Shown: piece after piece, positions 1-64,000 of the stretch
How the letters are laid out: every line of letters starts with the position of its first letter
Position numbering within the stretch: position 1 is the first letter of the stretch
Source of the DNA: Pseudodesulfovibrio sediminis
GTDB taxonomy: Bacteria; Desulfobacterota; Desulfovibrionia; Desulfovibrionales; Desulfovibrionaceae
NCBI RefSeq assembly: GCF_020886695.1
Contig: NZ_AP024485.1
Location: 195,001-259,000, forward strand
Direction: 5' to 3'
DNA: 64,000 nt
Made by a program: the position numbers and the translations under genes
Notes under the pieces: generated by a model
What the model saw: only the letters and a program-made list of their open reading frames with translations
What the model was told of the DNA's origin: nothing
The model's database searches: none

Positions 1-2214
<2,214 letters not shown>

Positions 2215-2283
2215 AACATTATATGGAATTCTCTCTTCCCCTATTTACTTATATATTTGAGTAAATATTACTCAACTCTTTTT

Positions 2284-2400
2284 TCTTGGTGACCAAGGAG
2301 GAGGGGGTACACCCGGTCCCATTCCGAACCCGGTAGTTAAGCCCTCCATCGCCGATGATACTGCATGGTAGCGTGTGGGAAAGTAGGTCGTTGCCAAGGA
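2284..2400 (+). rRNA. 5S ribosomal RNA
   Basis: A segment of about 117 bases starts TCTTGGTGACC and ends GTTGCCAAGGA, so the ends pair as the 5S closing helix. The internal block CCCATTCCGAACCCGG is the highly conserved loop of bacterial 5S rRNA. It follows the 23S gene in the same orientation and is followed by a strong terminator, so it is the last gene of this rrn operon in the window. Confidence 0.95.
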
Positions 2401-2409
2401 ATATTTCTA

Positions 2410-2442
2410 AAGCCCTGATTCATACGAATCAGGGCTTTTTTG
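2410..2442 (+). terminator. rrn operon terminator
   Basis: Perfect 12-bp inverted repeat (AAGCCCTGATTC with GAATCAGGGCTT, loop ATAC), followed by a run of T. It lies 10 bases after the 5S gene, as expected for intrinsic termination of the ribosomal operon. Confidence 0.93.
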
Positions 2443-2653
2443 TGTTCTATCCACAAGGCCTGGAGCCCATCCCGCCATCCAAGGCAGCCGTACCCGCACC
2501 AGGTCAACACCCGGCTGTTCGGCAAGCACCCACAGCTTCAAGTGGTGAGCGCCGGCTACAGGGACTGGCGTTGCCGATGACGCCTGATCCAGCCAGAACA
2601 ATGCAGACTAGCTCACGGTTTCCCACCGCTTCGGCCTGTACTCCTATCTGTCT

Positions 2654-2881
2654 TTAATGATAGACGATCCTTGTGTGCGGCAGCGCCGTCTGCAATCGTT
2701 CATACCGTTGCTGGCTGATGCCGTCGCATCCTCATATGTCGAGCCGTTCAAGCGAAGTGTGCTTGGCTAGCTCCGGCACGGAAGCGTCAGTGATATCAGT
2801 GAACGAAATGAAAAGAAAACGAAGCGGCATCCCGGAAAATACGGACACACCCGCATCCGTAATTTTTATTCCGGGTGGGGT
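2654..2881 (-). pseudogene. Decayed leucine-rich-repeat protein fragment
   Basis: On the minus strand one frame from about 2881 to the TAA at 2654-2656 reads as leucine-rich-repeat text. The pattern ITDAGVSVFSGMPLRFLFIS is followed by a second unit, ITDASVPELAKHTSLERLDI, and then GCDGIS. The frame is broken by a TGA at 2732-2734, directly after LERLDI, where repeats of this type often have Trp or another bulky residue. It also has no start, because a stop lies at 2882-2884. It is therefore the C-terminal remnant of a larger LRR protein. The neighbouring 2443-2653 is also gene-free; I see no recognisable protein there. Known: LRR units of this sort mediate protein binding. Inferred: loss next to the rRNA operon. 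Confidence 0.6.
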
Positions 2882-2900
2882 TCATATTTGAATTGTCGGT

Positions 2901-2929
2901 TTGTCAGATTGGTCTTCTTGATTTATGAT
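2901..2929 (+). promoter_or_regulatory. Candidate sigma-70 promoter for the TetR-type gene
   Basis: TTGTCA (2901-2906), 17-base spacer, TATGAT (2924-2929). It lies about 90 bases upstream of the start codon at 3022. Good match to the consensus by eye. Confidence 0.55.
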
Positions 2930-3021
2930 AGATTCAAAATCATTAATATATTCATACACAAGGTCTATGTTGTTGATTCGAAGTTTTTTCTTCTCAGAAG
3001 GTCAGAAATCAGGAGTTGAGT

Positions 3022-3660
3022 ATGTCACACCTCCAAATTGTTCCCAAGGTTATTCCAATACGAAATAAGGAACAGACAAAAGAAAAACTCATTCGAGCCG
3101 TAGGGAAGGTCGTGGCCGAAGTCGGATTCCAACGTCTTGGGGTTAATATGGTCGCTCGCGAAGCTGGTGTCGATAAGAAGCTCATATATCGATATTTCCG
3201 TGGGCTTCCTGGCTTGATGACGGAGTATGGTAAGACGATAGAGTTTTGGCCAACTGCTGAAGAGTTGATCGGAGATGATACAGATATCATCAGAAAGACT
3301 CCTCCTGGTAAGCTCATGGGGATTTTCTTTAAACGGTATTTACGCGCTATACTCAAGCGGCCTTTAACGCTAGAGATTCTTGCTTGGGAGGCAATAGAGC
3401 GCAATGAGCTGACTCAGTCCTTGGAAGATGTTCGCGCCAAGACAGCTTTAGAGTTTTTTGAGATGATGGAAGAAGATCCGCCAGATGAAATTGATTTGAC
3501 CGCTCTCGTTCTTATTATGGCAGGGGCGGTGAATTTCCTGGCGGTTCGATCAAGGATTCATCGGACTCTAGGCGGGGTAGATATTCAGTCCGAAGACGGT
3601 TGGAAACGTATTGAAGATACAATTGACCTTATGCTGGAACGCACATTAAATCTGTCCTAA
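3022..3660 (+). CDS. TetR/AcrR-family transcriptional regulator
   Basis: A 212-residue protein with an N-terminal helix-turn-helix region of the TetR class (about residues 18-65). The helix-turn-helix reads MVAREAGVDKKLIYRYF, the usual end of the recognition helix. The C-terminal three quarters is helical, the typical ligand-binding and dimerisation part, and gives no hint of the ligand. The ATG at 3022 is preferred over a TTG at 3016 because AGGAG lies six bases upstream. A sigma-70-like promoter is visible at 2901-2929 and a shared terminator follows. No target operon is adjacent in the same direction, so it may be autoregulated or act elsewhere. Family assignment is firm; the regulon is unknown. 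Confidence 0.88.
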   Translation: MSHLQIVPKVIPIRNKEQTKEKLIRAVGKVVAEVGFQRLGVNMVAREAGVDKKLIYRYFRGLPGLMTEYGKTIEFWPTAEELIGDDTDIIRKTPPGKLMGIFFKRYLRAILKRPLTLEILAWEAIERNELTQSLEDVRAKTALEFFEMMEEDPPDEIDLTALVLIMAGAVNFLAVRSRIHRTLGGVDIQSEDGWKRIEDTIDLMLERTLNLS

Positions 3661-3661
3661 A

Positions 3662-3694
3662 AAAAGAGGCCCGGGTATTTCCCGAGCCTCTTTT
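3662..3694. terminator. Bidirectional terminator between convergent regulators
   Basis: AAAAGAGGC pairs perfectly with GCCTCTTTT, with a further CGGG/CCCG inner stem. T tracts on both strands let it serve the TetR gene (plus) and the MucR gene (minus), which converge here. Confidence 0.85.
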
Positions 3695-3699
3695 ATCAC

Positions 3700-4092
3700 T
3701 TAGCTGTTCTGGCCTCGTTTCGTCCAGAGCTTCATTTCTTTCATTTTCTTTCTGCGTGCTCTTTGCAGGGATTTACATACCAATGGCAGTTTTTTCTTAT
3801 AGCCATATTTTTCCCTGTATTCTTCAGGGGTAAGTCCATGGCTGGCAAGATGCTTTTTGGTGATGACTTTAAAAGACTTGCCGCAGACACAGCAAAGAAT
3901 GGATTTTTCGCGAATAGCTTTTTGAGGATCAACTGCTGTTGATTCTTCTGCTGCGACAGGTGCTCCTTCTGCGATGGCCTTGATGCCAGTAGCCAGTTTT
4001 TGCACCATTGAAGTGATTTCGTCCTCAGTCATAGTCCTGACACTTGCCTGTGCTTTGACTATTTCCAAGGCTTCCTTCAAATAATCTTCCAT
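3700..4092 (-). CDS. MucR/Ros-family transcriptional regulator
   Basis: About 130 residues. The C-terminal half carries the Ros/MucR zinc-binding fold: CCVCGKSFKVITKKHLASHG followed by LTPEEYREKYG, the family signature. Zinc ligands are visible as Cys-x2-Cys then His-x3-His. The C-terminal tail is rich in Lys and Arg. The ATG at 4092 (MEDYLKEAL) is chosen because AAGGAG precedes it; an upstream ATG at 4128 lacks such a site. Known: MucR proteins bind AT-rich DNA and act as global regulators of surface and motility genes in proteobacteria. Its long AT-rich upstream region would suit autoregulation, which is inference. Confidence 0.88.
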   Translation of the reverse strand: MEDYLKEALEIVKAQASVRTMTEDEITSMVQKLATGIKAIAEGAPVAAEESTAVDPQKAIREKSILCCVCGKSFKVITKKHLASHGLTPEEYREKYGYKKKLPLVCKSLQRARRKKMKEMKLWTKRGQNS

Positions 4093-4223
4093 AAAATAAC
4101 TCCTTATATGTGTTAAGTAAGTATGCACCCGTATCTATGCCAGGCTGCAATAGTGTGAGTGCCTGTCGTGAATACAATAATACGAGGTGCAGAGTTTGTT
4201 AGGTTGCTCTTGATGTTAACATT

Positions 4224-4244
4224 AATAGTATACAGTATACTATT
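4224..4244. promoter_or_regulatory. 21-bp perfect palindrome, operator-like
   Basis: AATAGTATAC, one central A, then GTATACTATT: ten paired bases on each side. It sits in the 330-base AT-rich gap between the divergent MucR gene and the gene at 4421. No gene in this gap looks real; the only open frame (4159-4365) lacks a ribosome site. The symmetry suggests a dimeric regulator site; which protein binds is unknown. Confidence 0.45.
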
Positions 4245-4344
4245 TTCAATATGTCAAGAAAGATTGCTAATAATCATATATGAGTTTGTGTACAATGGTA
4301 ACTCTGTTATATTTGTCCATTCTTTATGTACTTTTACTTGGGCC

Positions 4345-4373
4345 TTGATTCCAAAACTGCCGTAGAGTAAGCT
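4345..4373 (+). promoter_or_regulatory. Candidate promoter for the membrane protein gene at 4421
   Basis: TTGATT (4345-4350), 17-base spacer, TAAGCT (4368-4373), 47 bases before the start codon. Moderate match only. Confidence 0.35.
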
Positions 4374-4420
4374 AAAATAATCGGCACTGCACTTATAAAT
4401 TTAGATTACTGGAGAATTCA

Positions 4421-4864
4421 ATGTCTATTGATAATAATGTTCATAAATTGAAAACAGTCAAACCTGATGAGTCACAGGTCGGGGAGTCTGAACAGACGGT
4501 TCAGGCCTCTATGGATCAGACTCAACGGGATATGAGCAAGGTCGCTATAATTGTCTCTCTGCTTGTTGTGGTACTTCTGATCATTTTCTTTTTTGGTATG
4601 AATCGAAATATTGCTGGATTGACCGATGAAGTGAAAAGCCTTGGAGCTTTGCGTGAAGACGTGTCTTCCCTTGATCAACGAGTTGTTCAGATGGAAGAAG
4701 ATATGCCAGCCAAAATGAAACGCATGATCGCTCAGGATATTGTAAATGAAATGGCCATGCGTGCAGCTTATCTTGGTAATACTTTGGACGATGAAGCTCT
4801 TAGGGTAAAAATGCAGGAAATCTTGCAGAATCTTAAGGAAGTCCGTGGAGAATTGGCTGAGTAA
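4421..4864 (+). CDS. Single-pass membrane protein with coiled-coil tail, unrecognised
   Basis: A 147-residue protein. An N-terminal hydrophilic, probably cytoplasmic segment (about 1-40) is followed by one strongly hydrophobic helix (about 42-64, with LLVVVLLIIFFF). A charged region then has the heptad character of a coiled coil (about 65-100, and the C-terminal VKMQEILQNLKEV). I do not recognise a family. GGAG lies about eight bases before the ATG. It is monocistronic: it has its own candidate promoter and a strong terminator. The architecture would fit a structural or scaffolding protein of the inner membrane, but no function is claimed. Confidence 0.75.
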   Translation: MSIDNNVHKLKTVKPDESQVGESEQTVQASMDQTQRDMSKVAIIVSLLVVVLLIIFFFGMNRNIAGLTDEVKSLGALREDVSSLDQRVVQMEEDMPAKMKRMIAQDIVNEMAMRAAYLGNTLDDEALRVKMQEILQNLKEVRGELAE

Positions 4865-4892
4865 ATTCTAGCTCTCATATACAGTGCATTGG

Positions 4893-4924
4893 ATGCGTCG
4901 GACATTTCCGACGCATTTTTTTTG
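4893..4924 (+). terminator. Intrinsic terminator
   Basis: ATGCGTCGG pairs perfectly with CCGACGCAT around a six-base loop, followed by a long T tract. It lies 29 bases after the membrane protein gene. Confidence 0.9.
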
Positions 4925-4969
4925 TTTTTGATGATTTCTATTGATTGTTCATTGTTGTTTAAAAATATG

Positions 4970-4998
4970 TTGACAATAAAGAAAATTAACATTTATAA
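4970..4998 (+). promoter_or_regulatory. Candidate promoter of the MerR-type gene
   Basis: TTGACA (4970-4975), 17-base spacer, TTATAA (4993-4998); TATAAA one base further also fits. The implied transcription start near 5005 falls downstream of the GTG at 5004, which argues for a later start codon in the following gene. Confidence 0.6.
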
Positions 4999-5036
4999 AC
5001 ATAGTGAAGAGCGATGATCAACAAGTGAGTAAGGCT

Positions 5037-5924
5037 ATGAATAAAAAATTTATCAGCTTGAGAGAGGTTGGTCGACAGTTGGATATTCCGCCGTCGACTA
5101 TCGTCTATTATAAAGATAAATTTGCAAAATATATCCCATCAGAGGGCGGAGAGGGGCGGCGCACGCGCTACCCAGTTGAGGTTCTTGAAATCTTCAGGAG
5201 GATTAGAAAGATGTTCAATGACAACTGGTCTACTGAACAAATTGAACGAGAATTAGCTCTCAAATTCAGTGTGTTAATGAATGATCAACAGCGTGATCAA
5301 CTTTTTGAACAGCCTCTTTCGCGTCAAGGGTTGGACCACCTTTCAGGGGTGTTGTCCAAGATGTCTGACGTGCTGGAGAATCAATCACTCTTCAGGAGTG
5401 AGATACGTTCACTTCGGGATGAGGTCGCTGAGTTGCGCTCTGAGCGTGACGCTGAAAATTTGCGTCAGCAGGAGTCGATTGTCTCACTTCAGCAGGAGTT
5501 GGCTTCCCTGAAACGGCGTGTAGCTGGACAAGGGGGAGGCGACGGCATTGATTTCCCGCCTGCTGATTTTTTGGCCGGGCCGTTGGTTATTGAGTCCGGT
5601 GGTGAGTATCTTGGTGTGCAGGGGCGAGGAAAAAGTCCTTTTTCATTGGCTGATTTTGTTCAGCTTATCGAGCGTAAGCAGTCTGATGTCGTCTCGGTTG
5701 AAACTTCATGGAAACGGCAAAACGGTCATTGGGTGCTTGTAGTGAGTACTGATGACGCTGAAAACGGTCGTGAGCAGAATATTTTTTTGGTAGCCAGACA
5801 GACTGTGACGCCAAGCAAAAACACTGTTACCGAGATTATTCGATTGAACATCGATGGGCAGGATGCGCCGGATGCTTTGCTGCTGACTTTGTTCCGTCAG
5901 TTGAAGACCGTTTTTAATGGATAG
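5037..5924 (+). CDS. MerR-type HTH regulator with long coiled-coil C-terminus
   Basis: About 295 residues from the ATG at 5037. Residues 5-70 form a MerR-like winged helix (SLREVGRQLDIPPSTIVYYK, then the RRTRY wing and VLEIFRRIRKMF). A coiled coil follows (about 105-165), then a C-terminal domain of unknown type. Cysteines for metal binding are absent, so this is not a classical metal sensor. The open frame reaches back to a GTG at 5004, and a GTG at 5025 is possible. The promoter at 4970-4998 would start RNA near 5005, so I prefer 5037 although its ribosome site is weak. Ligand and targets are unknown. Confidence 0.8.
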   Translation: MNKKFISLREVGRQLDIPPSTIVYYKDKFAKYIPSEGGEGRRTRYPVEVLEIFRRIRKMFNDNWSTEQIERELALKFSVLMNDQQRDQLFEQPLSRQGLDHLSGVLSKMSDVLENQSLFRSEIRSLRDEVAELRSERDAENLRQQESIVSLQQELASLKRRVAGQGGGDGIDFPPADFLAGPLVIESGGEYLGVQGRGKSPFSLADFVQLIERKQSDVVSVETSWKRQNGHWVLVVSTDDAENGREQNIFLVARQTVTPSKNTVTEIIRLNIDGQDAPDALLLTLFRQLKTVFNG

Positions 5925-5961
5925 TTTCTCTATTTTTATTAATAATATTCTAGAAAAACTC

Positions 5962-5990
5962 TTGATTGATTTGCGCGTTTCACTTATATA
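5962..5990 (+). promoter_or_regulatory. Candidate promoter for the gene at 6048
   Basis: TTGATT (5962-5967), exactly 17 bases, TATATA (5985-5990), 57 bases upstream of the start codon. Confidence 0.55.
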
Positions 5991-6047
5991 GCTACTGCTG
6001 ATGAAACTAAAAAAGTATGTTTCGCCGGTTCATTTGGAGGAGACGGT

Positions 6048-6476
6048 ATGCCCCAGGTTGCAGCTAGAATTACACATGATCAGGAAAAATGGCTCAAGGA
6101 CTATTTTAAGACCAAGAGCGCTGGTGCAGAATTCATCCTGCCATGGGCTGTGGATGTCTTTTTCAAGTCTATCCGAAATGTCTCCAGTGACTTTTCCGTC
6201 GCAGAACTGAAGACCATCTTGGAGTCGCACAAGGAATTGAAGTTACTCCCGAACCAGTCGAAGCAGGCATATCTACTGCTGAGGGTCGAGGAAGCGTGTG
6301 ACGAACACAGTGTGCATATTCAACACGGTGCAAGTAAGTCTAACCTCGAAGTGAAGCTTCGTCGTCTTTCTGATCTGCAGGCCACTGCCCTGATGATATG
6401 GGCCACGGCATACTGGGTATCCAAAGCGTGGAACGGAGTTTCTGTGGAAGATTATGTGAAGCTCTCCTGCGGTTAA
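6048..6476 (+). CDS. Hypothetical protein, 142 residues
   Basis: A soluble protein beginning MPQVAARITHDQEKWLKDYF. GGAGGAGAC stands just before the ATG, one of the best ribosome sites in the window, and a promoter-like sequence lies upstream, so expression is well supported. The sequence is mainly helical with conserved-looking Trp and Tyr residues. There is no signal peptide, membrane helix or metal motif. I cannot name a family. It is followed by a very strong hairpin terminator that abuts the next gene. Confidence 0.78.
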   Translation: MPQVAARITHDQEKWLKDYFKTKSAGAEFILPWAVDVFFKSIRNVSSDFSVAELKTILESHKELKLLPNQSKQAYLLLRVEEACDEHSVHIQHGASKSNLEVKLRRLSDLQATALMIWATAYWVSKAWNGVSVEDYVKLSCG

Positions 6477-6497
6477 CCTTCCGCATAGTATTTTTTT

Positions 6498-6550
6498 AAT
6501 GCGAATGTCGTGTGCCGGTGTTAGTACCAGCACACGACATTCGCATTTTT
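6498..6550 (+). terminator. Exceptionally strong terminator abutting the thiDN ribosome site
   Basis: An 18-bp perfect stem (6498-6515 with 6530-6547) closes a 14-base loop and runs into five T (6546-6550). The Shine-Dalgarno GGAGG of thiDN begins on the very next base, 6551. It ends the upstream transcript, but any message for thiDN must either read through it or start inside it. Confidence 0.88.
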
Positions 6551-6560
6551 GGAGGCAAGA

Positions 6561-7940
6561 ATGGATCGACTCCCTTGCATACTGACCATTGCCGGTTCGG
6601 ATTCCGGAGGTGGGGCAGGTATACAGGCCGATATCAAGGCCATAACCATGCTCGGTGGATACGCAGCTAGCGTCATTACCGCGCTGACTGCTCAGAATAC
6701 CAAAGCTGTGACGAGCATCCATGCTCCGTCGGCTAAGTTCGTGGCGAAACAGCTGGTCACGGTTCTAGATGATATAGAAGTGGATGCAGCCAAGACGGGC
6801 ATGCTGTTTTCGGCTGCCATTATCAAGGAGTTGGCTCCCGTCCTCGCCAAAAAGACTTTCCCTCTGGTTGTTGATCCTGTCTGTGTAGCGACTTCCGGCA
6901 CTAAGTTGCTAAAGGACGATGCGTTGGATGCCTTGATTGAGCACATCTTCCCGCTGGCTGACTTGCTGACCCCCAATATTCCGGAGGCCCAGCTTTTTAC
7001 CGGCATTGAGATAAAAGGGAGGGATGACGTTTTCAAAGCTGCCGAAAAGTTGCTTGCAATGGGCCCGAAAGCTGTTTTGATTAAGGGGGGGCATTCCGAT
7101 TCATTTGCTGTTACAGATTGGTTTGTGACACCCGGAGCCCAGCCTATGCCATTTATGCAGCAGCGAGTGGATACGAAAAACACGCATGGAACAGGGTGTA
7201 CGCTTTCTGCTGCCATTGCTGTCGGATTGGGCCAGGGTTTGAACATGGGGGCAGCCATTCTCAAGGCCCAGGATTACTTGAATCTGGCTCTGCGGGCTGG
7301 GTACCGCCTTGGAGAGGGCGGCGGGCCACCTAATCATCTGGCTCCATGGTTCAAGGAGCAGGCGCGAAATGACGTTCTTGCACAGGTGGATGAAATAGGG
7401 CGACGGCTTATTGCAGCGTCTGGTTTCAAGGTCATGCTGCCGTTGGGACGTGCCAATATTGCAGTGGCATTGCCCTATGCTGACAACGTTTCTGAAGTTG
7501 CTGGATTTTCTGGTGGTTTTATAGTTTCCTCCAGGGATCATGTGTCTGTGGTTGGGTATCCTGAATTCGGTGCTTCGCTCAGGTCTGCTTCCGTCCTTTT
7601 GGCTGTGAACCGGCTACAGGGACAGTTTGGCGCTTGCATGGCTCTTGGGTCTACCCCGGTCATAAAGCTCGCCTTGGAGAAAGCAGGGGCGGAAGTCATC
7701 TGGATGGATCGGGATGGTATGCCGGAATCCATGCGAGATGAGAATGGGAGTTTTGAAGAGTGGGGCGCCTTTGAAGCTTACAAAAGTTGCACGAACCCCG
7801 AAGCTGTTCACGCTGTCGGTGATCCAGGTGCCATTGGGCGTGAATCCGTTATTTACATTCTGGCCGAAGACACCGAGGCCTTGATGGAAAGAATGCATGA
7901 AATAGCCGATGTTTTGACCGCAGATGTGGACAGTTTATAG
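6561..7940 (+). CDS. thiDN: ThiD-ThiN fusion: HMP-phosphate kinase plus thiamine-phosphate synthase-type domain
   Basis: A 459-residue two-domain thiamine enzyme. Residues 1-265 are hydroxymethylpyrimidine (phosphate) kinase ThiD: the N-terminal AGSDSGGGAGIQAD substrate loop and the anion-hole motif THGTGCTLSAA with Cys213. ThiD phosphorylates HMP-P to HMP-PP. Residues about 275-459 match the ThiN domain, which in archaea replaces ThiE and joins HMP-PP to the thiazole phosphate. ThiN domains can also be purely regulatory, and I cannot tell which applies here. The ATG at 6561 is chosen for GGAGG at 6551-6555. No TPP riboswitch core is visible upstream. The gene directly follows a terminator hairpin. 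Confidence 0.9.
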   Translation: MDRLPCILTIAGSDSGGGAGIQADIKAITMLGGYAASVITALTAQNTKAVTSIHAPSAKFVAKQLVTVLDDIEVDAAKTGMLFSAAIIKELAPVLAKKTFPLVVDPVCVATSGTKLLKDDALDALIEHIFPLADLLTPNIPEAQLFTGIEIKGRDDVFKAAEKLLAMGPKAVLIKGGHSDSFAVTDWFVTPGAQPMPFMQQRVDTKNTHGTGCTLSAAIAVGLGQGLNMGAAILKAQDYLNLALRAGYRLGEGGGPPNHLAPWFKEQARNDVLAQVDEIGRRLIAASGFKVMLPLGRANIAVALPYADNVSEVAGFSGGFIVSSRDHVSVVGYPEFGASLRSASVLLAVNRLQGQFGACMALGSTPVIKLALEKAGAEVIWMDRDGMPESMRDENGSFEEWGAFEAYKSCTNPEAVHAVGDPGAIGRESVIYILAEDTEALMERMHEIADVLTADVDSL

Positions 7941-8011
7941 TTTTAATGGTTTCAGTCGCCTTATAAGGTTGACATATCTTGAGGAGCTTGCTTAATAAGC
8001 ACGTTCTTTTC

Positions 8012-8096
8012 GCGGGCGTGGCGGAATTGGTAAACGCGTCAGATTTAGGATCTGGTACCTCACGGTTTGGGGGTTCGAGTCCCTCCGCCCGCACCA
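8012..8096 (+). tRNA. tRNA-Leu (anticodon UAG)
   Basis: The acceptor stem GCGGGCG pairs with CGCCCGC, with discriminator A and an encoded CCA at 8094-8096. The anticodon stem TCAGA/TCTGG holds the loop TTTAGGA, so the anticodon is TAG, reading CUN leucine codons. The long variable arm (CCTCACGG region) is typical of leucine tRNA. The T arm contains GGTTCGAGTCC-type sequence. Length 85. Confidence 0.97.
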
Positions 8097-8145
8097 CAAT
8101 TGCCATATTACGCGCCAACAGTGGCGTTTCAGGAGGATACATTTC

Positions 8146-9636
8146 ATGGAATACAATGTTGAAGAGATCTCGCCGGTAAAACGGAAAATTACGGTCGAAG
8201 TCCCTGCCGAAGAGGCAAACGCCGCTATTTCTGCTGCCATCGCCCTGTATCGTATGCAGGCTGACGTCAAAGGTTTTCGTAAGGGCAAAGTGCCTTCTAC
8301 TGTTGTGGAGTCCAAATTCCGCAAACAGATTTATGGCGAAGCTACTACTGATTTGATCAACTATCAGATCAATGAAATCATGAGCGGTCTGGCCATGCAG
8401 CCCATGTCCCGCATCGATGTCGATGCCAGGGAAATCGTTCGCGATGAAGATTTTTCGTATGCCATCGAATTTGAAGTGGCTCCCACTCTTGATCTTCCCG
8501 AGTACAAGGGGCTTCCTGTCGAGGAAGCCGATGTTTTCGTTTCCGACGAAGAAGTCGCCGAAGTGGAAAGCCGCATTCTGGCCAACAACGCCGAAGTCAA
8601 AGTCATTGAAGATGTGCGTCCTCCCAAGGATGGCGAAGTCGCTTCCGTGAGCTTCGGTGCGTATCAGGGAGACCAGATTGTTGAGGGCATACAGGCCGAA
8701 AACTTCGACCTGGTGCTTGGCGAGAATCAGGCCCTGCCCGAGTTCGAAGACATGCTCAAGACCATGACCACCGGCGAATCCGGTGAGACGGATGTCACTT
8801 TCCCGGCTGACTTCATCAATGAAAAGCTGGCTGGACAGACTGTGACCATGAAGGCCAAGCTGCATGCCATCAAGGAACGTATCACTCCCGAGATGAGTGA
8901 TTCCGTTGCTCAGAAGGCCGGTTTCAAGGATGTTGAGACCATGCGTAACGGTATCCGTGAATCCTATTCTTCCCAGCGCAAGCAGATGAACAAGGCTGCC
9001 GCACAGTCCAACCTGCTCAACACGATTATTGATCAGATTACAGAATTCCCGCTCCCTCCTGCAATGGTCGAGGATCGCATCGATCGTCTGATTAAGGATC
9101 TGGAATACAAGCTTGACCGTCAGGGTAAAGGCTTCCAGTCTCTGGGCAAGAGCCCTGAGGAATTGCGTTCCGACTTCCGTGGTGAAGCGGAGTCGACCGT
9201 TAAGGCTGAAATTTTCCTGTTGGCTGTTGCTGCCGAAGAGTCTCTCGATATAACTCCCGAGGAGATCGAGTCCACGCTGGGCCAGCTCGCCATGCAGTCC
9301 CGTCAGCCGCTGCACGAACTCAAGAAGTACTATGAGGACAATAACCTCATCGTGCCTTTGAAGGATCGTCTGCTGTGCGACAAGGCTTCCGAACTGATTT
9401 ACGACGCTGCCGAAGTAACGCTGGTAGCCGCTCCGACAGAAGGCAAGAAGGCCGCAGAAAAAGCGCCGGCCAAAAAAGCTGATGCTGCTACCGCTGACGG
9501 TCCCCAGTTTGCTTCCAAGGCTGAAGCCGTTGAGTGGGCCGTTGCCAACCTCGGTATCAAGGAAAGCACTGCAAAGGGATACTCTCTGGCAAAGCTTCAG
9601 GAACGGGCTGACAAGTTCACTGAGCAGGAAGCGTAA
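8146..9636 (+). CDS. tig: Trigger factor with extended C-terminus
   Basis: Ribosome-bound chaperone and peptidyl-prolyl isomerase that meets nascent chains at the exit tunnel. The ribosome-docking signature GFRKGKVP is at residues 43-50, a FKBP-like domain follows at about 150-240, and the helical chaperone arms come after it. At 496 residues it exceeds the usual roughly 430. The extra part is an Ala/Lys/Pro-rich linker (about 425-450) and a short helical module ending in FTEQEA. GGAGG precedes the ATG. It lies upstream of clpP-clpX-lon, the classical protein quality-control order, but a terminator and a 200-base gap separate it from clpP. Confidence 0.96.
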   Translation: MEYNVEEISPVKRKITVEVPAEEANAAISAAIALYRMQADVKGFRKGKVPSTVVESKFRKQIYGEATTDLINYQINEIMSGLAMQPMSRIDVDAREIVRDEDFSYAIEFEVAPTLDLPEYKGLPVEEADVFVSDEEVAEVESRILANNAEVKVIEDVRPPKDGEVASVSFGAYQGDQIVEGIQAENFDLVLGENQALPEFEDMLKTMTTGESGETDVTFPADFINEKLAGQTVTMKAKLHAIKERITPEMSDSVAQKAGFKDVETMRNGIRESYSSQRKQMNKAAAQSNLLNTIIDQITEFPLPPAMVEDRIDRLIKDLEYKLDRQGKGFQSLGKSPEELRSDFRGEAESTVKAEIFLLAVAAEESLDITPEEIESTLGQLAMQSRQPLHELKKYYEDNNLIVPLKDRLLCDKASELIYDAAEVTLVAAPTEGKKAAEKAPAKKADAATADGPQFASKAEAVEWAVANLGIKESTAKGYSLAKLQERADKFTEQEA

Positions 9637-9667
9637 GTTCTTCGTTTACTCAGTCTCGAATGAAACG

Positions 9668-9700
9668 CGGCGGCCTGGATTCTCCGGGCTGCCGTTTTTT
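9668..9700 (+). terminator. Terminator after tig
   Basis: A 12-bp stem with two G-T pairs (CGGCGGCCTGGA with TCCGGGCTGCCG) and a T tract, 31 bases after the stop codon. Confidence 0.85.
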
Positions 9701-9909
9701 TATTGCTTCAGCCCTTGACCTTGGCTGCCAAATACCTATTTGGGACAATGCCGAGTAAAGAAGTTTCCCCTTGTCCTTGCAGGGGAAATATCTCATACTG
9801 ATCATACTTGAAATAGAGTAAAGACGGCTGCTTTTTGATTGATACAAGCGGTAATGTTTTTACCTCTACCGTCCGATAACAAGCTAACGTTCCCATGAAG
9901 GAGACATAC
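9701..9909 (+). other. clpP upstream region with two inverted repeats
   Basis: No gene is visible in this 209-base gap. It holds CCAAATA-CC-TATTTGG (9728-9743) and an 8-bp perfect stem TTTCCCCT/AGGGGAAA (9764-9788). No convincing sigma-70 or heat-shock promoter could be fixed by eye. Role in clpP control is speculative. Confidence 0.3.
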
Positions 9910-10518
9910 ATGGTCGCCATCCCCATGGTCATCGAAACCACCGGTCGCACTGAACGTGCCTACGACATCTACTCTCGCCTGCTTAAAGACCGGATTATTC
10001 TGCTTGGCAGTGCCATTGACGACCACGTCGCCAGCCTCATTTGTGCCCAGCTTCTTTTCCTGGAGTCAGAAAATCCGGAAAAGGAAATTTATATGTATAT
10101 CAATTCGCCGGGCGGCGTCGTGACCGCAGGCATGGCAATCTATGATACCATGCAATATATTTCAGCGCCCGTGGCCACACTGTGCCTTGGGCAAGCCGCC
10201 AGCATGGGCTCGCTCCTGCTTGCGGCAGGCGAAAAAGGCATGCGGTATGCACTGCCTCATAGCCGGATCATGATTCATCAGCCGTTGGGAGGAGCCCAGG
10301 GGCAGGCCACGGACATCGAAATCCAGGCTAATGAAATCCTGAGACAAAAGAAAATACTCAATCAAATTCTCGCCGATCATACCGGGCAGAAATTGTCCAA
10401 GATCGGCACGGATACCGACCGTGACTATTTCATGTCTGCTGAGGAGTCGGTAGAATACGGTCTCATCGACAAGGTCATGAAGTCCCGTGAAGATGTGAGT
10501 GAAGACAGCAAGGGTTAA
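9910..10518 (+). CDS. clpP: ATP-dependent Clp protease proteolytic subunit
   Basis: A 202-residue serine peptidase that forms the tetradecameric chamber served by ClpX and ClpA. The catalytic triad is visible: Ser98 in GQAASMGS, His123 in RIMIHQP and Asp172 in DTDRDYF. The INSPGG substrate-strand motif is at 64-69. The ATG at 9910 is chosen because AAGGAG lies six bases upstream; the frame opens five codons earlier without such a site. It is followed after five bases by clpX, so the two are co-transcribed. The second unfoldase, clpA, lies far downstream in this window with clpS. Confidence 0.97.
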
Positions 10519-10523
10519 AAACC

Positions 10524-11777
10524 ATGAGTGAAAAGAAAGAAAATTCATCTGATTTGAGCTGCTCCTTTTGCAGTAAGAATCAGGTCGATGTACAACGGCT
10601 CATAGCCGGACCTGACGTGTATATTTGCGATGAATGCGTTGCGTTATGTAATGACATCATGGCTCAGGAGACCATCAGTGAAGAGTTCGAAGATGGTCGT
10701 CTGCTGCCGCCGCAGGAAATCAAGGCATTACTTGACGAGTATGTGATCGGACAGGAGCAGGCCAAGAAGATTTTGTCTGTGGCTGTGCACAATCATTACA
10801 AACGCGTTTTTTATGCTCAGGCCAACAATGGCCCGGATGAAGTGGAGATCGACAAGTCCAATATCCTTCTCATCGGTCCAACCGGGTCCGGTAAGACGCT
10901 TTTGGCCCAGACATTGGCGCGTGTGCTTAAAGTGCCGTTTGCCATTGCTGACGCCACCACATTGACCGAAGCTGGCTATGTGGGCGAGGATGTTGAGAAC
11001 ATCCTGGTTCAGCTGTTGCAAAATGCAGACTATGACATCGATTCCGCTTCTCGCGGCATTATCTACATTGATGAGATCGACAAGGTCGCTCGAAAGGGCG
11101 ATTCCCCGTCAATTACTCGTGATGTTTCGGGTGAAGGCGTCCAGCAGGCGTTGTTGAAGATCATTGAGGGTACGGAGGCCAATATCCCGCCCAAGGGTGG
11201 CCGGAAGCATCCCCAGCAGGAGTTCATCCGCATGGATACCTCCAACATCCTGTTTATCCTTGGCGGTGCGTTTATCGGTCTGGACAAGATCGTACAGCAG
11301 CGCAATCAGGGCACAGGAATGGGGTTTGGCGCCAAGGTCGAGGCCAAGAAAGAGATGCCCCTGGACGAATTGTTCAGCATGTCTCAGCCCATGGATCTCA
11401 TCAAGTTCGGGCTTATCCCCGAATTCATCGGTCGTATTCCGGTGCAGACAGCACTGCAGGAATTGACCGAGGATGATCTTGTTCGCATCCTTCAGGAACC
11501 CAAGAACGCTTTGGTCAAACAGTATCGCAAGCTTTTCGAGCTGGACAAGGTGGAACTCACCTTTACCGACAACGCGCTCAAGGCCATTGCTCGCGAGGCA
11601 GTGGAGCGCAAGACCGGTGCTCGTGGACTGCGCAATGTGCTGGAAAAGACCATGCTTGAGATCATGTACAAGCTGCCGGCCATGCCGGATGTACGCGAGT
11701 GCGTGGTCAACTCGGCTGTGGTGGAGAAGGACATGGAGCCGCTCCTGCTCTACCATCAGGAAGTGAAGTCGGCGTAA
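10524..11777 (+). CDS. clpX: ATP-dependent Clp protease ATP-binding subunit ClpX
   Basis: A 417-residue AAA+ unfoldase that feeds substrates to ClpP. The N-terminal zinc-binding domain has Cys13, Cys16, Cys35 and Cys38. Walker A GPTGSGKT is at 118-125, Walker B (IIYIDEIDK) near 177-185, and the ClpP-contacting IGF-type loop region lies in the large AAA+ part. Length is normal for the family. It starts five bases after clpP with a weak AAGGG ribosome site, implying translational coupling. lon follows after 119 bases. Confidence 0.97.
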
Positions 11778-11839
11778 AGCCGATATCCGGGCGTTGACTT
11801 TCAGAACTCGGGCCTTACTTCCATTTTATCGTAGGCAAT

Positions 11840-11865
11840 CGCTTCCCCGTTACTGCGGGGAGGCG
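11840..11865 (+). promoter_or_regulatory. GC-rich stem-loop in the lon leader
   Basis: CGCTTCCCCG pairs with CGGGGAGGCG (ten pairs, one G-T) around the loop TTACTG. It lies 21 bases before the lon ribosome site GGAGG (11887-11891). There is no T tract, so it is not a terminator. A weak TTGACT element at 11794 could be the lon promoter. Function unknown. Confidence 0.35.
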
Positions 11866-11896
11866 TCGCTCCATATATAACCCCTCGGAGGAATAG

Positions 11897-14362
11897 ATGC
11901 CGACATTTGGATTCGACGGCAAGAAGTCCCCTGAAATGCTGACCCTCCCCATGATGTCTCTTCGGGAAGTGGTCATGTTTCCAAAATCGATCGTTCCGCT
12001 GTTTGTGGGACGTGAGGCCTCTATCAAGGCTATTGAGACTGCTGTGGCCGATTACGGCAAGCAGATTTTTCTGGTAACGCAGAAGTCCCCGGAAAAGGAA
12101 CATCCCGAACCGGAAGATCTGTATCGAGTGGGTACGGTCTCCAAGATTTTACAGATGCTCAGGTTGCCCGACGGAACCATCAAGGTTTTGTTTGAAGGCG
12201 TGTCTCGTGCCGTGTGGTCTCCTGAAGATGATATGCTCCAGTATGTCGAGGAGGAAGAAGGGGGGTATCCCAAGGCGAGATTTGCTCCCCTTGAGGAGTC
12301 GGGCGAAGCCTCCCCGGAGGCCAAGGCTCTTATCCGTGCCACGCATGAAGCGCTGGATGAATTCGGCAAGGTCAACAAGAAGGTGGCCCCGGAAGCAATT
12401 CTGGCAATGTCGACCATCAAGGATCCGGGGCAGCTTGCCGATCAGCTTATGCCCCATCTCAAGATTGATTTTGCTCGCAAGCAGGAAATCCTGGAAGAGC
12501 TGGATGCATCCAAGCGCCTTGAGCGCGTGTATGAGTTGTTGCTTGGCGAAATCGAAATCGTCTCCATTGAGAAACGCGTCAAAGGGCGCGTGAAAGATCA
12601 GATGGAGAAGAATCAGCGCGAATATTATCTCAATGAGCAGGTCAAGGCCATCAACAAGGAGATGGGCCGCGAGGATGATCCTCAGGCCGAAGCTCTGGAG
12701 CTGGAAGAGGCGCTTGATGCAAAAGTCATGACCGAAGAGAATCGCGAGCGGGTTCGTAAGGAAATCAAGAAGATGCGGACCATGCAGTCGTCCAGCGCGG
12801 AATATACCGTGGTTCGCAACTATATCGATTGGGTGCTCGATCTCCCGTGGGGCTCAATCAAGGACGATAAGGACGTTGATATTACCAACGCCCGGGCCAT
12901 TCTTGACGAAGATCATTATGGTCTGGAAAAGCCCAAGGAGCGCATCCTTGAATATCTGGCGGTGCAGACACTGGTCGAGACCATGAAAGGTCCCATCCTT
13001 TGTTTTGTCGGCCCCCCTGGCGTGGGCAAGACATCCATCGCCAAATCCATTGCCCGGTCCATGGACCGTGAGTTCCTGCGTCTCTCTTTGGGCGGCGTGC
13101 GTGATGAGGCCGAGATTCGCGGTCATCGTCGGACTTACGTTGGCGCTATGCCCGGCAAGATTATTCAGTCCCTGAAACGGGTGAAGCACAATAATCCGGT
13201 CATTTGCCTGGACGAGGTGGACAAGATGTCCGCTGATTTCCGTGGCGATCCGTCTGCCGCGCTTTTGGAAGTGTTGGACCCGGAACAGAATTACGCATTC
13301 AATGATCACTACCTGGATCTCGATTACGATCTGTCCAAGGTGTTTTTCATTACTACGGCCAACAGCCTTGAAGGTATCCCCTTGCCGTTGCAGGATCGTA
13401 TGGAAATCATACGACTGCCCGGTTATTTGGAAACTGAAAAGGTCGAGATCGCCAAGGGATTCCTGTTGCCCAAGCAGATTGAGCAGCACGGACTCAAGCC
13501 CGAGAACTTGAAGTTCTCCGAAAACGCCATTCTGGATGTTGTGCGGTATTACACCAGAGAAGCTGGTGTGCGTAACCTGGAGCGAGAACTCGCCTCCATC
13601 TGTCGTAAATCCGCCATGAAGATCGTGGAAGAGAAAGATCGCGACAAGGTTATCTCTGTCACAAAGCAGTCTCTGTCCAAGATGCTCGGTGTGACCAAGT
13701 TCTCTTACGGCGAACGTGAAAAGGAAGCGCAGGTCGGCGTCTGTAATGGTCTGGCCTGGACCCAGCTCGGCGGCGAGATGCTGCTGGTTGAGGTCGCGCT
13801 TATGCCCGGTAAGGGGAAGGTTGAGATCACCGGTAAGCTCGGCGATGTCATGCAGGAGTCGGCACGTGCTGCCATTTCCTACATCCGCGCTCGTTCTGAC
13901 CTGCTCGGCTTGAAACCTGATTTCAACACCAAGGTCGACGTGCATATCCATGTGCCCGACGGTGCGACCCCCAAGGATGGTCCCAGTGCCGGTATTACCC
14001 TGACCACTGCGCTCATTTCCGCGCTGTTGAATATCCCGGTGCGTCATGATCTGGCCATGACTGGTGAAATCACCCTGCGTGGTCGCGTTTTGCCTATCGG
14101 TGGTTTGCGTGAGAAGTTGTTGGCAGCGCATCGTGGTTTGATTAAAACCGTGTTGATTCCGTCAGAGAATGAAAAGAACCTGAAGGATGTCCCCAAGGAT
14201 ATTCTCAAGGATTTGGAAGTTATTCCGGTCAAGACCATGGATGAAGTCATCGACAAGGCGCTTAAGGGTGGTCCCGAGACCGTCTGGAACAAGCAGCATG
14301 GCGAGGCACCGGTCGCGGCTGAACTCCTGAAGGAAGACAGACCGCAGGCTTCGCCTCAATAG
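11897..14362 (+). CDS. lon: ATP-dependent protease Lon
   Basis: An 821-residue cytoplasmic AAA+ serine protease that degrades damaged and regulatory proteins. The N-terminal substrate-binding domain (about 10-210) leads to a coiled coil and then an AAA+ module with Walker A GPPGVGKT near 372-379. The proteolytic domain has Ser697 in KDGPSAG and Lys740 in GGLREK, the Lon Ser-Lys dyad. Length is slightly above the 780-800 typical of the family because of a hydrophilic C-terminal tail rich in Ala, Glu and Pro. GGAGG precedes the ATG. It may be co-transcribed with clpPX or use its own promoter in the 119-base gap. A strong terminator ends the unit. Confidence 0.97.
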
Positions 14363-14385
14363 ACCTGGTAAAAAATGAAAAGATC

Positions 14386-14419
14386 AAGGCCGGACGATAC
14401 ATCGTCCGGCCTTTTTTTT
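14386..14419 (+). terminator. Terminator after lon
   Basis: Perfect 13-bp inverted repeat (AAGGCCGGACGAT / ATCGTCCGGCCTT) with a two-base loop, followed by eight T. Confidence 0.95.
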
Positions 14420-14460
14420 GTCTGCGTTCAACGAGTTAGGGCAGTGATGGTGCCGCTTGT

Positions 14461-14823
14461 GTGTCTGTTGCTACAATCGAAAATGATCCTGGCATCCACT
14501 GCGCATTCCATATAAGGATGAGCTTGTCGGCCATGCCCAAAAGTCAATAATTCATGGCGGGGTGATCTCTACGCTCGCCGATATTTGCGGAGGATTCGTT
14601 GTCTGGGTCCGTTGCAAGCCAGAAAATTTTATTGCCATGATCACATTGAGAGTCGATTCTTTACGGCCTGCAGTGGCTCAGGATTTGTATGCAGAAGCGA
14701 CAGTGCGTTTGCTGGGAAACAAGGTCGGTAACTCCCACGTTGTTTTTGGGTCAAAAAGGAGATCTGAAAACGCCTGTTGCCGAAGGGAGAGGTGTGTACA
14801 ACATAAAACGTGGTAGATCATAA
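14461..14823 (+). pseudogene. Frameshifted PaaI/hotdog-type thioesterase remnant
   Basis: The frame through 14553-14752 reads HGGVISTLADICGGFVVW, then TLRVDSLRPAVAQDLYAEAT and VRLLGNKVGNSHVVF. This is the hotdog thioesterase pattern with its HGG catalytic-loop signature. The family's ending, TPVAEGRGVYNIKRG, appears in the +1 frame and stops at 14821-14823. A single-base change near the T and A runs at 14745-14760 would join the two parts. The 5' end is also damaged: the correct frame has a stop shortly upstream and no start codon. Known: these enzymes hydrolyse acyl-CoA thioesters. Here the gene is most likely dead; a sequencing error could explain the frameshift but not the missing start. 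I recognise nothing in 14824-14979. Confidence 0.65.
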
Positions 14824-14979
14824 CCATATTGTCCGGTTCAATTGGTTCGCGACTGCACGGACAAACGAATAGAGGCGGGTGGAATCTTCGCCGCTACGAT
14901 ATGCGAGTTTTCTGGCGTTGCTTTGGCCTCTTCAGTGCTGACTTCACGCGTGGAGTCGCACTGATATATTCTTCAAAAG

Positions 14980-15007
14980 AAAGCCCCCTGATTTCAGGGG
15001 GCTTTTT
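14980..15007. terminator. Bidirectional terminator
   Basis: AAAGCCCCCTGA pairs perfectly with TCAGGGGGCTTT, with T tracts on both strands. It can end transcripts from the left and those of the minus-strand gene at 15059-16411. Confidence 0.88.
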
Positions 15008-15041
15008 GATTAATCCCGGCATTATGTAGGAAACGCACAAG
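15008..15041 (+). repeat. Left arm of an imperfect inverted repeat around the AlbA_2 gene
   Basis: GATTAATCCCGGCATTATGT and the next 14 bases match the reverse complement of 16577-16609. Differences are a two-base insertion (CC) and two substitutions. Weaker similarity continues another ten or so bases inward. It begins directly after the terminator at 14980-15007. Confidence 0.6.
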
Positions 15042-15058
15042 GGAGTGCTGAGCCTTGC

Positions 15059-16411
15059 TTATTGATCACGGTTTGCTAGGTGCTGGCAAACGTCTTCAGA
15101 ATAATCATAGTCACTTACATCTGACTGCAACCCCAAGCTCATCCTGAGCAAAATGTTGATTGGGTCAGCAAGGTAATAAGGTGCAGCTGATCTTTCTATC
15201 GAATCTACACCAAGTACCTTTTTTATGTGAAACATATTATCAAAGTACGGCTCCTCTCTGTATTTGATGTTTTCTTCTTGCACAACAGGTATGCCGTATT
15301 TGGAGCAACGTGAGACATATTTTGCAGTGTCTATGAATGGTATTTTGTAGAAGATATTCCTTATTTCAAATGTTGCATAGCAAGAAGTTTTTTCACCTAT
15401 TTTATCAAGCATATGCAGATACATGTTACACATTGAACGCAATGCTAACCCAATATGCGAAAGGTCGCAGAGATGTGTGCCATTAAAATTTTGTTCTTCG
15501 TATTGTGCATAAAAATCGGCAAAATACTTGTAGCTCTTTGCTCCCGTCTGCGAAAAAATATGATCAGGTGTTCCTGTATTGACTGGTATCTCAAAACGAA
15601 CAGAGCGATCATGCCAAAACCTAATTGACGCAGTGGCCAATCCTGGGTCGTTATCCATTACTTGTTTTGCAACAAATCCATTTTTACAGGGAAACATAGT
15701 TTGCATCGGCATCAAATCGCCAAAATCTTGCTTATCTTCCGGATTTACACATGAGCAAAAATCCTCAAAAGACAAATCCTTTCCAGTTTGAATCGTATAA
15801 GGATCTGGCAATATGTTAACGTATACAAATGAATTTCCCTCTTGTTTTGTATGTACGCGCGGGATGTTGTTTATGTTGTCAGAAATCCTTTTTTTTGTTT
15901 TTTCGCGGCGGTCCAACATTTTATCCAGTAAGTATCTATCGGTAACAGGTTTGGGTTTAGATTGATCCGCTTGACGGATATAAATTTTACCACTGGAATG
16001 AATATGGGGTGGTTCAAAGCTGGCGAATATTTGTATTATTACAATAGCGCATTTATCTTCAAGTCCAATTTTCTCGCATGGCCCTTGTATCACTGCTTCA
16101 TCATAAACGATGGGCGGGGAAGCATGTTCGTCAGAAGCTTCTCGTACGAGTGTTAAAGCCTTTTCAACATCACTTGAAGAGATACCATTAAAAACTTCTG
16201 CTTTGCGCTCTTGGTCAGATGATTCCGTAACTCCGAATATGAGATACCCACCAAATTGATTTGCAAACGCACATAAGTGCTTGCCTATATCTTTGATATT
16301 GATCAGTTTTCTTTTGTAGTCAACATACCACCCTTCGGAAATATCTTTCAATTTTTCAAGATCTTCTGCTGTTACATCGGACAATTTCTTACCAAAGGGA
16401 TTGAAGGACAT
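15059..16411 (-). CDS. AlbA_2 (Schlafen-type) putative DNA/RNA-binding domain protein
   Basis: A 450-residue protein. Residues about 15-165 match the AlbA_2 domain: an acidic EGWYVDYK start, then HLCAFANQFGGYLIFGV, the family core, then a strand region ending KIYIRQADQSKP. The remaining 280 residues are unrecognised and carry several Cys and aromatic residues. Known: AlbA_2 domains occur in regulators, helicases and some defence proteins, so the name does not fix a role. The DNA is visibly richer in A and T than its neighbours, and an inverted repeat encloses the gene; both suggest acquisition. AGGAAA lies before the ATG, and a good promoter lies at 16449-16477. Confidence 0.8.
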   Translation of the reverse strand: MSFNPFGKKLSDVTAEDLEKLKDISEGWYVDYKRKLINIKDIGKHLCAFANQFGGYLIFGVTESSDQERKAEVFNGISSSDVEKALTLVREASDEHASPPIVYDEAVIQGPCEKIGLEDKCAIVIIQIFASFEPPHIHSSGKIYIRQADQSKPKPVTDRYLLDKMLDRREKTKKRISDNINNIPRVHTKQEGNSFVYVNILPDPYTIQTGKDLSFEDFCSCVNPEDKQDFGDLMPMQTMFPCKNGFVAKQVMDNDPGLATASIRFWHDRSVRFEIPVNTGTPDHIFSQTGAKSYKYFADFYAQYEEQNFNGTHLCDLSHIGLALRSMCNMYLHMLDKIGEKTSCYATFEIRNIFYKIPFIDTAKYVSRCSKYGIPVVQEENIKYREEPYFDNMFHIKKVLGVDSIERSAAPYYLADPINILLRMSLGLQSDVSDYDYSEDVCQHLANRDQ

Positions 16412-16448
16412 GGCTTTCCTGGATGTTAAGGTAAATGCAAACAGGGAT

Positions 16449-16477
16449 ACTATATGATCGATAAAACCTCATTTCAA
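16449..16477 (-). promoter_or_regulatory. Promoter of the AlbA_2 gene
   Basis: Reading the minus strand: TTGAAA (16477-16472), 17 bases, TATAGT (16454-16449), 38 bases upstream of the start codon. Confidence 0.6.
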
Positions 16478-16524
16478 GCTATTCAACTATGAATACTGCA
16501 TATAATACCGGGGGTTGCGTATTC

Positions 16525-16559
16525 TAAAAGTCATGCCCCCATCTTACAACGGGGGCATG
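16525..16559 (-). terminator. Terminator of the M23 peptidase gene
   Basis: CATGCCCCC pairs perfectly with GGGGGCATG around a ten-base loop. On the minus strand the stem is followed by a short CTTTT tract, 45 bases after the peptidase stop codon. Confidence 0.65.
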
Positions 16560-16576
16560 GTCTATCTCAACATGAG

Positions 16577-16609
16577 CCTTGTGCGGCTCCTACATAATGC
16601 CGATTAATC
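16577..16609 (-). repeat. Right arm of the imperfect inverted repeat
   Basis: The reverse complement reads GATTAATCGGCATTATGTAG, then GAGCCGCACAAGG. It is the partner of 15008-15041. Its outer end, GATTAATC, includes the last codon and the TAA stop of the M23 peptidase gene. The inner part can also fold as GAGCC-GCACAA-GGCTC. Confidence 0.6.
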
Positions 16610-17953
16610 CAGTTTGGAAGTGATGTTGTATTTGATCCAGGTTCCGTCCCACCATTCAAAGGGTTGGGTGGGGATTCCGGCGACCGTGATGCCGTAGTGG
16701 AGGTGATCGCCTCCGGCCAGTCCGGTGGAGCCTGTATTGGCTATGATTTGTCCCTTGGTGACCATGTCCCCTTTGAGCACGTTGATGGAGCTGAGGTGGG
16801 CGTAGAGTGATTGCAGCCCCAGACCGTGGTCTATGACAACCACATTGCCATAGATGCCCAGGAAGTCGGCAAAGACGATTTTACCGTCATTGCCTGCCGG
16901 GACAGGAGCGTGCTTGAGGCTGGCAAGGTCCAGCCCCAGATGGGTCTGGAAGTCAACCTTCTTGCCTTGGTACATGTAGTCACGCGCGTCAGCGAATCGT
17001 GCGCGGTTGGCTGCGTTAGGCAGGCGGGCAAAGGGGCCGTTCCACAACATGGTCGGGCTGGTTTCCCTGCTGAATTCCACCAGTTTGGCCCTGTTTTCCT
17101 TGCGAATGGTATTATTGATGTAGAGGTACTGATCAAGCAGAGATCCCTGATTGGGAACAAGTCCCTGGAACTCGGGAATGGTCCGTTCCATGAAACTGTC
17201 GGAAAGGTTGATTTTGTCACGGCGGAACGTGCGGGCGTTAGTGTGGTAGTTGAATGAACGCTTGGCACTGTTGCCAGCCGTATCAGAGGCAACGATAAAT
17301 GGCTTGAAATCGGCGACAGATGTGTCCCAGGGGTGGGCGAACATGCATTGATAGACGAACTTGCCGTTGCCCCCGGGCTGGAGGTAGGCCGGGAAGAAGC
17401 GTTCGCCAACCTGGATACCGGCCTTGGGGGCTTCCTCTGACAGGGCAAATACCATGAGTCCGCAACCACCCTGATTGAGGTTGTTGGTATGGGATTGGAC
17501 AAAAATACGAGGCGGAGTGGTGTCCAGCGTGTATGCCCGTTCTGCGGAAGCCTTTCCTGCCGCACCAAAGGGATAGATCGAGGTATCCTTGGCGGTGATC
17601 TCAATGGTGAAGTCGCCTTCCTTGATGGCGTTCTCCCCAATGGCGATCTCCTGTTCGGTCTGCATAATCTTGCCTGTGAAATTCTTGGACCAGAGCAGGA
17701 TGCGCTTTTGGCCTTGAATGGCTTCAATTTTGAGGAACTTCAGGCCGCTGTCTTCATCAATAACCTTGACTGTGACAGTGGAAGCCTTGCCCAGTTCCGT
17801 TGTATCCGGTGAAATTGATATTGTTGGCGGGGTCGTGTCACGGAACAGCATGAAAATGCCTGCACCGAGAGCGAGTACGACAATAATGGAAATGAGGGAT
17901 CCCGGGATCCCTTTTTTACTTTTCTTTTTGCTCAAACTAACTTCGTTACTCAT
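16604..17953 (-). CDS. Membrane-anchored M23-family peptidoglycan endopeptidase
   Basis: A 449-residue protein. After a basic cytoplasmic start (KKKSKKG), one membrane helix (about 18-38) anchors the protein with its bulk in the periplasm. Two DTTPP segments mark Ig-like or linker regions. The C-terminal domain (about 335-445) is M23/LytM: HLGLDLA gives the first zinc His and Asp, and DHLHYGI gives the HxH ligand, both apparently intact. Such enzymes cut peptide cross-links of murein or, as EnvC/NlpD types, activate amidases. The start ATG at 17953 is chosen for AGGA six bases upstream, not the longer frame to 18013. Its stop codon lies inside the inverted repeat described separately. Confidence 0.92.
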   Translation of the reverse strand: MSNEVSLSKKKSKKGIPGSLISIIVVLALGAGIFMLFRDTTPPTISISPDTTELGKASTVTVKVIDEDSGLKFLKIEAIQGQKRILLWSKNFTGKIMQTEQEIAIGENAIKEGDFTIEITAKDTSIYPFGAAGKASAERAYTLDTTPPRIFVQSHTNNLNQGGCGLMVFALSEEAPKAGIQVGERFFPAYLQPGGNGKFVYQCMFAHPWDTSVADFKPFIVASDTAGNSAKRSFNYHTNARTFRRDKINLSDSFMERTIPEFQGLVPNQGSLLDQYLYINNTIRKENRAKLVEFSRETSPTMLWNGPFARLPNAANRARFADARDYMYQGKKVDFQTHLGLDLASLKHAPVPAGNDGKIVFADFLGIYGNVVVIDHGLGLQSLYAHLSSINVLKGDMVTKGQIIANTGSTGLAGGDHLHYGITVAGIPTQPFEWWDGTWIKYNITSKLD

Positions 17954-17984
17954 GATCCATCCTATAATGTAAATGTCTAGACTA

Positions 17985-18013
17985 TTTCTATAGGACTCCG
18001 GGGCAGGAAACAA
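17985..18013 (-). promoter_or_regulatory. Candidate promoter of the M23 peptidase gene
   Basis: Minus strand: TTGTTT (18013-18008), 17 bases, TAGAAA (17990-17985). Moderate match, 32 bases before the start codon. Confidence 0.35.
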
Positions 18014-18068
18014 GGGGGAGACGATAGAAAGTCACCAATAAAATCATAACTATTTGGTATGGCAGGAG

Positions 18069-18094
18069 AAGCCGCATTCAGCTGAATGCGGCTT
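18069..18094. terminator. 26-bp loopless perfect palindrome after the CBS gene
   Basis: AAGCCGCATTCAG is followed directly by its reverse complement. It lies 22 bases past the stop of the minus-strand CBS gene. No proper T tract follows on either strand, so it may be a weak terminator, an RNA 3' end stabiliser or a protein site. Confidence 0.45.
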
Positions 18095-18115
18095 GTTGAG
18101 AGGACGGAGTGCTTT

Positions 18116-18547
18116 TCATGGTTTCGAATTCAGGCCGTCCATTAAATTGATGGTCAGGCGGAGGAAATCGGCCTCTGTGAGAATCCCTATCAAATCACTC
18201 AGTTGAACCACCGGCAGACAACCATATTTGTTGTTGAGCAGAATCTGGGCCGCTGATTTGAGCGAGGTCTCCGGCTCGACACTGGCGATGTCTGTGCGCA
18301 TGATTTCCCGGATGGGGATGCCGATATCAATCTCTTTCTGGGTTTCAGGGTCCAGCTTGGCCAGATGCGAAATAGTCGCTGATAAGATGTCGCGGTGAGT
18401 GACCAGGCCGATGAAGACGTTTTCGATGGTTACAATAGGGATGTGGCGAATGCGTTGTAAGTTCATGAGTTCTCGAGCACTGTGTAGTGAATCGGTCTCT
18501 CTGAGAGAAAATACTGGTGAAGACATGAGGTCCTTGACTTGAAGCAT
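18116..18547 (-). CDS. CBS-domain-pair protein
   Basis: 143 residues built almost wholly from two CBS repeats: VKDLMSSPVFSLRETDSLHS then HIPIV and GLVTHRDIL in the first half, and IMRTDIASVEPETSLKSAAQ then GCLPVV and GILTEADFL in the second. Tandem CBS pairs bind adenine nucleotides and act as energy-state sensors; the partner is not evident from context. AGGAGG lies before the ATG at 18547, which is preferred over an ATG seven codons upstream. It has its own strong promoter and stands alone, divergent from pcm. Confidence 0.92.
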   Translation of the reverse strand: MLQVKDLMSSPVFSLRETDSLHSARELMNLQRIRHIPIVTIENVFIGLVTHRDILSATISHLAKLDPETQKEIDIGIPIREIMRTDIASVEPETSLKSAAQILLNNKYGCLPVVQLSDLIGILTEADFLRLTINLMDGLNSKP

Positions 18548-18570
18548 GAACACCTCCTGATTATGCATTA

Positions 18571-18599
18571 ATTATTCGTGAATGTTGTAAATCTGTCAA
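18571..18599 (-). promoter_or_regulatory. Promoter of the CBS-domain gene
   Basis: Minus strand: TTGACA (18599-18594), 17 bases, AATAAT (18576-18571). This is one of the best sigma-70 matches in the window. Confidence 0.7.
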
Positions 18600-18717
18600 G
18601 AATTTGCGAAGTAATCCTCTGGGTTTTTCGTGCCTTCGGTTGACTTGATGGTCAAAATCTGTTCAGCATCCCGCAGGTGTTTCGACTGTCGGAGCACAGT
18701 GATTTTCAGGAGTTTGC

Positions 18718-19359
18718 ATGGTTGATCCGGTACGGCTCAGGGAGCGCATGGTGCGCGAACAGATCATGGCGCGCGGTGTGACGGATTCGTCCGTGCTTGT
18801 CGCCATGAAGACAATCCCCCGCCATCTTTTCGTGGAAGAAGCTTTGGCATTCAAGGCATACAACGACAGCCCCCTCCCCATCGGGGAAGGGCAGACCATT
18901 TCACAGCCCTATATTGTGGCGCTCATGTCCGAATTATTGGAAATCGAACCGGGCATGACCGTCCTTGAAATAGGTACGGGGTCCGGCTATCAGGCTGCGG
19001 TTCTGGCCCAGATGGGAGCCGATGTTTTTACTGTCGAGCGGATCAGAAAGCTGTTTTACACCGCCCGGAAACGGTTTATGGACATGCGCATGTTCAATGT
19101 GAAACTTAAGTTGGATGATGGAACCATGGGGTGGCCGGAACAGGCTCCCTATGATCGTATCATAGTTACTGCAGGCGGCCCCGAGATTCCTGAGCCTCTG
19201 ATAGATCAGCTCGCGGAGTCGGGCCGGATGCTAATACCCGTAGGTGAGACCAAGCGAAATCAGACTCTCGTTCTTATTGAAAAGAAGGACGGTAAGATCA
19301 TTCGCACTGACAAAGGAAGTTGTGCCTTTGTTGATCTGGTCGGTAGCCACGGATGGTAA
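18718..19359 (+). CDS. pcm: Protein-L-isoaspartate O-methyltransferase
   Basis: A 213-residue SAM-dependent enzyme that methylates L-isoaspartyl residues as the first step in repairing aged proteins. The SAM-binding motif [16 protein letters not shown] lies at about 81-96. The family's N-terminal RMVREQI and the substrate-side [13 protein letters not shown] are intact, and GGPEIPEPL follows in the C-terminal half. CAGGAG precedes the ATG. It heads a run with the DUF368 transporter, Mrp ATPase and pgsA, all closely spaced, so these are probably one transcript. Confidence 0.95.
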
Positions 19360-19371
19360 GGAATATTCACT

Positions 19372-20349
19372 GTGGTCAACAATTCCAGGTCTCTCAGGGA
19401 CGCTTTCATGTCCACCCCCGGACCGACTTCCCTCAAGTCGGCGTTGTTGCTTTGGCTCAAGGGAGTCTGCATGGGCGGAGCGGATATCATCCCCGGTGTG
19501 TCCGGCGGGACAATCGCCTTTATTACAGGTATTTATTCCCAGCTTGTTGACGCTATCCGCTCCTTTGATCTCGCTTTTGGCAAGCGGCTCATTACATTTG
19601 ATTTTCCCGGTGCTCTGCGCACTGCCCACCTTCGTTTTATTCTGATTTTGCTTTTTGGCATCATGACGGCTATCGTGACCATGGCGCGTGTCATGAACTA
19701 TATGCTGCACTCGCATCCTGTGGAAATCTGGTCGCTCTTTTTCGGTCTCATAGCTGCCTCCATTTTTGTGGTGGGTCGGGAGATAAAACCACTCAACGCT
19801 GTCAATCTCGCGGGAGTGGCTTTGGGGGCCGTGGGCAGTTTTCTTCTGGTCGGTATGATTCCGGTAACGACTCCCGAAACCCTGCCGTTTGTATTTTTAT
19901 GTGGTTCCATAGCTATTTGCGCAATGATATTGCCGGGCATCAGCGGAGCGTTCCTGCTGTTGATGCTGGGTAAATATGAATATGTGACCCGGACATTGAA
20001 GAATCCTTTTGTCTGGGACAATTTCGTGATCATCGCGGCCTTTGCGGCTGGGGCGGTCTGCGGTATAATGTTGTTTTCCCGCGTGCTCCATTTTTTGTTG
20101 CATAGATGGCATGCGGCCACCATGAGTGTCCTCACAGGGGTGATGATCGGCGCGCTACGTAAGGTCTGGCCGTGGAAGGAAGTGCTCGAATCAGCTGTCA
20201 TTCGTGGCAAGATGCTTGTTCTTCGTGAACAGAATGTTCTGCCGGGTGAATGGAGCTGGGAAGTGGGGGCCGCCTGTTGTCTGGTACTTGTCGGGGTGAT
20301 GATTGTTGTTGCCCTTGAATGGTTTTCACGGGAAAAGAAATCTGTTTAG
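19372..20349 (+). CDS. popT: DUF368-family polyprenyl-phosphate transporter (PopT type)
   Basis: A 325-residue multi-pass membrane protein with about eight hydrophobic segments. The DUF368 signature MGGADIIPGVSGGTIAFITG is at about 36-55, and a second inverted-repeat-like copy, MILPGISGAFLLLMLG, lies near 184-199. Recent work on this family in Vibrio cholerae and Staphylococcus showed that it returns undecaprenyl phosphate across the inner membrane for reuse in envelope synthesis; I transfer that role by family. The start is a GTG with AAGGAA upstream; an ATG at 19408 is an alternative. It lies between pcm and the Mrp ATPase. Confidence 0.85.
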   Translation: MVNNSRSLRDAFMSTPGPTSLKSALLLWLKGVCMGGADIIPGVSGGTIAFITGIYSQLVDAIRSFDLAFGKRLITFDFPGALRTAHLRFILILLFGIMTAIVTMARVMNYMLHSHPVEIWSLFFGLIAASIFVVGREIKPLNAVNLAGVALGAVGSFLLVGMIPVTTPETLPFVFLCGSIAICAMILPGISGAFLLLMLGKYEYVTRTLKNPFVWDNFVIIAAFAAGAVCGIMLFSRVLHFLLHRWHAATMSVLTGVMIGALRKVWPWKEVLESAVIRGKMLVLREQNVLPGEWSWEVGAACCLVLVGVMIVVALEWFSREKKSV

Positions 20350-20387
20350 TGTATCCCGAACGGGACAAATATAAAGAGAGAATTATC

Positions 20388-21269
20388 ATGAGCGATTGCA
20401 GTTCCGGCTCCTGCGCTAGTGCAGGAAAACCCAGTGCAAAAATGAAAATTCAGGATGAGATGATCAAATCCACCCTGGGAAAGATCAAATATAAGCTGTT
20501 TATCATGTCCGGCAAAGGCGGAGTGGGCAAAAGCTCCGTTTCAGTCAATGTGGCCGCCGCTCTGGCCGCACGTGGCTTCAGGGTCGGTCTGTTGGACGTG
20601 GACATCCACGGCCCGAGCGTACCGACTCTGTTGGGAATCTCCGGTAATCTGGATGTTGACCGCGGTTCTTTGATGATACCCAAGGAGTACAGCGAGAATC
20701 TGCATGTGGTTTCCATGGAATCCCTGCTCAAGGATCCTGATCAGGCGGTTTTGTGGCGCGGCCCCATGAAGACATCGGCGATTCGCCAGTTCGTCTCTGA
20801 CGTGCAGTGGGGCGAGCTTGATTTTCTCGTGGTGGATTCTCCCCCCGGTACCGGTGACGAGCCTATGACCGTCCTCAAGACTGTGCCTGACGCTCTGTGT
20901 GTTGTTGTGACGACACCGCAGGAAGTCTCTTTGTCTGATGTTCGAAAATCCATCAATTTTCTTCAGTATGCACAGGCCAATGTACTCGGCGTGGTGGAAA
21001 ACATGAGTGGGTTGATCTGCCCGCATTGTCACGAGTCCATTGATTTGTTCAAGAAGGGTGGCGGCAAGGAGCTGGCAGAGAAATACGGTCTGCAGTTTTT
21101 GGGAGCCATTCCGCTTGATCCGGCCACGGTGGTTGCCGGTGATCTTGGTAAACCGGTTGTCTTGCTCGAAGAAGATTCCTTTGCCAAGACAGCTCTGATA
21201 GAGTTGGCTGACACTATCGCAGAGGCAGCCCAGAAGAGCTTTGAGGCTGCTTCCACAACTCACGCTTAG
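20388..21269 (+). CDS. mrp: Mrp/NBP35-family Fe-S cluster carrier ATPase
   Basis: A 293-residue cytoplasmic P-loop protein that binds and delivers iron-sulfur clusters. Walker A is MSGKGGVGKSS near 43-53, with the deviant Lys typical of the MinD/Mrp class. SPPGTGDE and VVENMSGLICPHCHES follow, the latter holding the CxxC that bridges a cluster in the dimer. An N-terminal Cys-rich stretch (CSSGSC) may add ligands. The ATG at 20388 has AGAGAG upstream. It is in the pcm-popT-mrp-pgsA run. A sulfate reducer has heavy demand for Fe-S maturation, which fits. Confidence 0.94.
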   Translation: MSDCSSGSCASAGKPSAKMKIQDEMIKSTLGKIKYKLFIMSGKGGVGKSSVSVNVAAALAARGFRVGLLDVDIHGPSVPTLLGISGNLDVDRGSLMIPKEYSENLHVVSMESLLKDPDQAVLWRGPMKTSAIRQFVSDVQWGELDFLVVDSPPGTGDEPMTVLKTVPDALCVVVTTPQEVSLSDVRKSINFLQYAQANVLGVVENMSGLICPHCHESIDLFKKGGGKELAEKYGLQFLGAIPLDPATVVAGDLGKPVVLLEEDSFAKTALIELADTIAEAAQKSFEAASTTHA

Positions 21270-21278
21270 GTGGTTTGG

Positions 21279-21860
21279 ATGAATAAGGATATTTATAATC
21301 TTCCCAATTGTTTGACCATGGCCAGAATTCTGGCCGCGCCGATCATTGTCTTTATGCTGTATCTGGAGATGTGGTATGAATTCAAATTCGGCTCCTACTT
21401 TGGTTTTGGTTTGTACTTTATTGCTTCCATCACGGATTACTTTGATGGCAAGATTGCCCGCGAGCAGAATATCATTACCAATCTGGGCAAATTTCTCGAT
21501 CCCCTTGCAGACAAGCTGCTCATCGGTTCGCTGTTGATCATGCTTGTCCGTCTTGGTGAAGGATGGTGTGTACCGGCCTGGGTTGTCATTATAATTATCT
21601 GTCGAGAGTTGGCTGTGACCGGGATGCGTGCCATTGCGGCCGAAAAAGGGCAGGTGGTTGCCGCTGACAAGCTGGGTAAGGCCAAAACAATGGCCCAGTC
21701 TCTGGCTGTCGGATTCCTGATTTTCCACTATCCTTTCTTTGGTATTGACGTGCGTCCCATTGGCCAGGTCTTACTGTATCTGGCGCTGATTCTGACTGTG
21801 GTTTCCGGTGGTAATTACCTGTACGACTTTTACAAGACCTGGATTGTCTCTTCAGAGTAG
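21279..21860 (+). CDS. pgsA: CDP-diacylglycerol--glycerol-3-phosphate 3-phosphatidyltransferase
   Basis: A 193-residue inner-membrane enzyme that makes phosphatidylglycerol phosphate, the committed step to PG and cardiolipin. The CDP-alcohol phosphotransferase motif is complete: DYFDGKIAR, then G eight residues later, then FLDPLADK, supplying the metal-binding aspartates. Several membrane helices flank it. AGGTGG precedes the ATG at 21279. It closes the pcm-popT-mrp-pgsA run, and a terminator follows. The cardiolipin synthase that would use its product is at 49436-50881. Confidence 0.94.
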   Translation: MNKDIYNLPNCLTMARILAAPIIVFMLYLEMWYEFKFGSYFGFGLYFIASITDYFDGKIAREQNIITNLGKFLDPLADKLLIGSLLIMLVRLGEGWCVPAWVVIIIICRELAVTGMRAIAAEKGQVVAADKLGKAKTMAQSLAVGFLIFHYPFFGIDVRPIGQVLLYLALILTVVSGGNYLYDFYKTWIVSSE

Positions 21861-21889
21861 TGTGCCTTTTATTGTTATGTCGCATCTTT

Positions 21890-21937
21890 AGCCGCGTCAA
21901 TTGGTCAGAATCTCTGATCCCTTGGCGCGGCTTTTTT
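21890..21937 (+). terminator. Terminator after pgsA
   Basis: AGCCGCGTCAA pairs with TTGGCGCGGCT (one G-T), with an inner GGTCAGA/TCTGATCC helix, then six T. Confidence 0.85.
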
Positions 21938-22138
21938 GCTGCCTGTGATGGTGTCGGCTCTAGAAAAAATTGAGAGAAAATCTTGTCTTGAGTTGAGGCG
22001 TTGTGCGTAACGTGTTGTTATTGTGTCTTAAAATGGGTGGTGACAGGGGCCGAATTACATGATATTTGATAGCTTGAGTCACTGTACAAAATCCCCGAAA
22101 AAGGGTTATTGAATCAGGGAATTGAATAATACCACGAG

Positions 22139-22423
22139 ATGCTCATGACAGATTCCAGTTCGGTTAAACATCTTGTTCGCATAACCAACTGTCTCCAAAC
22201 CATTCTGGACCTTGAGTCCCAGCTTGAAAACCTGGAGCACGGAAATTCGCTTTTGGACGAATTTGCCGTGCTTAAGTCTTTTTTGGAGAAGATCGACAAG
22301 GTGGATCTGAGTGAGGGCGATGTGGAGCGGATAGAGATAGCTACAGCCAACTTCCTCAGGGAGTTGGAGGGACCGTTGTCCAAGAGCCGGATACGAAAGA
22401 AATTTGAGCGGAGACTACAGTAA
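22139..22423 (+). CDS. Small helical protein, unrecognised, heading a division-gene cluster
   Basis: 94 residues, almost entirely helical and charged (LDLESQLENLEHGNSLLDEF and later VERIEIATANFLRELEG). There is no signal peptide or membrane segment. I do not recognise a family. The start could be either of two ATGs (22139 or 22145), each with only a weak site. Its stop is five bases before the DivIC-like gene, and the TPR gene overlaps that one, so the three are one operon. This suggests a linked, perhaps envelope-related role, which is inference. Confidence 0.7.
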   Translation: MLMTDSSSVKHLVRITNCLQTILDLESQLENLEHGNSLLDEFAVLKSFLEKIDKVDLSEGDVERIEIATANFLRELEGPLSKSRIRKKFERRLQ

Positions 22424-22428
22424 CCTTT

Positions 22429-22746
22429 ATGCGTGGTCGTGTCGTCATTATAGCCGTGCTCCTTGTCATCAATGTGTTTCTGCTTTTCAGATTAATCTGG
22501 AGCGATCAGGGGATGTTTACCTATCTTGAACTCAAGAACAGGTATGATGTCCTGCAGCAGCGCATAGATAACGTTGATGAGAAGAGTCTTGATTTGAGCC
22601 AGGAAATACGCAGATTGAAATCAGACAAGGGCTACCAGGAAAAAGTGGTCCGTGAGCGTATGAATTTTGTGCGAAAGGATGAACTGCTGTATATATTCCC
22701 GGACGAGAATACCAACCTCGGTGGAGATGGAACAGATGAGCAATAA
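22429..22746 (+). CDS. FtsB/DivIC-family septum formation protein
   Basis: 105 residues with the compact DivIC/FtsB layout: a short cytoplasmic start (MRGR), one membrane helix (about 5-24, VVIIAVLLVINVFLLFRLIW), a periplasmic coiled coil (about 33-70), and the C-terminal motif EKVVRERMNFVRKDELLYIF common to the family. In well-studied bacteria such proteins join FtsL and FtsQ to activate septal wall synthesis. The predicted tail is acidic and Gly/Asn-rich. The next gene's start lies inside its 3' end. Confidence 0.85.
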   Translation: MRGRVVIIAVLLVINVFLLFRLIWSDQGMFTYLELKNRYDVLQQRIDNVDEKSLDLSQEIRRLKSDKGYQEKVVRERMNFVRKDELLYIFPDENTNLGGDGTDEQ

Positions 22747-23533
22747 AATTGAATGGTACCAAGAGGTTCTCTCCCTGGAACCCGGTTCAAGAGTGTTCTT
22801 TCCACTCGCCAAGCTGTTCGTGGAGAACGGGATGCCCGAAGAGGCTGTCCAGACACTTCGCCAAGGCCTGGATCGTCATCCTGATTATCTTGAAGCGCGT
22901 ATGTTGCTTGTGGAGCTGCTCACAGAGTTGGAGCGGGAAGATGAAGTGCATGACCAGTTGGCCCGCGTTATCGATCCTTTGCGGGACTATCCTGCTTTTT
23001 GGCGAGGGTGGGCCAGGAGTCTTCCAGAGAATGAACGGGATTTATCCGTCTTTTTGATGTTGGTGGCTTCCAATATTTCCGGCGACACCATCAAGTGGAC
23101 CGATGTGGTTTTTGAGGGTATTGGTACTTTGGCAGACCGTCTGGTCGGCGCACCGTTGCCACCGCCATGCGAATGTCCTCCTCCCTCGCAACCTCGGTTT
23201 GAGGCTGTGAGTGATGCAAATTTCGACGCCCCAGATGCGGAATTCAAGCATGGGGCCGGTTCTTTTCGTACCAAGACCATGGCTGATCTTCTTGCGTCGC
23301 AGGGGGATGTGGCCGGAGCACTTGAAATCTACCGGGAATTGTTGCAGTCAACGATGTCCGACGAACGTCGAGCCGAATTGCAGGAACGTATTGTTCAGTT
23401 GGAACAGAATCACAATAGTGGTGCCGGTTTGAATGCGGAACTCAGTGATGCTTTCAGCGTCCATGCGAAGAACCGCCTTATCAGCACCTTGGAAACACTG
23501 GCTTCGCGTTTTGAGGCCAGGGTACAAAGTTAA
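22736..23533 (+). CDS. Tetratricopeptide-repeat protein
   Basis: 265 residues. The N-terminal part (about 1-90) reads as TPR units (KIEWYQEVLSLEPGSRVFFP, LAKLFVENGMPEEAVQTL, and GLDRHPDYLEARMLLVELL). A Pro/Cys-rich linker (PPPCECPPPSQP, near 142) follows, and a further TPR-like unit, TMADLLASQGDVAGALEIYR, lies near 182-201. There is no export signal, so it is probably cytoplasmic. The ATG at 22736 has GTGGAG nine bases upstream and overlaps the DivIC-like gene by 11 bases, which implies coupling. TPR proteins are adaptors; the partner is unknown. Confidence 0.85.
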   Translation: MSNKIEWYQEVLSLEPGSRVFFPLAKLFVENGMPEEAVQTLRQGLDRHPDYLEARMLLVELLTELEREDEVHDQLARVIDPLRDYPAFWRGWARSLPENERDLSVFLMLVASNISGDTIKWTDVVFEGIGTLADRLVGAPLPPPCECPPPSQPRFEAVSDANFDAPDAEFKHGAGSFRTKTMADLLASQGDVAGALEIYRELLQSTMSDERRAELQERIVQLEQNHNSGAGLNAELSDAFSVHAKNRLISTLETLASRFEARVQS

Positions 23534-23601
23534 TTCATCAGATACGCAATCCAGGACGCATCGATCAGATGATGCGGATGTCCATGTATCAAGCGGGAAA
23601 T

Positions 23602-24396
23602 ATGAAATATATCTTATTGAGCCTATTGGCGGCTGCGATGCTGCTTGGCGGCTGCAGTGTGTGGGATACCACTGCTGAAGTCACCAAGGATTCGTGGAAT
23701 TCCACCAAGGAATTTGTCGATCCTCCGCCGGAGATCGACACGGAAAGGTACCAGTTCACCAACCCGAATCAGGAAAAATTGGCCAAGCTTATTGCTCCGG
23801 TTGACGGCCCGTTGACTTCCCTGTCGCAGTTTGTCGACAATACCGACACACTGCCTGGAGTCGACTGGCTTGACCTTCTTCGTGCCAGATATCCGTGGGT
23901 AAACCGCGTACTGGTAACCGATGAAGAGGGCACGATCATTTTCATGCAGCCGGAGCTCCCTGTAAAAAAGATTACCAAGCCGCTTATTTTTAAAGGGGTA
24001 TGGCGTTCGATCAAGCTGCTCACCGTGGTTGATTACTCCGAGTTGGGAGCCGAACTCTATATTGGTCGCCCCTACTTCAAGGATGTATCGTTCAGCGGGC
24101 TTATCGGCGTCGGTTTTGATCCGAGGGCGTTGCTTCGGTTAAGCCCCAACCCTTCTGAATTGATTATTATTCATCCTGGCGGTGGCGTATGGTCCATCGG
24201 GGCTGATATCGATGAAGAAGCGATCATGGCAGTCCCTTGGGAAGAGATACTCAAGGAAGATGTCCATGGTGAAATCAAGGTTGGAGAAAAGTATTATACC
24301 TGGCTGACACGCTACGTCGGTGAAGACCAGTATGTCTATGCTACGGAAAGCGTTGATCCGGGAAATACCGGTTCTTCCTGGTACTGGCCGTTTTAG
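23602..24396 (+). CDS. Predicted lipoprotein, unrecognised
   Basis: 264 residues. The signal peptide MKYILLSLLAAAMLLGG ends in a lipobox (LLGGC) with Cys18 as the lipidated residue. The mature part shows patterns reminiscent of a small sensory or Cache-like fold (WVNRVLVTDEEGTIIF and ELIIIHPGGGVW), but I cannot assign a family with confidence. The ATG at 23602 is chosen because it starts the signal peptide; the frame opens 11 codons earlier. It lies between the TPR gene and fbp with short gaps. Confidence 0.8.
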   Translation: MKYILLSLLAAAMLLGGCSVWDTTAEVTKDSWNSTKEFVDPPPEIDTERYQFTNPNQEKLAKLIAPVDGPLTSLSQFVDNTDTLPGVDWLDLLRARYPWVNRVLVTDEEGTIIFMQPELPVKKITKPLIFKGVWRSIKLLTVVDYSELGAELYIGRPYFKDVSFSGLIGVGFDPRALLRLSPNPSELIIIHPGGGVWSIGADIDEEAIMAVPWEEILKEDVHGEIKVGEKYYTWLTRYVGEDQYVYATESVDPGNTGSSWYWPF

Positions 24397-24438
24397 GCGA
24401 TAACTCAGATTACTGGCTCATACGGTCAAGGATACTCT

Positions 24439-25470
24439 ATGCCACAACAGGTAACGGTTACAGAACACTTGCTCCTGCATCAGAAGATGGTGCCGGGTGC
24501 GACCGGGCAGTTTACCCGGCTTTTCAATGAAATTGTTTTATCCGCAAAGATTATATCCCGTGCCGTGAACAAGGCGGGGCTCGTTGACGTGCTTGGCTTT
24601 ACCGGCGACGTCAACGTGCAGGGAGAGGAAGTCAAAAAACTGGATGAATACGCCAATCGGATTCTGATTCATCGTCTGGCCCGGTCTGGTGTGCTCTGCG
24701 CCATGGCTTCCGAGGAAAATGCGGATGTCATCGAGGTTCCGGAATCGTTGCCTCGTGGCGATTATATTATTATTTTCGATCCGTTGGATGGTTCCTCGAA
24801 TATTGATGTCAATGTCAATATCGGGACGATCTTTTCCATCTTCAAGCGAAAAAGCGTTCCGGATGCTGCGCTCATGTCCAGTGATGTATTGCAGAAGGGG
24901 AGTGAACAGGTCGCGGCGGGGTATGTTCTATACGGCTCCTCCACCATGCTGGTTTTCACCTGTGGTGAAGGCGTACACGGGTTTACCCTGGACCCCAGCG
25001 TGGGCGAATTCATCCTTTCCCATCCCAACATCCGTATCCCCGAACAGGGAAAGATCTATTCGGTGAACGAAGGATATGAGCGGTACTGGGATCGCGAGAC
25101 CAAAAAGGTGCTAGCCTATTTCAAGTCGCCCAAAAATGCTCTTCGCAAACCCTACAGCGGCAGATACATCGGTTCTTTGGTTGCCGATTTTCATCGCAAT
25201 CTCATTTATGGCGGTATTTTTATGTACCCCGCTGATTTGCGCGATCCCAAAAAGCCGGAGGGCAAACTGCGGCTGACCTGCGAATGTAATCCTATGGCTT
25301 TCATTGTGGAGCAGGCAGGAGGGATGGCTACCAATGGTCTGGAGCGCATCATGGATGTCGACCCCGAACATCTGCATCAGCGTATTCCGTTTTTCTGCGG
25401 CTCTCTCAATGACGTTCAGATCGTCAAGGACATTTATGAAGCAGGCTCTCGGATAAAGAAGAACAGGTAA
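24439..25470 (+). CDS. fbp: Fructose-1,6-bisphosphatase class I
   Basis: 343 residues, the usual length. It hydrolyses fructose 1,6-bisphosphate to fructose 6-phosphate in gluconeogenesis. The metal-binding [11 protein letters not shown] is at about 113-123. [17 protein letters not shown] and the C-terminal GGIFMYPAD and EQAGGMA motifs of the family are all present. AAGGAT precedes the ATG. Its TAA stop overlaps the ATG of tsaD (TAATG), so the two are translationally coupled. Confidence 0.96.
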
Positions 25471-26561
25471 TGTTAACACTTGGAATCGAGACTTCCTGTG
25501 ACGAAACTGCTGTCGCCCTTGTGGAGGATGGCCGTCTGCTGGGTGAGAAGCTGGCTACGCAGGTGGATATGCATGCCTTGTTCGGTGGTGTGGTGCCGGA
25601 AATAGCCTCGCGCGAACACCTTCGTGTGCTGCCTCGTCTCTATAAGGAGCTGCTGGCGGAAACAGGTAAGGAGCCGGGTGAAATCGACACAGTGGCTGTG
25701 GCCCGTGGCCCAGGACTGCTCGGTAGTTTGCTTGTGGGGGTCAGTTTTGCCAAGGGGCTTTCCCTTGCCATTGGCGCACGACTGATCGGTGTCAATCACC
25801 TTTGGGCTCATCTGCTTGCTCCCGGTCTGACGGGCGACTTGTGTTTTCCCGCTCTGGGGCTGCTCGTTTCGGGAGGGCACACCCATATCTATCGCATCCA
25901 ATCATCCATTGAGTTCGAATTGCTCGGAAGAACTCTGGATGACGCTGCCGGTGAGGCCTTTGACAAGGTCGCCAAGCTCATGAATTTCCCGTATCCTGGT
26001 GGCCGGTATATCGATGACCTGGGGCAGGAATCCACGCCCGATAAGAAGCTGTTTCCCCGTCCCTATATCGATCATCCCAGTCTTGATTTCAGTTTCAGCG
26101 GCTTGAAGACGGCTGTTGCCCTGCATGTGGCGACTCGTCCTGATCTGGTGTTTGAGACCATGGCCGACCCGGAAGCTGTGGCCAATCTTGCAGAGGACAA
26201 GCGGGCAGATATCGCAAAGATTTGCGCCTCATTCAACTGGAGTGTGGCGGATACGCTCAGGATCAAAGTTGAACGGGCCTTGGATTCCATGGAAGGGGTC
26301 AAGAGTGTCATCGTTGCCGGAGGCGTGGCAGCCAATTCTTTGGTTCGCAAGACCATGGCCGGCGTCGCCAAAAAGCACGGGCTGGAATTGACCTTGCCCG
26401 ATTTGGCCTTATGTACGGATAATGGCTCCATGATTGCGTATGCCGGATGGCAGCTCGCCAAAGCCGGTTGCAGTCATGGGCTTGAGCTTGAAGCCATTCC
26501 CAGGGGGCAGGTTGTTCCCCTTGATTGGAAAATTTCCTCACAATCCGTAGTGGGTGCATAA
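25470..26561 (+). CDS. tsaD: tRNA N6-threonylcarbamoyladenosine transferase
   Basis: 363 residues of the Kae1/TsaD family, which transfers threonylcarbamoyl to A37 of ANN-decoding tRNAs. Iron ligands His110 and His114 sit in [32 protein letters not shown] and SFSGLKTAV are diagnostic. It begins in the stop codon of fbp. The gap to trxA carries a promoter, so this gene ends the upstream unit although no terminator is seen. Confidence 0.96.
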
Positions 26562-26579
26562 TATTTTGTTCCATGCTTC

Positions 26580-26609
26580 TTGACAGTAAGGGACATGGAG
26601 ACCTATTTT
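26580..26609 (+). promoter_or_regulatory. Promoter of trxA-trxB
   Basis: TTGACA (26580-26585), 18 bases, TATTTT (26604-26609). It implies RNA starting near 26616 and a leader of about 90 bases. Confidence 0.6.
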
Positions 26610-26614
26610 AAATA

Positions 26615-26630
26615 AATTGTGAGAACAATT
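26615..26630. promoter_or_regulatory. 16-bp palindrome at the trxA transcription start
   Basis: AATTGT-GAGA-ACAATT, six paired bases per half. It sits just after the -10 element, where a bound repressor would block initiation. The responsible regulator is unknown; it does not fully match the Rex, Fur or PerR consensus as I know them. Confidence 0.4.
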
Positions 26631-26708
26631 GCGGCATGTGGCCGCTCCCGGCATGAGCCGGATACTGAGAATGCGACGGTTTTTTGCCGGTAAAAAAAGG
26701 AGAATAAC

Positions 26709-27029
26709 ATGGCGAATCAGATCACTGACGGCACTTTCGAACAAGACGTCCTGCAGAGCGAAGTCCCCGTTCTTATTGATTTTTGGGCTCCCTGGTGTGG
26801 CCCGTGCCGTGCGATGGGACCTGTGATTGATGAATTGGCGGAAGAATTTTCTGGCCAGATTAAAATCGTCAAGATGAATGTGGATGAAAACTCCGCAACT
26901 CCTGGCAAATACGGCATTCGTGCTATTCCCACTCTGATTCTGTTCAAGGACGGCGAAGTCGTTGACCAGTCCACTGGTGCAGTCTCCAAGAGCAGCATCA
27001 AGGAAATGATTACCAAAAAGGCTCTGTAA
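26709..27029 (+). CDS. trxA: Thioredoxin
   Basis: A 106-residue redox protein with the canonical active site WCGPC (Cys30 and Cys33) and the cis-Pro loop IPTLILF. It reduces disulfides in cytoplasmic targets such as ribonucleotide reductase or PAPS/APS-linked enzymes, and is itself reduced by the adjacent TrxB. AGGAG precedes the ATG. trxB starts three bases after its stop, forming a trxA-trxB operon with its own promoter and a palindrome at the predicted start. Confidence 0.97.
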   Translation: MANQITDGTFEQDVLQSEVPVLIDFWAPWCGPCRAMGPVIDELAEEFSGQIKIVKMNVDENSATPGKYGIRAIPTLILFKDGEVVDQSTGAVSKSSIKEMITKKAL

Positions 27030-27032
27030 TTT

Positions 27033-27953
27033 ATGAAATCTTATGACGCCGTAGTCATAGGGGGCGGCCCGGCAGGAATGACGGCTGCCCTTTATCTTTT
27101 GCGGGCTGGCGTGAAAACCGCCATGATTGAAAAACTTTCACCCGGTGGTCAGGTCCTCATGACGGCCGAGATAGAAAACTATCCCGGATTTCCAGAGGGG
27201 CTTCAAGGGTGGGAGTTGGCGGACAAGTTTGCCAATCATCTGGACAAGTATGACCTGGATCGGATCAATGACGAAGTGCGCGGCATCGAAATCGGTGCCC
27301 CTTTTCACACCATTAAAGTTGGTGATGAAGATGTGCAGGCCAAGGTCATTATCCTGGCTACCGGCTCCAGGTATCGTCGACTTGGAATTCCGGGTGAGGA
27401 ACGTTTGCTCGGCAAGGGCGTCTCTTACTGTGCGCTGTGTGACGGAAACTTCTTTCGTGGTCAGGAGGTCGCAGTTATCGGCGGAGGCAACTCCGCTCTA
27501 GAGGAAGCCCTGTATCTGGCTCGTCTTGTGAACAAAGTGTATCTCATTCATCGTCGTGATGAGTTTCGAGGATTGCTCTGTTATCAGGACAAGTGTCTTA
27601 CCAATGACAAAATCGAGCCTATCCGGGCAACTGTTGTAGACGAGATTCAGGGTGAAGATCAGGTCGAATCCCTGTTGCTCAGAAATGTCAAGACTGATGA
27701 AACTTCCGAACTCAAGCTGGATGGCGCGTTCATTTTCGTTGGATTTGAACCCATTATGGACTTTGTGCCTGATGAGGTCGACAAGGAACAGAACGGTGTC
27801 GTGACTGACGTTGAAATGCATACCAATATCCCGGGCATTTTTGCTGCGGGAGATATTCGGGCCAAGATGTGTCGTCAGGTCGCATCCGCTGTTGGCGACG
27901 GTGCCACAGCTGCCACGGCTGCCTTTTCGTACCTTGAGCAGATGGAAGACTAG
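27033..27953 (+). CDS. trxB: Thioredoxin reductase
   Basis: 306 residues, a two-domain flavoprotein that transfers electrons from a pyridine nucleotide through FAD to thioredoxin. The FAD-binding GGGPAGMTA is near 10-18. The redox pair is Cys133 and Cys136 in CALCDG, a slight variant of the common CATCDG. The nucleotide domain has IGGGNSALEEAL and HRRDEFR; the Arg residues there favour NADPH. The C-terminal GIFAAGDIR motif is intact. It follows trxA directly and is followed by bamD after eight bases. Confidence 0.96.
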   Translation: MKSYDAVVIGGGPAGMTAALYLLRAGVKTAMIEKLSPGGQVLMTAEIENYPGFPEGLQGWELADKFANHLDKYDLDRINDEVRGIEIGAPFHTIKVGDEDVQAKVIILATGSRYRRLGIPGEERLLGKGVSYCALCDGNFFRGQEVAVIGGGNSALEEALYLARLVNKVYLIHRRDEFRGLLCYQDKCLTNDKIEPIRATVVDEIQGEDQVESLLLRNVKTDETSELKLDGAFIFVGFEPIMDFVPDEVDKEQNGVVTDVEMHTNIPGIFAAGDIRAKMCRQVASAVGDGATAATAAFSYLEQMED

Positions 27954-27961
27954 GAGTCTGT

Positions 27962-28690
27962 ATGCGTCGATTGATGGTGCCTGTTCTGGTGGCAACCCTT
28001 CTCTTGCTTTCCGGTTGTATCTGGATAGATTCGTATTTCCTGCCGCCTCCTGAGGATACGGCTCAGGAATTGTACGAAGCAGGTACGGACGCCATGGCCG
28101 AGAAGGATTACAACGATGCCCAGGAGTACTTTAGCAAGCTCAAGGATAGGTTCCCGTTCAGTCCGTTTGCCCTCAAGGGTGAGCTGGCGCTCGGCGATGC
28201 CTATTATCTTGATGAAGAGTATGTCCTCGCGCTGGAGGCGTATAAGGAATTTGAGGCGTTGCATCCGAGCAACGAGAATATTCCCTATGTGCTTTACCAG
28301 ATCGCCAAAGCCAATATTGACATGTTCCGATCCATTGATCGGCGGCAGGAAAATATCAAGGAAGGGCTGGAGTATCTCTACCGACTTGTGGATACCTACC
28401 CTGATTCTCAATACGCGGAAGCTGGCAAGAGTCTGATCGTGAAAAGTCGGAGAATTCTGGCTGAGCATGAAGTGTACATGGCGGACTTCTTCTGGCGTAC
28501 TGAGCAATATGGTCCGGCCTGGCATCGATATCAGTATGTGGTTGAGAACTTCTCAGATATTCAGGATCTGCGCGACTATGCTGCCAAACGTGCTGAATAC
28601 TCCTATTTTGAGTATCAGAAAACGTTGTCTGAAGAAGAGAGACAACGTATTCAAGGCAGTTGGATACGCTGGATCAAACAGTGGCTCTAA
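27962..28690 (+). CDS. bamD: Outer membrane assembly lipoprotein BamD
   Basis: 242 residues. The signal peptide ends in the lipobox LLSGC, with Cys19 the predicted lipid site. The mature protein is made of TPR-like repeats (AQELYEAGTDAMAEKDYNDA, then SPFALKGELALGDAYYLDEE) and matches BamD/ComL. It is an essential periplasmic partner of BamA that folds beta-barrel proteins into the outer membrane. RBS AGGAG lies before the ATG. It lies eight bases after trxB and is probably on the same transcript. Confidence 0.93.
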   Translation: MRRLMVPVLVATLLLLSGCIWIDSYFLPPPEDTAQELYEAGTDAMAEKDYNDAQEYFSKLKDRFPFSPFALKGELALGDAYYLDEEYVLALEAYKEFEALHPSNENIPYVLYQIAKANIDMFRSIDRRQENIKEGLEYLYRLVDTYPDSQYAEAGKSLIVKSRRILAEHEVYMADFFWRTEQYGPAWHRYQYVVENFSDIQDLRDYAAKRAEYSYFEYQKTLSEEERQRIQGSWIRWIKQWL

Positions 28691-28721
28691 TCTAACCCAC
28701 GGTCTCGGACCGATATGACAC

Positions 28722-29591
28722 ATGCAGAAAACGGAGTTTCAGTTTCCCGAATTCATTAATGAACTCGTTGTTGACGACACTCTTTTCGCGCGTGCCTATC
28801 AAAATTCGGTCGACCAGGATCGAGCCGTATTAAAAACATGTATTGCCGGGCTGTACGATTGGTACGGCCCGCGCAAACAGACTGCTCAACGTTCCACTCA
28901 AGTCTGGCGTAGCGGCCTCGAAAGCACGCTGCATACAACGCCTGTCGATTGTACCATCATCCTTTTCGATGCCTCGCTTTGTTCCCCAACCCGCCTTTTG
29001 GCTGCGTTGGTTCCAGCCGTTGCCTGTGGCGTTCGCAATGTGTTGGTTGCACGCATTGGTGATGAAGACAGTCCCTGGCCTGAGGCTATATTGACCGGGT
29101 TGGAGTTGGCTGGGCTGGAACTGGCCGTCAACATGACCGGAGACCAACTCGACGAGCTTTTGGAATCGGTGCAGCACGGTGGTGGCACTGGCAGAGTCAT
29201 TGATTTTCGTGAGGATGCTCTGCAGTGTGCCACAGCAGGTAATATCATGGTCATGTGCCCTCGATTTGACTCGGTTGGCGCGATTTGGTTGGATGAAAGA
29301 ACCGGTTTGGACCTCGACGCCGTGGCCTTTGCGCATCCCGACATGACATTTTCCGTTTTTGGTGCAGAAGTACCGCTTCCCAATGACCGGTTTTCATACT
29401 GCAGCGCCAATATGGACGATTTTCTGGCAACTCCCTGTACTGTTGCTTTTACCCAGACGTTTTCTCTCGACATGGTGCCCACATCGTCACAATTGGTGCT
29501 GGGGCCAGGGCTGGAGGGATCCTGGATATTGCCCGAATTGCATCCTGAATTTTTTGAATCCCATCGTATCTTCTGGACAACCGGAGTCTGA
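28722..29591 (+). CDS. Unrecognised 289-residue protein coupled to an EF-G paralogue
   Basis: A soluble protein with alternating strands and helices. The stretch [20 protein letters not shown] and the following [21 protein letters not shown] and [14 protein letters not shown] faintly resemble the nucleotide-binding part of histidinol dehydrogenase. Metal and catalytic residues of that enzyme are not evident, so I do not name it so. There is no signal peptide. The ribosome site is weak. Its stop lies two bases before the GTG of the EF-G gene, so the two are translated together. Function unknown. Confidence 0.75.
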
Positions 29592-29593
29592 TC

Positions 29594-31645
29594 GTGAGCA
29601 AGACACACGCCCCCTCGGCGAAGGTGCTTGGCACTCTTCGCAATATCGGTATCATCGCGCATATTGACGCTGGAAAAACCACGTTGACCGAGAGAATCCT
29701 CTATTATGCCGGGCGTATCCACCGGATCGGTGAAGTCCATGAGGGGACCGCTACCATGGATTATATGCCGGAGGAGCAGGAGCGGGGCATAACCATCACC
29801 TCGGCCGTGACCTCCTGTCAGTGGAATCCATGCATGATCAATATCATTGATACTCCGGGGCATGTTGATTTTACCATTGAAGTGGAACGTTCCCTGCGCG
29901 TATTGGATGGCGCTGTCGGTGTATTCTGTGGAGTGAGCGGGGTTGAGCCGCAGTCCGAGACTGTATGGCGGCAGAGTGAAGCGTACGCTGTGCCCAAGTT
30001 GGTCTTTGTCAACAAGATGGATCGGCTGGGAGCCGATTTCGAGAGCGTGCTCGACTCAATGGTCACGAAACTCGGCGCCAACCCGGTGGCTATTCAATAT
30101 CCTGACGGTGCCGGGCAGGAATTTGAAGGGGTATTTGACCTCATTGAGATGAAACGCCTTGAGTTTGATCAGGATACAAACGGAGCCGAGTTTACCAGCC
30201 GGGATTTGACGGAGGAGGAAGCCGACAGGATTGCTCCCTGGCGGGAGAAACTTATCGAGGTTGCTTCTGACGAGGATGAAGACATTTTGGATTTATATCT
30301 GTCCGGGGAGGCTGTCCCTGCGGAGCAGATCCGGGCGGCTGTCAGAAAAGCCACGCTGGCCCGAACGATCGTTCCTGTACTGGTGGGATCGGCTTTGAAG
30401 AATGTCGGCGTACAGCCAGTGCTTGATGCTGTCTGTCACTATTTGCCCAGTCCGCTTGATGTACCGGTGCCGGTTGGTGTCGACCCTCGAAACAATACGA
30501 AGAAGTCGTTTGCGGTTGCTCACAATGAGCCCTTATCCGCTCTGGTCTTCAAGGTAGCCATGGATTCAGGGCGCAAGTTGGCCATGATGCGTATTTATTC
30601 AGGCAGGATCGGCGCCGGTGACTCGGTGTACAATGTGACGCAGGACAAGACCGAGAGGGTGGCACGGTTGTTCCGTCTCCATGCCGGGCACAAGGAAAAG
30701 ATCGACGCTGCATATGCAGGGGATATGGTCGCCGCCGCAGGCATGAAATTCGCTCGAACCGGAGATACCCTGGCCGAAAAGGACGCTCCTATCATTCTGG
30801 AGCAGATCGCAAACTACAAGCCGGTCATTTCATTGGCCATCGAGCCGCGTAATTCCGAAGAAGGTGACAAGCTCGATGAGGTGCTGGAAAAGTACATCAT
30901 GGAGGACCCGACTCTTGATTTGAAGCGGGATGAAGATACCGATCAGATCATCCTTTCCGGCATGGGCGAGTTGCACCTTGAAGTTATTCTTGAGCGCCTC
31001 AAGCGCGAGTACAAGCTGGAACCGAGGGCCGGTAAACCTCAAGTTGTGTATCAGGAAACAGTCGGCTCAAAGGGTGTGGGCAAGGGTGTCTTTGATCGCG
31101 AACTGGGTGAAGTGGTTCATTATGGAGCCGTTGAGCTTTCCGTGGAGCCTGTTGATCGGGATGTTGAACGCAGCATTTCTTTTGAAGTGGATATGGAGGC
31201 ATGGCCGGACGCGTGGCTGGAGGCCGTGGAAGATGGCATTTCCGATGGATTGCAGAGCGGTGTGATTCGTGGCTACCCTGTACAGAACGTACGGGTTCGG
31301 GTGCGTAATCTGGAAAAACGGGATAGCGACTCCAGTCCTGTGGGGTACCGTATGGCATCTGCCATGGCGCTGAAGGACGCGCTTGTCCAGGCTGACTCCA
31401 AGCTTATGGAACCCATAATGTACGTGGAGATTGGTGTCCCTGAAGAATTTATCGGAGAGGTGGTCGGCCTGCTTGGCTCAAAGGGAGCCAAGATTGAGAA
31501 CATGATTGATCGTTCCGGTCAGAAAGTCGTTCAGGGATTGGCTCCATTGGCCAAGTTGTTCGGATTTTCCACCGAACTTCGTTCAGCGACTCAGGGAAGG
31601 GCTGGATTTGTCATGAAATTTTCCTGCTTTGATGTGATGGAGTAA
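29594..31645 (+). CDS. Elongation factor G paralogue (FusA2 type)
   Basis: 683 residues with the full EF-G domain order. GTPase motifs are intact: AHIDAGKT (22-29), the switch RGITITS, DTPGH and NKMD. Domain IV (about 480-600) is unusual. Where canonical EF-G has a Gly-rich GGRGQ loop, this protein reads [14 protein letters not shown] (about 501-514). Known: many bacteria keep a second EF-G, some specialised for ribosome recycling or stress. It is not embedded in a str operon with rpsL, rpsG or tuf, which also suggests a paralogue. The start is GTG, three bases after the upstream gene. Which EF-G step it performs is inference. Confidence 0.88.
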
Positions 31646-31648
31646 GAG

Positions 31649-32188
31649 TTGGCAGATATTCGACGTCATGATGCACGCCAGGAGCCCAAGGTGGGACGTT
31701 TTCGTGTGTGGTGGACAGGCAGCAAGCGGTGGACCAAGTATTGGTATCTCCGACTTATGCGTCAGCAATCATCTCCCAAGAATCTTGCGACTGCCTGCGC
31801 TCTGGGGATGTTCATCGGAGCATTGCCGATTATTCCGTTTCAGTCCGTTGTGGTCATTGCCCTGGCTTTTGTTTTGCGAGTCAACAAGTTGGCGGCCTGG
31901 CTGGCTACCTGTTATTCCAACGCGGCCACTATGGTTCCATTTTATTATTTCCTCTTTATGGTGGGCAAAACAGTTGTCCCCGTTGAAGGGGTGGTCTTTG
32001 ATCCAAACAATTTGCGTATGGTCGATTTGATCGATGCTGGCTGGAAGCTCTTTGGAGTCATGTTCGCCGGTGGTTTGGTCTTTGGCATTCCGGCCACAAT
32101 TGTGACATATTTTGGCTCCTTGTTTGTCATTCGGCGATATCGTGAGCGTCGAGCTATTCGATTATTGCGCAAACGCACAAGCGGTTAG
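31649..32188 (+). CDS. DUF2062-family membrane protein
   Basis: 179 residues, starting at a TTG with GGAG six bases upstream. The DUF2062 core is seen as SPKNLATACALGMFIGALPI followed by IPFQSVVV, with two to three membrane helices (about 45-75, 85-105 and 135-160). The termini are Arg-rich and cytoplasmic. Family function is not established; members often sit near envelope or glycosyltransferase genes. Here it follows the EF-G paralogue by three bases, so it is the last gene of that transcript. Confidence 0.85.
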   Translation: MADIRRHDARQEPKVGRFRVWWTGSKRWTKYWYLRLMRQQSSPKNLATACALGMFIGALPIIPFQSVVVIALAFVLRVNKLAAWLATCYSNAATMVPFYYFLFMVGKTVVPVEGVVFDPNNLRMVDLIDAGWKLFGVMFAGGLVFGIPATIVTYFGSLFVIRRYRERRAIRLLRKRTSG

Positions 32189-32267
32189 CCCGCTTCATCC
32201 TCCTTTCCATAGCTCTGGAAGTTGATTGCTTTCGGCGTTATTATCTCTTCAATTTTGTTATCATGAA

Positions 32268-32296
32268 TTGCCATTGCTGGTAATTATGCGTATTTA
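32268..32296 (+). promoter_or_regulatory. Candidate promoter of the H-NOX chemoreceptor
   Basis: TTGCCA (32268-32273), 17 bases, TATTTA (32291-32296). The -10 lies in an inverted repeat GCGTA-TTTAT-TACGC (32288-32302), which could be an operator. Confidence 0.35.
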
Positions 32297-32363
32297 TTAC
32301 GCGAGTAATCATGCTATTGTGATATTTGATAATTACTGTTCATCTCAACAGGAGTTCATACAG

Positions 32364-34451
32364 ATGGTTGTGCGACCTCTGTCAACATTGATAGCTCTCG
32401 GATTGTTTCTCTGTTGTATTTTTGCAGGGGCCACCTATGTTGGTGGCTGGCTGGCTTACAGTATCGGGGCTGGTTGTACTTTGGGAGCAACGTTAATTGT
32501 CGGCGTCCTGTTTAGAAAAGAACTACGGCAGATCGCCGATATCCTTGCTTCTCTTACGCAGGGGGAGTCTCGGGAAATCTCTGATGCCATGATAGCAGGA
32601 AAGATCGGGGAAGGGCTGACTTCGTGCAGGATCGCCGTGGGAGAAATGGCGGCCCAGGTGTTTTTTTTCAAGGCCGCTGTTCATGAACTTGGAACGCCTG
32701 TCATGATTTGCAACGAAAAGGGTGTGGTGGTTCTGGCGACAAAGTCCATGCTGGAACTTTTGCAAAAAACAGAAGGGCAGGTCGTCGGGAAGAGTGTCAG
32801 TGAGGCCTTGTACAACAAAACCGGTACATCGCTGACCGAACGCGCTCTTCGAAACAGGAGAGGGCTGGTTGACGCGCGTGATCTGGTTCTCTGGGACGGT
32901 CGCTCTCTCGCTGTCGAGTTGGCAATCTCCATCTTCAAGGATGCGTCCGGCAAGGTCATTGGTGCCGCGACCTCTGTTATCGACATGACAGAAAGGGTTG
33001 AACGGCAAAAACTGGTTGAACAACAGAGTGCGCAAATGATTTCCGCCGGAGAACGGCTGAGCAAGTTGGCTGAACATGTGGCCTCTGCCACCGAACTGCT
33101 TTCCGCTTCGGCTGATGATCAGGCCCAGGGGGCACAGAAACAGAGCGCACAAACAGCATCCGTGGCAACAGCTATGGAAGAGATGACTGAGACCGTGCTT
33201 GAGGTGGCACAGAATGCCACTGCTACCCGGAAGGCAGCCGACGAGGCTCATGAATCCGCTGCCGAAGGCGTGGACATGGTCAACAAGGCCGTGGCGGCAA
33301 TCAATCAGGTAGCCGAATCTGCTCGACAGCTTGAGCATGAAGTGAAGGAGCTTGACTCCCAGGCAGATGCGATCGGGCAGATTATCAGTGTTATCAATGA
33401 TATTGCTGATCAGACAAATCTACTTGCTCTGAATGCGGCCATCGAAGCAGCGCGTGCTGGAGAAGCCGGGCGCGGTTTTGCCGTTGTTGCCGACGAGGTT
33501 CGCAAGCTGGCTGAGAAGACAATGGATGCCACCAAGGATGTAGAGAAAGCCATTTCAATGATTCAGTCCAGCTCTCGATATGCCACCACAAGTATGCAGG
33601 CTACGGCTAGGCAGGTGGATGAGTCCACGGAACTGTCCAATCAGGCTGGTGAAGCCCTGCAACATATCATGAGCAGCATAAAGGACATGGTGAGTCGTGT
33701 TGGAGATATTGCCACCGCTTCCGGCGAACAGTCTGTTGCGGCAGAGGAAGTCATGCACAATGTCGAAGAGATCGCGAGCATTGCCGGTGACGCGGACGAA
33801 GCCGCTGGTCAGGCTGCCAGTGCAACCCGAGATATGGCTGAACTGGCCAAGGATCTGTTGACCGTATCAAAGGAATTCTTGGATCATGATGGCGACATCG
33901 AAGAGCATGCGTCAGATACCAAGATGAAGGGAGTGCTGCTCAAATATGCCCAGGAGTATGTGAAGGACACATATGACAGCGCTGTTTATCAGGCAATGCA
34001 GGAAGGGTTGGGCAATCCGGTTTTTCTCCCGACTGACAGTTATCCCGATCAATATCTGATGCGGATCGCGGAGTTGACGTCTCGCGCAGCCGGTGTATCT
34101 GTGCGCGATTTCTTCCTTGATCTTGGCCGGTTTACCGTTGTAAAATTTAAGGGTATGTATCCGAGATATTTCAAGGAAGAGTCGCTCAAGAGCTTTTATC
34201 TTCGTATGAACGATGTGCATGCTCATTTGACCAAGGATCAGCCTGGCATCAAGCCTCCCAACTTCACATATGAGGATAAAGGGGATGAGCTGTTCATGAA
34301 TTATCGGTCGAAAAGAGGACTCTTCGATTATTTTGAAGGGATTCTTCTGGGAGCGGCGGAAGCGAAGGGAGAGCGTGTTTCCGTGAAGATCAAACCGTTC
34401 GATGCTGAGAGTGCGCGTGCCGAGATAGTCTTTCATGGCAAGATTGTTTAA
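32364..34451 (+). CDS. Methyl-accepting chemotaxis protein with PAS and C-terminal H-NOX gas-sensor domain
   Basis: 695 residues. Two close membrane helices (about 7-24 and 32-50) leave almost no periplasmic domain. A PAS-like domain (about 100-215) is followed by the signalling domain, whose hairpin tip ([20 protein letters not shown]) is near 355. Residues 521-695 are an H-NOX domain aligning without gaps to key parts of the Thermoanaerobacter protein as I remember it: heme-ligand His619 in MNDVHAHL, the PP pair near 632, YRSKR (Tyr647, Ser649, Arg651) for the heme propionates, and Tyr656 at the distal-pocket tyrosine. Such domains bind NO or O2. The ATG at 32364 has AGGAG upstream. cheA and cheB follow. 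Confidence 0.92.
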
Positions 34452-34585
34452 AAAAGTGTAAAAAATAATTATAACAGGCTTTCTGTTTGTTTATGAGTGC
34501 TATACGGTAGTATTGTTTTAATTGGTCGACCTAGGCCCAAAATGCGGCCATGTGAATAGCGTTGTGATTTGAGGAGAGTGCCCGG

Positions 34586-36856
34586 ATGTCAGATGATCTG
34601 AATAGGCAGATATTCAAAGAGGAAGCATACGACCTCCTGCGCGAGCTTGAGGGAGCCCTGCTCGAGTTGGAAGAAGCGCCGGAAGATATGGATCTGGTTA
34701 ACCAGATATTCAGAGCCCTGCATACCATCAAGGGATCTGGCTCCATGTTTGGTTTTGAAGATATCGCCAATTTTACTCATGAACTGGAAACGGTTTTTGA
34801 TATGGTGCGAAATGGTGATATTCATGTGACACCCGTTTTGTGCAGCCTTTCACTGCAAGCCAGAGATCAGATTCGGAGCATGCTTGAGTCGGAAGACGAG
34901 GACAATGTGGACGCAGACGGCGTGGATTCTGGAGCCATGGAAGCTATTCTTCAGGGCTTGAAGGATTTTGTTGCCGGAACAGATGAGAGTGAAGCGGGCC
35001 CCGAAGAGGGGGAAGACGCCTCCGATGTTTCTGTTGCTGAAGAATCCGAAGAAGTATCAAAAGAGCAAACCAACCTTGTTCAGTATGCCATCACGCTGAC
35101 ACCTACTGGTGAAGGTGAAGTGGATGCAACGTCTGTTGAAACATTTTTTGAAGAACTGGAGATTCTCGGCGAGCTTGAAACCCTTTCCAGACATGCGGAT
35201 ACCAAGGCTGGTTGGGAGCTTGCGCTGACCACTGATGCAAACAAGGAAAATGTAGAAGATGTTTTCCTTTTCCTGAGCGCTGACGTGAAAGTTACTGTTG
35301 CTGATGGAAAGCCGGTAGAGAGAACGGAGTCGGTTGCAGGGGAAGAGCCTGAAGCTGAAGTCACGGACAAATCAACTGTCGTGAAGACGATTGAGCCGGT
35401 GCAGGTTTCTCCAACTATTCCTCCGGCACCACTTGTTTCCTCTTTCGTGGGTGATGACCATTTCGACCACTCTGAGGTACCGAAAATCGGTGAGATCCTT
35501 GTGGAGAGTGGTGATTTATCTGAAGCAGACCTCCACGCCGCGCTCAAGAGGCAGAAGGATAAGGATGACGACAAGCCTCTTGGTCAGATTTTGGCCGAGG
35601 AGGGCAAGATTGCGCCCGAAGGTATTAGCAAGGCCGTCAAGAAACAGGGAGAAGTCAAGGAGCAGGAGGTCCACAAGAAGCGGCAGGAGGCGTTGTCTTC
35701 AATTCGTGTGGCTGCCGACAAACTTGATTATCTCGTTGATCTGGTGGGTGAACTGGTGATTGTGCAGGCGCAGATCACACAGGTCGTCAGTGAGCGCAAA
35801 GATCCGGCAATGACTCTGCTGGCAGAGGAGCTGGAGCGGCTCAGTGATGAACTCAGGGACTCGACGCTGGGTATCCGGATGCTTCCTATTGGAACTTCAT
35901 TCAGCAAGTTCAGGCGGTTGGTAAGAGATTTGTCAGCCGATCTCGGCAAGCAGATCGGGTTGTCCACCAGTGGTGCGGAGACCGAACTCGACAAGACTGT
36001 CATTGAGCGTTTGGGTGATCCTCTTGTTCACCTGCTGCGCAATTCCATAGGTCACGGCATCGAACTGCCGGAGGTGCGTGAAGCCAACGGCAAGCCTCCT
36101 CAGGGCAACATCCTTCTTTCAGCAGAACACTCCGGCGGTGAAGTGCTTATTCGCATTACCGACGACGGCAAGGGCATGAGCAGTGAAATGATCCGTGAAA
36201 AAGGTATTGAGCGAGGGCTGATTGCCAAGGACACGGAGTTGACCGAAAAAGAGTTGCTCAAGCTCATATTCGAGCCGGGGTTTTCAACCGCTAAGGAAGT
36301 GACCAACGTGTCTGGTCGAGGCGTGGGAATGGATGTCGTCAAGCGCGCCATTGATTCTTTGCGAGGCACGATTGATATTGATTCCAAGCCTGGCACAGGC
36401 ACAACCATCACCATACGGTTACCGCTTACGCTCGCTATTATTGATGGGTTGCAGGTTCAGGTGGGTGATGAGTTTTATGTTATTCCATTGTCCCTGGTTG
36501 AAGAATGTGTTGAATTGGTCAGTAGTGATGTAGATGATGATACTGATCAGAAAATTCTGCATCTCAGGGGCGAGATCGTTCCCTATATCCATATTCGAGA
36601 GTGGTTTGAAGTGGAGGGAGACAATCCTCCCATTGAACAGATTGTCATTACCGGAGTGGAAGGCAGTCGGATCGGTATTGTTGTGGATACCGTTATTGGT
36701 GAACACCAGACTGTCATCAAGAGTCTGGGACGTGTCTACAAGGACGTGGAAGGTATATCCGGAGCCACCATTAAGGGAGATGGTTCGATTGCACTTATTC
36801 TCGATGTGCCGAGTCTTGTTAGACGTGTTATATCTGATTCGCAAAAATCCTTCTAG
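34586..36856 (+). CDS. cheA: Chemotaxis histidine kinase CheA with an MshEN-like insertion
   Basis: 756 residues. The P1 phosphotransfer domain has His46 in ALHTIKGSG. After an acidic linker and a degenerate middle domain comes a segment (about 296-355) with IGEILVESGDLSEADLHAAL and LGQILAEEGKIAPEG, repeats like those at the N-terminus of type II secretion and pilus ATPases. Dimerisation, ATPase and CheW-like domains follow. The ATPase N box reads HLLRNSIGHG, with Gly489 where Asp is usual; DDGKGM and the GRGVGMDVVK lid are intact. GAGGAGAG precedes the ATG. It sits between the H-NOX receptor and cheB. Confidence 0.95.
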   Translation: MSDDLNRQIFKEEAYDLLRELEGALLELEEAPEDMDLVNQIFRALHTIKGSGSMFGFEDIANFTHELETVFDMVRNGDIHVTPVLCSLSLQARDQIRSMLESEDEDNVDADGVDSGAMEAILQGLKDFVAGTDESEAGPEEGEDASDVSVAEESEEVSKEQTNLVQYAITLTPTGEGEVDATSVETFFEELEILGELETLSRHADTKAGWELALTTDANKENVEDVFLFLSADVKVTVADGKPVERTESVAGEEPEAEVTDKSTVVKTIEPVQVSPTIPPAPLVSSFVGDDHFDHSEVPKIGEILVESGDLSEADLHAALKRQKDKDDDKPLGQILAEEGKIAPEGISKAVKKQGEVKEQEVHKKRQEALSSIRVAADKLDYLVDLVGELVIVQAQITQVVSERKDPAMTLLAEELERLSDELRDSTLGIRMLPIGTSFSKFRRLVRDLSADLGKQIGLSTSGAETELDKTVIERLGDPLVHLLRNSIGHGIELPEVREANGKPPQGNILLSAEHSGGEVLIRITDDGKGMSSEMIREKGIERGLIAKDTELTEKELLKLIFEPGFSTAKEVTNVSGRGVGMDVVKRAIDSLRGTIDIDSKPGTGTTITIRLPLTLAIIDGLQVQVGDEFYVIPLSLVEECVELVSSDVDDDTDQKILHLRGEIVPYIHIREWFEVEGDNPPIEQIVITGVEGSRIGIVVDTVIGEHQTVIKSLGRVYKDVEGISGATIKGDGSIALILDVPSLVRRVISDSQKSF

Positions 36857-36872
36857 TTCAAGAGTATAATGC

Positions 36873-37934
36873 ATGCGTAAAATTCGAGTTCTTATAGTCG
36901 ATGATTCAGCTGTGGTTCGTCAGACCCTGGTTGATATCCTTTCTTCTGACCCGCAGATTGAAGTCATGGGGACAGCGGTGGATCCCTATGTGGCTGCTGA
37001 AAAGCTCAAGAAGGAAGTGCCCGATGTCATCACATTGGACATTGAAATGCCCAGAATGGATGGGCTGACCTTTTTGCAGAAGCTGATGAAGCAACGTCCT
37101 GTTCCCGTTGTCATTTGTTCTTCCGTTGCGGAAAAGGGAACAGCCAATGCTATGAAAGCCTTGGAATTTGGTGCCGTAGAGGTTATACAGAAGCCAAAAA
37201 TTGGCACCAAGAAGTTTCTTGAGGAATCGAGTATTCGTCTCATTGACAAGGTCAAAGCTGCTGCGCATGTTCGACCAAAATCTCTCAAGGCTGCTCCTAT
37301 GAAGATTAGTCCGAAGCTGGATGCTGACGTCATACTACCCAAGGGAAAACCGGTCCCTGTTTCAGTAACTGAAAAAATTTGTCTTGTGGGAGCGTCTACA
37401 GGAGGCACTGAAGCCTTGCGTGTCTTTCTGGAGGCTCAACCTCCGGATTGTCCGCCTATCGCCATCGTTCAGCATATGCCTGAGCACTTTACCCTGGCTT
37501 TTTCCAATAGGTTGAATTCCATCTGTCGTATACACGTCAAGGAAGCCGCCAACGGAGATCAGTTGATGCGAGGGCAGGCGCTTATCGCACCGGGCGACAA
37601 GCACATGCTTCTGAAGCGTACTGGCTCCAAATACTATGTGGAAGTCAAAGCCGGGCCATTGGTTTCACGCCACCGGCCTTCGGTCGATGTTCTTTTCCGT
37701 TCAGGTGCCCGCTATGGTGGCAAGAATGTGGTCGCCGCCATCATGACCGGCATGGGAGATGATGGTGCCAAGGGAATTAAAGAGCTTTTCGATGTTGGGG
37801 CTTATACCATAGCTCAGGATGAGGCCTCCTGCGTTGTCTTTGGCATGCCGCAGGAAGCGATCAAGACCGGCGGCATCAAGAAGATTATGTCTTTGTCCAG
37901 TATTGCAGGAGAGATTGTTCGCGCTTGCGGTTAA
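36873..37934 (+). CDS. cheB: Chemotaxis response regulator protein-glutamate methylesterase
   Basis: 353 residues. The receiver domain (1-120) carries Asp10/Asp11 and the phospho-acceptor Asp56 in [10 protein letters not shown]. The methylesterase domain (about 165-350) has the catalytic triad Ser175 in GASTGGTE, His201 in VQHMPEHF and Asp297 in TGMGDDGA. It removes methyl groups from chemoreceptors to adapt the response. It follows cheA by 16 bases. No cheR, cheW or cheY lies beside it, so the rest of the system is elsewhere. A terminator ends the unit. Confidence 0.96.
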
Positions 37935-37960
37935 TCAGTATGCTCTTCTCAAGTGAACAT

Positions 37961-37994
37961 AAACGCCTCGCAGATGGTCTGTGAGGCGTTTTTA
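37961..37994. terminator. Bidirectional terminator between cheB and the DUF190 gene
   Basis: AAACGCCTC/GAGGCGTTT outer stem with GCAGA/TCTGT inner stem, then TTATTATTTT. It also lies directly behind the minus-strand DUF190 stop. Confidence 0.85.
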
Positions 37995-38330
37995 TTATTT
38001 TGAGTGACGATAGGCCATGACTTCGATCGGTTCGCGTGTGATCATTCCGTCGGTGACGAGTTTTTCCAGGCGTTCCAGAAATTTTTCTAGCCTGTCGGGA
38101 TGATCCACTACTTCGATGATCACGGGGAGGTCTTCGGATAATCGCAGGATTTTGGTGGTTCGTATGCGGCTGTTGGCGCCGAAGCCTGCCATGCCCCGAA
38201 AGACTGTCGCCCCTGCTAGCCCCAGTTCCTTGGCTTCCCTGAGGATAACGTCGGAAAGGGGGTGCATTTTATGCTTGTGGTCCTCGCCTATATATATTCT
38301 GATTCGTTCAGCTTTTTCGAGCAGTATCAT
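37995..38330 (-). CDS. DUF190 family protein, partner of the fluoride channel
   Basis: 111 residues. KAERIRIYIGEDHKHKMHPL and LGLAGATVFRGMAGFG are the DUF190 signatures. The predicted fold is ferredoxin-like, as in PII and CutA proteins, so a regulatory trimer is likely. DUF190 genes commonly sit beside crcB/fluC, as here: it follows crcB by 19 bases on the same strand. GGAGGCAAC stands before the ATG. The molecular role in fluoride handling is not established. Confidence 0.9.
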   Translation of the reverse strand: MILLEKAERIRIYIGEDHKHKMHPLSDVILREAKELGLAGATVFRGMAGFGANSRIRTTKILRLSEDLPVIIEVVDHPDRLEKFLERLEKLVTDGMITREPIEVMAYRHSK

Positions 38331-38349
38331 GTTGCCTCCTCTGTGGCAG

Positions 38350-38727
38350 TTACAGAAGTTTGCCCAGGGCCATGCCGGTTAGCACAAGGGCCAGTCCCAC
38401 CAGGCTTTGCCCAACCACATTGATCATGGCTGCGAGCATCTGGCCGTACTTGACCAGCTCTGCCGTCTCAAACATGTATGTCGAAAAGGTTGTAAAGGCA
38501 CCCATGAAGCCGGTCAGAATCAGCAGACGCAACTCGCTGCCGGCAAGTATGCGGTTTTCAAAAAAGCCCCATACGGCACCGAACAGGAGACAACCTGCCA
38601 TATTCACTGCAAAGGTACCGAAGGGAAATGATTCGCCGCCCAGTCTTTGAGCTACGCCGGAGAGCCAGTACCGGGAAAGTGATCCAGCCGCTCCGCCGAT
38701 GGAGATATATAGAATTTTTGTCAGCAT
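38350..38727 (-). CDS. crcB: Fluoride exporter CrcB/FluC
   Basis: 125 residues with four membrane helices. Family motifs are present: GGAAGSLSRYW at the start, GTFAVNMAGC with the pore Asn, and TGFMGAFTTFSTYMFE around the central sodium site and the Phe box. It forms a dual-topology dimeric channel that lets fluoride leave the cell. The ATG at 38727 is chosen for AGGAT upstream. I looked for a fluoride riboswitch in the 45 bases before it and found none. The DUF190 gene follows. Confidence 0.94.
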   Translation of the reverse strand: MLTKILYISIGGAAGSLSRYWLSGVAQRLGGESFPFGTFAVNMAGCLLFGAVWGFFENRILAGSELRLLILTGFMGAFTTFSTYMFETAELVKYGQMLAAMINVVGQSLVGLALVLTGMALGKLL

Positions 38728-38772
38728 TTTCGTATCCTGATAGAACCATAGCAAGTCAACGGGAGAAAGCCA

Positions 38773-39375
38773 ATGGTGCTTGAGTGTGAATTGAAATACT
38801 TGAATGTCGACCTCGCAGCGACAAGCCGCCGCCTGAACGATGCCGAGGGGGAGTTCCTTGGGAAATATTTTGAATCAAACAGAGTCTTCGATCATCCAGA
38901 CCGGGCTTTGAAGAAGGCGGGCACACTTTTGCGCCTGCGTGAAAAGCAAGGGCAGTGCGTGTTGACGGTCAAGCGTCCTCCTGCAGCAATCGAACCTTCA
39001 AAGTTGAAGATATTCGAAGAAATCGAGACTGGTGTCGATGACTGTAAAATTATGGCGAAGATGTTGGAAGCCCTCGGTTTCATATCGGTTTTTTCATATG
39101 AGAAAGTTCGGGAGAAATGGCGATTCATGGACTGTGTCATCTGTTTGGACAGGTTGCCTTTTGGCGATTTCGTGGAGATTGAAGGTACAGACGCAACGGT
39201 TTCGGCGTGTGCCGCAGCACTAGGCCTGGACCCCAATGATACGACCAAGGCGACATATCATGGACTGAATATTGAAAACCGGCTGTTGAACGGGTTGGAG
39301 CCGGACGAGAATTTTGTATTTGAAGAAGATGTCCGGGTGGCCATTTGCAACGAACTTGCGAAAGATTCCCCTTAA
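38773..39375 (+). CDS. CYTH-domain protein (class IV adenylate cyclase / triphosphatase type)
   Basis: 200 residues. The N-terminal ExExK signature is Glu4, Glu6 and Lys8 in LECELKY. Charged strands typical of the triphosphate tunnel follow (LLRLREKQGQCVLTVKRP, IFEEIETG, YEKVREKW and DFVEIEG). CYTH enzymes hydrolyse or cyclise triphosphorylated substrates: adenylate cyclase class IV, thiamine triphosphatase or inorganic triphosphatase. Sequence alone does not say which. It diverges from crcB, with a 45-base gap. Confidence 0.85.
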   Translation: MVLECELKYLNVDLAATSRRLNDAEGEFLGKYFESNRVFDHPDRALKKAGTLLRLREKQGQCVLTVKRPPAAIEPSKLKIFEEIETGVDDCKIMAKMLEALGFISVFSYEKVREKWRFMDCVICLDRLPFGDFVEIEGTDATVSACAAALGLDPNDTTKATYHGLNIENRLLNGLEPDENFVFEEDVRVAICNELAKDSP

Positions 39376-39452
39376 GCCCTCGACAGGGGCGCAAAAGGAA
39401 TTTATATTAGAGACTCAGAAATAAACCAAGGATTGTTGGAGTACAACCAATC

Positions 39453-39767
39453 ATGAGTGACCCTTTTACTGGCGACCGATTTGAATCCGAGCTGCTCGAT
39501 GAACGTGAAATCAAGGAGCCTCGGAAGTATAAGGTCTTGCTGCATAATGACGATTATACAACTATGGACTTTGTGGTCGAAGTTTTGGTGCGTGTGTTTC
39601 GGAGAAATGAAGCTCAGGCTACAGCCATCATGCTCTCCGTGCACAATAAAGGGTATGGGGTGTGCGGTACCTATACGGCCGAAGTGGCTGAAACCAAGGT
39701 GGATCTGGTCCATAGATTGGCTAAAAGTGCTGGTTTTCCGCTCAAGTGTAGCATGGAAGGTGAATAG
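39453..39767 (+). CDS. clpS: ClpS N-degron adaptor
   Basis: 104 residues. The ClpS core is clear: YKVLLHNDDYTTMDFVVEVL, where the Asn-Asp-Asp and Met residues line the pocket for N-terminal Leu, Phe, Tyr or Trp, and HNKGYGVCGTYTAEVAE in the second half. It delivers N-degron substrates to ClpA. The flexible N-terminal tail needed for hand-over is about 22 residues. A small GTTG-GAGTA-CAAC hairpin places its GGAG ribosome site in the loop. It is three bases before clpA. Confidence 0.96.
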   Translation: MSDPFTGDRFESELLDEREIKEPRKYKVLLHNDDYTTMDFVVEVLVRVFRRNEAQATAIMLSVHNKGYGVCGTYTAEVAETKVDLVHRLAKSAGFPLKCSMEGE

Positions 39768-39770
39768 AAT

Positions 39771-42089
39771 ATGACTATGCTCAGTAAGGAACTTGAAAGT
39801 GCGTTGACCTCTGCTGTCAACGAGGTAAAGAGCAGGAATCATGAATTCCTCACGCTCGAACACCTTCTCTACGCTATCTCCATTGAGGAACAGGGTGAGG
39901 AAATCCTGGAGGCGTGTGGCGCGGAAATGGAGCGTCTTCGTGATCAGTTGGGGCGTTTTTTCGTGGAAAATATGGAAGCTTTGCCCGAAGGCACCGAGTC
40001 TGAGGTCATCCAGACATTGGGTGTGCGTCGGGTTCTTCAACGCGCAGTCTGGCAAAAAAAGGCTTCGGGCAAGACCACGGTAGAGGTCGGAGATGTCCTG
40101 GCCGCCATGTTTGATGAAGAAGACTCCTATGCCGTGTACTTCTTGCGGACCCATGACGTTTCCCGTCTCGATATTTTGGAATTCATCTCGCATGGGATGT
40201 CCATGAGTGAGGATTGGAATGATCTCGGCACAGATCACACCAAGCCTGATCCTTTGGAAACACGTCCTGGAGACAAGAAAAGTCCGCTGAAGGAGTTTAC
40301 GGTCAATCTGACTGACCGTGCGGCCGAAGGGCTTATTGATCCGCTCATCGGTCGAGGACCAGAGCTGGAGCGTACCGTTCAGGTTCTGGCCCGTCGTCGC
40401 AAGAATAATCCCATCTATGTGGGCGATCCCGGTGTGGGCAAGACAGCCATGGCCGAAGGGTTGGCACTTATGGTTGTGGAGGGGAATGTTCCCAAGGAAT
40501 TTATCAATGCCGAGATCTACAGCCTCGACATGGGCTCGCTTTTGGCAGGGACCAAGTACCGAGGTGACTTCGAGGCACGGCTCAAGGGTGTGCTTGAAGA
40601 ATTGAAGCAGAACAAGGAAGCCATCCTGTTCATGGATGAAATCCATACCATCGTCGGTGCCGGTTCCGTCAGCGGCGGGAGCATGGACGCATCGAATATT
40701 CTGAAGCCGTTGTTGCAGTCCGGCGAGATCCGTTGCATGGGGTCCACGACTTTCGAAGAATACAAGAATCATTTCGAAAAGGATCGCGCACTGTCGCGTC
40801 GTTTCCAGAAAATTGAAATAAATGAACCCACAGTGGAAGAGACTGTGGCTATTCTCAAGGGATTGAAGCCCCATTACGAGGCATTTCACGGAGTCAATTA
40901 CACACATTTTGCTCTCAAGGCTGCGGCTGAACTGGCTGAACGTCATATCACTGATCGGTATTTGCCTGACAAGGCTATTGATGTCATGGACGAGGCTGGG
41001 GCGCTCTATAAGCTCTCCACACGTCAGAGAAAGGGCAACCGCATAAAGGTGGCCGACATTGAAAAGGTTGTAGCCCGTATGGCCCGCATCCCGGCTCGCA
41101 GGTTGACGATGTCCGACAGGGCGCGTCTGCAGAGTCTTGAGGACGATCTCAGGTCAGTGCTTTTTGGTCAGGATGAAGCCGTGGCAGCGTTGTCCCAGTC
41201 CATTAAGCGGTCCCGCGCAGGCATGCGGCAGGTCGGGCGTCCCGTTGGCAGTTTTCTGCTTACCGGGCCTACCGGAGTGGGTAAGACCGAACTGGCCCGT
41301 CAGTTGGCAAATGTTCTTGATATCGGATTTATCCGTTTCGACATGTCCGAGTATATGGAAAAGCATGCAGTGGCTCGGCTCATTGGTGCGCCTCCCGGCT
41401 ATGTCGGTTTTGATCAGGGCGGCTTGCTGACCGAAGGTGTGCGCAAGAAGCCGCACTGTGTTGTTTTATTTGATGAAATTGAAAAGGCGCACCCGGATGT
41501 ATTCAATATCCTGTTGCAGGTGATGGATTACGCCACGCTCACTGATAATAATGGCCGCAAAGCCGATTTCAGGCACGTTATCCTGCTGATGACTTCCAAT
41601 GCCGGAGCGCGCGAGATGTCCAAGGGCGCCATTGGGTTCCAGCGTAATGAGAACGCTGACCGCGAAGGTGGAGCCTTGAAGGCACTGGAGAAACTCTTCA
41701 GCCCGGAATTCAGAAACAGGCTTGATTCCATAGTGACGTTCAAGGCGCTTGAACAGCCGGTGATGGAATTGATTGTCGACAAGTTCGTACATGAATTGAA
41801 CGATCAGCTTCAGGATCGCCGGGTGGTGGTGACGCTTTCGGACAAGGCCCGCGCCAGACTGGCCGTGCTCGGGTACGATACAGCCATGGGGGCACGTCCC
41901 CTTGGGCGGGTGATCCAGACCGAAATCAAGGACGTCATTGCTGATGAGCTGCTCTTTGGTGAGCTGGTTAATGGCGGAGTGGTTTCTGTTGATGTGCCGG
42001 CAAAGGTTAGGAAATCCCGCAAAACCTCCACACCGGAAGAAGTCGGAGAGTTTGTCTTCAGCTTCGAGCCAACAGGTCGGAAACAATAG
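39771..42089 (+). CDS. clpA: ATP-dependent Clp protease ATP-binding subunit ClpA
   Basis: 772 residues. The N-terminal Clp repeat domain (about 1-145) docks ClpS. AAA+ ring 1 has GDPGVGKT near 218-225 and ring 2 GPTGVGKT near 500-507. It unfolds N-degron and other substrates into ClpP, encoded at 9910-10518. The C-terminal portion lacks the ClpB middle coiled coil, which confirms the ClpA type. AAGGTG lies before the ATG at 39771. A terminator lies between it and aat. Confidence 0.96.
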   Translation: MTMLSKELESALTSAVNEVKSRNHEFLTLEHLLYAISIEEQGEEILEACGAEMERLRDQLGRFFVENMEALPEGTESEVIQTLGVRRVLQRAVWQKKASGKTTVEVGDVLAAMFDEEDSYAVYFLRTHDVSRLDILEFISHGMSMSEDWNDLGTDHTKPDPLETRPGDKKSPLKEFTVNLTDRAAEGLIDPLIGRGPELERTVQVLARRRKNNPIYVGDPGVGKTAMAEGLALMVVEGNVPKEFINAEIYSLDMGSLLAGTKYRGDFEARLKGVLEELKQNKEAILFMDEIHTIVGAGSVSGGSMDASNILKPLLQSGEIRCMGSTTFEEYKNHFEKDRALSRRFQKIEINEPTVEETVAILKGLKPHYEAFHGVNYTHFALKAAAELAERHITDRYLPDKAIDVMDEAGALYKLSTRQRKGNRIKVADIEKVVARMARIPARRLTMSDRARLQSLEDDLRSVLFGQDEAVAALSQSIKRSRAGMRQVGRPVGSFLLTGPTGVGKTELARQLANVLDIGFIRFDMSEYMEKHAVARLIGAPPGYVGFDQGGLLTEGVRKKPHCVVLFDEIEKAHPDVFNILLQVMDYATLTDNNGRKADFRHVILLMTSNAGAREMSKGAIGFQRNENADREGGALKALEKLFSPEFRNRLDSIVTFKALEQPVMELIVDKFVHELNDQLQDRRVVVTLSDKARARLAVLGYDTAMGARPLGRVIQTEIKDVIADELLFGELVNGGVVSVDVPAKVRKSRKTSTPEEVGEFVFSFEPTGRKQ

Positions 42090-42096
42090 ATATGGT

Positions 42097-42127
42097 AAAA
42101 GGGGCGGCACTGGCCGCCTCTTTTTTT
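42097..42127 (+). terminator. Terminator between clpA and aat
   Basis: AAAAGGGGCGGC pairs with GCCGCCTCTTTT (one G-T) around ACTG, then TTTT. It ends only nine bases before the aat start codon, leaving little room for a separate promoter and ribosome site. Confidence 0.8.
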
Positions 42128-42135
42128 GGCAGCGC

Positions 42136-42825
42136 ATGATTTACCGACTTTTCGATGAACCCGTATTCCCCGATCCGGAGCAGGCTGATCCTGACGGTCT
42201 CCTTGCCGTGGGCGGAGACTTGAGTCCACAACGCCTGCTTAACGCGTATTCCAACGGAATTTTCCCTTGGTATGCCGAAGATTCCCCTATCCTGTGGTGG
42301 TCTACCAACCCTCGTTTAATCCTGATTCCCGATGAATTCCACATGCCACGCAGTCTGCGCCGAGTGCTCAACAAGGGAACGTTTACCTTCACCATGGACA
42401 CGTGCTTTGAGGAGGTCGTGCGAAAATGCGCCTGTTGTCCCCGCCCTGGGCAGGAGGGCACGTGGATTGTCGAGGATATGGTGGAAGCGTATGTCATGCT
42501 CCATGAGCTTGGGTATGCCCATTCGGTGGAGGCGTGGCAGGGGGGCGAATTGGTAGGAGGACTTTACGGCGTTTCTCTTGGATCGGTTTTTTTTGGCGAA
42601 TCCATGTTTTATTCTGTGCCGGACGCATCCAAGGCCGCATTTGCCATGTGTATCGAGCAACTGAAGAAGTGGAATTTCAGCCTGATAGATTGTCAGCAGA
42701 CGACACAGCACCTCCTTCGCTTTGGTGCCCGGGAAATGCTCCGTTTCCGCTTTTTGGCCATGCTCCACGAAGCAATGGAAGTCCCGACCCGAGAAGGGCT
42801 GTGGCGGTTTGATGATCAGCAATAG
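42136..42825 (+). CDS. aat: Leucyl/phenylalanyl-tRNA--protein transferase
   Basis: 229 residues. It adds Leu or Phe from aminoacyl-tRNA to proteins with N-terminal Lys or Arg, creating N-degrons read by ClpS. Family motifs: FPDPEQADPDGLLAVGGDLS, AYSNGIFPWY, WWSTNPR and GESMFYSVPDASKAA. The start at 42136 (MIYRLFDE) gives the normal length; the frame continues upstream inside clpA and should not be used. No clear ribosome site is visible because the clpA terminator occupies that space. It completes a clpS-clpA-aat pathway cluster. Confidence 0.94.
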   Translation: MIYRLFDEPVFPDPEQADPDGLLAVGGDLSPQRLLNAYSNGIFPWYAEDSPILWWSTNPRLILIPDEFHMPRSLRRVLNKGTFTFTMDTCFEEVVRKCACCPRPGQEGTWIVEDMVEAYVMLHELGYAHSVEAWQGGELVGGLYGVSLGSVFFGESMFYSVPDASKAAFAMCIEQLKKWNFSLIDCQQTTQHLLRFGAREMLRFRFLAMLHEAMEVPTREGLWRFDDQQ

Positions 42826-42831
42826 GTGGTT

Positions 42832-43305
42832 TTATTCTTCCACCATGGGTTGATGCTGATTCAGGTCATAAAATCCTTTCAGAGGGATATCCAAAGGATA
42901 GCTTGGTATTTTTTCGAACTCGATAAAGCCTCTGGCCTTGCCTGGTTCCACCTGTGTCAGTCCTGTCAAACCAGCTGGCACCGGAAAGGTCAAGACAGCG
43001 GAGCGTATGCCTGTAAGTCTTGTGGAATATTGCTCTTTGAGGTAGCTTATTATTCTGTCTCGCTCCACGTCCGTAAAGGATTCGAGAATGATTTTTCGAC
43101 TCCCGGCAGGGTCAGTATGAGTGGCGTCCAAAGGGGGGCCGATGAGTGTCGCCCAGTCAAGGTTTTCATCTGAAGGACCCCATTGTCCTCGGAAGAGATG
43201 CACTGCGACGTCGCGTCGTCCCTTGAAACTTTTGATGACCATGGAAAGAGTGTGGGCGCGATCGGTCGGCAGAGGGGAATGAGGCGTATCTATGCTGATG
43301 TCCAT
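42832..43305 (-). CDS. Hypothetical protein, 157 residues
   Basis: A soluble protein starting MDISIDTPHSPLPTDRAHTL. CCGGAG lies eight bases before the ATG. It mixes strands and helices (HLFRGQWGPSDENLDWATLI, then IILESFTDVERDRIISYLK). There is no signal peptide, membrane helix or Cys motif, and I recognise no family. It converges on aat with a six-base gap and no terminator between them. It is divergent from uvrB, so it could share that promoter region. Function unknown. Confidence 0.75.
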   Translation of the reverse strand: MDISIDTPHSPLPTDRAHTLSMVIKSFKGRRDVAVHLFRGQWGPSDENLDWATLIGPPLDATHTDPAGSRKIILESFTDVERDRIISYLKEQYSTRLTGIRSAVLTFPVPAGLTGLTQVEPGKARGFIEFEKIPSYPLDIPLKGFYDLNQHQPMVEE

Positions 43306-43390
43306 GGTAGTCTCCGGATGAAGTGGTTACAGTTGTCATCTGATTATTACGTGTTTTAGCGGGCTTCCTCAAGCCCTGGATTATCAAATA

Positions 43391-45391
43391 ATGCCTGATT
43401 TTACGCTTGTAAGTGAATACACCCTCAAAGGAGACCAGCCCGCGGCCGTGGCCGAGCTTATTGCAGGGCTGAAAGGCGGTGTGCGCGACCAGGTCCTGCT
43501 GGGTGCGACCGGGACAGGAAAGACCTTCACCATGGCCAATGTGGTGGCCCAGCTCAATCGTCCCGCCTTGGTGCTTGCTCCCAATAAGACCCTTGCCGCA
43601 CAGTTGTATACGGAGTTTCGTGGGCTCTTCCCTGATAACGCGGTTGAATATTTCGTTAGTTATTACGACTACTACCAGCCCGAAGCGTATCTGCCGCATT
43701 CGGATGTCTACATTGAAAAGGATTCGTCCATCAATGATGACATTGATAAGATGCGGCACGCTGCGACCCATGCATTATTGACGCGAAAAGATGTACTCAT
43801 CATTGCGTCTGTGTCCTGTATCTATGGGCTTGGTTCCCCGGAGTTCTATGCCAAAATGGTGATTCCGGTTGAGCAGGGGCAGATCTTGTCCATGGAGTCG
43901 CTTCTGGAGCGGCTGGTGGAGATCCATTACGAACGAAACGATTATGATTTTCATCGTGGTACATTCCGTGTGCGTGGCGATGTGGTGGAGATCATTCCGG
44001 CCTATAGCCGCGAAAAAGCATTGCGCATCGAATTTTTCGGCGACGAAATCGACTCCATCTGCGAGACTGACCCGCTGACCGGCGAGATCAAGGACAGACT
44101 CAGAAAAACCGTTATTTATCCGGGCAGTCACTTCGTTTCAGACAGGGACAATCTTGACCGTGCCGTATCTGATATCCGTGACGAGCTGCAGAAACGCCTT
44201 GCCTATCTCAAGGGCAGGAATCAGTTGGTCGAGGCCCAGCGTCTTGAGCAGCGGACCATGTACGACCTCGAAACCATTGAGGAGCTTGGATACTGTAATG
44301 GTATCGAGAACTACTCCCTGCATCTGGATGGCCGACATACCGGGCAACCGCCGGCAACGTTGCTCGATTATTTCCCTGACGATTTTATCCTGTTTGCGGA
44401 TGAATCCCATATCGCCTTGCCGCAGGTCGGAGGGATGTTCAAGGGAGACAGGTCGCGCAAGACCACGTTGGTGGATTTCGGGTTCCGGCTGCCTTCAGCC
44501 CTGGATAACCGACCTCTCAATTACGAAGAATTTCAGGAGCGGATAAATCAGGCCGTGTATGTGTCGGCTACGCCCGGCCCTCTTGAGATTGATCTTGCAG
44601 AGGGTGTGGTGGTGGAGCAGATCATCCGTCCCACCGGGTTGCTGGATCCTCTGGTCGAAGTGCGGAAAACACAAGGGCAGATTGACGATTTGCTTGCGGA
44701 ATGTAAGAAAAGACAAGCGAGAGATGAACGGGTTTTGGTGACCACGTTGACCAAGCGTATGGCAGAGGACCTGAATGAATATCTGAACCAGATGGGGGTA
44801 GAAGCCAAGTACCTTCATTCAGATATTGATACCCTTGAGCGGATGGCAATTATTCAGGCGCTTCGTGCCGGTGAATTTTTTGTGCTTGTGGGTATTAATT
44901 TGTTGCGCGAAGGCCTTGATATCCCAGAAGTTTCGTTGGTATCAATCCTTGACGCCGATAAGGAGGGGTTCCTGCGCTCCACGCGGTCGCTTATCCAGAC
45001 ATTTGGGAGGGCTGCACGAAACTCTGACGGGCGGGTCATTCTGTATGCAGACAAGGTTACGAAATCCATGGCGCAGGCCATGGATGAAACCAGCCGCAGG
45101 CGTCAGAAACAGCTGGAATATAATGAGCTTAATGGTATCACGCCTACCACTATCCGTAAAAAAGTCGACAATCTCTTTGGTGAGCTGTCTGGCGGCAAGG
45201 TGGAGTCTTCCATGGGCGTGGCCGCTGAACCTGGCGCCGGATACGGAAGTGACCCGAAGGTCTTGAAAAAAAATATCAAGCGGTTGGAGCGTGAAATGCG
45301 CGAGGCGGCAAAAGAACTGGAATTTGAGCGGGCAGCAGAACTCAGGGATCGTGTTGCCCTGCTTCGCGAGCGCATACTTGAGCTGGGGTAG
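43391..45391 (+). CDS. uvrB: UvrABC excision nuclease subunit B
   Basis: 666 residues, the family length. Walker A GATGTGKT is at 38-45, and the beta-hairpin that clamps DNA is [12 protein letters not shown] (about 96-107). Helicase motifs DESHIALPQ and QTFGRAARN are intact, and the C-terminal UVR motif that binds UvrC is at about 632-664 ([20 protein letters not shown]). It verifies damage handed over by UvrA and positions the cuts. The ribosome site is weak. The channel gene begins three bases after the stop and ligA follows, an apparent repair-linked cluster. Confidence 0.97.
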
Positions 45392-45394
45392 GTT

Positions 45395-48531
<3,137 letters not shown>

Positions 48532-48566
48532 GTATACAATTTTAACGACTTACGAGGAGAAGGACC

Positions 48567-49346
48567 ATGGCAGTCAACATTGTTATCTTAGGTGCCAAGG
48601 GACGGATGGGGAATACCCTGGCCAATATGACCCTGGCCGATGATGAACTGAATCTGGTGGGTGCGTGCGAACGTAAGGGCAATGCAGACGGTATGGTCTA
48701 TGAAGATTGTGAGGTCTCGGATTGTCTTGAAGATTTGCTGCCCAAGGTTCCGGGCGCGGTTGTCATTGATTTCACTGCCCCTGAATCCTCTGTTGCAACC
48801 GCGAAACTGGCTGCCAGGTTTGGCAATCCGGTTGTGATCGGCACCACCGGCATCAACAAGGAGCAGGTGGCCGAATTGGAAGAGTCTGCCAAGAAAGCTC
48901 CCATCTTCTGGGCACCGAACATGTCTGTTGGCGTCAACGTACTTCTTTCTTTCATGCCAAAGCTGGTTGAGGCTTTGGGCGAGGACTACGACATTGAGGT
49001 AGTGGAAACACACCACAAAATGAAGAAGGATTCTCCCAGCGGCACGGCGCTTAAGCTGGCTCAATGCCTGGCTGAAGCGCGTGGCTGGGAATATGATGAT
49101 GTCAAAAAACATTGCCGTGACGGCATCATCGGCGAACGCCCGAAAAAGGAAATTGGGGTGCAGACCCTGCGCGGTGGCGATGTGGTCGGTGACCACACCA
49201 TGTATTTCTTCGGCCCAGGCGAGCGTATCGAGGTCACGCATCGTGCGAGTACCCGTGATACCTTTGCGGCCGGTGCGTTGCGGGCGGCGAAGTGGATGTC
49301 CACGCAGAAGCCTGGAAAGCTCTATGCCATGGCAGACATGTTCTAG
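48567..49346 (+). CDS. dapB: 4-hydroxy-tetrahydrodipicolinate reductase
   Basis: 259 residues. It reduces dihydrodipicolinate with NAD(P)H in the diaminopimelate route to lysine and peptidoglycan. The nucleotide-binding GAKGRMG is at 9-15, and the catalytic and substrate loop is [15 protein letters not shown] near 151-165. GEVTHRA-type residues occur as [18 protein letters not shown] precedes the ATG. A bidirectional terminator follows. Confidence 0.95.
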
Positions 49347-49369
49347 AGTCAGAGAACGCTGTTAAACAA

Positions 49370-49401
49370 AAAAGGGAACCTTCAATCGAAGGTTCCCTTT
49401 T
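49370..49401. terminator. Bidirectional terminator between dapB and cls
   Basis: AAAAGGGAACCTTC pairs perfectly with GAAGGTTCCCTTTT around four bases. A and T runs on both sides suit both convergent genes. Confidence 0.9.
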
Positions 49402-49435
49402 GGGTTGGAATGTATTGAGTATCCCAGCCGAGGAC

Positions 49436-50881
49436 TTACAGGATCGGGGAAAACAGCCGGGCAAATTTGATGGCGGTTTTGTATAAGAAATTCTTGTGGT
49501 CGAATTCGTCAGGCCCGGTTTCGATACAGCGTTTGAAATCATCCAGAAACATGGCTTCGATTTTCTGGCAAAAGGGTTCATCTTCGATGAGCATGGTGAT
49601 TTCGAAGTTGAGTCTGAATGAGCGGTTGTCCAGATTGGCGGTTCCCACACCTGCGAGGATGTCGTCCACGAGGAAGGTTTTCTGGTGTAAAAAGCCTTCA
49701 GTGTAGCGATAGACCCGGACACCGGGCAAGTCCAGCTCCTTGAGGCAAGCGAATCCGGCTAGATAAACGAGGCGGTGATCGGCTTTCTCCGGCAGCATGA
49801 TACGGACATCCACGCCGCGTAAGGCTGCGAGCTGGATGGCTTTCATGACCGCACTGTCGGGTACGAAGTAGGGGCTGGCGATCCAGAAACGCTCCTGGGC
49901 TGCTTCGATAGACCGGATGAACATCAGTGAGCACGCTTCCAGCCGGTCTTCCGGGCCGGTCCCGAGAGCCAGAACTTCGGCGTTTCCAGTATGGGCGGGC
50001 ATGGACAGGTCGAGGTCGAGGATATCCTGTGTCGCCCAGTACCAGTCCTTGCCAAAGCTGACTTGTACACCGAGCACCGCTGGCCCGGTAATGCGCATGT
50101 GGGTATCTCGCCATCCACTGAAATTTTTGGATTTTCCCATATACTCATCACCGATGTTGTGTCCGCCGACAAAGGCTGTTTTTCCATCGACGACAACGAT
50201 TTTCCGGTGATTCCTGAAGTTGAGTTGGAACCGGTTGCCCGGACCTTTTGTGGTATGGAAGGGGCGAATATCAACGCCGGATGCGCGTAGCGTCTCCCAG
50301 TATGAATTCGGCGTGTTGTGGCAGCCTATTTCATCATAGAGAAAATGTATCCGTATTCCCTCACTGGCTTTTCTGATCAGGAGTTGTTGTATGCGTTTGC
50401 CCAGAGTATCGTCGTGGACAATGAAGAATTGAATCAGGACATAGCGCTTGGCTCTTTCGATTGCAGCACAAATAGCCTCAAAAGTCGCGGGGCCGTCGAT
50501 GAGCAATTCAAGGTCGTTACCCCCCAGGAAGGGTATTCTGGCAAGGGTCTCAAAGACTGTTCTCGGGGCGTGGGGGCTGCGCCTTTCCGCCAGGTCCCGT
50601 ACCCCTGGAATAGCATGTTCGTTACCAATGAGGGCCCTGAACTCTTCTCTACCGGCACGGATTGCGTCCACATAGCCATGGAATTTCGGGCGGCCGAAAA
50701 TCCAGTAGAGGGGAAGGGCGACAATCGGGAAAGTAATGAGGGAAATGGCCCAGGCGATGGCTCCTTGTGGAGTGCGTGTGTCGTTGACCGCAATAAAAAC
50801 AGTAAAAATCGCCGTTAGTTCAATAGTTGTATACAGCAGGCTGATAATGCCGAGAATGAGTGATAGTTCCATGGATTCCAT
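49436..50881 (-). CDS. cls: Cardiolipin synthase (phospholipase D family)
   Basis: About 481 residues. Two N-terminal membrane helices (LSLILGIISLLYTTIELTAI, then AIAWAISLITFPIVALPLYW) precede two PLD domains. HxKxxxxD motifs are HRKIVVVDGKTAFVGGHN and HQKTFLVDDILAGVGTANLD, both complete with the downstream Asn. It condenses phosphatidylglycerol to cardiolipin at the inner membrane, using the product of the PgsA pathway (21279-21860). The start could be 50881 or an ATG at 50872. The open frame to 50974 would overlap the divergent MATE promoter region and is not favoured. Confidence 0.93.
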   Translation of the reverse strand: MESMELSLILGIISLLYTTIELTAIFTVFIAVNDTRTPQGAIAWAISLITFPIVALPLYWIFGRPKFHGYVDAIRAGREEFRALIGNEHAIPGVRDLAERRSPHAPRTVFETLARIPFLGGNDLELLIDGPATFEAICAAIERAKRYVLIQFFIVHDDTLGKRIQQLLIRKASEGIRIHFLYDEIGCHNTPNSYWETLRASGVDIRPFHTTKGPGNRFQLNFRNHRKIVVVDGKTAFVGGHNIGDEYMGKSKNFSGWRDTHMRITGPAVLGVQVSFGKDWYWATQDILDLDLSMPAHTGNAEVLALGTGPEDRLEACSLMFIRSIEAAQERFWIASPYFVPDSAVMKAIQLAALRGVDVRIMLPEKADHRLVYLAGFACLKELDLPGVRVYRYTEGFLHQKTFLVDDILAGVGTANLDNRSFRLNFEITMLIEDEPFCQKIEAMFLDDFKRCIETGPDEFDHKNFLYKTAIKFARLFSPIL

Positions 50882-50980
50882 AGCTGTTGTGGTATCAGAA
50901 AAAATGAATAAAAGCGAAGCCTCTCCTTGCCATTTAGGAGGGAATATGGTCAGGCTGTCCCGATATAAGGACACCCATAA

Positions 50981-52336
50981 ATGTCAGACACGCATACTTC
51001 TTCTTCAGCACGCCATTCATATATCGACAAACCCAATCGGACTTTGATTACTCTGACCATACCGGTTTTGTTTTCTCTGGTTGCAGAGCCGTTGACCGGC
51101 CTTGCGGATACCGCGTTCGTGGCGCGGATGCCCGGCTCGGAACCCGTGGCGGCTCTGGGTATCGGAACCGTCGCCTTTTCGTCCATGTTCTGGGCGTTTA
51201 CCTTCCTCGGTATCGGTACGCAGACAGCCGTGGCTCAGGATTCCGGAGGGGGCGACAGAAGCCACTCCGTTAAAGTGCTTTCCGTGGCGTGCCTGTTGGC
51301 GGCAGTAATCGGCCTGATGCTTATGCTTGGTGCAATGTGGTTTTTGGAACCAATAGCCGGTATCTTTGGAGCAATGGGACAGGTCAATGATCTCGCTTGC
51401 GACTATATGACCTATCGTCTTATGGGCGCACCCGCTGTCCTGATATCGCTGGCCTGTTTTGGTGGGTTGAGAGGAGTGCAGGATATGCGTACGCCTCTCT
51501 ATGTCGCCGTAGGCATCAACCTTATCAACCTCCCTTTGGATTGGTTGCTCATATTCGGCATCGGGCCCATCGCTCCCATGGGGGTCGCGGGTGCGGCGAT
51601 CGCAAGCACGGTCAGTCAATGGATTGGAGCCATCTGGTGTCTACTGGCTGTCAAATCGAGTATCGGATTGACGTGGGACATGAAAGGAGCCGGGGTCAGT
51701 AAACTGATGAAAGTGGGAGGAGACCTGTTCGTACGAACCGGGGCCGTGCTCATTTATCTGGCTCTCTGTACCCGTGTTGCCAATCGGTTCGGGGCAGACG
51801 AAGGCGCTGCATTTCAGGCCATCCGTCAATTCTTCACTTTCTCTGCATTGTTTCTGGATGCTTTTGCCATCACCGGGCAAAGTCTGGTCGGTTTTTTTCT
51901 TGGATCAAATGACCGATTCCAGGCCAAGCGAGTGGCAAAATCAGTATGCTTGTGGAGTTTTGGCACTGGTGTTGCCATGTGTGTGCTTATGTTGCTGGGG
52001 CAGGAGGGAGTGGCCTGGCTTCTGGTTCCCCCGGCGGCCTACGGGGTCTTTGCTCCCGGGTGGATTGTGGTCGCCTTGACGCAACCTATTGGTTCATTGT
52101 CTTTCGCGACCGATGGTATTCATTGGGGAGCCGGCGATTTCAGGTATCTGCGTAACTCCATGATTATTGCTGTGGCTGTCAGTTGCGTCTGCATACTGGC
52201 CATTAAGGCAATACATCCTGACCATGTTCTGGTCTATATTTGGCTGACCACAGCGCTGTGGACATTTATCCGAGCCGGGTTCGGCTTTGTTCGAATTTGG
52301 CCCGGTATAGGGAAAGCCCCACTGGCGAATATATGA
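50981..52336 (+). CDS. MATE-family efflux transporter (DinF-like)
   Basis: 451 residues with about twelve membrane helices. Family landmarks: TIPVLFSLVAEPLTGLADTA near the N-terminus, FGGLRGVQDMRTPLYVAVGI in the middle, and ITGQSLVGFFLGSND in the second half. MATE proteins export drugs or metabolites in exchange for protons or sodium; the PLTGLADTAFVARMPG segment recalls the DinF subgroup. AAGGA lies nine bases before the ATG. It diverges from cls and ends at a strong terminator. Substrate unknown. Confidence 0.92.
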   Translation: MSDTHTSSSARHSYIDKPNRTLITLTIPVLFSLVAEPLTGLADTAFVARMPGSEPVAALGIGTVAFSSMFWAFTFLGIGTQTAVAQDSGGGDRSHSVKVLSVACLLAAVIGLMLMLGAMWFLEPIAGIFGAMGQVNDLACDYMTYRLMGAPAVLISLACFGGLRGVQDMRTPLYVAVGINLINLPLDWLLIFGIGPIAPMGVAGAAIASTVSQWIGAIWCLLAVKSSIGLTWDMKGAGVSKLMKVGGDLFVRTGAVLIYLALCTRVANRFGADEGAAFQAIRQFFTFSALFLDAFAITGQSLVGFFLGSNDRFQAKRVAKSVCLWSFGTGVAMCVLMLLGQEGVAWLLVPPAAYGVFAPGWIVVALTQPIGSLSFATDGIHWGAGDFRYLRNSMIIAVAVSCVCILAIKAIHPDHVLVYIWLTTALWTFIRAGFGFVRIWPGIGKAPLANI

Positions 52337-52337
52337 G

Positions 52338-52373
52338 AAAAGGCCCGACAGATTATCTGCCGGGCCTTTTTTA
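52338..52373 (+). terminator. Terminator after the MATE gene
   Basis: AAAAGGCCCG/CGGGCCTTTT outer stem and ACAGA/TCTGC inner pairing, then T tract. It begins two bases after the stop codon. The minus strand also has a T run, so it may serve the HPt gene. Confidence 0.88.
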
Positions 52374-52389
52374 TTGGAATGGCTGAGTG

Positions 52390-52734
52390 TTAGTGATCAG
52401 CCAGATATTTGAACATGAAGGCGTACGCTTTGCGCATTTCAGATTCCAAATTGTCAAAATGCGTCATGGCGGCATCCATGTCTTCAGCCTTTGATGCGTT
52501 TTCCAGGTTCAGACAGCACTCACGTACGCGTTCGACGCCTATGGTGGCGGCCCCTCCTTTTAATGAGTGGGCTAGGTAGCGTAACCGTTCGATATCCCTG
52601 GCTTCCATGGCGTCTTTGATTTCCTGAATGCGTTTCGGCTCCTGGGAAATGAAGACAGTGAACATTCGCTTGAGAAACGGGCGTTTGCTCTCCATTGATT
52701 CCATGAATTTGCTGTCTATAATTTCTTTTTTCAC
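52390..52734 (-). CDS. Stand-alone HPt phosphotransfer protein
   Basis: About 114 residues, one histidine phosphotransfer domain. The phospho-accepting His lies in LAHSLKGGAATIG, and the flanking RERCLNLE-type helix matches HPt four-helix bundles. It would relay phosphate between a hybrid kinase and a response regulator, neither of which is adjacent. The GTG at 52734 is preferred because AAAGGAAG sits before it; an ATG at 52761 is possible. About 250 bases upstream hold only a palindromic terminator of the next gene. Confidence 0.88.
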   Translation of the reverse strand: MKKEIIDSKFMESMESKRPFLKRMFTVFISQEPKRIQEIKDAMEARDIERLRYLAHSLKGGAATIGVERVRECCLNLENASKAEDMDAAMTHFDNLESEMRKAYAFMFKYLADH

Positions 52735-52934
52735 ATTGCTTCCTTTTACCTCAGGTCGCATTCCCCCACGACCACGTTAATAGCCTTTCATACTCCGACA
52801 GTTCTTTTTCGGCAATATGTTTGAGCAGAAAAGAGGGGCAGATTTGTTTCGTGTGTATCGAATGAAAACAATTCCAAAGGTATGGGCCAGATCAGCCTTG
52901 CTGGGGAAAAGGAGCGCGTTTCAAATCAAAAAAC

Positions 52935-52966
52935 AAAGGGGTGAAAGCAGCTGCTTTCACCCCTTT
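52935..52966. terminator. 32-bp perfect palindrome, bidirectional terminator
   Basis: AAAGGGGTGAAAGCAG followed directly by its reverse complement, with T-rich tracts on both sides in each direction. It lies 20 bases after the minus-strand ACT gene stop. Confidence 0.85.
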
Positions 52967-52985
52967 ATTTTTTAAATGCAGTTGG

Positions 52986-53417
52986 TTACATTGCGTACAG
53001 CTTGTCGCCGGGGATGGTGGCGATGCCGTTTTTCTGCAAAAGTTCAATGCCCTGATCTGTACGATCAAAGCGGAAGATCAGAACAGCTGAGTCTCCTGAC
53101 TGACGGACGAATGCGTACATGTATTCCACATTGATACCGGCATCCTGCAGCATGCTCAGAATGTTGTGCAGTCCGCCGGGGGCGTCAGAGACTTCGACGG
53201 CGACCACAGAGGTACGACCGACGGTGAATCCGGCTTCCTTGAGTTTTTCCTTGGCTTTGTCAAAATCGGATACGATCAGGCGCAGAATGCCGAAATCCGA
53301 TGTGTCCGCAAGAGACAGGGCGCGGATGTTGACATCGGCTTCGGATAGAATGCGAGTGACTTCGGCCAGACGACCGGAGCGGTTTTCCAGAAATATGGAG
53401 AGTTGATTGACTTTCAT
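52986..53417 (-). CDS. Tandem ACT-domain protein
   Basis: 143 residues made of two ACT domains: [20 protein letters not shown] in the first, and [20 protein letters not shown] in the second. ACT domains bind small ligands, usually amino acids. Proteins of this form very often accompany paaK-type ligases. GGAG precedes the ATG. It follows paaK by 29 bases on the same strand and is therefore under the same attenuated leader (54785-54905). An amino-acid or aryl-acid sensing role is inferred. Confidence 0.92.
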
Positions 53418-53446
53418 TGTATTCTCCTTGAATTATTGGCAATGAT

Positions 53447-54742
53447 TTATCTGTTGTCGATGATGCGCTTGGCTTTTCCCATGGAGCGCTCAATGGTTTT
53501 AGGTTCAACCAGTTTGACCTTGGCTGTGACGCCGAGGAATTCTTTGATATTTTTCATTACCTTTGATTCCACACGCTGTAAACTCTTGATCTCGTCCGAG
53601 AACATGGATTCGTTCACTTCCACCTGTACTTCCAGGGTGTCGAGGTTGCCATGGCGTTCGACGATGAGTTGGTAGTGCGGGGTAAGCCCTTCAGTTTCGA
53701 TGAGAATGGATTCGATTTGGGACGGGAAGACGTTGACACCGCGGATGATGAGCATGTCGTCAGAACGGCCGGTGACGCGTTTCATGCGGGCTGTTGTGCG
53801 GCCGCATATGCACGGTGTGGTGTTCAGGGTGGTCAGGTCGCGGGTGCGATACCGAATCAGCGGGATGCCTTCCTTGGTCAGAGTCGTGAAGACCAGCTCG
53901 CCTTCTTCGCCAGGAGCAACGGGTTCGCCGGAGACCGGGTCAATGGTCTCTGCCAGGAAGTGGTCTTCCTGAATGTGCAGGCCATCCTGCGCTTCGTGAC
54001 ATTCAATGGCAACGCCTGGTCCCATGATTTCTGAAAGTCCATAAATATCAATGGCCTTGATGCCGAGTTTCTTCTCGATTTCAAGACGCATTTCATTGGT
54101 CCACGGTTCTGCGCCGAAGATGCCGATGCGCAGTGGCAGATCGCGGATATCAATACCCATATCCTCGCCGGTTTCAGCCAGGAACAAAGCGTAGGAGGGG
54201 GTACAGCAGATGACATCCGGGGCAAAGTCCTTGAGCAGAGTGACCTGTCTGCGAGTGGCTCCGCCGGAGATGGGAATAACGGTCGCGCCCAGGGCTTCAG
54301 CGCCGTAGTGCGCTCCCAGCCCACCAGTGAAGAGGCCGTAACCGTAAGCGTTGTGCACGGTGTCGGATGCGGATGCACCAGAGGCCACCAGGGAGCGGGC
54401 CATAAGCTCTCCCCAGTTCTTGATGTCGCGGGCAGTATAGCCAACGACCGTCGCGGTACCCGTGGTACCGGAAGAAGAGTGGATGCGGACGATCTGGTCC
54501 TTGGGAACAGCGAACAGCCCGAAGGGGTATTGGTCGCGCAGATCCTGTTTTACCGTGAACGGCAACAAGGTGATGTCTTTAAGGGACTTGATATCTTGAG
54601 GTTTGATCCCTTTTTCATCAAATTTTTTCTTGTAGAACGGGACGTTGGCATAAACCCGTTCGCACACGGCCTGAAGGCGTCTTAACTGGAGTTTTTCCAG
54701 GTCCTCTCTGGGAAGGGTCTCTTGTTGTACGTCGTAAATCAC
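53447..54742 (-). CDS. paaK: Phenylacetate-CoA ligase
   Basis: 431 residues of the adenylate-forming PaaK family, which activates phenylacetate or related aryl acids with ATP and CoA. The AMP-binding P-loop [16 protein letters not shown] is near 95-110, [15 protein letters not shown] near 230-244, and the hinge Arg-Asp in RYRTRDL plus the C-terminal lid ([19 protein letters not shown]) are complete. The GTG at 54742 is chosen: AAGGAGG stands six bases upstream. An ACT-domain gene follows. The leader holds a Phe-rich reading frame and alternative hairpins, implying attenuation by phenylalanine supply. Substrate could be phenylacetate or indole/hydroxyphenyl acetate. Confidence 0.93.
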
Positions 54743-54784
54743 CTTAAACCTCCTTGGGCGGTCTGGATCGACCATATTGTCCAC

Positions 54785-54813
54785 TAAAAAACCACGGTCA
54801 GTAAGCCCGTGGT
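54785..54813 (-). terminator. Attenuator terminator upstream of paaK
   Basis: On the minus strand ACCACGG, nine bases, CCGTGGT, then TTTTT. It lies 43 bases before the paaK start, with no gene between. It therefore terminates within the leader unless the first arm is captured by the upstream strand at 54844-54851. Confidence 0.75.
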
Positions 54814-54843
54814 CAGGTCGGCGTTATCTTCGCCTGAAAATCT

Positions 54844-54869
54844 CCACGAGCGGCCTAAATGGTGCTCAT
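54844..54869 (-). promoter_or_regulatory. Antiterminator and anti-antiterminator strands of the paaK leader
   Basis: Minus-strand GCTCGTGG (54851-54844) can pair over eight bases, one G-T, with CCACGGGC (54812-54805), which contains the first arm of the terminator. The intervening CAGGCG/CGCC...CTG pairing extends this hairpin. The same strand can instead pair GCTCGT with ATGAGC (54869-54864), which lies right after the Phe codons. The three pairings exclude each other in the order of a classical amino-acid attenuator. Confidence 0.65.
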
Positions 54870-54905
54870 AAAGAAGAAAGTACGCGAAAATAAGAAATTT
54901 TTCAT
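54855..54905 (-). CDS. Phe-rich leader peptide of the paaK operon
   Basis: A 16-codon frame reads MKNFLFSRTFFFMSTI and stops with TAG. Five of sixteen residues are Phe, three of them consecutive codons (TTC TTC TTT), as in the pheA and pheST leaders of enterobacteria. The three-Phe run lies directly before the strand that controls the antiterminator. The ribosome site is weak (GGGG about 14 bases upstream), and the promoter is not certain; TTGACG at 54941-54936 is the best -35 candidate. Too short for standard gene finding. Confidence 0.65.
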   Translation of the reverse strand: MKNFLFSRTFFFMSTI

Positions 54906-55062
54906 AGCGAAAAGAGTGCCCCATGTTGCAAATTGCGTCAAGGGGTTTATCCTTTGTGACAGGCGTACATCGGGGAATATCTGTCTTTTGATGGATGAAT
55001 GTGACATTGCAGAGTGAAGCAAAGTACATTACATCCTGTTCGATGTCGAAAAAGGAGGCCGT
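54906..55062. other. Divergent upstream region of paaK and the nitroreductase gene
   Basis: This 157-base stretch should contain promoters for both directions. I see TTGACG on the minus strand (54941-54936) without a good -10, and TTGTGA on the plus strand near 54954. No further gene is visible here. Confidence 0.35.
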
Positions 55063-55650
55063 ATGCAGTTGAGAGAGCTGATGGAACTGAATCGGACAAG
55101 ACGAAAATTCGATCAGTCACAGCCCATTGATGTCGGAACGTTGGAGGCGCTGGTGGAGCTGACGCGTTTCATGCCATCCGGGATGAACAAGCAGCCGCTC
55201 AAGTATATAGTCACAACAGAGCCGGATCAATGTGACGCCATATTTCCTCTGCTTGGATGGGCCGGATATCTTCCGGACTGGAAAGGCCCGGATAAGGGCG
55301 AGCAGCCGACCGGGTATATCATAATGATGCTTGATACTGCGATTGCGGATTCGCCCGGCTGTGATCATGGCATTGCGTGTCAGTCCATAATGCTCGGTGC
55401 CGTTGAGCAGGGGCTGGGCGGATGCATCATCGCCACGGTGAACAGGAAAAAACTGGCCCGGATATTCGACCTTGACGACAGGTTTGAGATCCTTATGGTG
55501 CTAGCGCTTGGTGTTCCGGCTCAGGAAGTGGTAATAGAACCTCTTCCCTCTGACGGCGACATCAAGTATTGGAGCGGAGAGAACGGCAGACATCATGTGC
55601 CGAAACGGAGTCTGGATGAGCTTCTGATTGGGCGATTCCCAGCGAAATAG
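55063..55650 (+). CDS. Nitroreductase-family flavoprotein
   Basis: 195 residues. The N-terminal RTRRKFDQSQPI with the FMN-phosphate-binding Arg cluster, the SGMNKQPLKYIV segment and the C-terminal GGCIIATVNRKKLARIF and ALGVPAQE motif mark the family. Members use FMN and NAD(P)H to reduce nitro compounds, quinones or flavins; the physiological substrate is unknown. AAAGGAGG precedes the ATG. rsfS begins 19 bases after it, so the following genes may be co-transcribed. Confidence 0.92.
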   Translation: MQLRELMELNRTRRKFDQSQPIDVGTLEALVELTRFMPSGMNKQPLKYIVTTEPDQCDAIFPLLGWAGYLPDWKGPDKGEQPTGYIIMMLDTAIADSPGCDHGIACQSIMLGAVEQGLGGCIIATVNRKKLARIFDLDDRFEILMVLALGVPAQEVVIEPLPSDGDIKYWSGENGRHHVPKRSLDELLIGRFPAK

Positions 55651-55669
55651 TATAGAACAAGGAAATACA

Positions 55670-56038
55670 TTGTTGAATAAAGAAAAGAAATTTCAGGACA
55701 TTAGCAGCGAAGAAAAAGCCCGTATCGTGGCGCAGTGGTTGGATGAAAAACAAGGCGAAGATGTCATTGTGCTGGATGTGTCCAAAATCAGCTCCGTGAC
55801 GGATATGACCATTATCGTGTCAGCCCGAGGTGTGAAGCATGCCAAGGCGCTTGCCGAAAACATCCTGCAACGGTCCGCCGAAGAGAAACTCGAATTTCTG
55901 AGCATGGAAGGTCATAAGACCGGCGAATGGGTGTTGGTGGACCTCAATGATGTCCTAGTGCACATCTTCCTGGTTGAACTCAGGGACTTTTACAACATTG
56001 AAGGCATGTGGTCCGAAGCGCTCACAATTGACATTTAG
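55670..56038 (+). CDS. rsfS: Ribosomal silencing factor RsfS
   Basis: 122 residues of the Iojap/RsfS family, which binds uL14 on the large subunit and prevents joining of the small subunit under nutrient limitation. Motifs: EKKFQDISSEEKARIVAQWL, DVSKISSVTDMTIIVSARG and WVLVDLNDVLVHIF. The start is TTG at 55670 with AAGGAA five bases upstream; a TTG at 55673 is possible, and there is no ATG at the right place. gpmI follows after 12 bases. In many genomes rsfS sits with nadD or gpmI, as here. Confidence 0.93.
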   Translation: MLNKEKKFQDISSEEKARIVAQWLDEKQGEDVIVLDVSKISSVTDMTIIVSARGVKHAKALAENILQRSAEEKLEFLSMEGHKTGEWVLVDLNDVLVHIFLVELRDFYNIEGMWSEALTIDI

Positions 56039-56050
56039 TCTGGAGAAATC

Positions 56051-57580
56051 ATGGCCGAGATGACCAAAACCCTGCTGCTGATTCTTGATGGATGGGGACT
56101 CGCTCCTGAGGGCAAGGGAAATTGCGTGCGGAATGCCGCAACGCCGTTCCTTGATGGATTATTCGAGACGTATCCTCATTCACAATTGCTGTGCTCCGGG
56201 CGTTCCGTCGGTCTGCCTGATGGGTTCATGGGGAATTCGGAAGTTGGGCATATGAACATCGGCGGCGGTCGTGTCATTTATCAGGACATGACCCGGATAG
56301 ACATGGCCATCGAAGATGGTTCCTTTGCTGACAACGCTGTCCTCAAGGACCTCATGGACAAGACCCGGGCGGGTACTGGGCGTTTGCATCTCATGGGGCT
56401 GGTTTCAGACGGTGGTGTGCATAGTCATCAGAATCATATTTATGCGCTTCTGGAAGCCGCAAAGGCTGCGGGTCTGGAGCAGGTGTTCGTCCATGTGTTC
56501 ATGGACGGGCGTGACACCGGTCCAACGAGCGGGTTGGGATATGTTCGCCAGCTTATGGAAAAAATGGAAACACTCGGCATCGGACAGGTCGCGACAGTCA
56601 GTGGCCGGTATTGGGCCATGGATCGCGACAAACGATTTGAACGGGTGGAAGTGGCCTACAAGGCGTTGATTGAAGGCGAGGGCGTTGAGATCAACGATCC
56701 GCTTGTCGGTATTCAGGCCTCCTATGACGCCGGTGAAAACGATGAGTTCATCAAACCGAGCATAGTGACCGGTGTTGATGGAACCATCGGTGACGGTGAC
56801 GGCCTCTTCTTTTTCAACTTTCGTGCAGATCGCGCTCGAGAAATCAGTCGGGCTGTCTTCGAAAAGGATTTCAGTGAATTTGAACGTGGCAAAATGGTTG
56901 AACCAGCCATGTTTGCGACCATGACGCAGTATGAATCAACCTTCCCGTTGGCTATGGCATTTCCCCCGGAAAGCTATGATGGCACTCTGGGCGAGGTTGT
57001 GTGTGAGCACGGCATGAAGCAATTGCGTATCGCCGAGACTGAGAAATATGCCCATGTGACCTACTTCCTCAATTGTGGACGCGAAGAGCCTTTTGAAGGA
57101 GAGGATCGTGTCATGATTCCGTCTCCGCGTGAGGTGGCTACCTACGACCTCAAGCCGCAGATGAGTGCGGATGAAGTCGCGGACACATTGATCGGGAAGT
57201 GGGGGGGCTATGACCTTGTTGTTTGCAACCTGGCCAACCTCGACATGGTCGGTCATACCGGCATTATCGAAGCGGCCAATCAGGCGTGTGTCACGGTTGA
57301 CGCCTGTGTGAAGCGCATCGTTAACACGGTCATCGAGTCCGGCGGACGCGTTCTGCTTACGGCGGATCATGGCAATGCGGAGCAGATGATAGCCGAAGAC
57401 GGTTCGCCGCATACGGCCCATTCCCTGAATCCGGTGCCTCTTGTCTATATTGAAAAAGGGTGCGAAAGTGTGGCCCTTGATGAAGGAATTCTCGGCGACC
57501 TCGCACCCACCATTCTCGGATTGTGGGATATTGAACTGCCTGCTGCGATGACAGGCAGAAACCTGGTGAAAAAAGGATGA
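56051..57580 (+). CDS. gpmI: 2,3-bisphosphoglycerate-independent phosphoglycerate mutase
   Basis: 509 residues, the family length. It interconverts 3- and 2-phosphoglycerate in glycolysis and gluconeogenesis, using two manganese ions and a phosphoserine. LLILDGWG (Asp13) and the catalytic Ser63 in GNSEVGHMNIG are present, as are the RADRARE block and the C-terminal metal motifs NLDMVGHTG and LTADHGNAE. GGAG precedes the ATG. Its stop overlaps the region of the next small gene. Confidence 0.97.
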   Translation: MAEMTKTLLLILDGWGLAPEGKGNCVRNAATPFLDGLFETYPHSQLLCSGRSVGLPDGFMGNSEVGHMNIGGGRVIYQDMTRIDMAIEDGSFADNAVLKDLMDKTRAGTGRLHLMGLVSDGGVHSHQNHIYALLEAAKAAGLEQVFVHVFMDGRDTGPTSGLGYVRQLMEKMETLGIGQVATVSGRYWAMDRDKRFERVEVAYKALIEGEGVEINDPLVGIQASYDAGENDEFIKPSIVTGVDGTIGDGDGLFFFNFRADRAREISRAVFEKDFSEFERGKMVEPAMFATMTQYESTFPLAMAFPPESYDGTLGEVVCEHGMKQLRIAETEKYAHVTYFLNCGREEPFEGEDRVMIPSPREVATYDLKPQMSADEVADTLIGKWGGYDLVVCNLANLDMVGHTGIIEAANQACVTVDACVKRIVNTVIESGGRVLLTADHGNAEQMIAEDGSPHTAHSLNPVPLVYIEKGCESVALDEGILGDLAPTILGLWDIELPAAMTGRNLVKKG

Positions 57581-57582
57581 CA

Positions 57583-57825
57583 ATGGCTGACTCAAAGAAA
57601 CCACTGACTCCGGTCAAACCTGCGGCCATGGAGATGATCTTTCTCTATCCGTGTCCCCACTGCAGCCGTGAGGTTCCGCTTATCGCACCATCCAGACCTG
57701 CCATGGCCCAGTGTGATGCCTGTCGCGAAAACTTCCCCATTGTCCCGGTGGATGACCGCACTATCCGCTATATGAAGCTTATTTTGGCAGGTGGTAAAGC
57801 GGGAATTGATCCCGACTTTTTGTAA
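57583..57825 (+). CDS. Small zinc-ribbon protein, unrecognised
   Basis: 80 residues. Two CxxC pairs, CPHC (near 24-27) and CDAC (near 45-48), form a probable zinc ribbon. The rest is short helices. ATG 57583 is chosen because AAAGG lies seven bases upstream; an ATG at 57577 overlaps the gpmI stop. It is translationally linked to gpmI and ends at a terminator. I know no function; small ribbons of this sort may bind RNA or protein. Confidence 0.75.
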   Translation: MADSKKPLTPVKPAAMEMIFLYPCPHCSREVPLIAPSRPAMAQCDACRENFPIVPVDDRTIRYMKLILAGGKAGIDPDFL

Positions 57826-57842
57826 AATTTTGTATTTTATCC

Positions 57843-57882
57843 GCCAGCCAAAGAAAATCCCTTGTTTTGGCTGGCTTTTTTT
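57843..57882 (+). terminator. Terminator of the rsfS-gpmI unit
   Basis: GCCAGCCAAA pairs perfectly with TTTGGCTGGC around a 13-base loop, followed by seven T. Confidence 0.88.
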
Positions 57883-57933
57883 ATGCTAGAGATTTTCTAG
57901 AGTTTGTCTGGAAAATGCTGTCTGCTGTGATCG

Positions 57934-57959
57934 TTGACAAAATTATTGGAAAATAATTT
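57934..57959 (+). promoter_or_regulatory. TTGACA element overlapped by an 8-bp inverted repeat
   Basis: TTGACA (57934-57939) is followed at once by AAATTATT-GGAA-AATAATTT (57940-57959). No good -10 follows at 17 bases, so the promoter call is weak, but the palindrome is perfect and well placed for repression of the chemoreceptor gene at 58040. Confidence 0.4.
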
Positions 57960-58039
57960 CAGACTGTTTTGGTCTGGTCTGTGAATTGCTATGTCTTCCC
58001 CTGTTGATTTTAGATAAATTAATGGGAAATGGTGTATAA

Positions 58040-59761
58040 ATGATAGGGAAAAAATCCTATATGGCGGTAAATATGAGAGTATTTGGAGCAGTGCTTTTAC
58101 TGGCAGGTTCCGCAATCCCGGCATGGGCGTCAAACGATCAGGTTACAATTCTGTCAGCAGAGGTGGACCAGCTTCAGTGGTTGCTCATGGCAACAGGGGT
58201 GCTGGCCATGGTGGCTTGTATGCTTGCCGTATTGGTGACTCGGCGATATTTCAACAGTAAATACAGCGTGTTGATAAAGTTTGTCTCGCTTCTTTCGCGT
58301 GGGGAAAGTCCTGCGCAATTGCCTGAAGGGAAAGATGACAATTTTGGTGTAATTTGTAATGAGTTGAACCAAATTGTTAATAAGATTGAGCAGTTAGATT
58401 CGCGGGTAATTGAGTGCGAAAATGTAGCTCAAGCTGCGGACAGCAAGACATGTGAAGCCTTGGAGCAGGCTGCAACTGCTCGCGAACAGGGGGAACTTGC
58501 CCGCTGTCAGGGCCTTCTTTCCGCAGCCGAGACACTGGATCAGTCGGTCCAGTCCATACGCAATCAATCCAATCAGCTTGAGACCGCTTCTACCAAGGCC
58601 CAGGAAGGGGCCGCTGAACAGCAACGGTTTATTTCCGAGGCCGCGTCGGCAATGGAAGAAATGAATGCGGCTGTCAGTGAGACCGCTGAAAGCGCAGCGT
58701 CTGCGGCTTCCGAAGCGCAACAGGTTATGGAGCGAGCCTCCGACGGTTCAGGCGTGGTCAGCAAGACCCTGCAATCCATAGGCACAGTGTCCGAGAATGC
58801 CGTGTCGTTAACCGATCAGGTCGCCGGCCTTGGCACACAGGCTCAGGGCGTGGGGCAGATCATGGGAGTCATCTCGGATATCGCGGATCAAACCAATCTT
58901 TTGGCGCTCAATGCTGCCATTGAGGCCGCCCGTGCCGGTGAAGCCGGACGAGGGTTTGCGGTCGTGGCCGACGAAGTGCGTAAATTGGCTGAAAAAACCA
59001 TGGACGCTACCAGAGATGTCGGTGTGGCTATCGAGGGAATTCAGGCGCACGTATCCCAAACCATTGAAGGGGTTCAGTCCATTGCCTCGTTGGCTGATGA
59101 GGCTTCCGGTTTGGCTCAGGAATCCGGTCAGGCCCTTGAGGAGATTGTTTCTCATTCGGGCGCCAGCGCACAGCGTATCAGTGGCATTGCCGCTGCCACG
59201 TCTCAACAGTCGATCGCAAGTGAAGAAGTCACCAGAACCATCTCGGAGATCAATTCGATTTCCGCTGAAACCGGCAGAGGTATGGCGGAAGCTGCCGAGG
59301 CCTTGAATAAACTGGCCGGTGGTGTGGATGATCTGACAACCATGACCGGAGTTTTTCGTCTCGTGGGTAATGGCAAGGTTCAGGAAATACTTGGCGAAAT
59401 GGCTGGCACTCAGGATATTCAGTCCGGGGAACGGGCGCGTCAGGAGAACGCCATGCGTCGCGTACTCAGAAGCACTGAGTATCTCGAACTGTTATATATC
59501 ACTGATGAAAAAGGTACGCAGACTGTCAGTAATATCGGTGGCCATGTGTCAGGGTATAGTGAGGATGCTTCGGCTTTTGGGTCGAACTGGGCGACACGTC
59601 CCTGGTTCCGTGGAGCCATGGATAACCGGACATACTACATTTCGGATGTCTACACTTCTTCTGCATCGGGTGAGAGCTGTATCACTGTTTCCAGCCCTTT
59701 CTTTGACGGGAACGGTAATCCAAAGGGCGTCATCGCCGCCGATGTCAGGGTGGCCATCTAG
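58040..59761 (+). CDS. Methyl-accepting chemotaxis protein with C-terminal Cache-like domain
   Basis: About 573 residues. A signal-anchor helix (about 11-30) and a second helix (about 45-67) leave a very small periplasmic loop. A HAMP-like linker leads to the signalling domain, with the tip [20 protein letters not shown] near 290. Residues about 465-573 carry a Cache/PDC-type pattern ([31 protein letters not shown], then [10 protein letters not shown] and GVIAADVRV), normally a periplasmic sensor but here after the signalling domain and so presumably cytoplasmic. Starts at 58061 or 58073 are also possible. Its stop overlaps that of the opposing gene. Confidence 0.9.
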
Positions 59762-60666
59762 GACTTTCGGGCGCTTTTGGGCGAATACTGCATCAGGGCG
59801 TTGCCCGCAATGATCAACCCGAGGCCGGCAACGGTGGCAGGCAGTATCTCCTCTCCCAGAAGGAAGTAAATGAATATGAGGGAGAGGAAAGGGGAGAGGA
59901 AAATCAGATTGGCGACTCTGACGGTTCCGCCGCCATCCGGTTGTGCCGCGTATTTCATTGCCGTGAGCCAGAGGGCAAAGGTGATGCCCATCTCGAAAAA
60001 TCCGACGTAGCCCGCTGCCAGTGTTGAACTCAGCGTGAGTGCTGGGAGTTCCGAAAAGAAGAGTGTGGCGCTGAGAATGAATGGAAAACCACAGAGAAAG
60101 CTGAGGAGAAGTCCTGCTAAAGGGTCGGCTGTGCTTCTGGTGTTGAAAATCCAATAGAGCGCCCAGATGATCGTGCTTGCCAGTGCCAGTCCCACGCCGG
60201 TGAGATTGGTGAAATGAAGGGATAGGACATCGCCGTGGGTCGAGATGACCACCACGCCGAAATAGCTGAGCAAAATGGCTCCCAGGTCCTTGAGAGAGAG
60301 TTTTTGTCCAAGCAGAGGTACGGACAGGAGCGACAGGGTGATGGCCCACGTATAATTGATGGGCTGCGCCTCCTGCGCCGGTAGCAGGTCATACGCCTTG
60401 AAAAGAATCATATAGTACAAAAACGGATTGAGTAATCCGAGCAGGAAGCATCTGGCTTTTTCGCGCGTTTCCATGTGCAGGAGTGTACGCAATTTCCCCT
60501 GGTAGGCCATGATGCCGCCGAGCGCCAGGATGGAGGCGATACAGGCGCACAAAAGGAGCTGGAGGGGGTCCAGGTGTCTGAGTGCGATTTTGAAGGCCGA
60601 GGCTACCGTGGACCATATGCCCACGGCAACCAGGCCGAATATGAGCGCTTTTTGCTGATTGGTCAC
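59758..60666 (-). CDS. EamA/DMT-family transporter
   Basis: 302 residues with ten predicted membrane helices in two EamA repeats ([20 protein letters not shown] at the start; [18 protein letters not shown] in the second half). Members move metabolites such as amino acids or nucleotide sugars; the substrate is unknown. Start is GTG. It follows the LOG gene by two bases, so the two are one transcript. Its TAG shares the four bases CTAG with the stop of the converging chemoreceptor gene. Confidence 0.9.
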
Positions 60667-60668
60667 AA

Positions 60669-61328
60669 CTAGATAATGACGTGTTTCTTGATATGGTTGA
60701 CCACTTCATCGATTTCGTCAGTAAGGATGAAGAGATCAAGATCTTCTTCCTTGCAGAAGGCATTGCTGATCAACTGTTTTTTAAACCAGTCGATGAGGCC
60801 AGACCAGTAGTCCACACCGAACATGACGATGGGGAAGGGCTTGATGCGGTGAGTCTGGATAAGCACCAATGCTTCTGACAGCTCGTCCAAAGTGCCATAG
60901 CCTCCAGGCAGGGCCACGTAGGCCATGGCGTACTTGATGAACATCAGCTTGCGAATAAAGAAATATCTGAAATCACTGCGTATATTTAGATATGGGTTGT
61001 TGTGCTGCTCCATGGGCAGGTGGATATGTAGTCCAATGGACTCACCGCCGTTTTCATATGCGCCTTTGTTGCCGGCTTCCATGAGACCGGGGCCGCCTCC
61101 TGTGATGATGGAGTATCCTGCCTCGGAGAGCGCCTTGGAAAGCTTGACAGTCTGTTGGTAAAGCGGGTCCTCGGGCTTGGTCCTGGCCGATCCGAACATT
61201 GATACGGCAGGGCCGATGTCGGACAGGTTTTCAAAACCATCCACAATCTCGGACATGATCTTGAAGAGCCTCCAGGACTCCTTGATGGAGAGGTCGTCGA
61301 TGAGGAACTGCTTAGAGCGTTGAATCAT
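60669..61328 (-). CDS. LOG-family nucleotide-binding protein
   Basis: 219 residues with a Rossmann-like fold. The LOG/lysine-decarboxylase-like signature is intact: MFGSART, IITGGGPGLMEAGNKGAYE and LPGGYGTLDELSEAL. LOG proteins cleave the ribose phosphate from nucleotide monophosphates (cytokinin riboside phosphate hydrolase in plants and some bacteria, PpnN-like in others). AAGGAG lies before the ATG at 61328. It heads a two-gene unit with the EamA transporter. Confidence 0.92.
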   Translation of the reverse strand: MIQRSKQFLIDDLSIKESWRLFKIMSEIVDGFENLSDIGPAVSMFGSARTKPEDPLYQQTVKLSKALSEAGYSIITGGGPGLMEAGNKGAYENGGESIGLHIHLPMEQHNNPYLNIRSDFRYFFIRKLMFIKYAMAYVALPGGYGTLDELSEALVLIQTHRIKPFPIVMFGVDYWSGLIDWFKKQLISNAFCKEEDLDLFILTDEIDEVVNHIKKHVII

Positions 61329-61498
61329 TGTTTCTCCTTGGATTATCAAAGTGAATTGTTGCCTGAATGCGGTTAATGAGGCATGTAATAGTGACAGCTA
61401 ACACTGTGTTTCGATGTCAAATCACTACACTTATTTCGTCATGTGCGGAAGTGGATTGTTCATACTCCTTCCAATAGAACTCATCATGGGGATCATTA

Positions 61499-63106
61499 AT
61501 GAAAATTACTTTCATGGGCGCAGCCCGAACCGTCAGTGGCTCCTGTTATATTCTTGAATGCGGCTCAACACGGTTCGCGCTTGATTGCGGTCTGCATCAG
61601 GGTAACAAGGAGATCGAGAAGCGCAATTGGAATTTTGATCAATATAATGGAAAACAGCTCGATTTCATTTTGATTACTCATGCGCATATAGATCACACCG
61701 GTCTGCTTCCGGCCCTGGTCTCCAAGGGATTCAAAAATCCTATTTATTGTACGGCGGCCACGCGGAGCCTGCTTGAGATCATGCTCCTCGACAGTGCGCA
61801 TATACAGGAGATGGAGGCTGAATGGGCCAACCGGAAGCGCCTGCGTGTCGGGAGTCAGCCCATCAGGCCGCTGTACACCACCACGGATGCTGAAAATACG
61901 ATGCCTCTTCTGGCAACCGTTGAATATGCCAAGACATTTGAGCCTGCTCCAGGTATTAAAGTCACCTATAAAGATGCCGGGCATATTCTCGGTTCTGCAT
62001 TTATTGAAGTGGAGTACGAGCAGGACGGCAAGTCGACCAAATTGGTTTTCTCCGGAGATCTCGGGCGTCCGGAACAGTTGATCATAAGCGACCCGACAGA
62101 GGTTGATTGTGCTGATTATCTCTTTCTTGAGTCCACATATGGCAACCGAAATCACAAGGATGAGGCGGGCAGTATGGACGAGCTCGCCGAGGCTATTGCC
62201 TATAGCTATGAGCATAAGGAAAAGGTGGTTATCCCCGCATTTGCCGTGGAGCGTTCCCAGCAGTTGATCTATACCCTGTTCCTTTTGCAGAAGCAGGGTA
62301 AAGTGCCGGCGGATATGCCAGTCTATCTGGACAGTCCCCTGGCGATTCGAGCTACGGAAATCTTTCGCAAGCATCCTGAATTCTTTGACGAAGAGACGCG
62401 GAAGCTCTTGGCGAATGGAGAGAACCCACTGGACTTGCCGAATCTGCATTTCACGGAAAGCCGGGAGCAATCCCAGGCCATTAATGAAACACGCGGCCCT
62501 GCCATCATTATATCTGCCAGCGGTATGGCGAACGCCGGTCGCATCAAGCATCATTTGCGTCATAACCTGTGGCGCCCTGGAGCCAGCGTGGTTTTTGTCG
62601 GCTGGCAGGGTGTCGGTACGCCCGGCAGAAAGATTTTGGGGGGTGCCAATAAGATTCGCCTCTTCGGTGAAGAGGTTGCGATTAATGCCAAGATCTTTAC
62701 CATTAACAGCTTCTCTGGCCATGCCGGTCAGGATGAGCTGATGAACTGGCTCGGCACCATGAAAGGCAAGCCGGTAAAGGTGATCCTGGTCCATGGCGAG
62801 GCTGAGGTCCAGGAGGAATTCGGTGCGCTTATAACTGATAAATTCGGTTTTTCCGTTCATATTCCGGAATACATGGAAGAGCTGGAACTTGAACCCGGGG
62901 CCGAATTCATGTCTGTGGTGGACATGGAGGTCGCGAGACCGCGTGTGGACTGGGAATTCCTGCTGGCAGATTCTGAGAATTTGTATGCAGAATTGAAGAA
63001 ACGTGTTCACGATGTGGAAAACCGTCCCTGGGTGGATCAGGCCGAGCTGCGAGACAAGTTGCTTGACATCAATCGAAATATCGTTGAGCTCGTCTCCGAG
63101 ATGTAA
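61499..63106 (+). CDS. Beta-CASP metallo-beta-lactamase-fold ribonuclease
   Basis: 535 residues. The metallo-beta-lactamase motif HAHIDH is at 61-66 (His61, His63, Asp65 and His66), with further ligands in GHILGS, FSGDLGR and the C-terminal SFSGHAGQDEL, VHGEAEVQ block. The central beta-CASP insertion runs about 205-370 (VVIPAFAVERSQQLIY, YLDSPLA). This is the CPSF/YSH1-like type found in bacteria and archaea, expected to cut RNA. It is a standalone RNase, longer than the usual 450-470 because of a C-terminal helical tail. rsmD begins two bases after its stop. Confidence 0.93.
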   Translation: MKITFMGAARTVSGSCYILECGSTRFALDCGLHQGNKEIEKRNWNFDQYNGKQLDFILITHAHIDHTGLLPALVSKGFKNPIYCTAATRSLLEIMLLDSAHIQEMEAEWANRKRLRVGSQPIRPLYTTTDAENTMPLLATVEYAKTFEPAPGIKVTYKDAGHILGSAFIEVEYEQDGKSTKLVFSGDLGRPEQLIISDPTEVDCADYLFLESTYGNRNHKDEAGSMDELAEAIAYSYEHKEKVVIPAFAVERSQQLIYTLFLLQKQGKVPADMPVYLDSPLAIRATEIFRKHPEFFDEETRKLLANGENPLDLPNLHFTESREQSQAINETRGPAIIISASGMANAGRIKHHLRHNLWRPGASVVFVGWQGVGTPGRKILGGANKIRLFGEEVAINAKIFTINSFSGHAGQDELMNWLGTMKGKPVKVILVHGEAEVQEEFGALITDKFGFSVHIPEYMEELELEPGAEFMSVVDMEVARPRVDWEFLLADSENLYAELKKRVHDVENRPWVDQAELRDKLLDINRNIVELVSEM

Positions 63107-63108
63107 AT

Positions 63109-63669
63109 ATGCGAATAGTTGGTGGACAATATAAAGGCCGCAGGATCAAGACCTGCGAAGGGCCGGGATATAGACCCGCTACCATGAAAGTGAGAGAGTC
63201 CATCTTCTCCATGCTCATGGCGCGTGGTATATGCTTTCCCGATGTCCGGGTCATCGACATGTTTGCCGGGTCCGGCAGTCTGGCTCTGGAATGTTTGAGC
63301 AGGGGAACCACAACTGCGTGGTTTGTCGAGAAAAGTGCCAAGGCCGCGGGGCTGATCAGGAAGAATCTGGCAGAGCTCAATGTGCCGAAACAGTACTCCA
63401 AGGTGGTCAGCAAGGATCTTTTCGGCGTTCTGTCCAAACAACCGGAAGAGCCCTTTGATCTGGTATTCATTGACCCGCCTTACGGGAAAGATCTGTTGAT
63501 TCCGGCTTTGGAAAAAGCGCTGAAGAATGGGTGGATTGCTTCGGGAGCCTTTGTGTTGGCCGAAGTTGAAACTGCGATAGAGGCTCCCACCGAGGGGCCG
63601 ATTGCTGATATGGAATTGTTAACAGACCGAGAATATGGTCAGACCAGGATATTTTTATGGCGGAATTGA
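63109..63669 (+). CDS. rsmD: 16S rRNA (guanine-966-N2)-methyltransferase
   Basis: 186 residues. It starts with MRIVGGQYKGRRI and KVRESIFSML, the family opening. The SAM site VIDMFAGSGSLALE is near 48-61, and the catalytic motif IV is DPPYGKDLL near 122-130. It methylates G966 of 16S rRNA. It begins two bases after the nuclease gene, and its 3' end overlaps coaD by 13 bases, the common rsmD-coaD pairing. Confidence 0.95.
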   Translation: MRIVGGQYKGRRIKTCEGPGYRPATMKVRESIFSMLMARGICFPDVRVIDMFAGSGSLALECLSRGTTTAWFVEKSAKAAGLIRKNLAELNVPKQYSKVVSKDLFGVLSKQPEEPFDLVFIDPPYGKDLLIPALEKALKNGWIASGAFVLAEVETAIEAPTEGPIADMELLTDREYGQTRIFLWRN

Positions 63670-64000
63670 ACCCCAGATTGGCTGTGTACCCAGGCACCTT
63701 TGACCCGTTGACTATGGGACACGTCAGCTTGACGCGGCGTGGTCTCAAGGTTTTTGATAATGTTATTCTTGCCGTTGCCAAGTCCACGCCCAAGAAAACC
63801 CTTTTCTCCATTGAGGAGCGTGTCGCTCTTGCTCGGGAAGTGTTCAGGGATGAACCTCGAATCACGGTCGAGCCTTTCGACTGCCTGCTCATTGATTATG
63901 TAGAGTCCGTCAACGCGGGGTCCATCATGCGTGGCCTGCGTGCTGTGTCGGATTTCGAGTATGAGTTTCAGATGGCCCTCATGAACCGTAAGCTGGAAAG
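63657..64000 (+). CDS. coaD: Phosphopantetheine adenylyltransferase (3' end outside the window)
   Basis: The first 114 codons of CoaD, which makes dephospho-CoA from phosphopantetheine and ATP. The nucleotidyltransferase motif VYPGTFDPLTMGH is near 10-22, with Thr and His of the (T/H)xGH site, and RGLRAVSDFEYEFQMALMNR follows near 92-111. The start overlaps rsmD. The frame is open to the window edge; the usual full length is about 160-170 residues. Confidence 0.95.
   Translation, partial: MAELNPRLAVYPGTFDPLTMGHVSLTRRGLKVFDNVILAVAKSTPKKTLFSIEERVALAREVFRDEPRITVEPFDCLLIDYVESVNAGSIMRGLRAVSDFEYEFQMALMNRKLE

Follow-up and report, generated by a model that had tools for sequence, protein, structure and literature searches.

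A predicted leaderless phenylalanine attenuator before a paaK-ACT operon, and related leaders before aroA' and symporter genes

From an attenuator one can read what a cell is lacking at the time it needs a gene expressed. The best-known role of PaaK enzymes is in the breakdown of aryl acids, and the locus considered here places a Phe-rich leader frame and a terminator before a paaK-like gene. What would the cell be short of when this gene is read? A sequence-only reading of the window (the whole stretch of 64,000 nt that was analysed, to which coordinates refer unless said otherwise) had taken the leader for a Phe attenuator. This interpretation is supported, in that relatives keep both the frame and the alternative pairing, and the leader in the window shows the predicted switch when a ribosome is modelled into its folding. 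I conclude, with considerable confidence, that a ribosome-mediated transcription attenuator sensing charged tRNA-Phe controls the paaK-ACT operon, that it probably has a leaderless start, and that the same device stands before aroA' and a symporter.

The leader, its promoter and the genes it precedes

The elements of the paaK leader all lie on the minus strand. The leader peptide frame, MKNFLFSRTFFFMSTI followed by the stop codon TAG (54855..54905), has 16 codons, running from an ATG at 54905 to a TAG that ends at 54855, and reads M K N F L F S R T F F F M S T I. Five of the codons specify Phe (three TTC and two TTT). Directly after the Phe run comes the protector strand ATGAGC (54864..54869), able to pair with GCTCGT, and after the stop codon comes the antiterminator strand GCTCGTGG (54844..54851), which forms 8 of 8 pairs with CCACGGGC (54812-54805). 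The latter is the strand common to two helices, being also the 5' arm of an intrinsic terminator, GACCACGG...CCGTGGT and then T6 (54786..54814), that stands just before paaK and is recognised from sequence, folding and covariation. Its hairpin consists of ACCACGG, a loop of 9 nt and CCGTGGT, with T6 ending at 54786; it is absent from the list of the automatic terminator scan because that scan permits loops of 8 nt. Thus the five-Phe frame of 16 codons, ATGAGC, GCTCGTGG, CCACGGGC and the hairpin with its T run are all where the sequence-only reading had put them, on the minus strand. The folding energy of the leader is -41.8 kcal/mol, as compared to -27.2 +/- 3.4 for shuffled sequences (z -4.3; reached by 0 of 200 shuffles). 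An Rfam search of the leader gave two matches at E up to 10, both below the gathering score and neither over the leader, hence no match to the T-box or to any other curated Rfam family.

Upstream lies a predicted promoter, with the -35 element TTGACG (54936..54941, minus strand) and, at a spacing of 17 nt from it, a weak -10 position, CACTCT (54913..54918, minus strand), where relatives have CAATAT, CAATCT or CATTAT. A consensus promoter scan of the window did not call the paaK leader promoter (the -10 is weak). TTGAC is common before paaK in the family, occurring 40-330 nt upstream in 144 of 148 upstream regions, followed after 15 to 17 nt by GGCA in 98 of the 148 and by either GGCA or TGCA in 126. 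The promoter-like consensus of these 148 regions is steadier just before the -10 than within it, and a regulator site may overlap the promoter consensus.

About 36 nt separate the start of TTGAC from the leader ATG, which has no Shine-Dalgarno site. Given the 17-nt spacer and the -10 hexamer, the RNA is predicted to start at the ATG or within a few bases of it. The arrangement is general among 83 leaders of the regulon described below: the distance from TTGAC to ATG is 34-40 nt (47 leaders at 36 and 19 at 37, in a search that allowed 33-40), and any match to a Shine-Dalgarno site extends to at most 4 nt in 80 of them, as compared to 6-7 nt at 34 of 37 paaK starts. Promoter spacing makes it probable that the window leader is read from a leaderless RNA. 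The weakness of its ribosome site had been considered the main doubt about the leader frame; a Shine-Dalgarno site is indeed missing, and the doubt finds its answer in the predicted RNA 5' end, which coincides with the start codon or nearly so. The 83 leaders also carry a coding signal, with 518 Phe codons in frame, as against 258 and 298 in the other two frames, and with C in pyrimidine tracts found 19, 37 and 180 times at codon positions 1, 2 and 3, respectively, tallies that are not independent, since the leaders are related.

The gene that follows (53447..54742, minus strand) encodes a paaK-like arylacetate-CoA ligase with domains PF14535 and PF00501. It matches TIGR02155 (PaaK) over its full length with 628.4 bits, below the curated cut-off of 646.3. 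Its start is the GTG at 54742, preceded by the Shine-Dalgarno site AAGGAGG (54749..54755, minus strand), and the open reading frame listed from 54784 is an upstream extension. The second gene of the probable operon (52986..53417, minus strand) encodes a tandem ACT-domain protein (PF19571), and in 29 of the 30 family loci looked at an ACT gene lies 28-112 nt downstream of paaK on the same strand. Divergent from the operon is a gene of the nitroreductase family (55063-55650, plus strand; domain match to PF00881). Among named relatives, the closest found is L007, an uncultured Pseudodesulfovibrio whose ligase is 85% identical. Elsewhere in the same genome, far from paaK, is the gene for the alpha subunit of indolepyruvate oxidoreductase (iorA; 742.8 bits against a cut-off of 650.9). 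No Phe leader was seen by eye in the 420 nt upstream of iorA, nor in the 420 nt upstream of each of two paralogous ligase genes, L002 and L003.

Leaders and pairings in related genomes

Of 199 genomes in the family, 174 gave paaK relatives in a protein search at E <= 1e-100, and 148 upstream regions, taken from the matches listed, were read. A leader was counted if it had at least three Phe in 12 codons, an ATG 33-40 nt from TTGAC, and a terminator. By this rule 28 of the 148 regions, from four genera, have the leader: 14 of the 17 regions from the window's genus (g1), 9 of the 15 from g7, 3 of 3 from g13 and 2 of 3 from g28, with 0 of the 110 from elsewhere. One more, L121, satisfies the rule for Phe and lacks a terminator. 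Under a stricter rule, at least five identical residues in 12 codons plus a terminator, 19 of the 148 regions qualify with Phe and none with any other amino acid. Examples of the paaK leaders of the family are MHKTLFLRSFFFMSLH, MIKLFFFRFFFFMGLP, MINHIFFPFFFFFFFKTEI and MQESTSPLCFTGFFFGFFFRRPIQPVA; the architecture recurs in other genomes while the sequence has diverged. Frame length is held, at 15-17 codons in 15 of 17 leaders of the window's genus and at 19 codons in 8 of 9 leaders of g7. The residues before the stop differ among genera (MSLH, RTEI, QPVA), and the Phe run is the part kept between them. Neither Tyr nor Trp occurs in 11 of the 17 paaK leaders of the window's genus.

Homologues without the frame had been put forward as evidence against a Phe attenuator, and they are numerous: 120 of the 148 paaK regions have no such leader. 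The 28 that do keep the device show it to be restricted to some lineages, and I do not regard the reading as refuted by the rest. Within or near the window's genus there are leaders with merely one or two Phe codons (L092, L100 and L101 of g1, and the relatives L007 and L292), and some relatives seem either to have lost the Phe run or never to have had one. Five loci of g29 (L107, L111, L127, L151, L161) have a terminator-like hairpin before paaK with the Phe frame absent or nearly so, possibly a product of attenuator decay. A subgroup of g7 (L118, L119, L163, L175, L187, L188) has no leader ATG at the usual place, and for L187 and L188 the scan still gives a terminator despite the missing ATG.

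The two competing helices were assessed in 26 paaK leaders. In the terminator helix 98.9% of cells are paired, and two-sided changes occur at 3 of 7 pairs, in 16 cells; none of 500 shuffles reaches that number of cells and 8 of 500 reach that number of pairs. In the antiterminator helix 95.7% of cells are paired, and covariation within this paaK set is not above that of shuffles, 86 of 500 reaching the same level. The alignment that had been proposed as a check therefore bears out the Phe frame and the covariation of the terminator in relatives, and within the paaK set does not give covariation of the antiterminator beyond shuffles. One leader, L105, alters all three strands together, from C-G to U-A. 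Across the regulon, 73 of 83 leaders keep at least 7 of the 8 antiterminator pairs. At pair 4, 29 of 30 paaK leaders have C-G and 17 of 17 symporter leaders have U-A. At pair 6, U-A is found in 25 of 30 paaK leaders, C-G in 17 of 25 aroA' leaders, and U-G in the remaining members of these two sets. These differences are support, not proof, because the motif search favours paired strands.

The protector is another matter. The pairing of ATGAGC with GCTCGT, part of the original proposal, is present in the window and has been seen in its genus only. There, in 14 sequences, 94% of its cells are paired. In g1 the strand ATGAGC follows the Phe run, while in g7 a different strand, AACCAC, precedes it, and covariation of the protector was above shuffles in neither. 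The antiterminator of g13 and g28 falls within the leader frame, so that the ribosome itself would cover it; the same holds for the position of the antiterminator in 27 of the 28 aroA' and symporter leaders that have a terminator from a strict scan.

Folding was also examined with a modelled ribosome, on the assumption that it blocks the bases up to 13 nt past the first base of the A site. The window leader forms the terminator (mean pairing 0.998) both without a ribosome and with one at the stop codon. With the A site at Phe10, Phe11 or Phe12, the pairing of the antiterminator is 0.99, 0.74 and 0.52, respectively. The folding of alternative structures that had been suggested thus gives the predicted outcome, a terminator with the ribosome at the stop and an antiterminator with the ribosome stalled on Phe10-12.

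A wider test took the 78 of 83 regulon leaders that contain three or more Phe or Tyr. At equilibrium and with the hairpin complete, 15 of the 78 switch, as against 12 of 1950 shuffles. The signal is evident, but as few leaders switch at equilibrium, most would depend on pairing during RNA synthesis, a property of classical attenuators as well. When folding was carried to the end of the terminator loop, the 5' arm was paired upstream in the stalled state and not at the stop in 72 of 78 leaders and in 479 of 1560 shuffles. Loop-end folding was adopted after the equilibrium test and separates leaders from shuffles less well, and since the leaders are related neither number is a probability. By loop-end folding without a ribosome, the antiterminator is favoured in 68 of the 78, and these would read through in the absence of translation; the window leader is among the other 10.

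A common device before aroA', symporter and paaK genes

A covariance model was built from 26 paaK leaders only, blind to the genes downstream. In the genome that contains the window it found three further leaders. The best of them (L246; own genome 813498-813635, plus strand; E 6.4e-4) consists of a Phe/Tyr-rich leader, MHNITARFFFFFSYYFRNACGLGVH, and a terminator, with the same TTGAC spacing, before aroA', the gene for 2-amino-3,7-dideoxy-D-threo-hept-6-ulosonate (ADH) synthase (TIGR01949, 389.7 bits against a cut-off of 299.45). Another (L247; own genome 467371-467520, plus strand; E 0.0038) has a Phe-rich leader, MNTNQNRFSFFFFFSFRFFRSACGSEVCM, before an operon of a small frame and a sodium-solute symporter, for which no NCBIfam model scores above cut-off. 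The third match (L248; own genome 3512238-3512303, minus strand; E 0.0072) is weaker and partial, with a leader containing Tyr, Phe and Trp, MMNTTSSNAYFSNYYFGYWFSRARGLGRGAV; it precedes a second aroA' (TIGR01949, 387.0 bits, above cut-off) that heads a cluster continuing with 3-dehydroquinate synthase II and then chorismate mutase/prephenate dehydratase (pheA). The presence of pheA means that the ordinary route to Phe exists in this genome. Four other matches in the genome (L249-L252, at E 0.015, 0.66, 1.05 and 4.1) have no Phe-rich leader and were set aside; the weakest match in the genome has an E-value of 8.3.

Looking more widely, the model matches somewhere at E <= 0.01 in 95 of 288 genomes of the family, including 35 of the 36 listed that share the window's genus. 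Throughout the class, 77 of 348 genomes have a match at E <= 0.001, and the 12 that are outside the family all belong to the same order. Sixty matches were examined for their neighbors: 36 are followed by aroA', 18 by the symporter and 5 by paaK, and 1 by none of these. The last (L314; G120, contig 21, 669742-669871) has no aroA', symporter or paaK in the 2 kb downstream. Four of the five paaK matches (L322, L324, L330, L334) come from two other families, and in them Phe and Tyr are mixed, as in MQSRNFPFLFSFYYFFYFCVKLGSGG and MNQTFTTFSLFYFYFFTFAHKGESVVSA. In 13 of the 60 matches no ATG was picked up by script at the distance from TTGAC; L322, on re-inspection, has one at 36 nt. The remaining twelve, most of which precede aroA' in other genera and families, may lack a leaderless start.

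These results suggest that paaK is a member, with aroA' and the symporter, of one Phe/aromatic attenuation regulon. The attenuator reading at paaK is well supported, and the device there is no isolated oddity but one of this set. The link to aromatic supply is clear for aroA', and it is by association only that it extends to paaK-ACT and the symporter.

Proposed mechanism, alternatives and known systems

I propose that the RNA starts at the leader ATG or within a few bases of it and that a ribosome loads on the leaderless end. When Phe-tRNA is plentiful the ribosome would reach TAG and cover GCTCGTGG, and CCACGGGC would then fold into the terminator. When Phe-tRNA is short the ribosome would stall on the Phe10-12 run, covering ATGAGC and leaving GCTCGTGG free to pair with CCACGGGC before the terminator is complete, so that transcription goes on. 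Because the same device stands before aroA' and the symporter, paaK would be switched on together with the supply of aromatic amino acids.

That the frame is translated at all might be questioned. The Phe run could be a by-product of T-rich sequence round a plain terminator, in an untranslated leader with no Shine-Dalgarno site, for TTT means Phe in any T tract; a terminator without a Phe run does occur in several species. This would leave unaccounted for the enrichment of Phe in one frame, the C placed mainly at third positions, the start codon at a near-fixed distance from TTGAC and the constant frame length, and I consider it extremely unlikely. A translated leader might instead begin at an upstream start or belong to a longer RNA. 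In the window itself the TTG of TTGACG lies 36 nt from the ATG in the same frame, and among the 83 spacings 49 are multiples of three; however, the other 34 are not, so no upstream in-frame start is conserved, and a start so close would overlap the predicted promoter. I judge this version distinctly unlikely, if less so than an untranslated leader.

Other alternatives accept the attenuator and differ about its use. PaaK may be catabolic, the leader responding to an excess of Phe or aryl acid by arrest of the nascent peptide, as in tnaC, and so turning the operon on. The best-known role of such enzymes in aryl acid breakdown points this way, as do the alike pre-stop residues in g7 (RTEI or KTEI in several) and the 68 of 78 leaders that favour the antiterminator without a ribosome, whose termination depends on translation. 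The window leader, however, forms its terminator with the ribosome at the stop codon; it is the Phe run and not the pre-stop residues that genera have in common; and the biosynthetic aroA' carries the same device. Taken together, these make a catabolic, arrest-driven operon very improbable. An operon that supplies some other arylacetyl-CoA (of hydroxyphenylacetate or indoleacetate) or another product, with Phe-tRNA a mere proxy for aromatic starvation, is unlikely but carries more weight. It would suit a ligase that scores just below the PaaK cut-off and the mixture of Phe and Tyr in leaders of other families, though not the paaK leaders of the window's genus, of which 11 of 17 do without Tyr and Trp.

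If the leader is a Phe attenuator of the starvation-responsive kind, the simplest view of a gene that answers a shortage of Phe-tRNA, by a switch in common with aroA', is that it serves supply. Phenylacetate would be converted to phenylacetyl-CoA, then by an indolepyruvate-type oxidoreductase to phenylpyruvate, and then to Phe. With pheA present, the ligase would provide a second route, from external phenylacetate. I put the chance of this anabolic direction, which is argued from regulation, at about even. The regulon likewise suggests that the substrate of the symporter is Phe or an aryl acid. The wider picture is more tentative and falls a little short of even odds: an order-wide, mostly leaderless Phe/aromatic regulon that brings together paaK-ACT, a sodium symporter and the entry step catalysed by the archaeal-type aroA' product, in which PaaK-ACT and the symporter would form a salvage branch taking up aryl acids such as phenylacetate and building Phe, the reverse of the role in the gene's name.

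A Phe attenuator common to paaK and aroA' turns an annotation that is ambiguous between breakdown and synthesis into a testable prediction, and the regulon gives a first clue to the substrate of a symporter that has no NCBIfam name above cut-off. The leaders also make up a natural collection of leader peptides, probably leaderless, in which the protector comes in three designs. In them a single attenuator design can be followed across a bacterial order, with several targets, rewired and in places missing.

Searches of a collection of open-access papers found none that combines Desulfovibrio with a leader peptide and either a Phe attenuator or transcription attenuation, nor one linking phenylacetate-CoA ligase with a leader peptide and attenuation. 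In an RNA-seq study of D. hydrothermalis, a cluster from aldolase to trpF falls together with pressure, and a table of that study names no paaK (PMC4162548), which weighs on neither side. Mechanistically this is a familiar type of switch; within the reach of these searches, its target, the regulon and the probable leaderless design are new.

Methanogens can make aromatic amino acids from aryl acids by way of indolepyruvate oxidoreductase, a route on which the literature searches gave no title. The pathway considered here, proposed from regulation alone, would resemble it in that synthesis would employ an arylacetate-CoA ligase together with an oxidoreductase of the indolepyruvate type. The leader peptide tnaC, inducible and acting through nascent-peptide arrest, likewise stands before a gene of aromatic-compound metabolism. 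It differs from the present leaders, which have a run of regulatory codons and an intrinsic terminator and from which read-through is expected on starvation. The Phe attenuators of enterobacteria, pheL-pheA and pheM-pheST, are closer, having a Phe-rich leader peptide, an antiterminator and a terminator with one common strand, and the position of the ribosome as sensor. Unlike them, the present system has an arylacetate-CoA ligase as target, a start predicted at the 5' end of the RNA, three protector arrangements and no Rfam match over the leader. In passages of one account, pheA attenuation is named for E. coli and other gammaproteobacteria, and attenuation for Shewanella as well, with no mention there of paaK or of a leader peptide (PMC5343134). 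A precedent for the start is the trpL leader (rnTrpL) of Sinorhizobium meliloti, belonging to trpLE(G), whose RNA is described as leaderless, beginning at the ATG of the leader peptide (PMC7298713). The present leaders are predicted from sequence to begin in the same way, at the RNA 5' end. S. meliloti trpL senses Trp, and in that distant bacterium it serves trpLE(G), whereas the leader described here would sense Phe and serve paaK.
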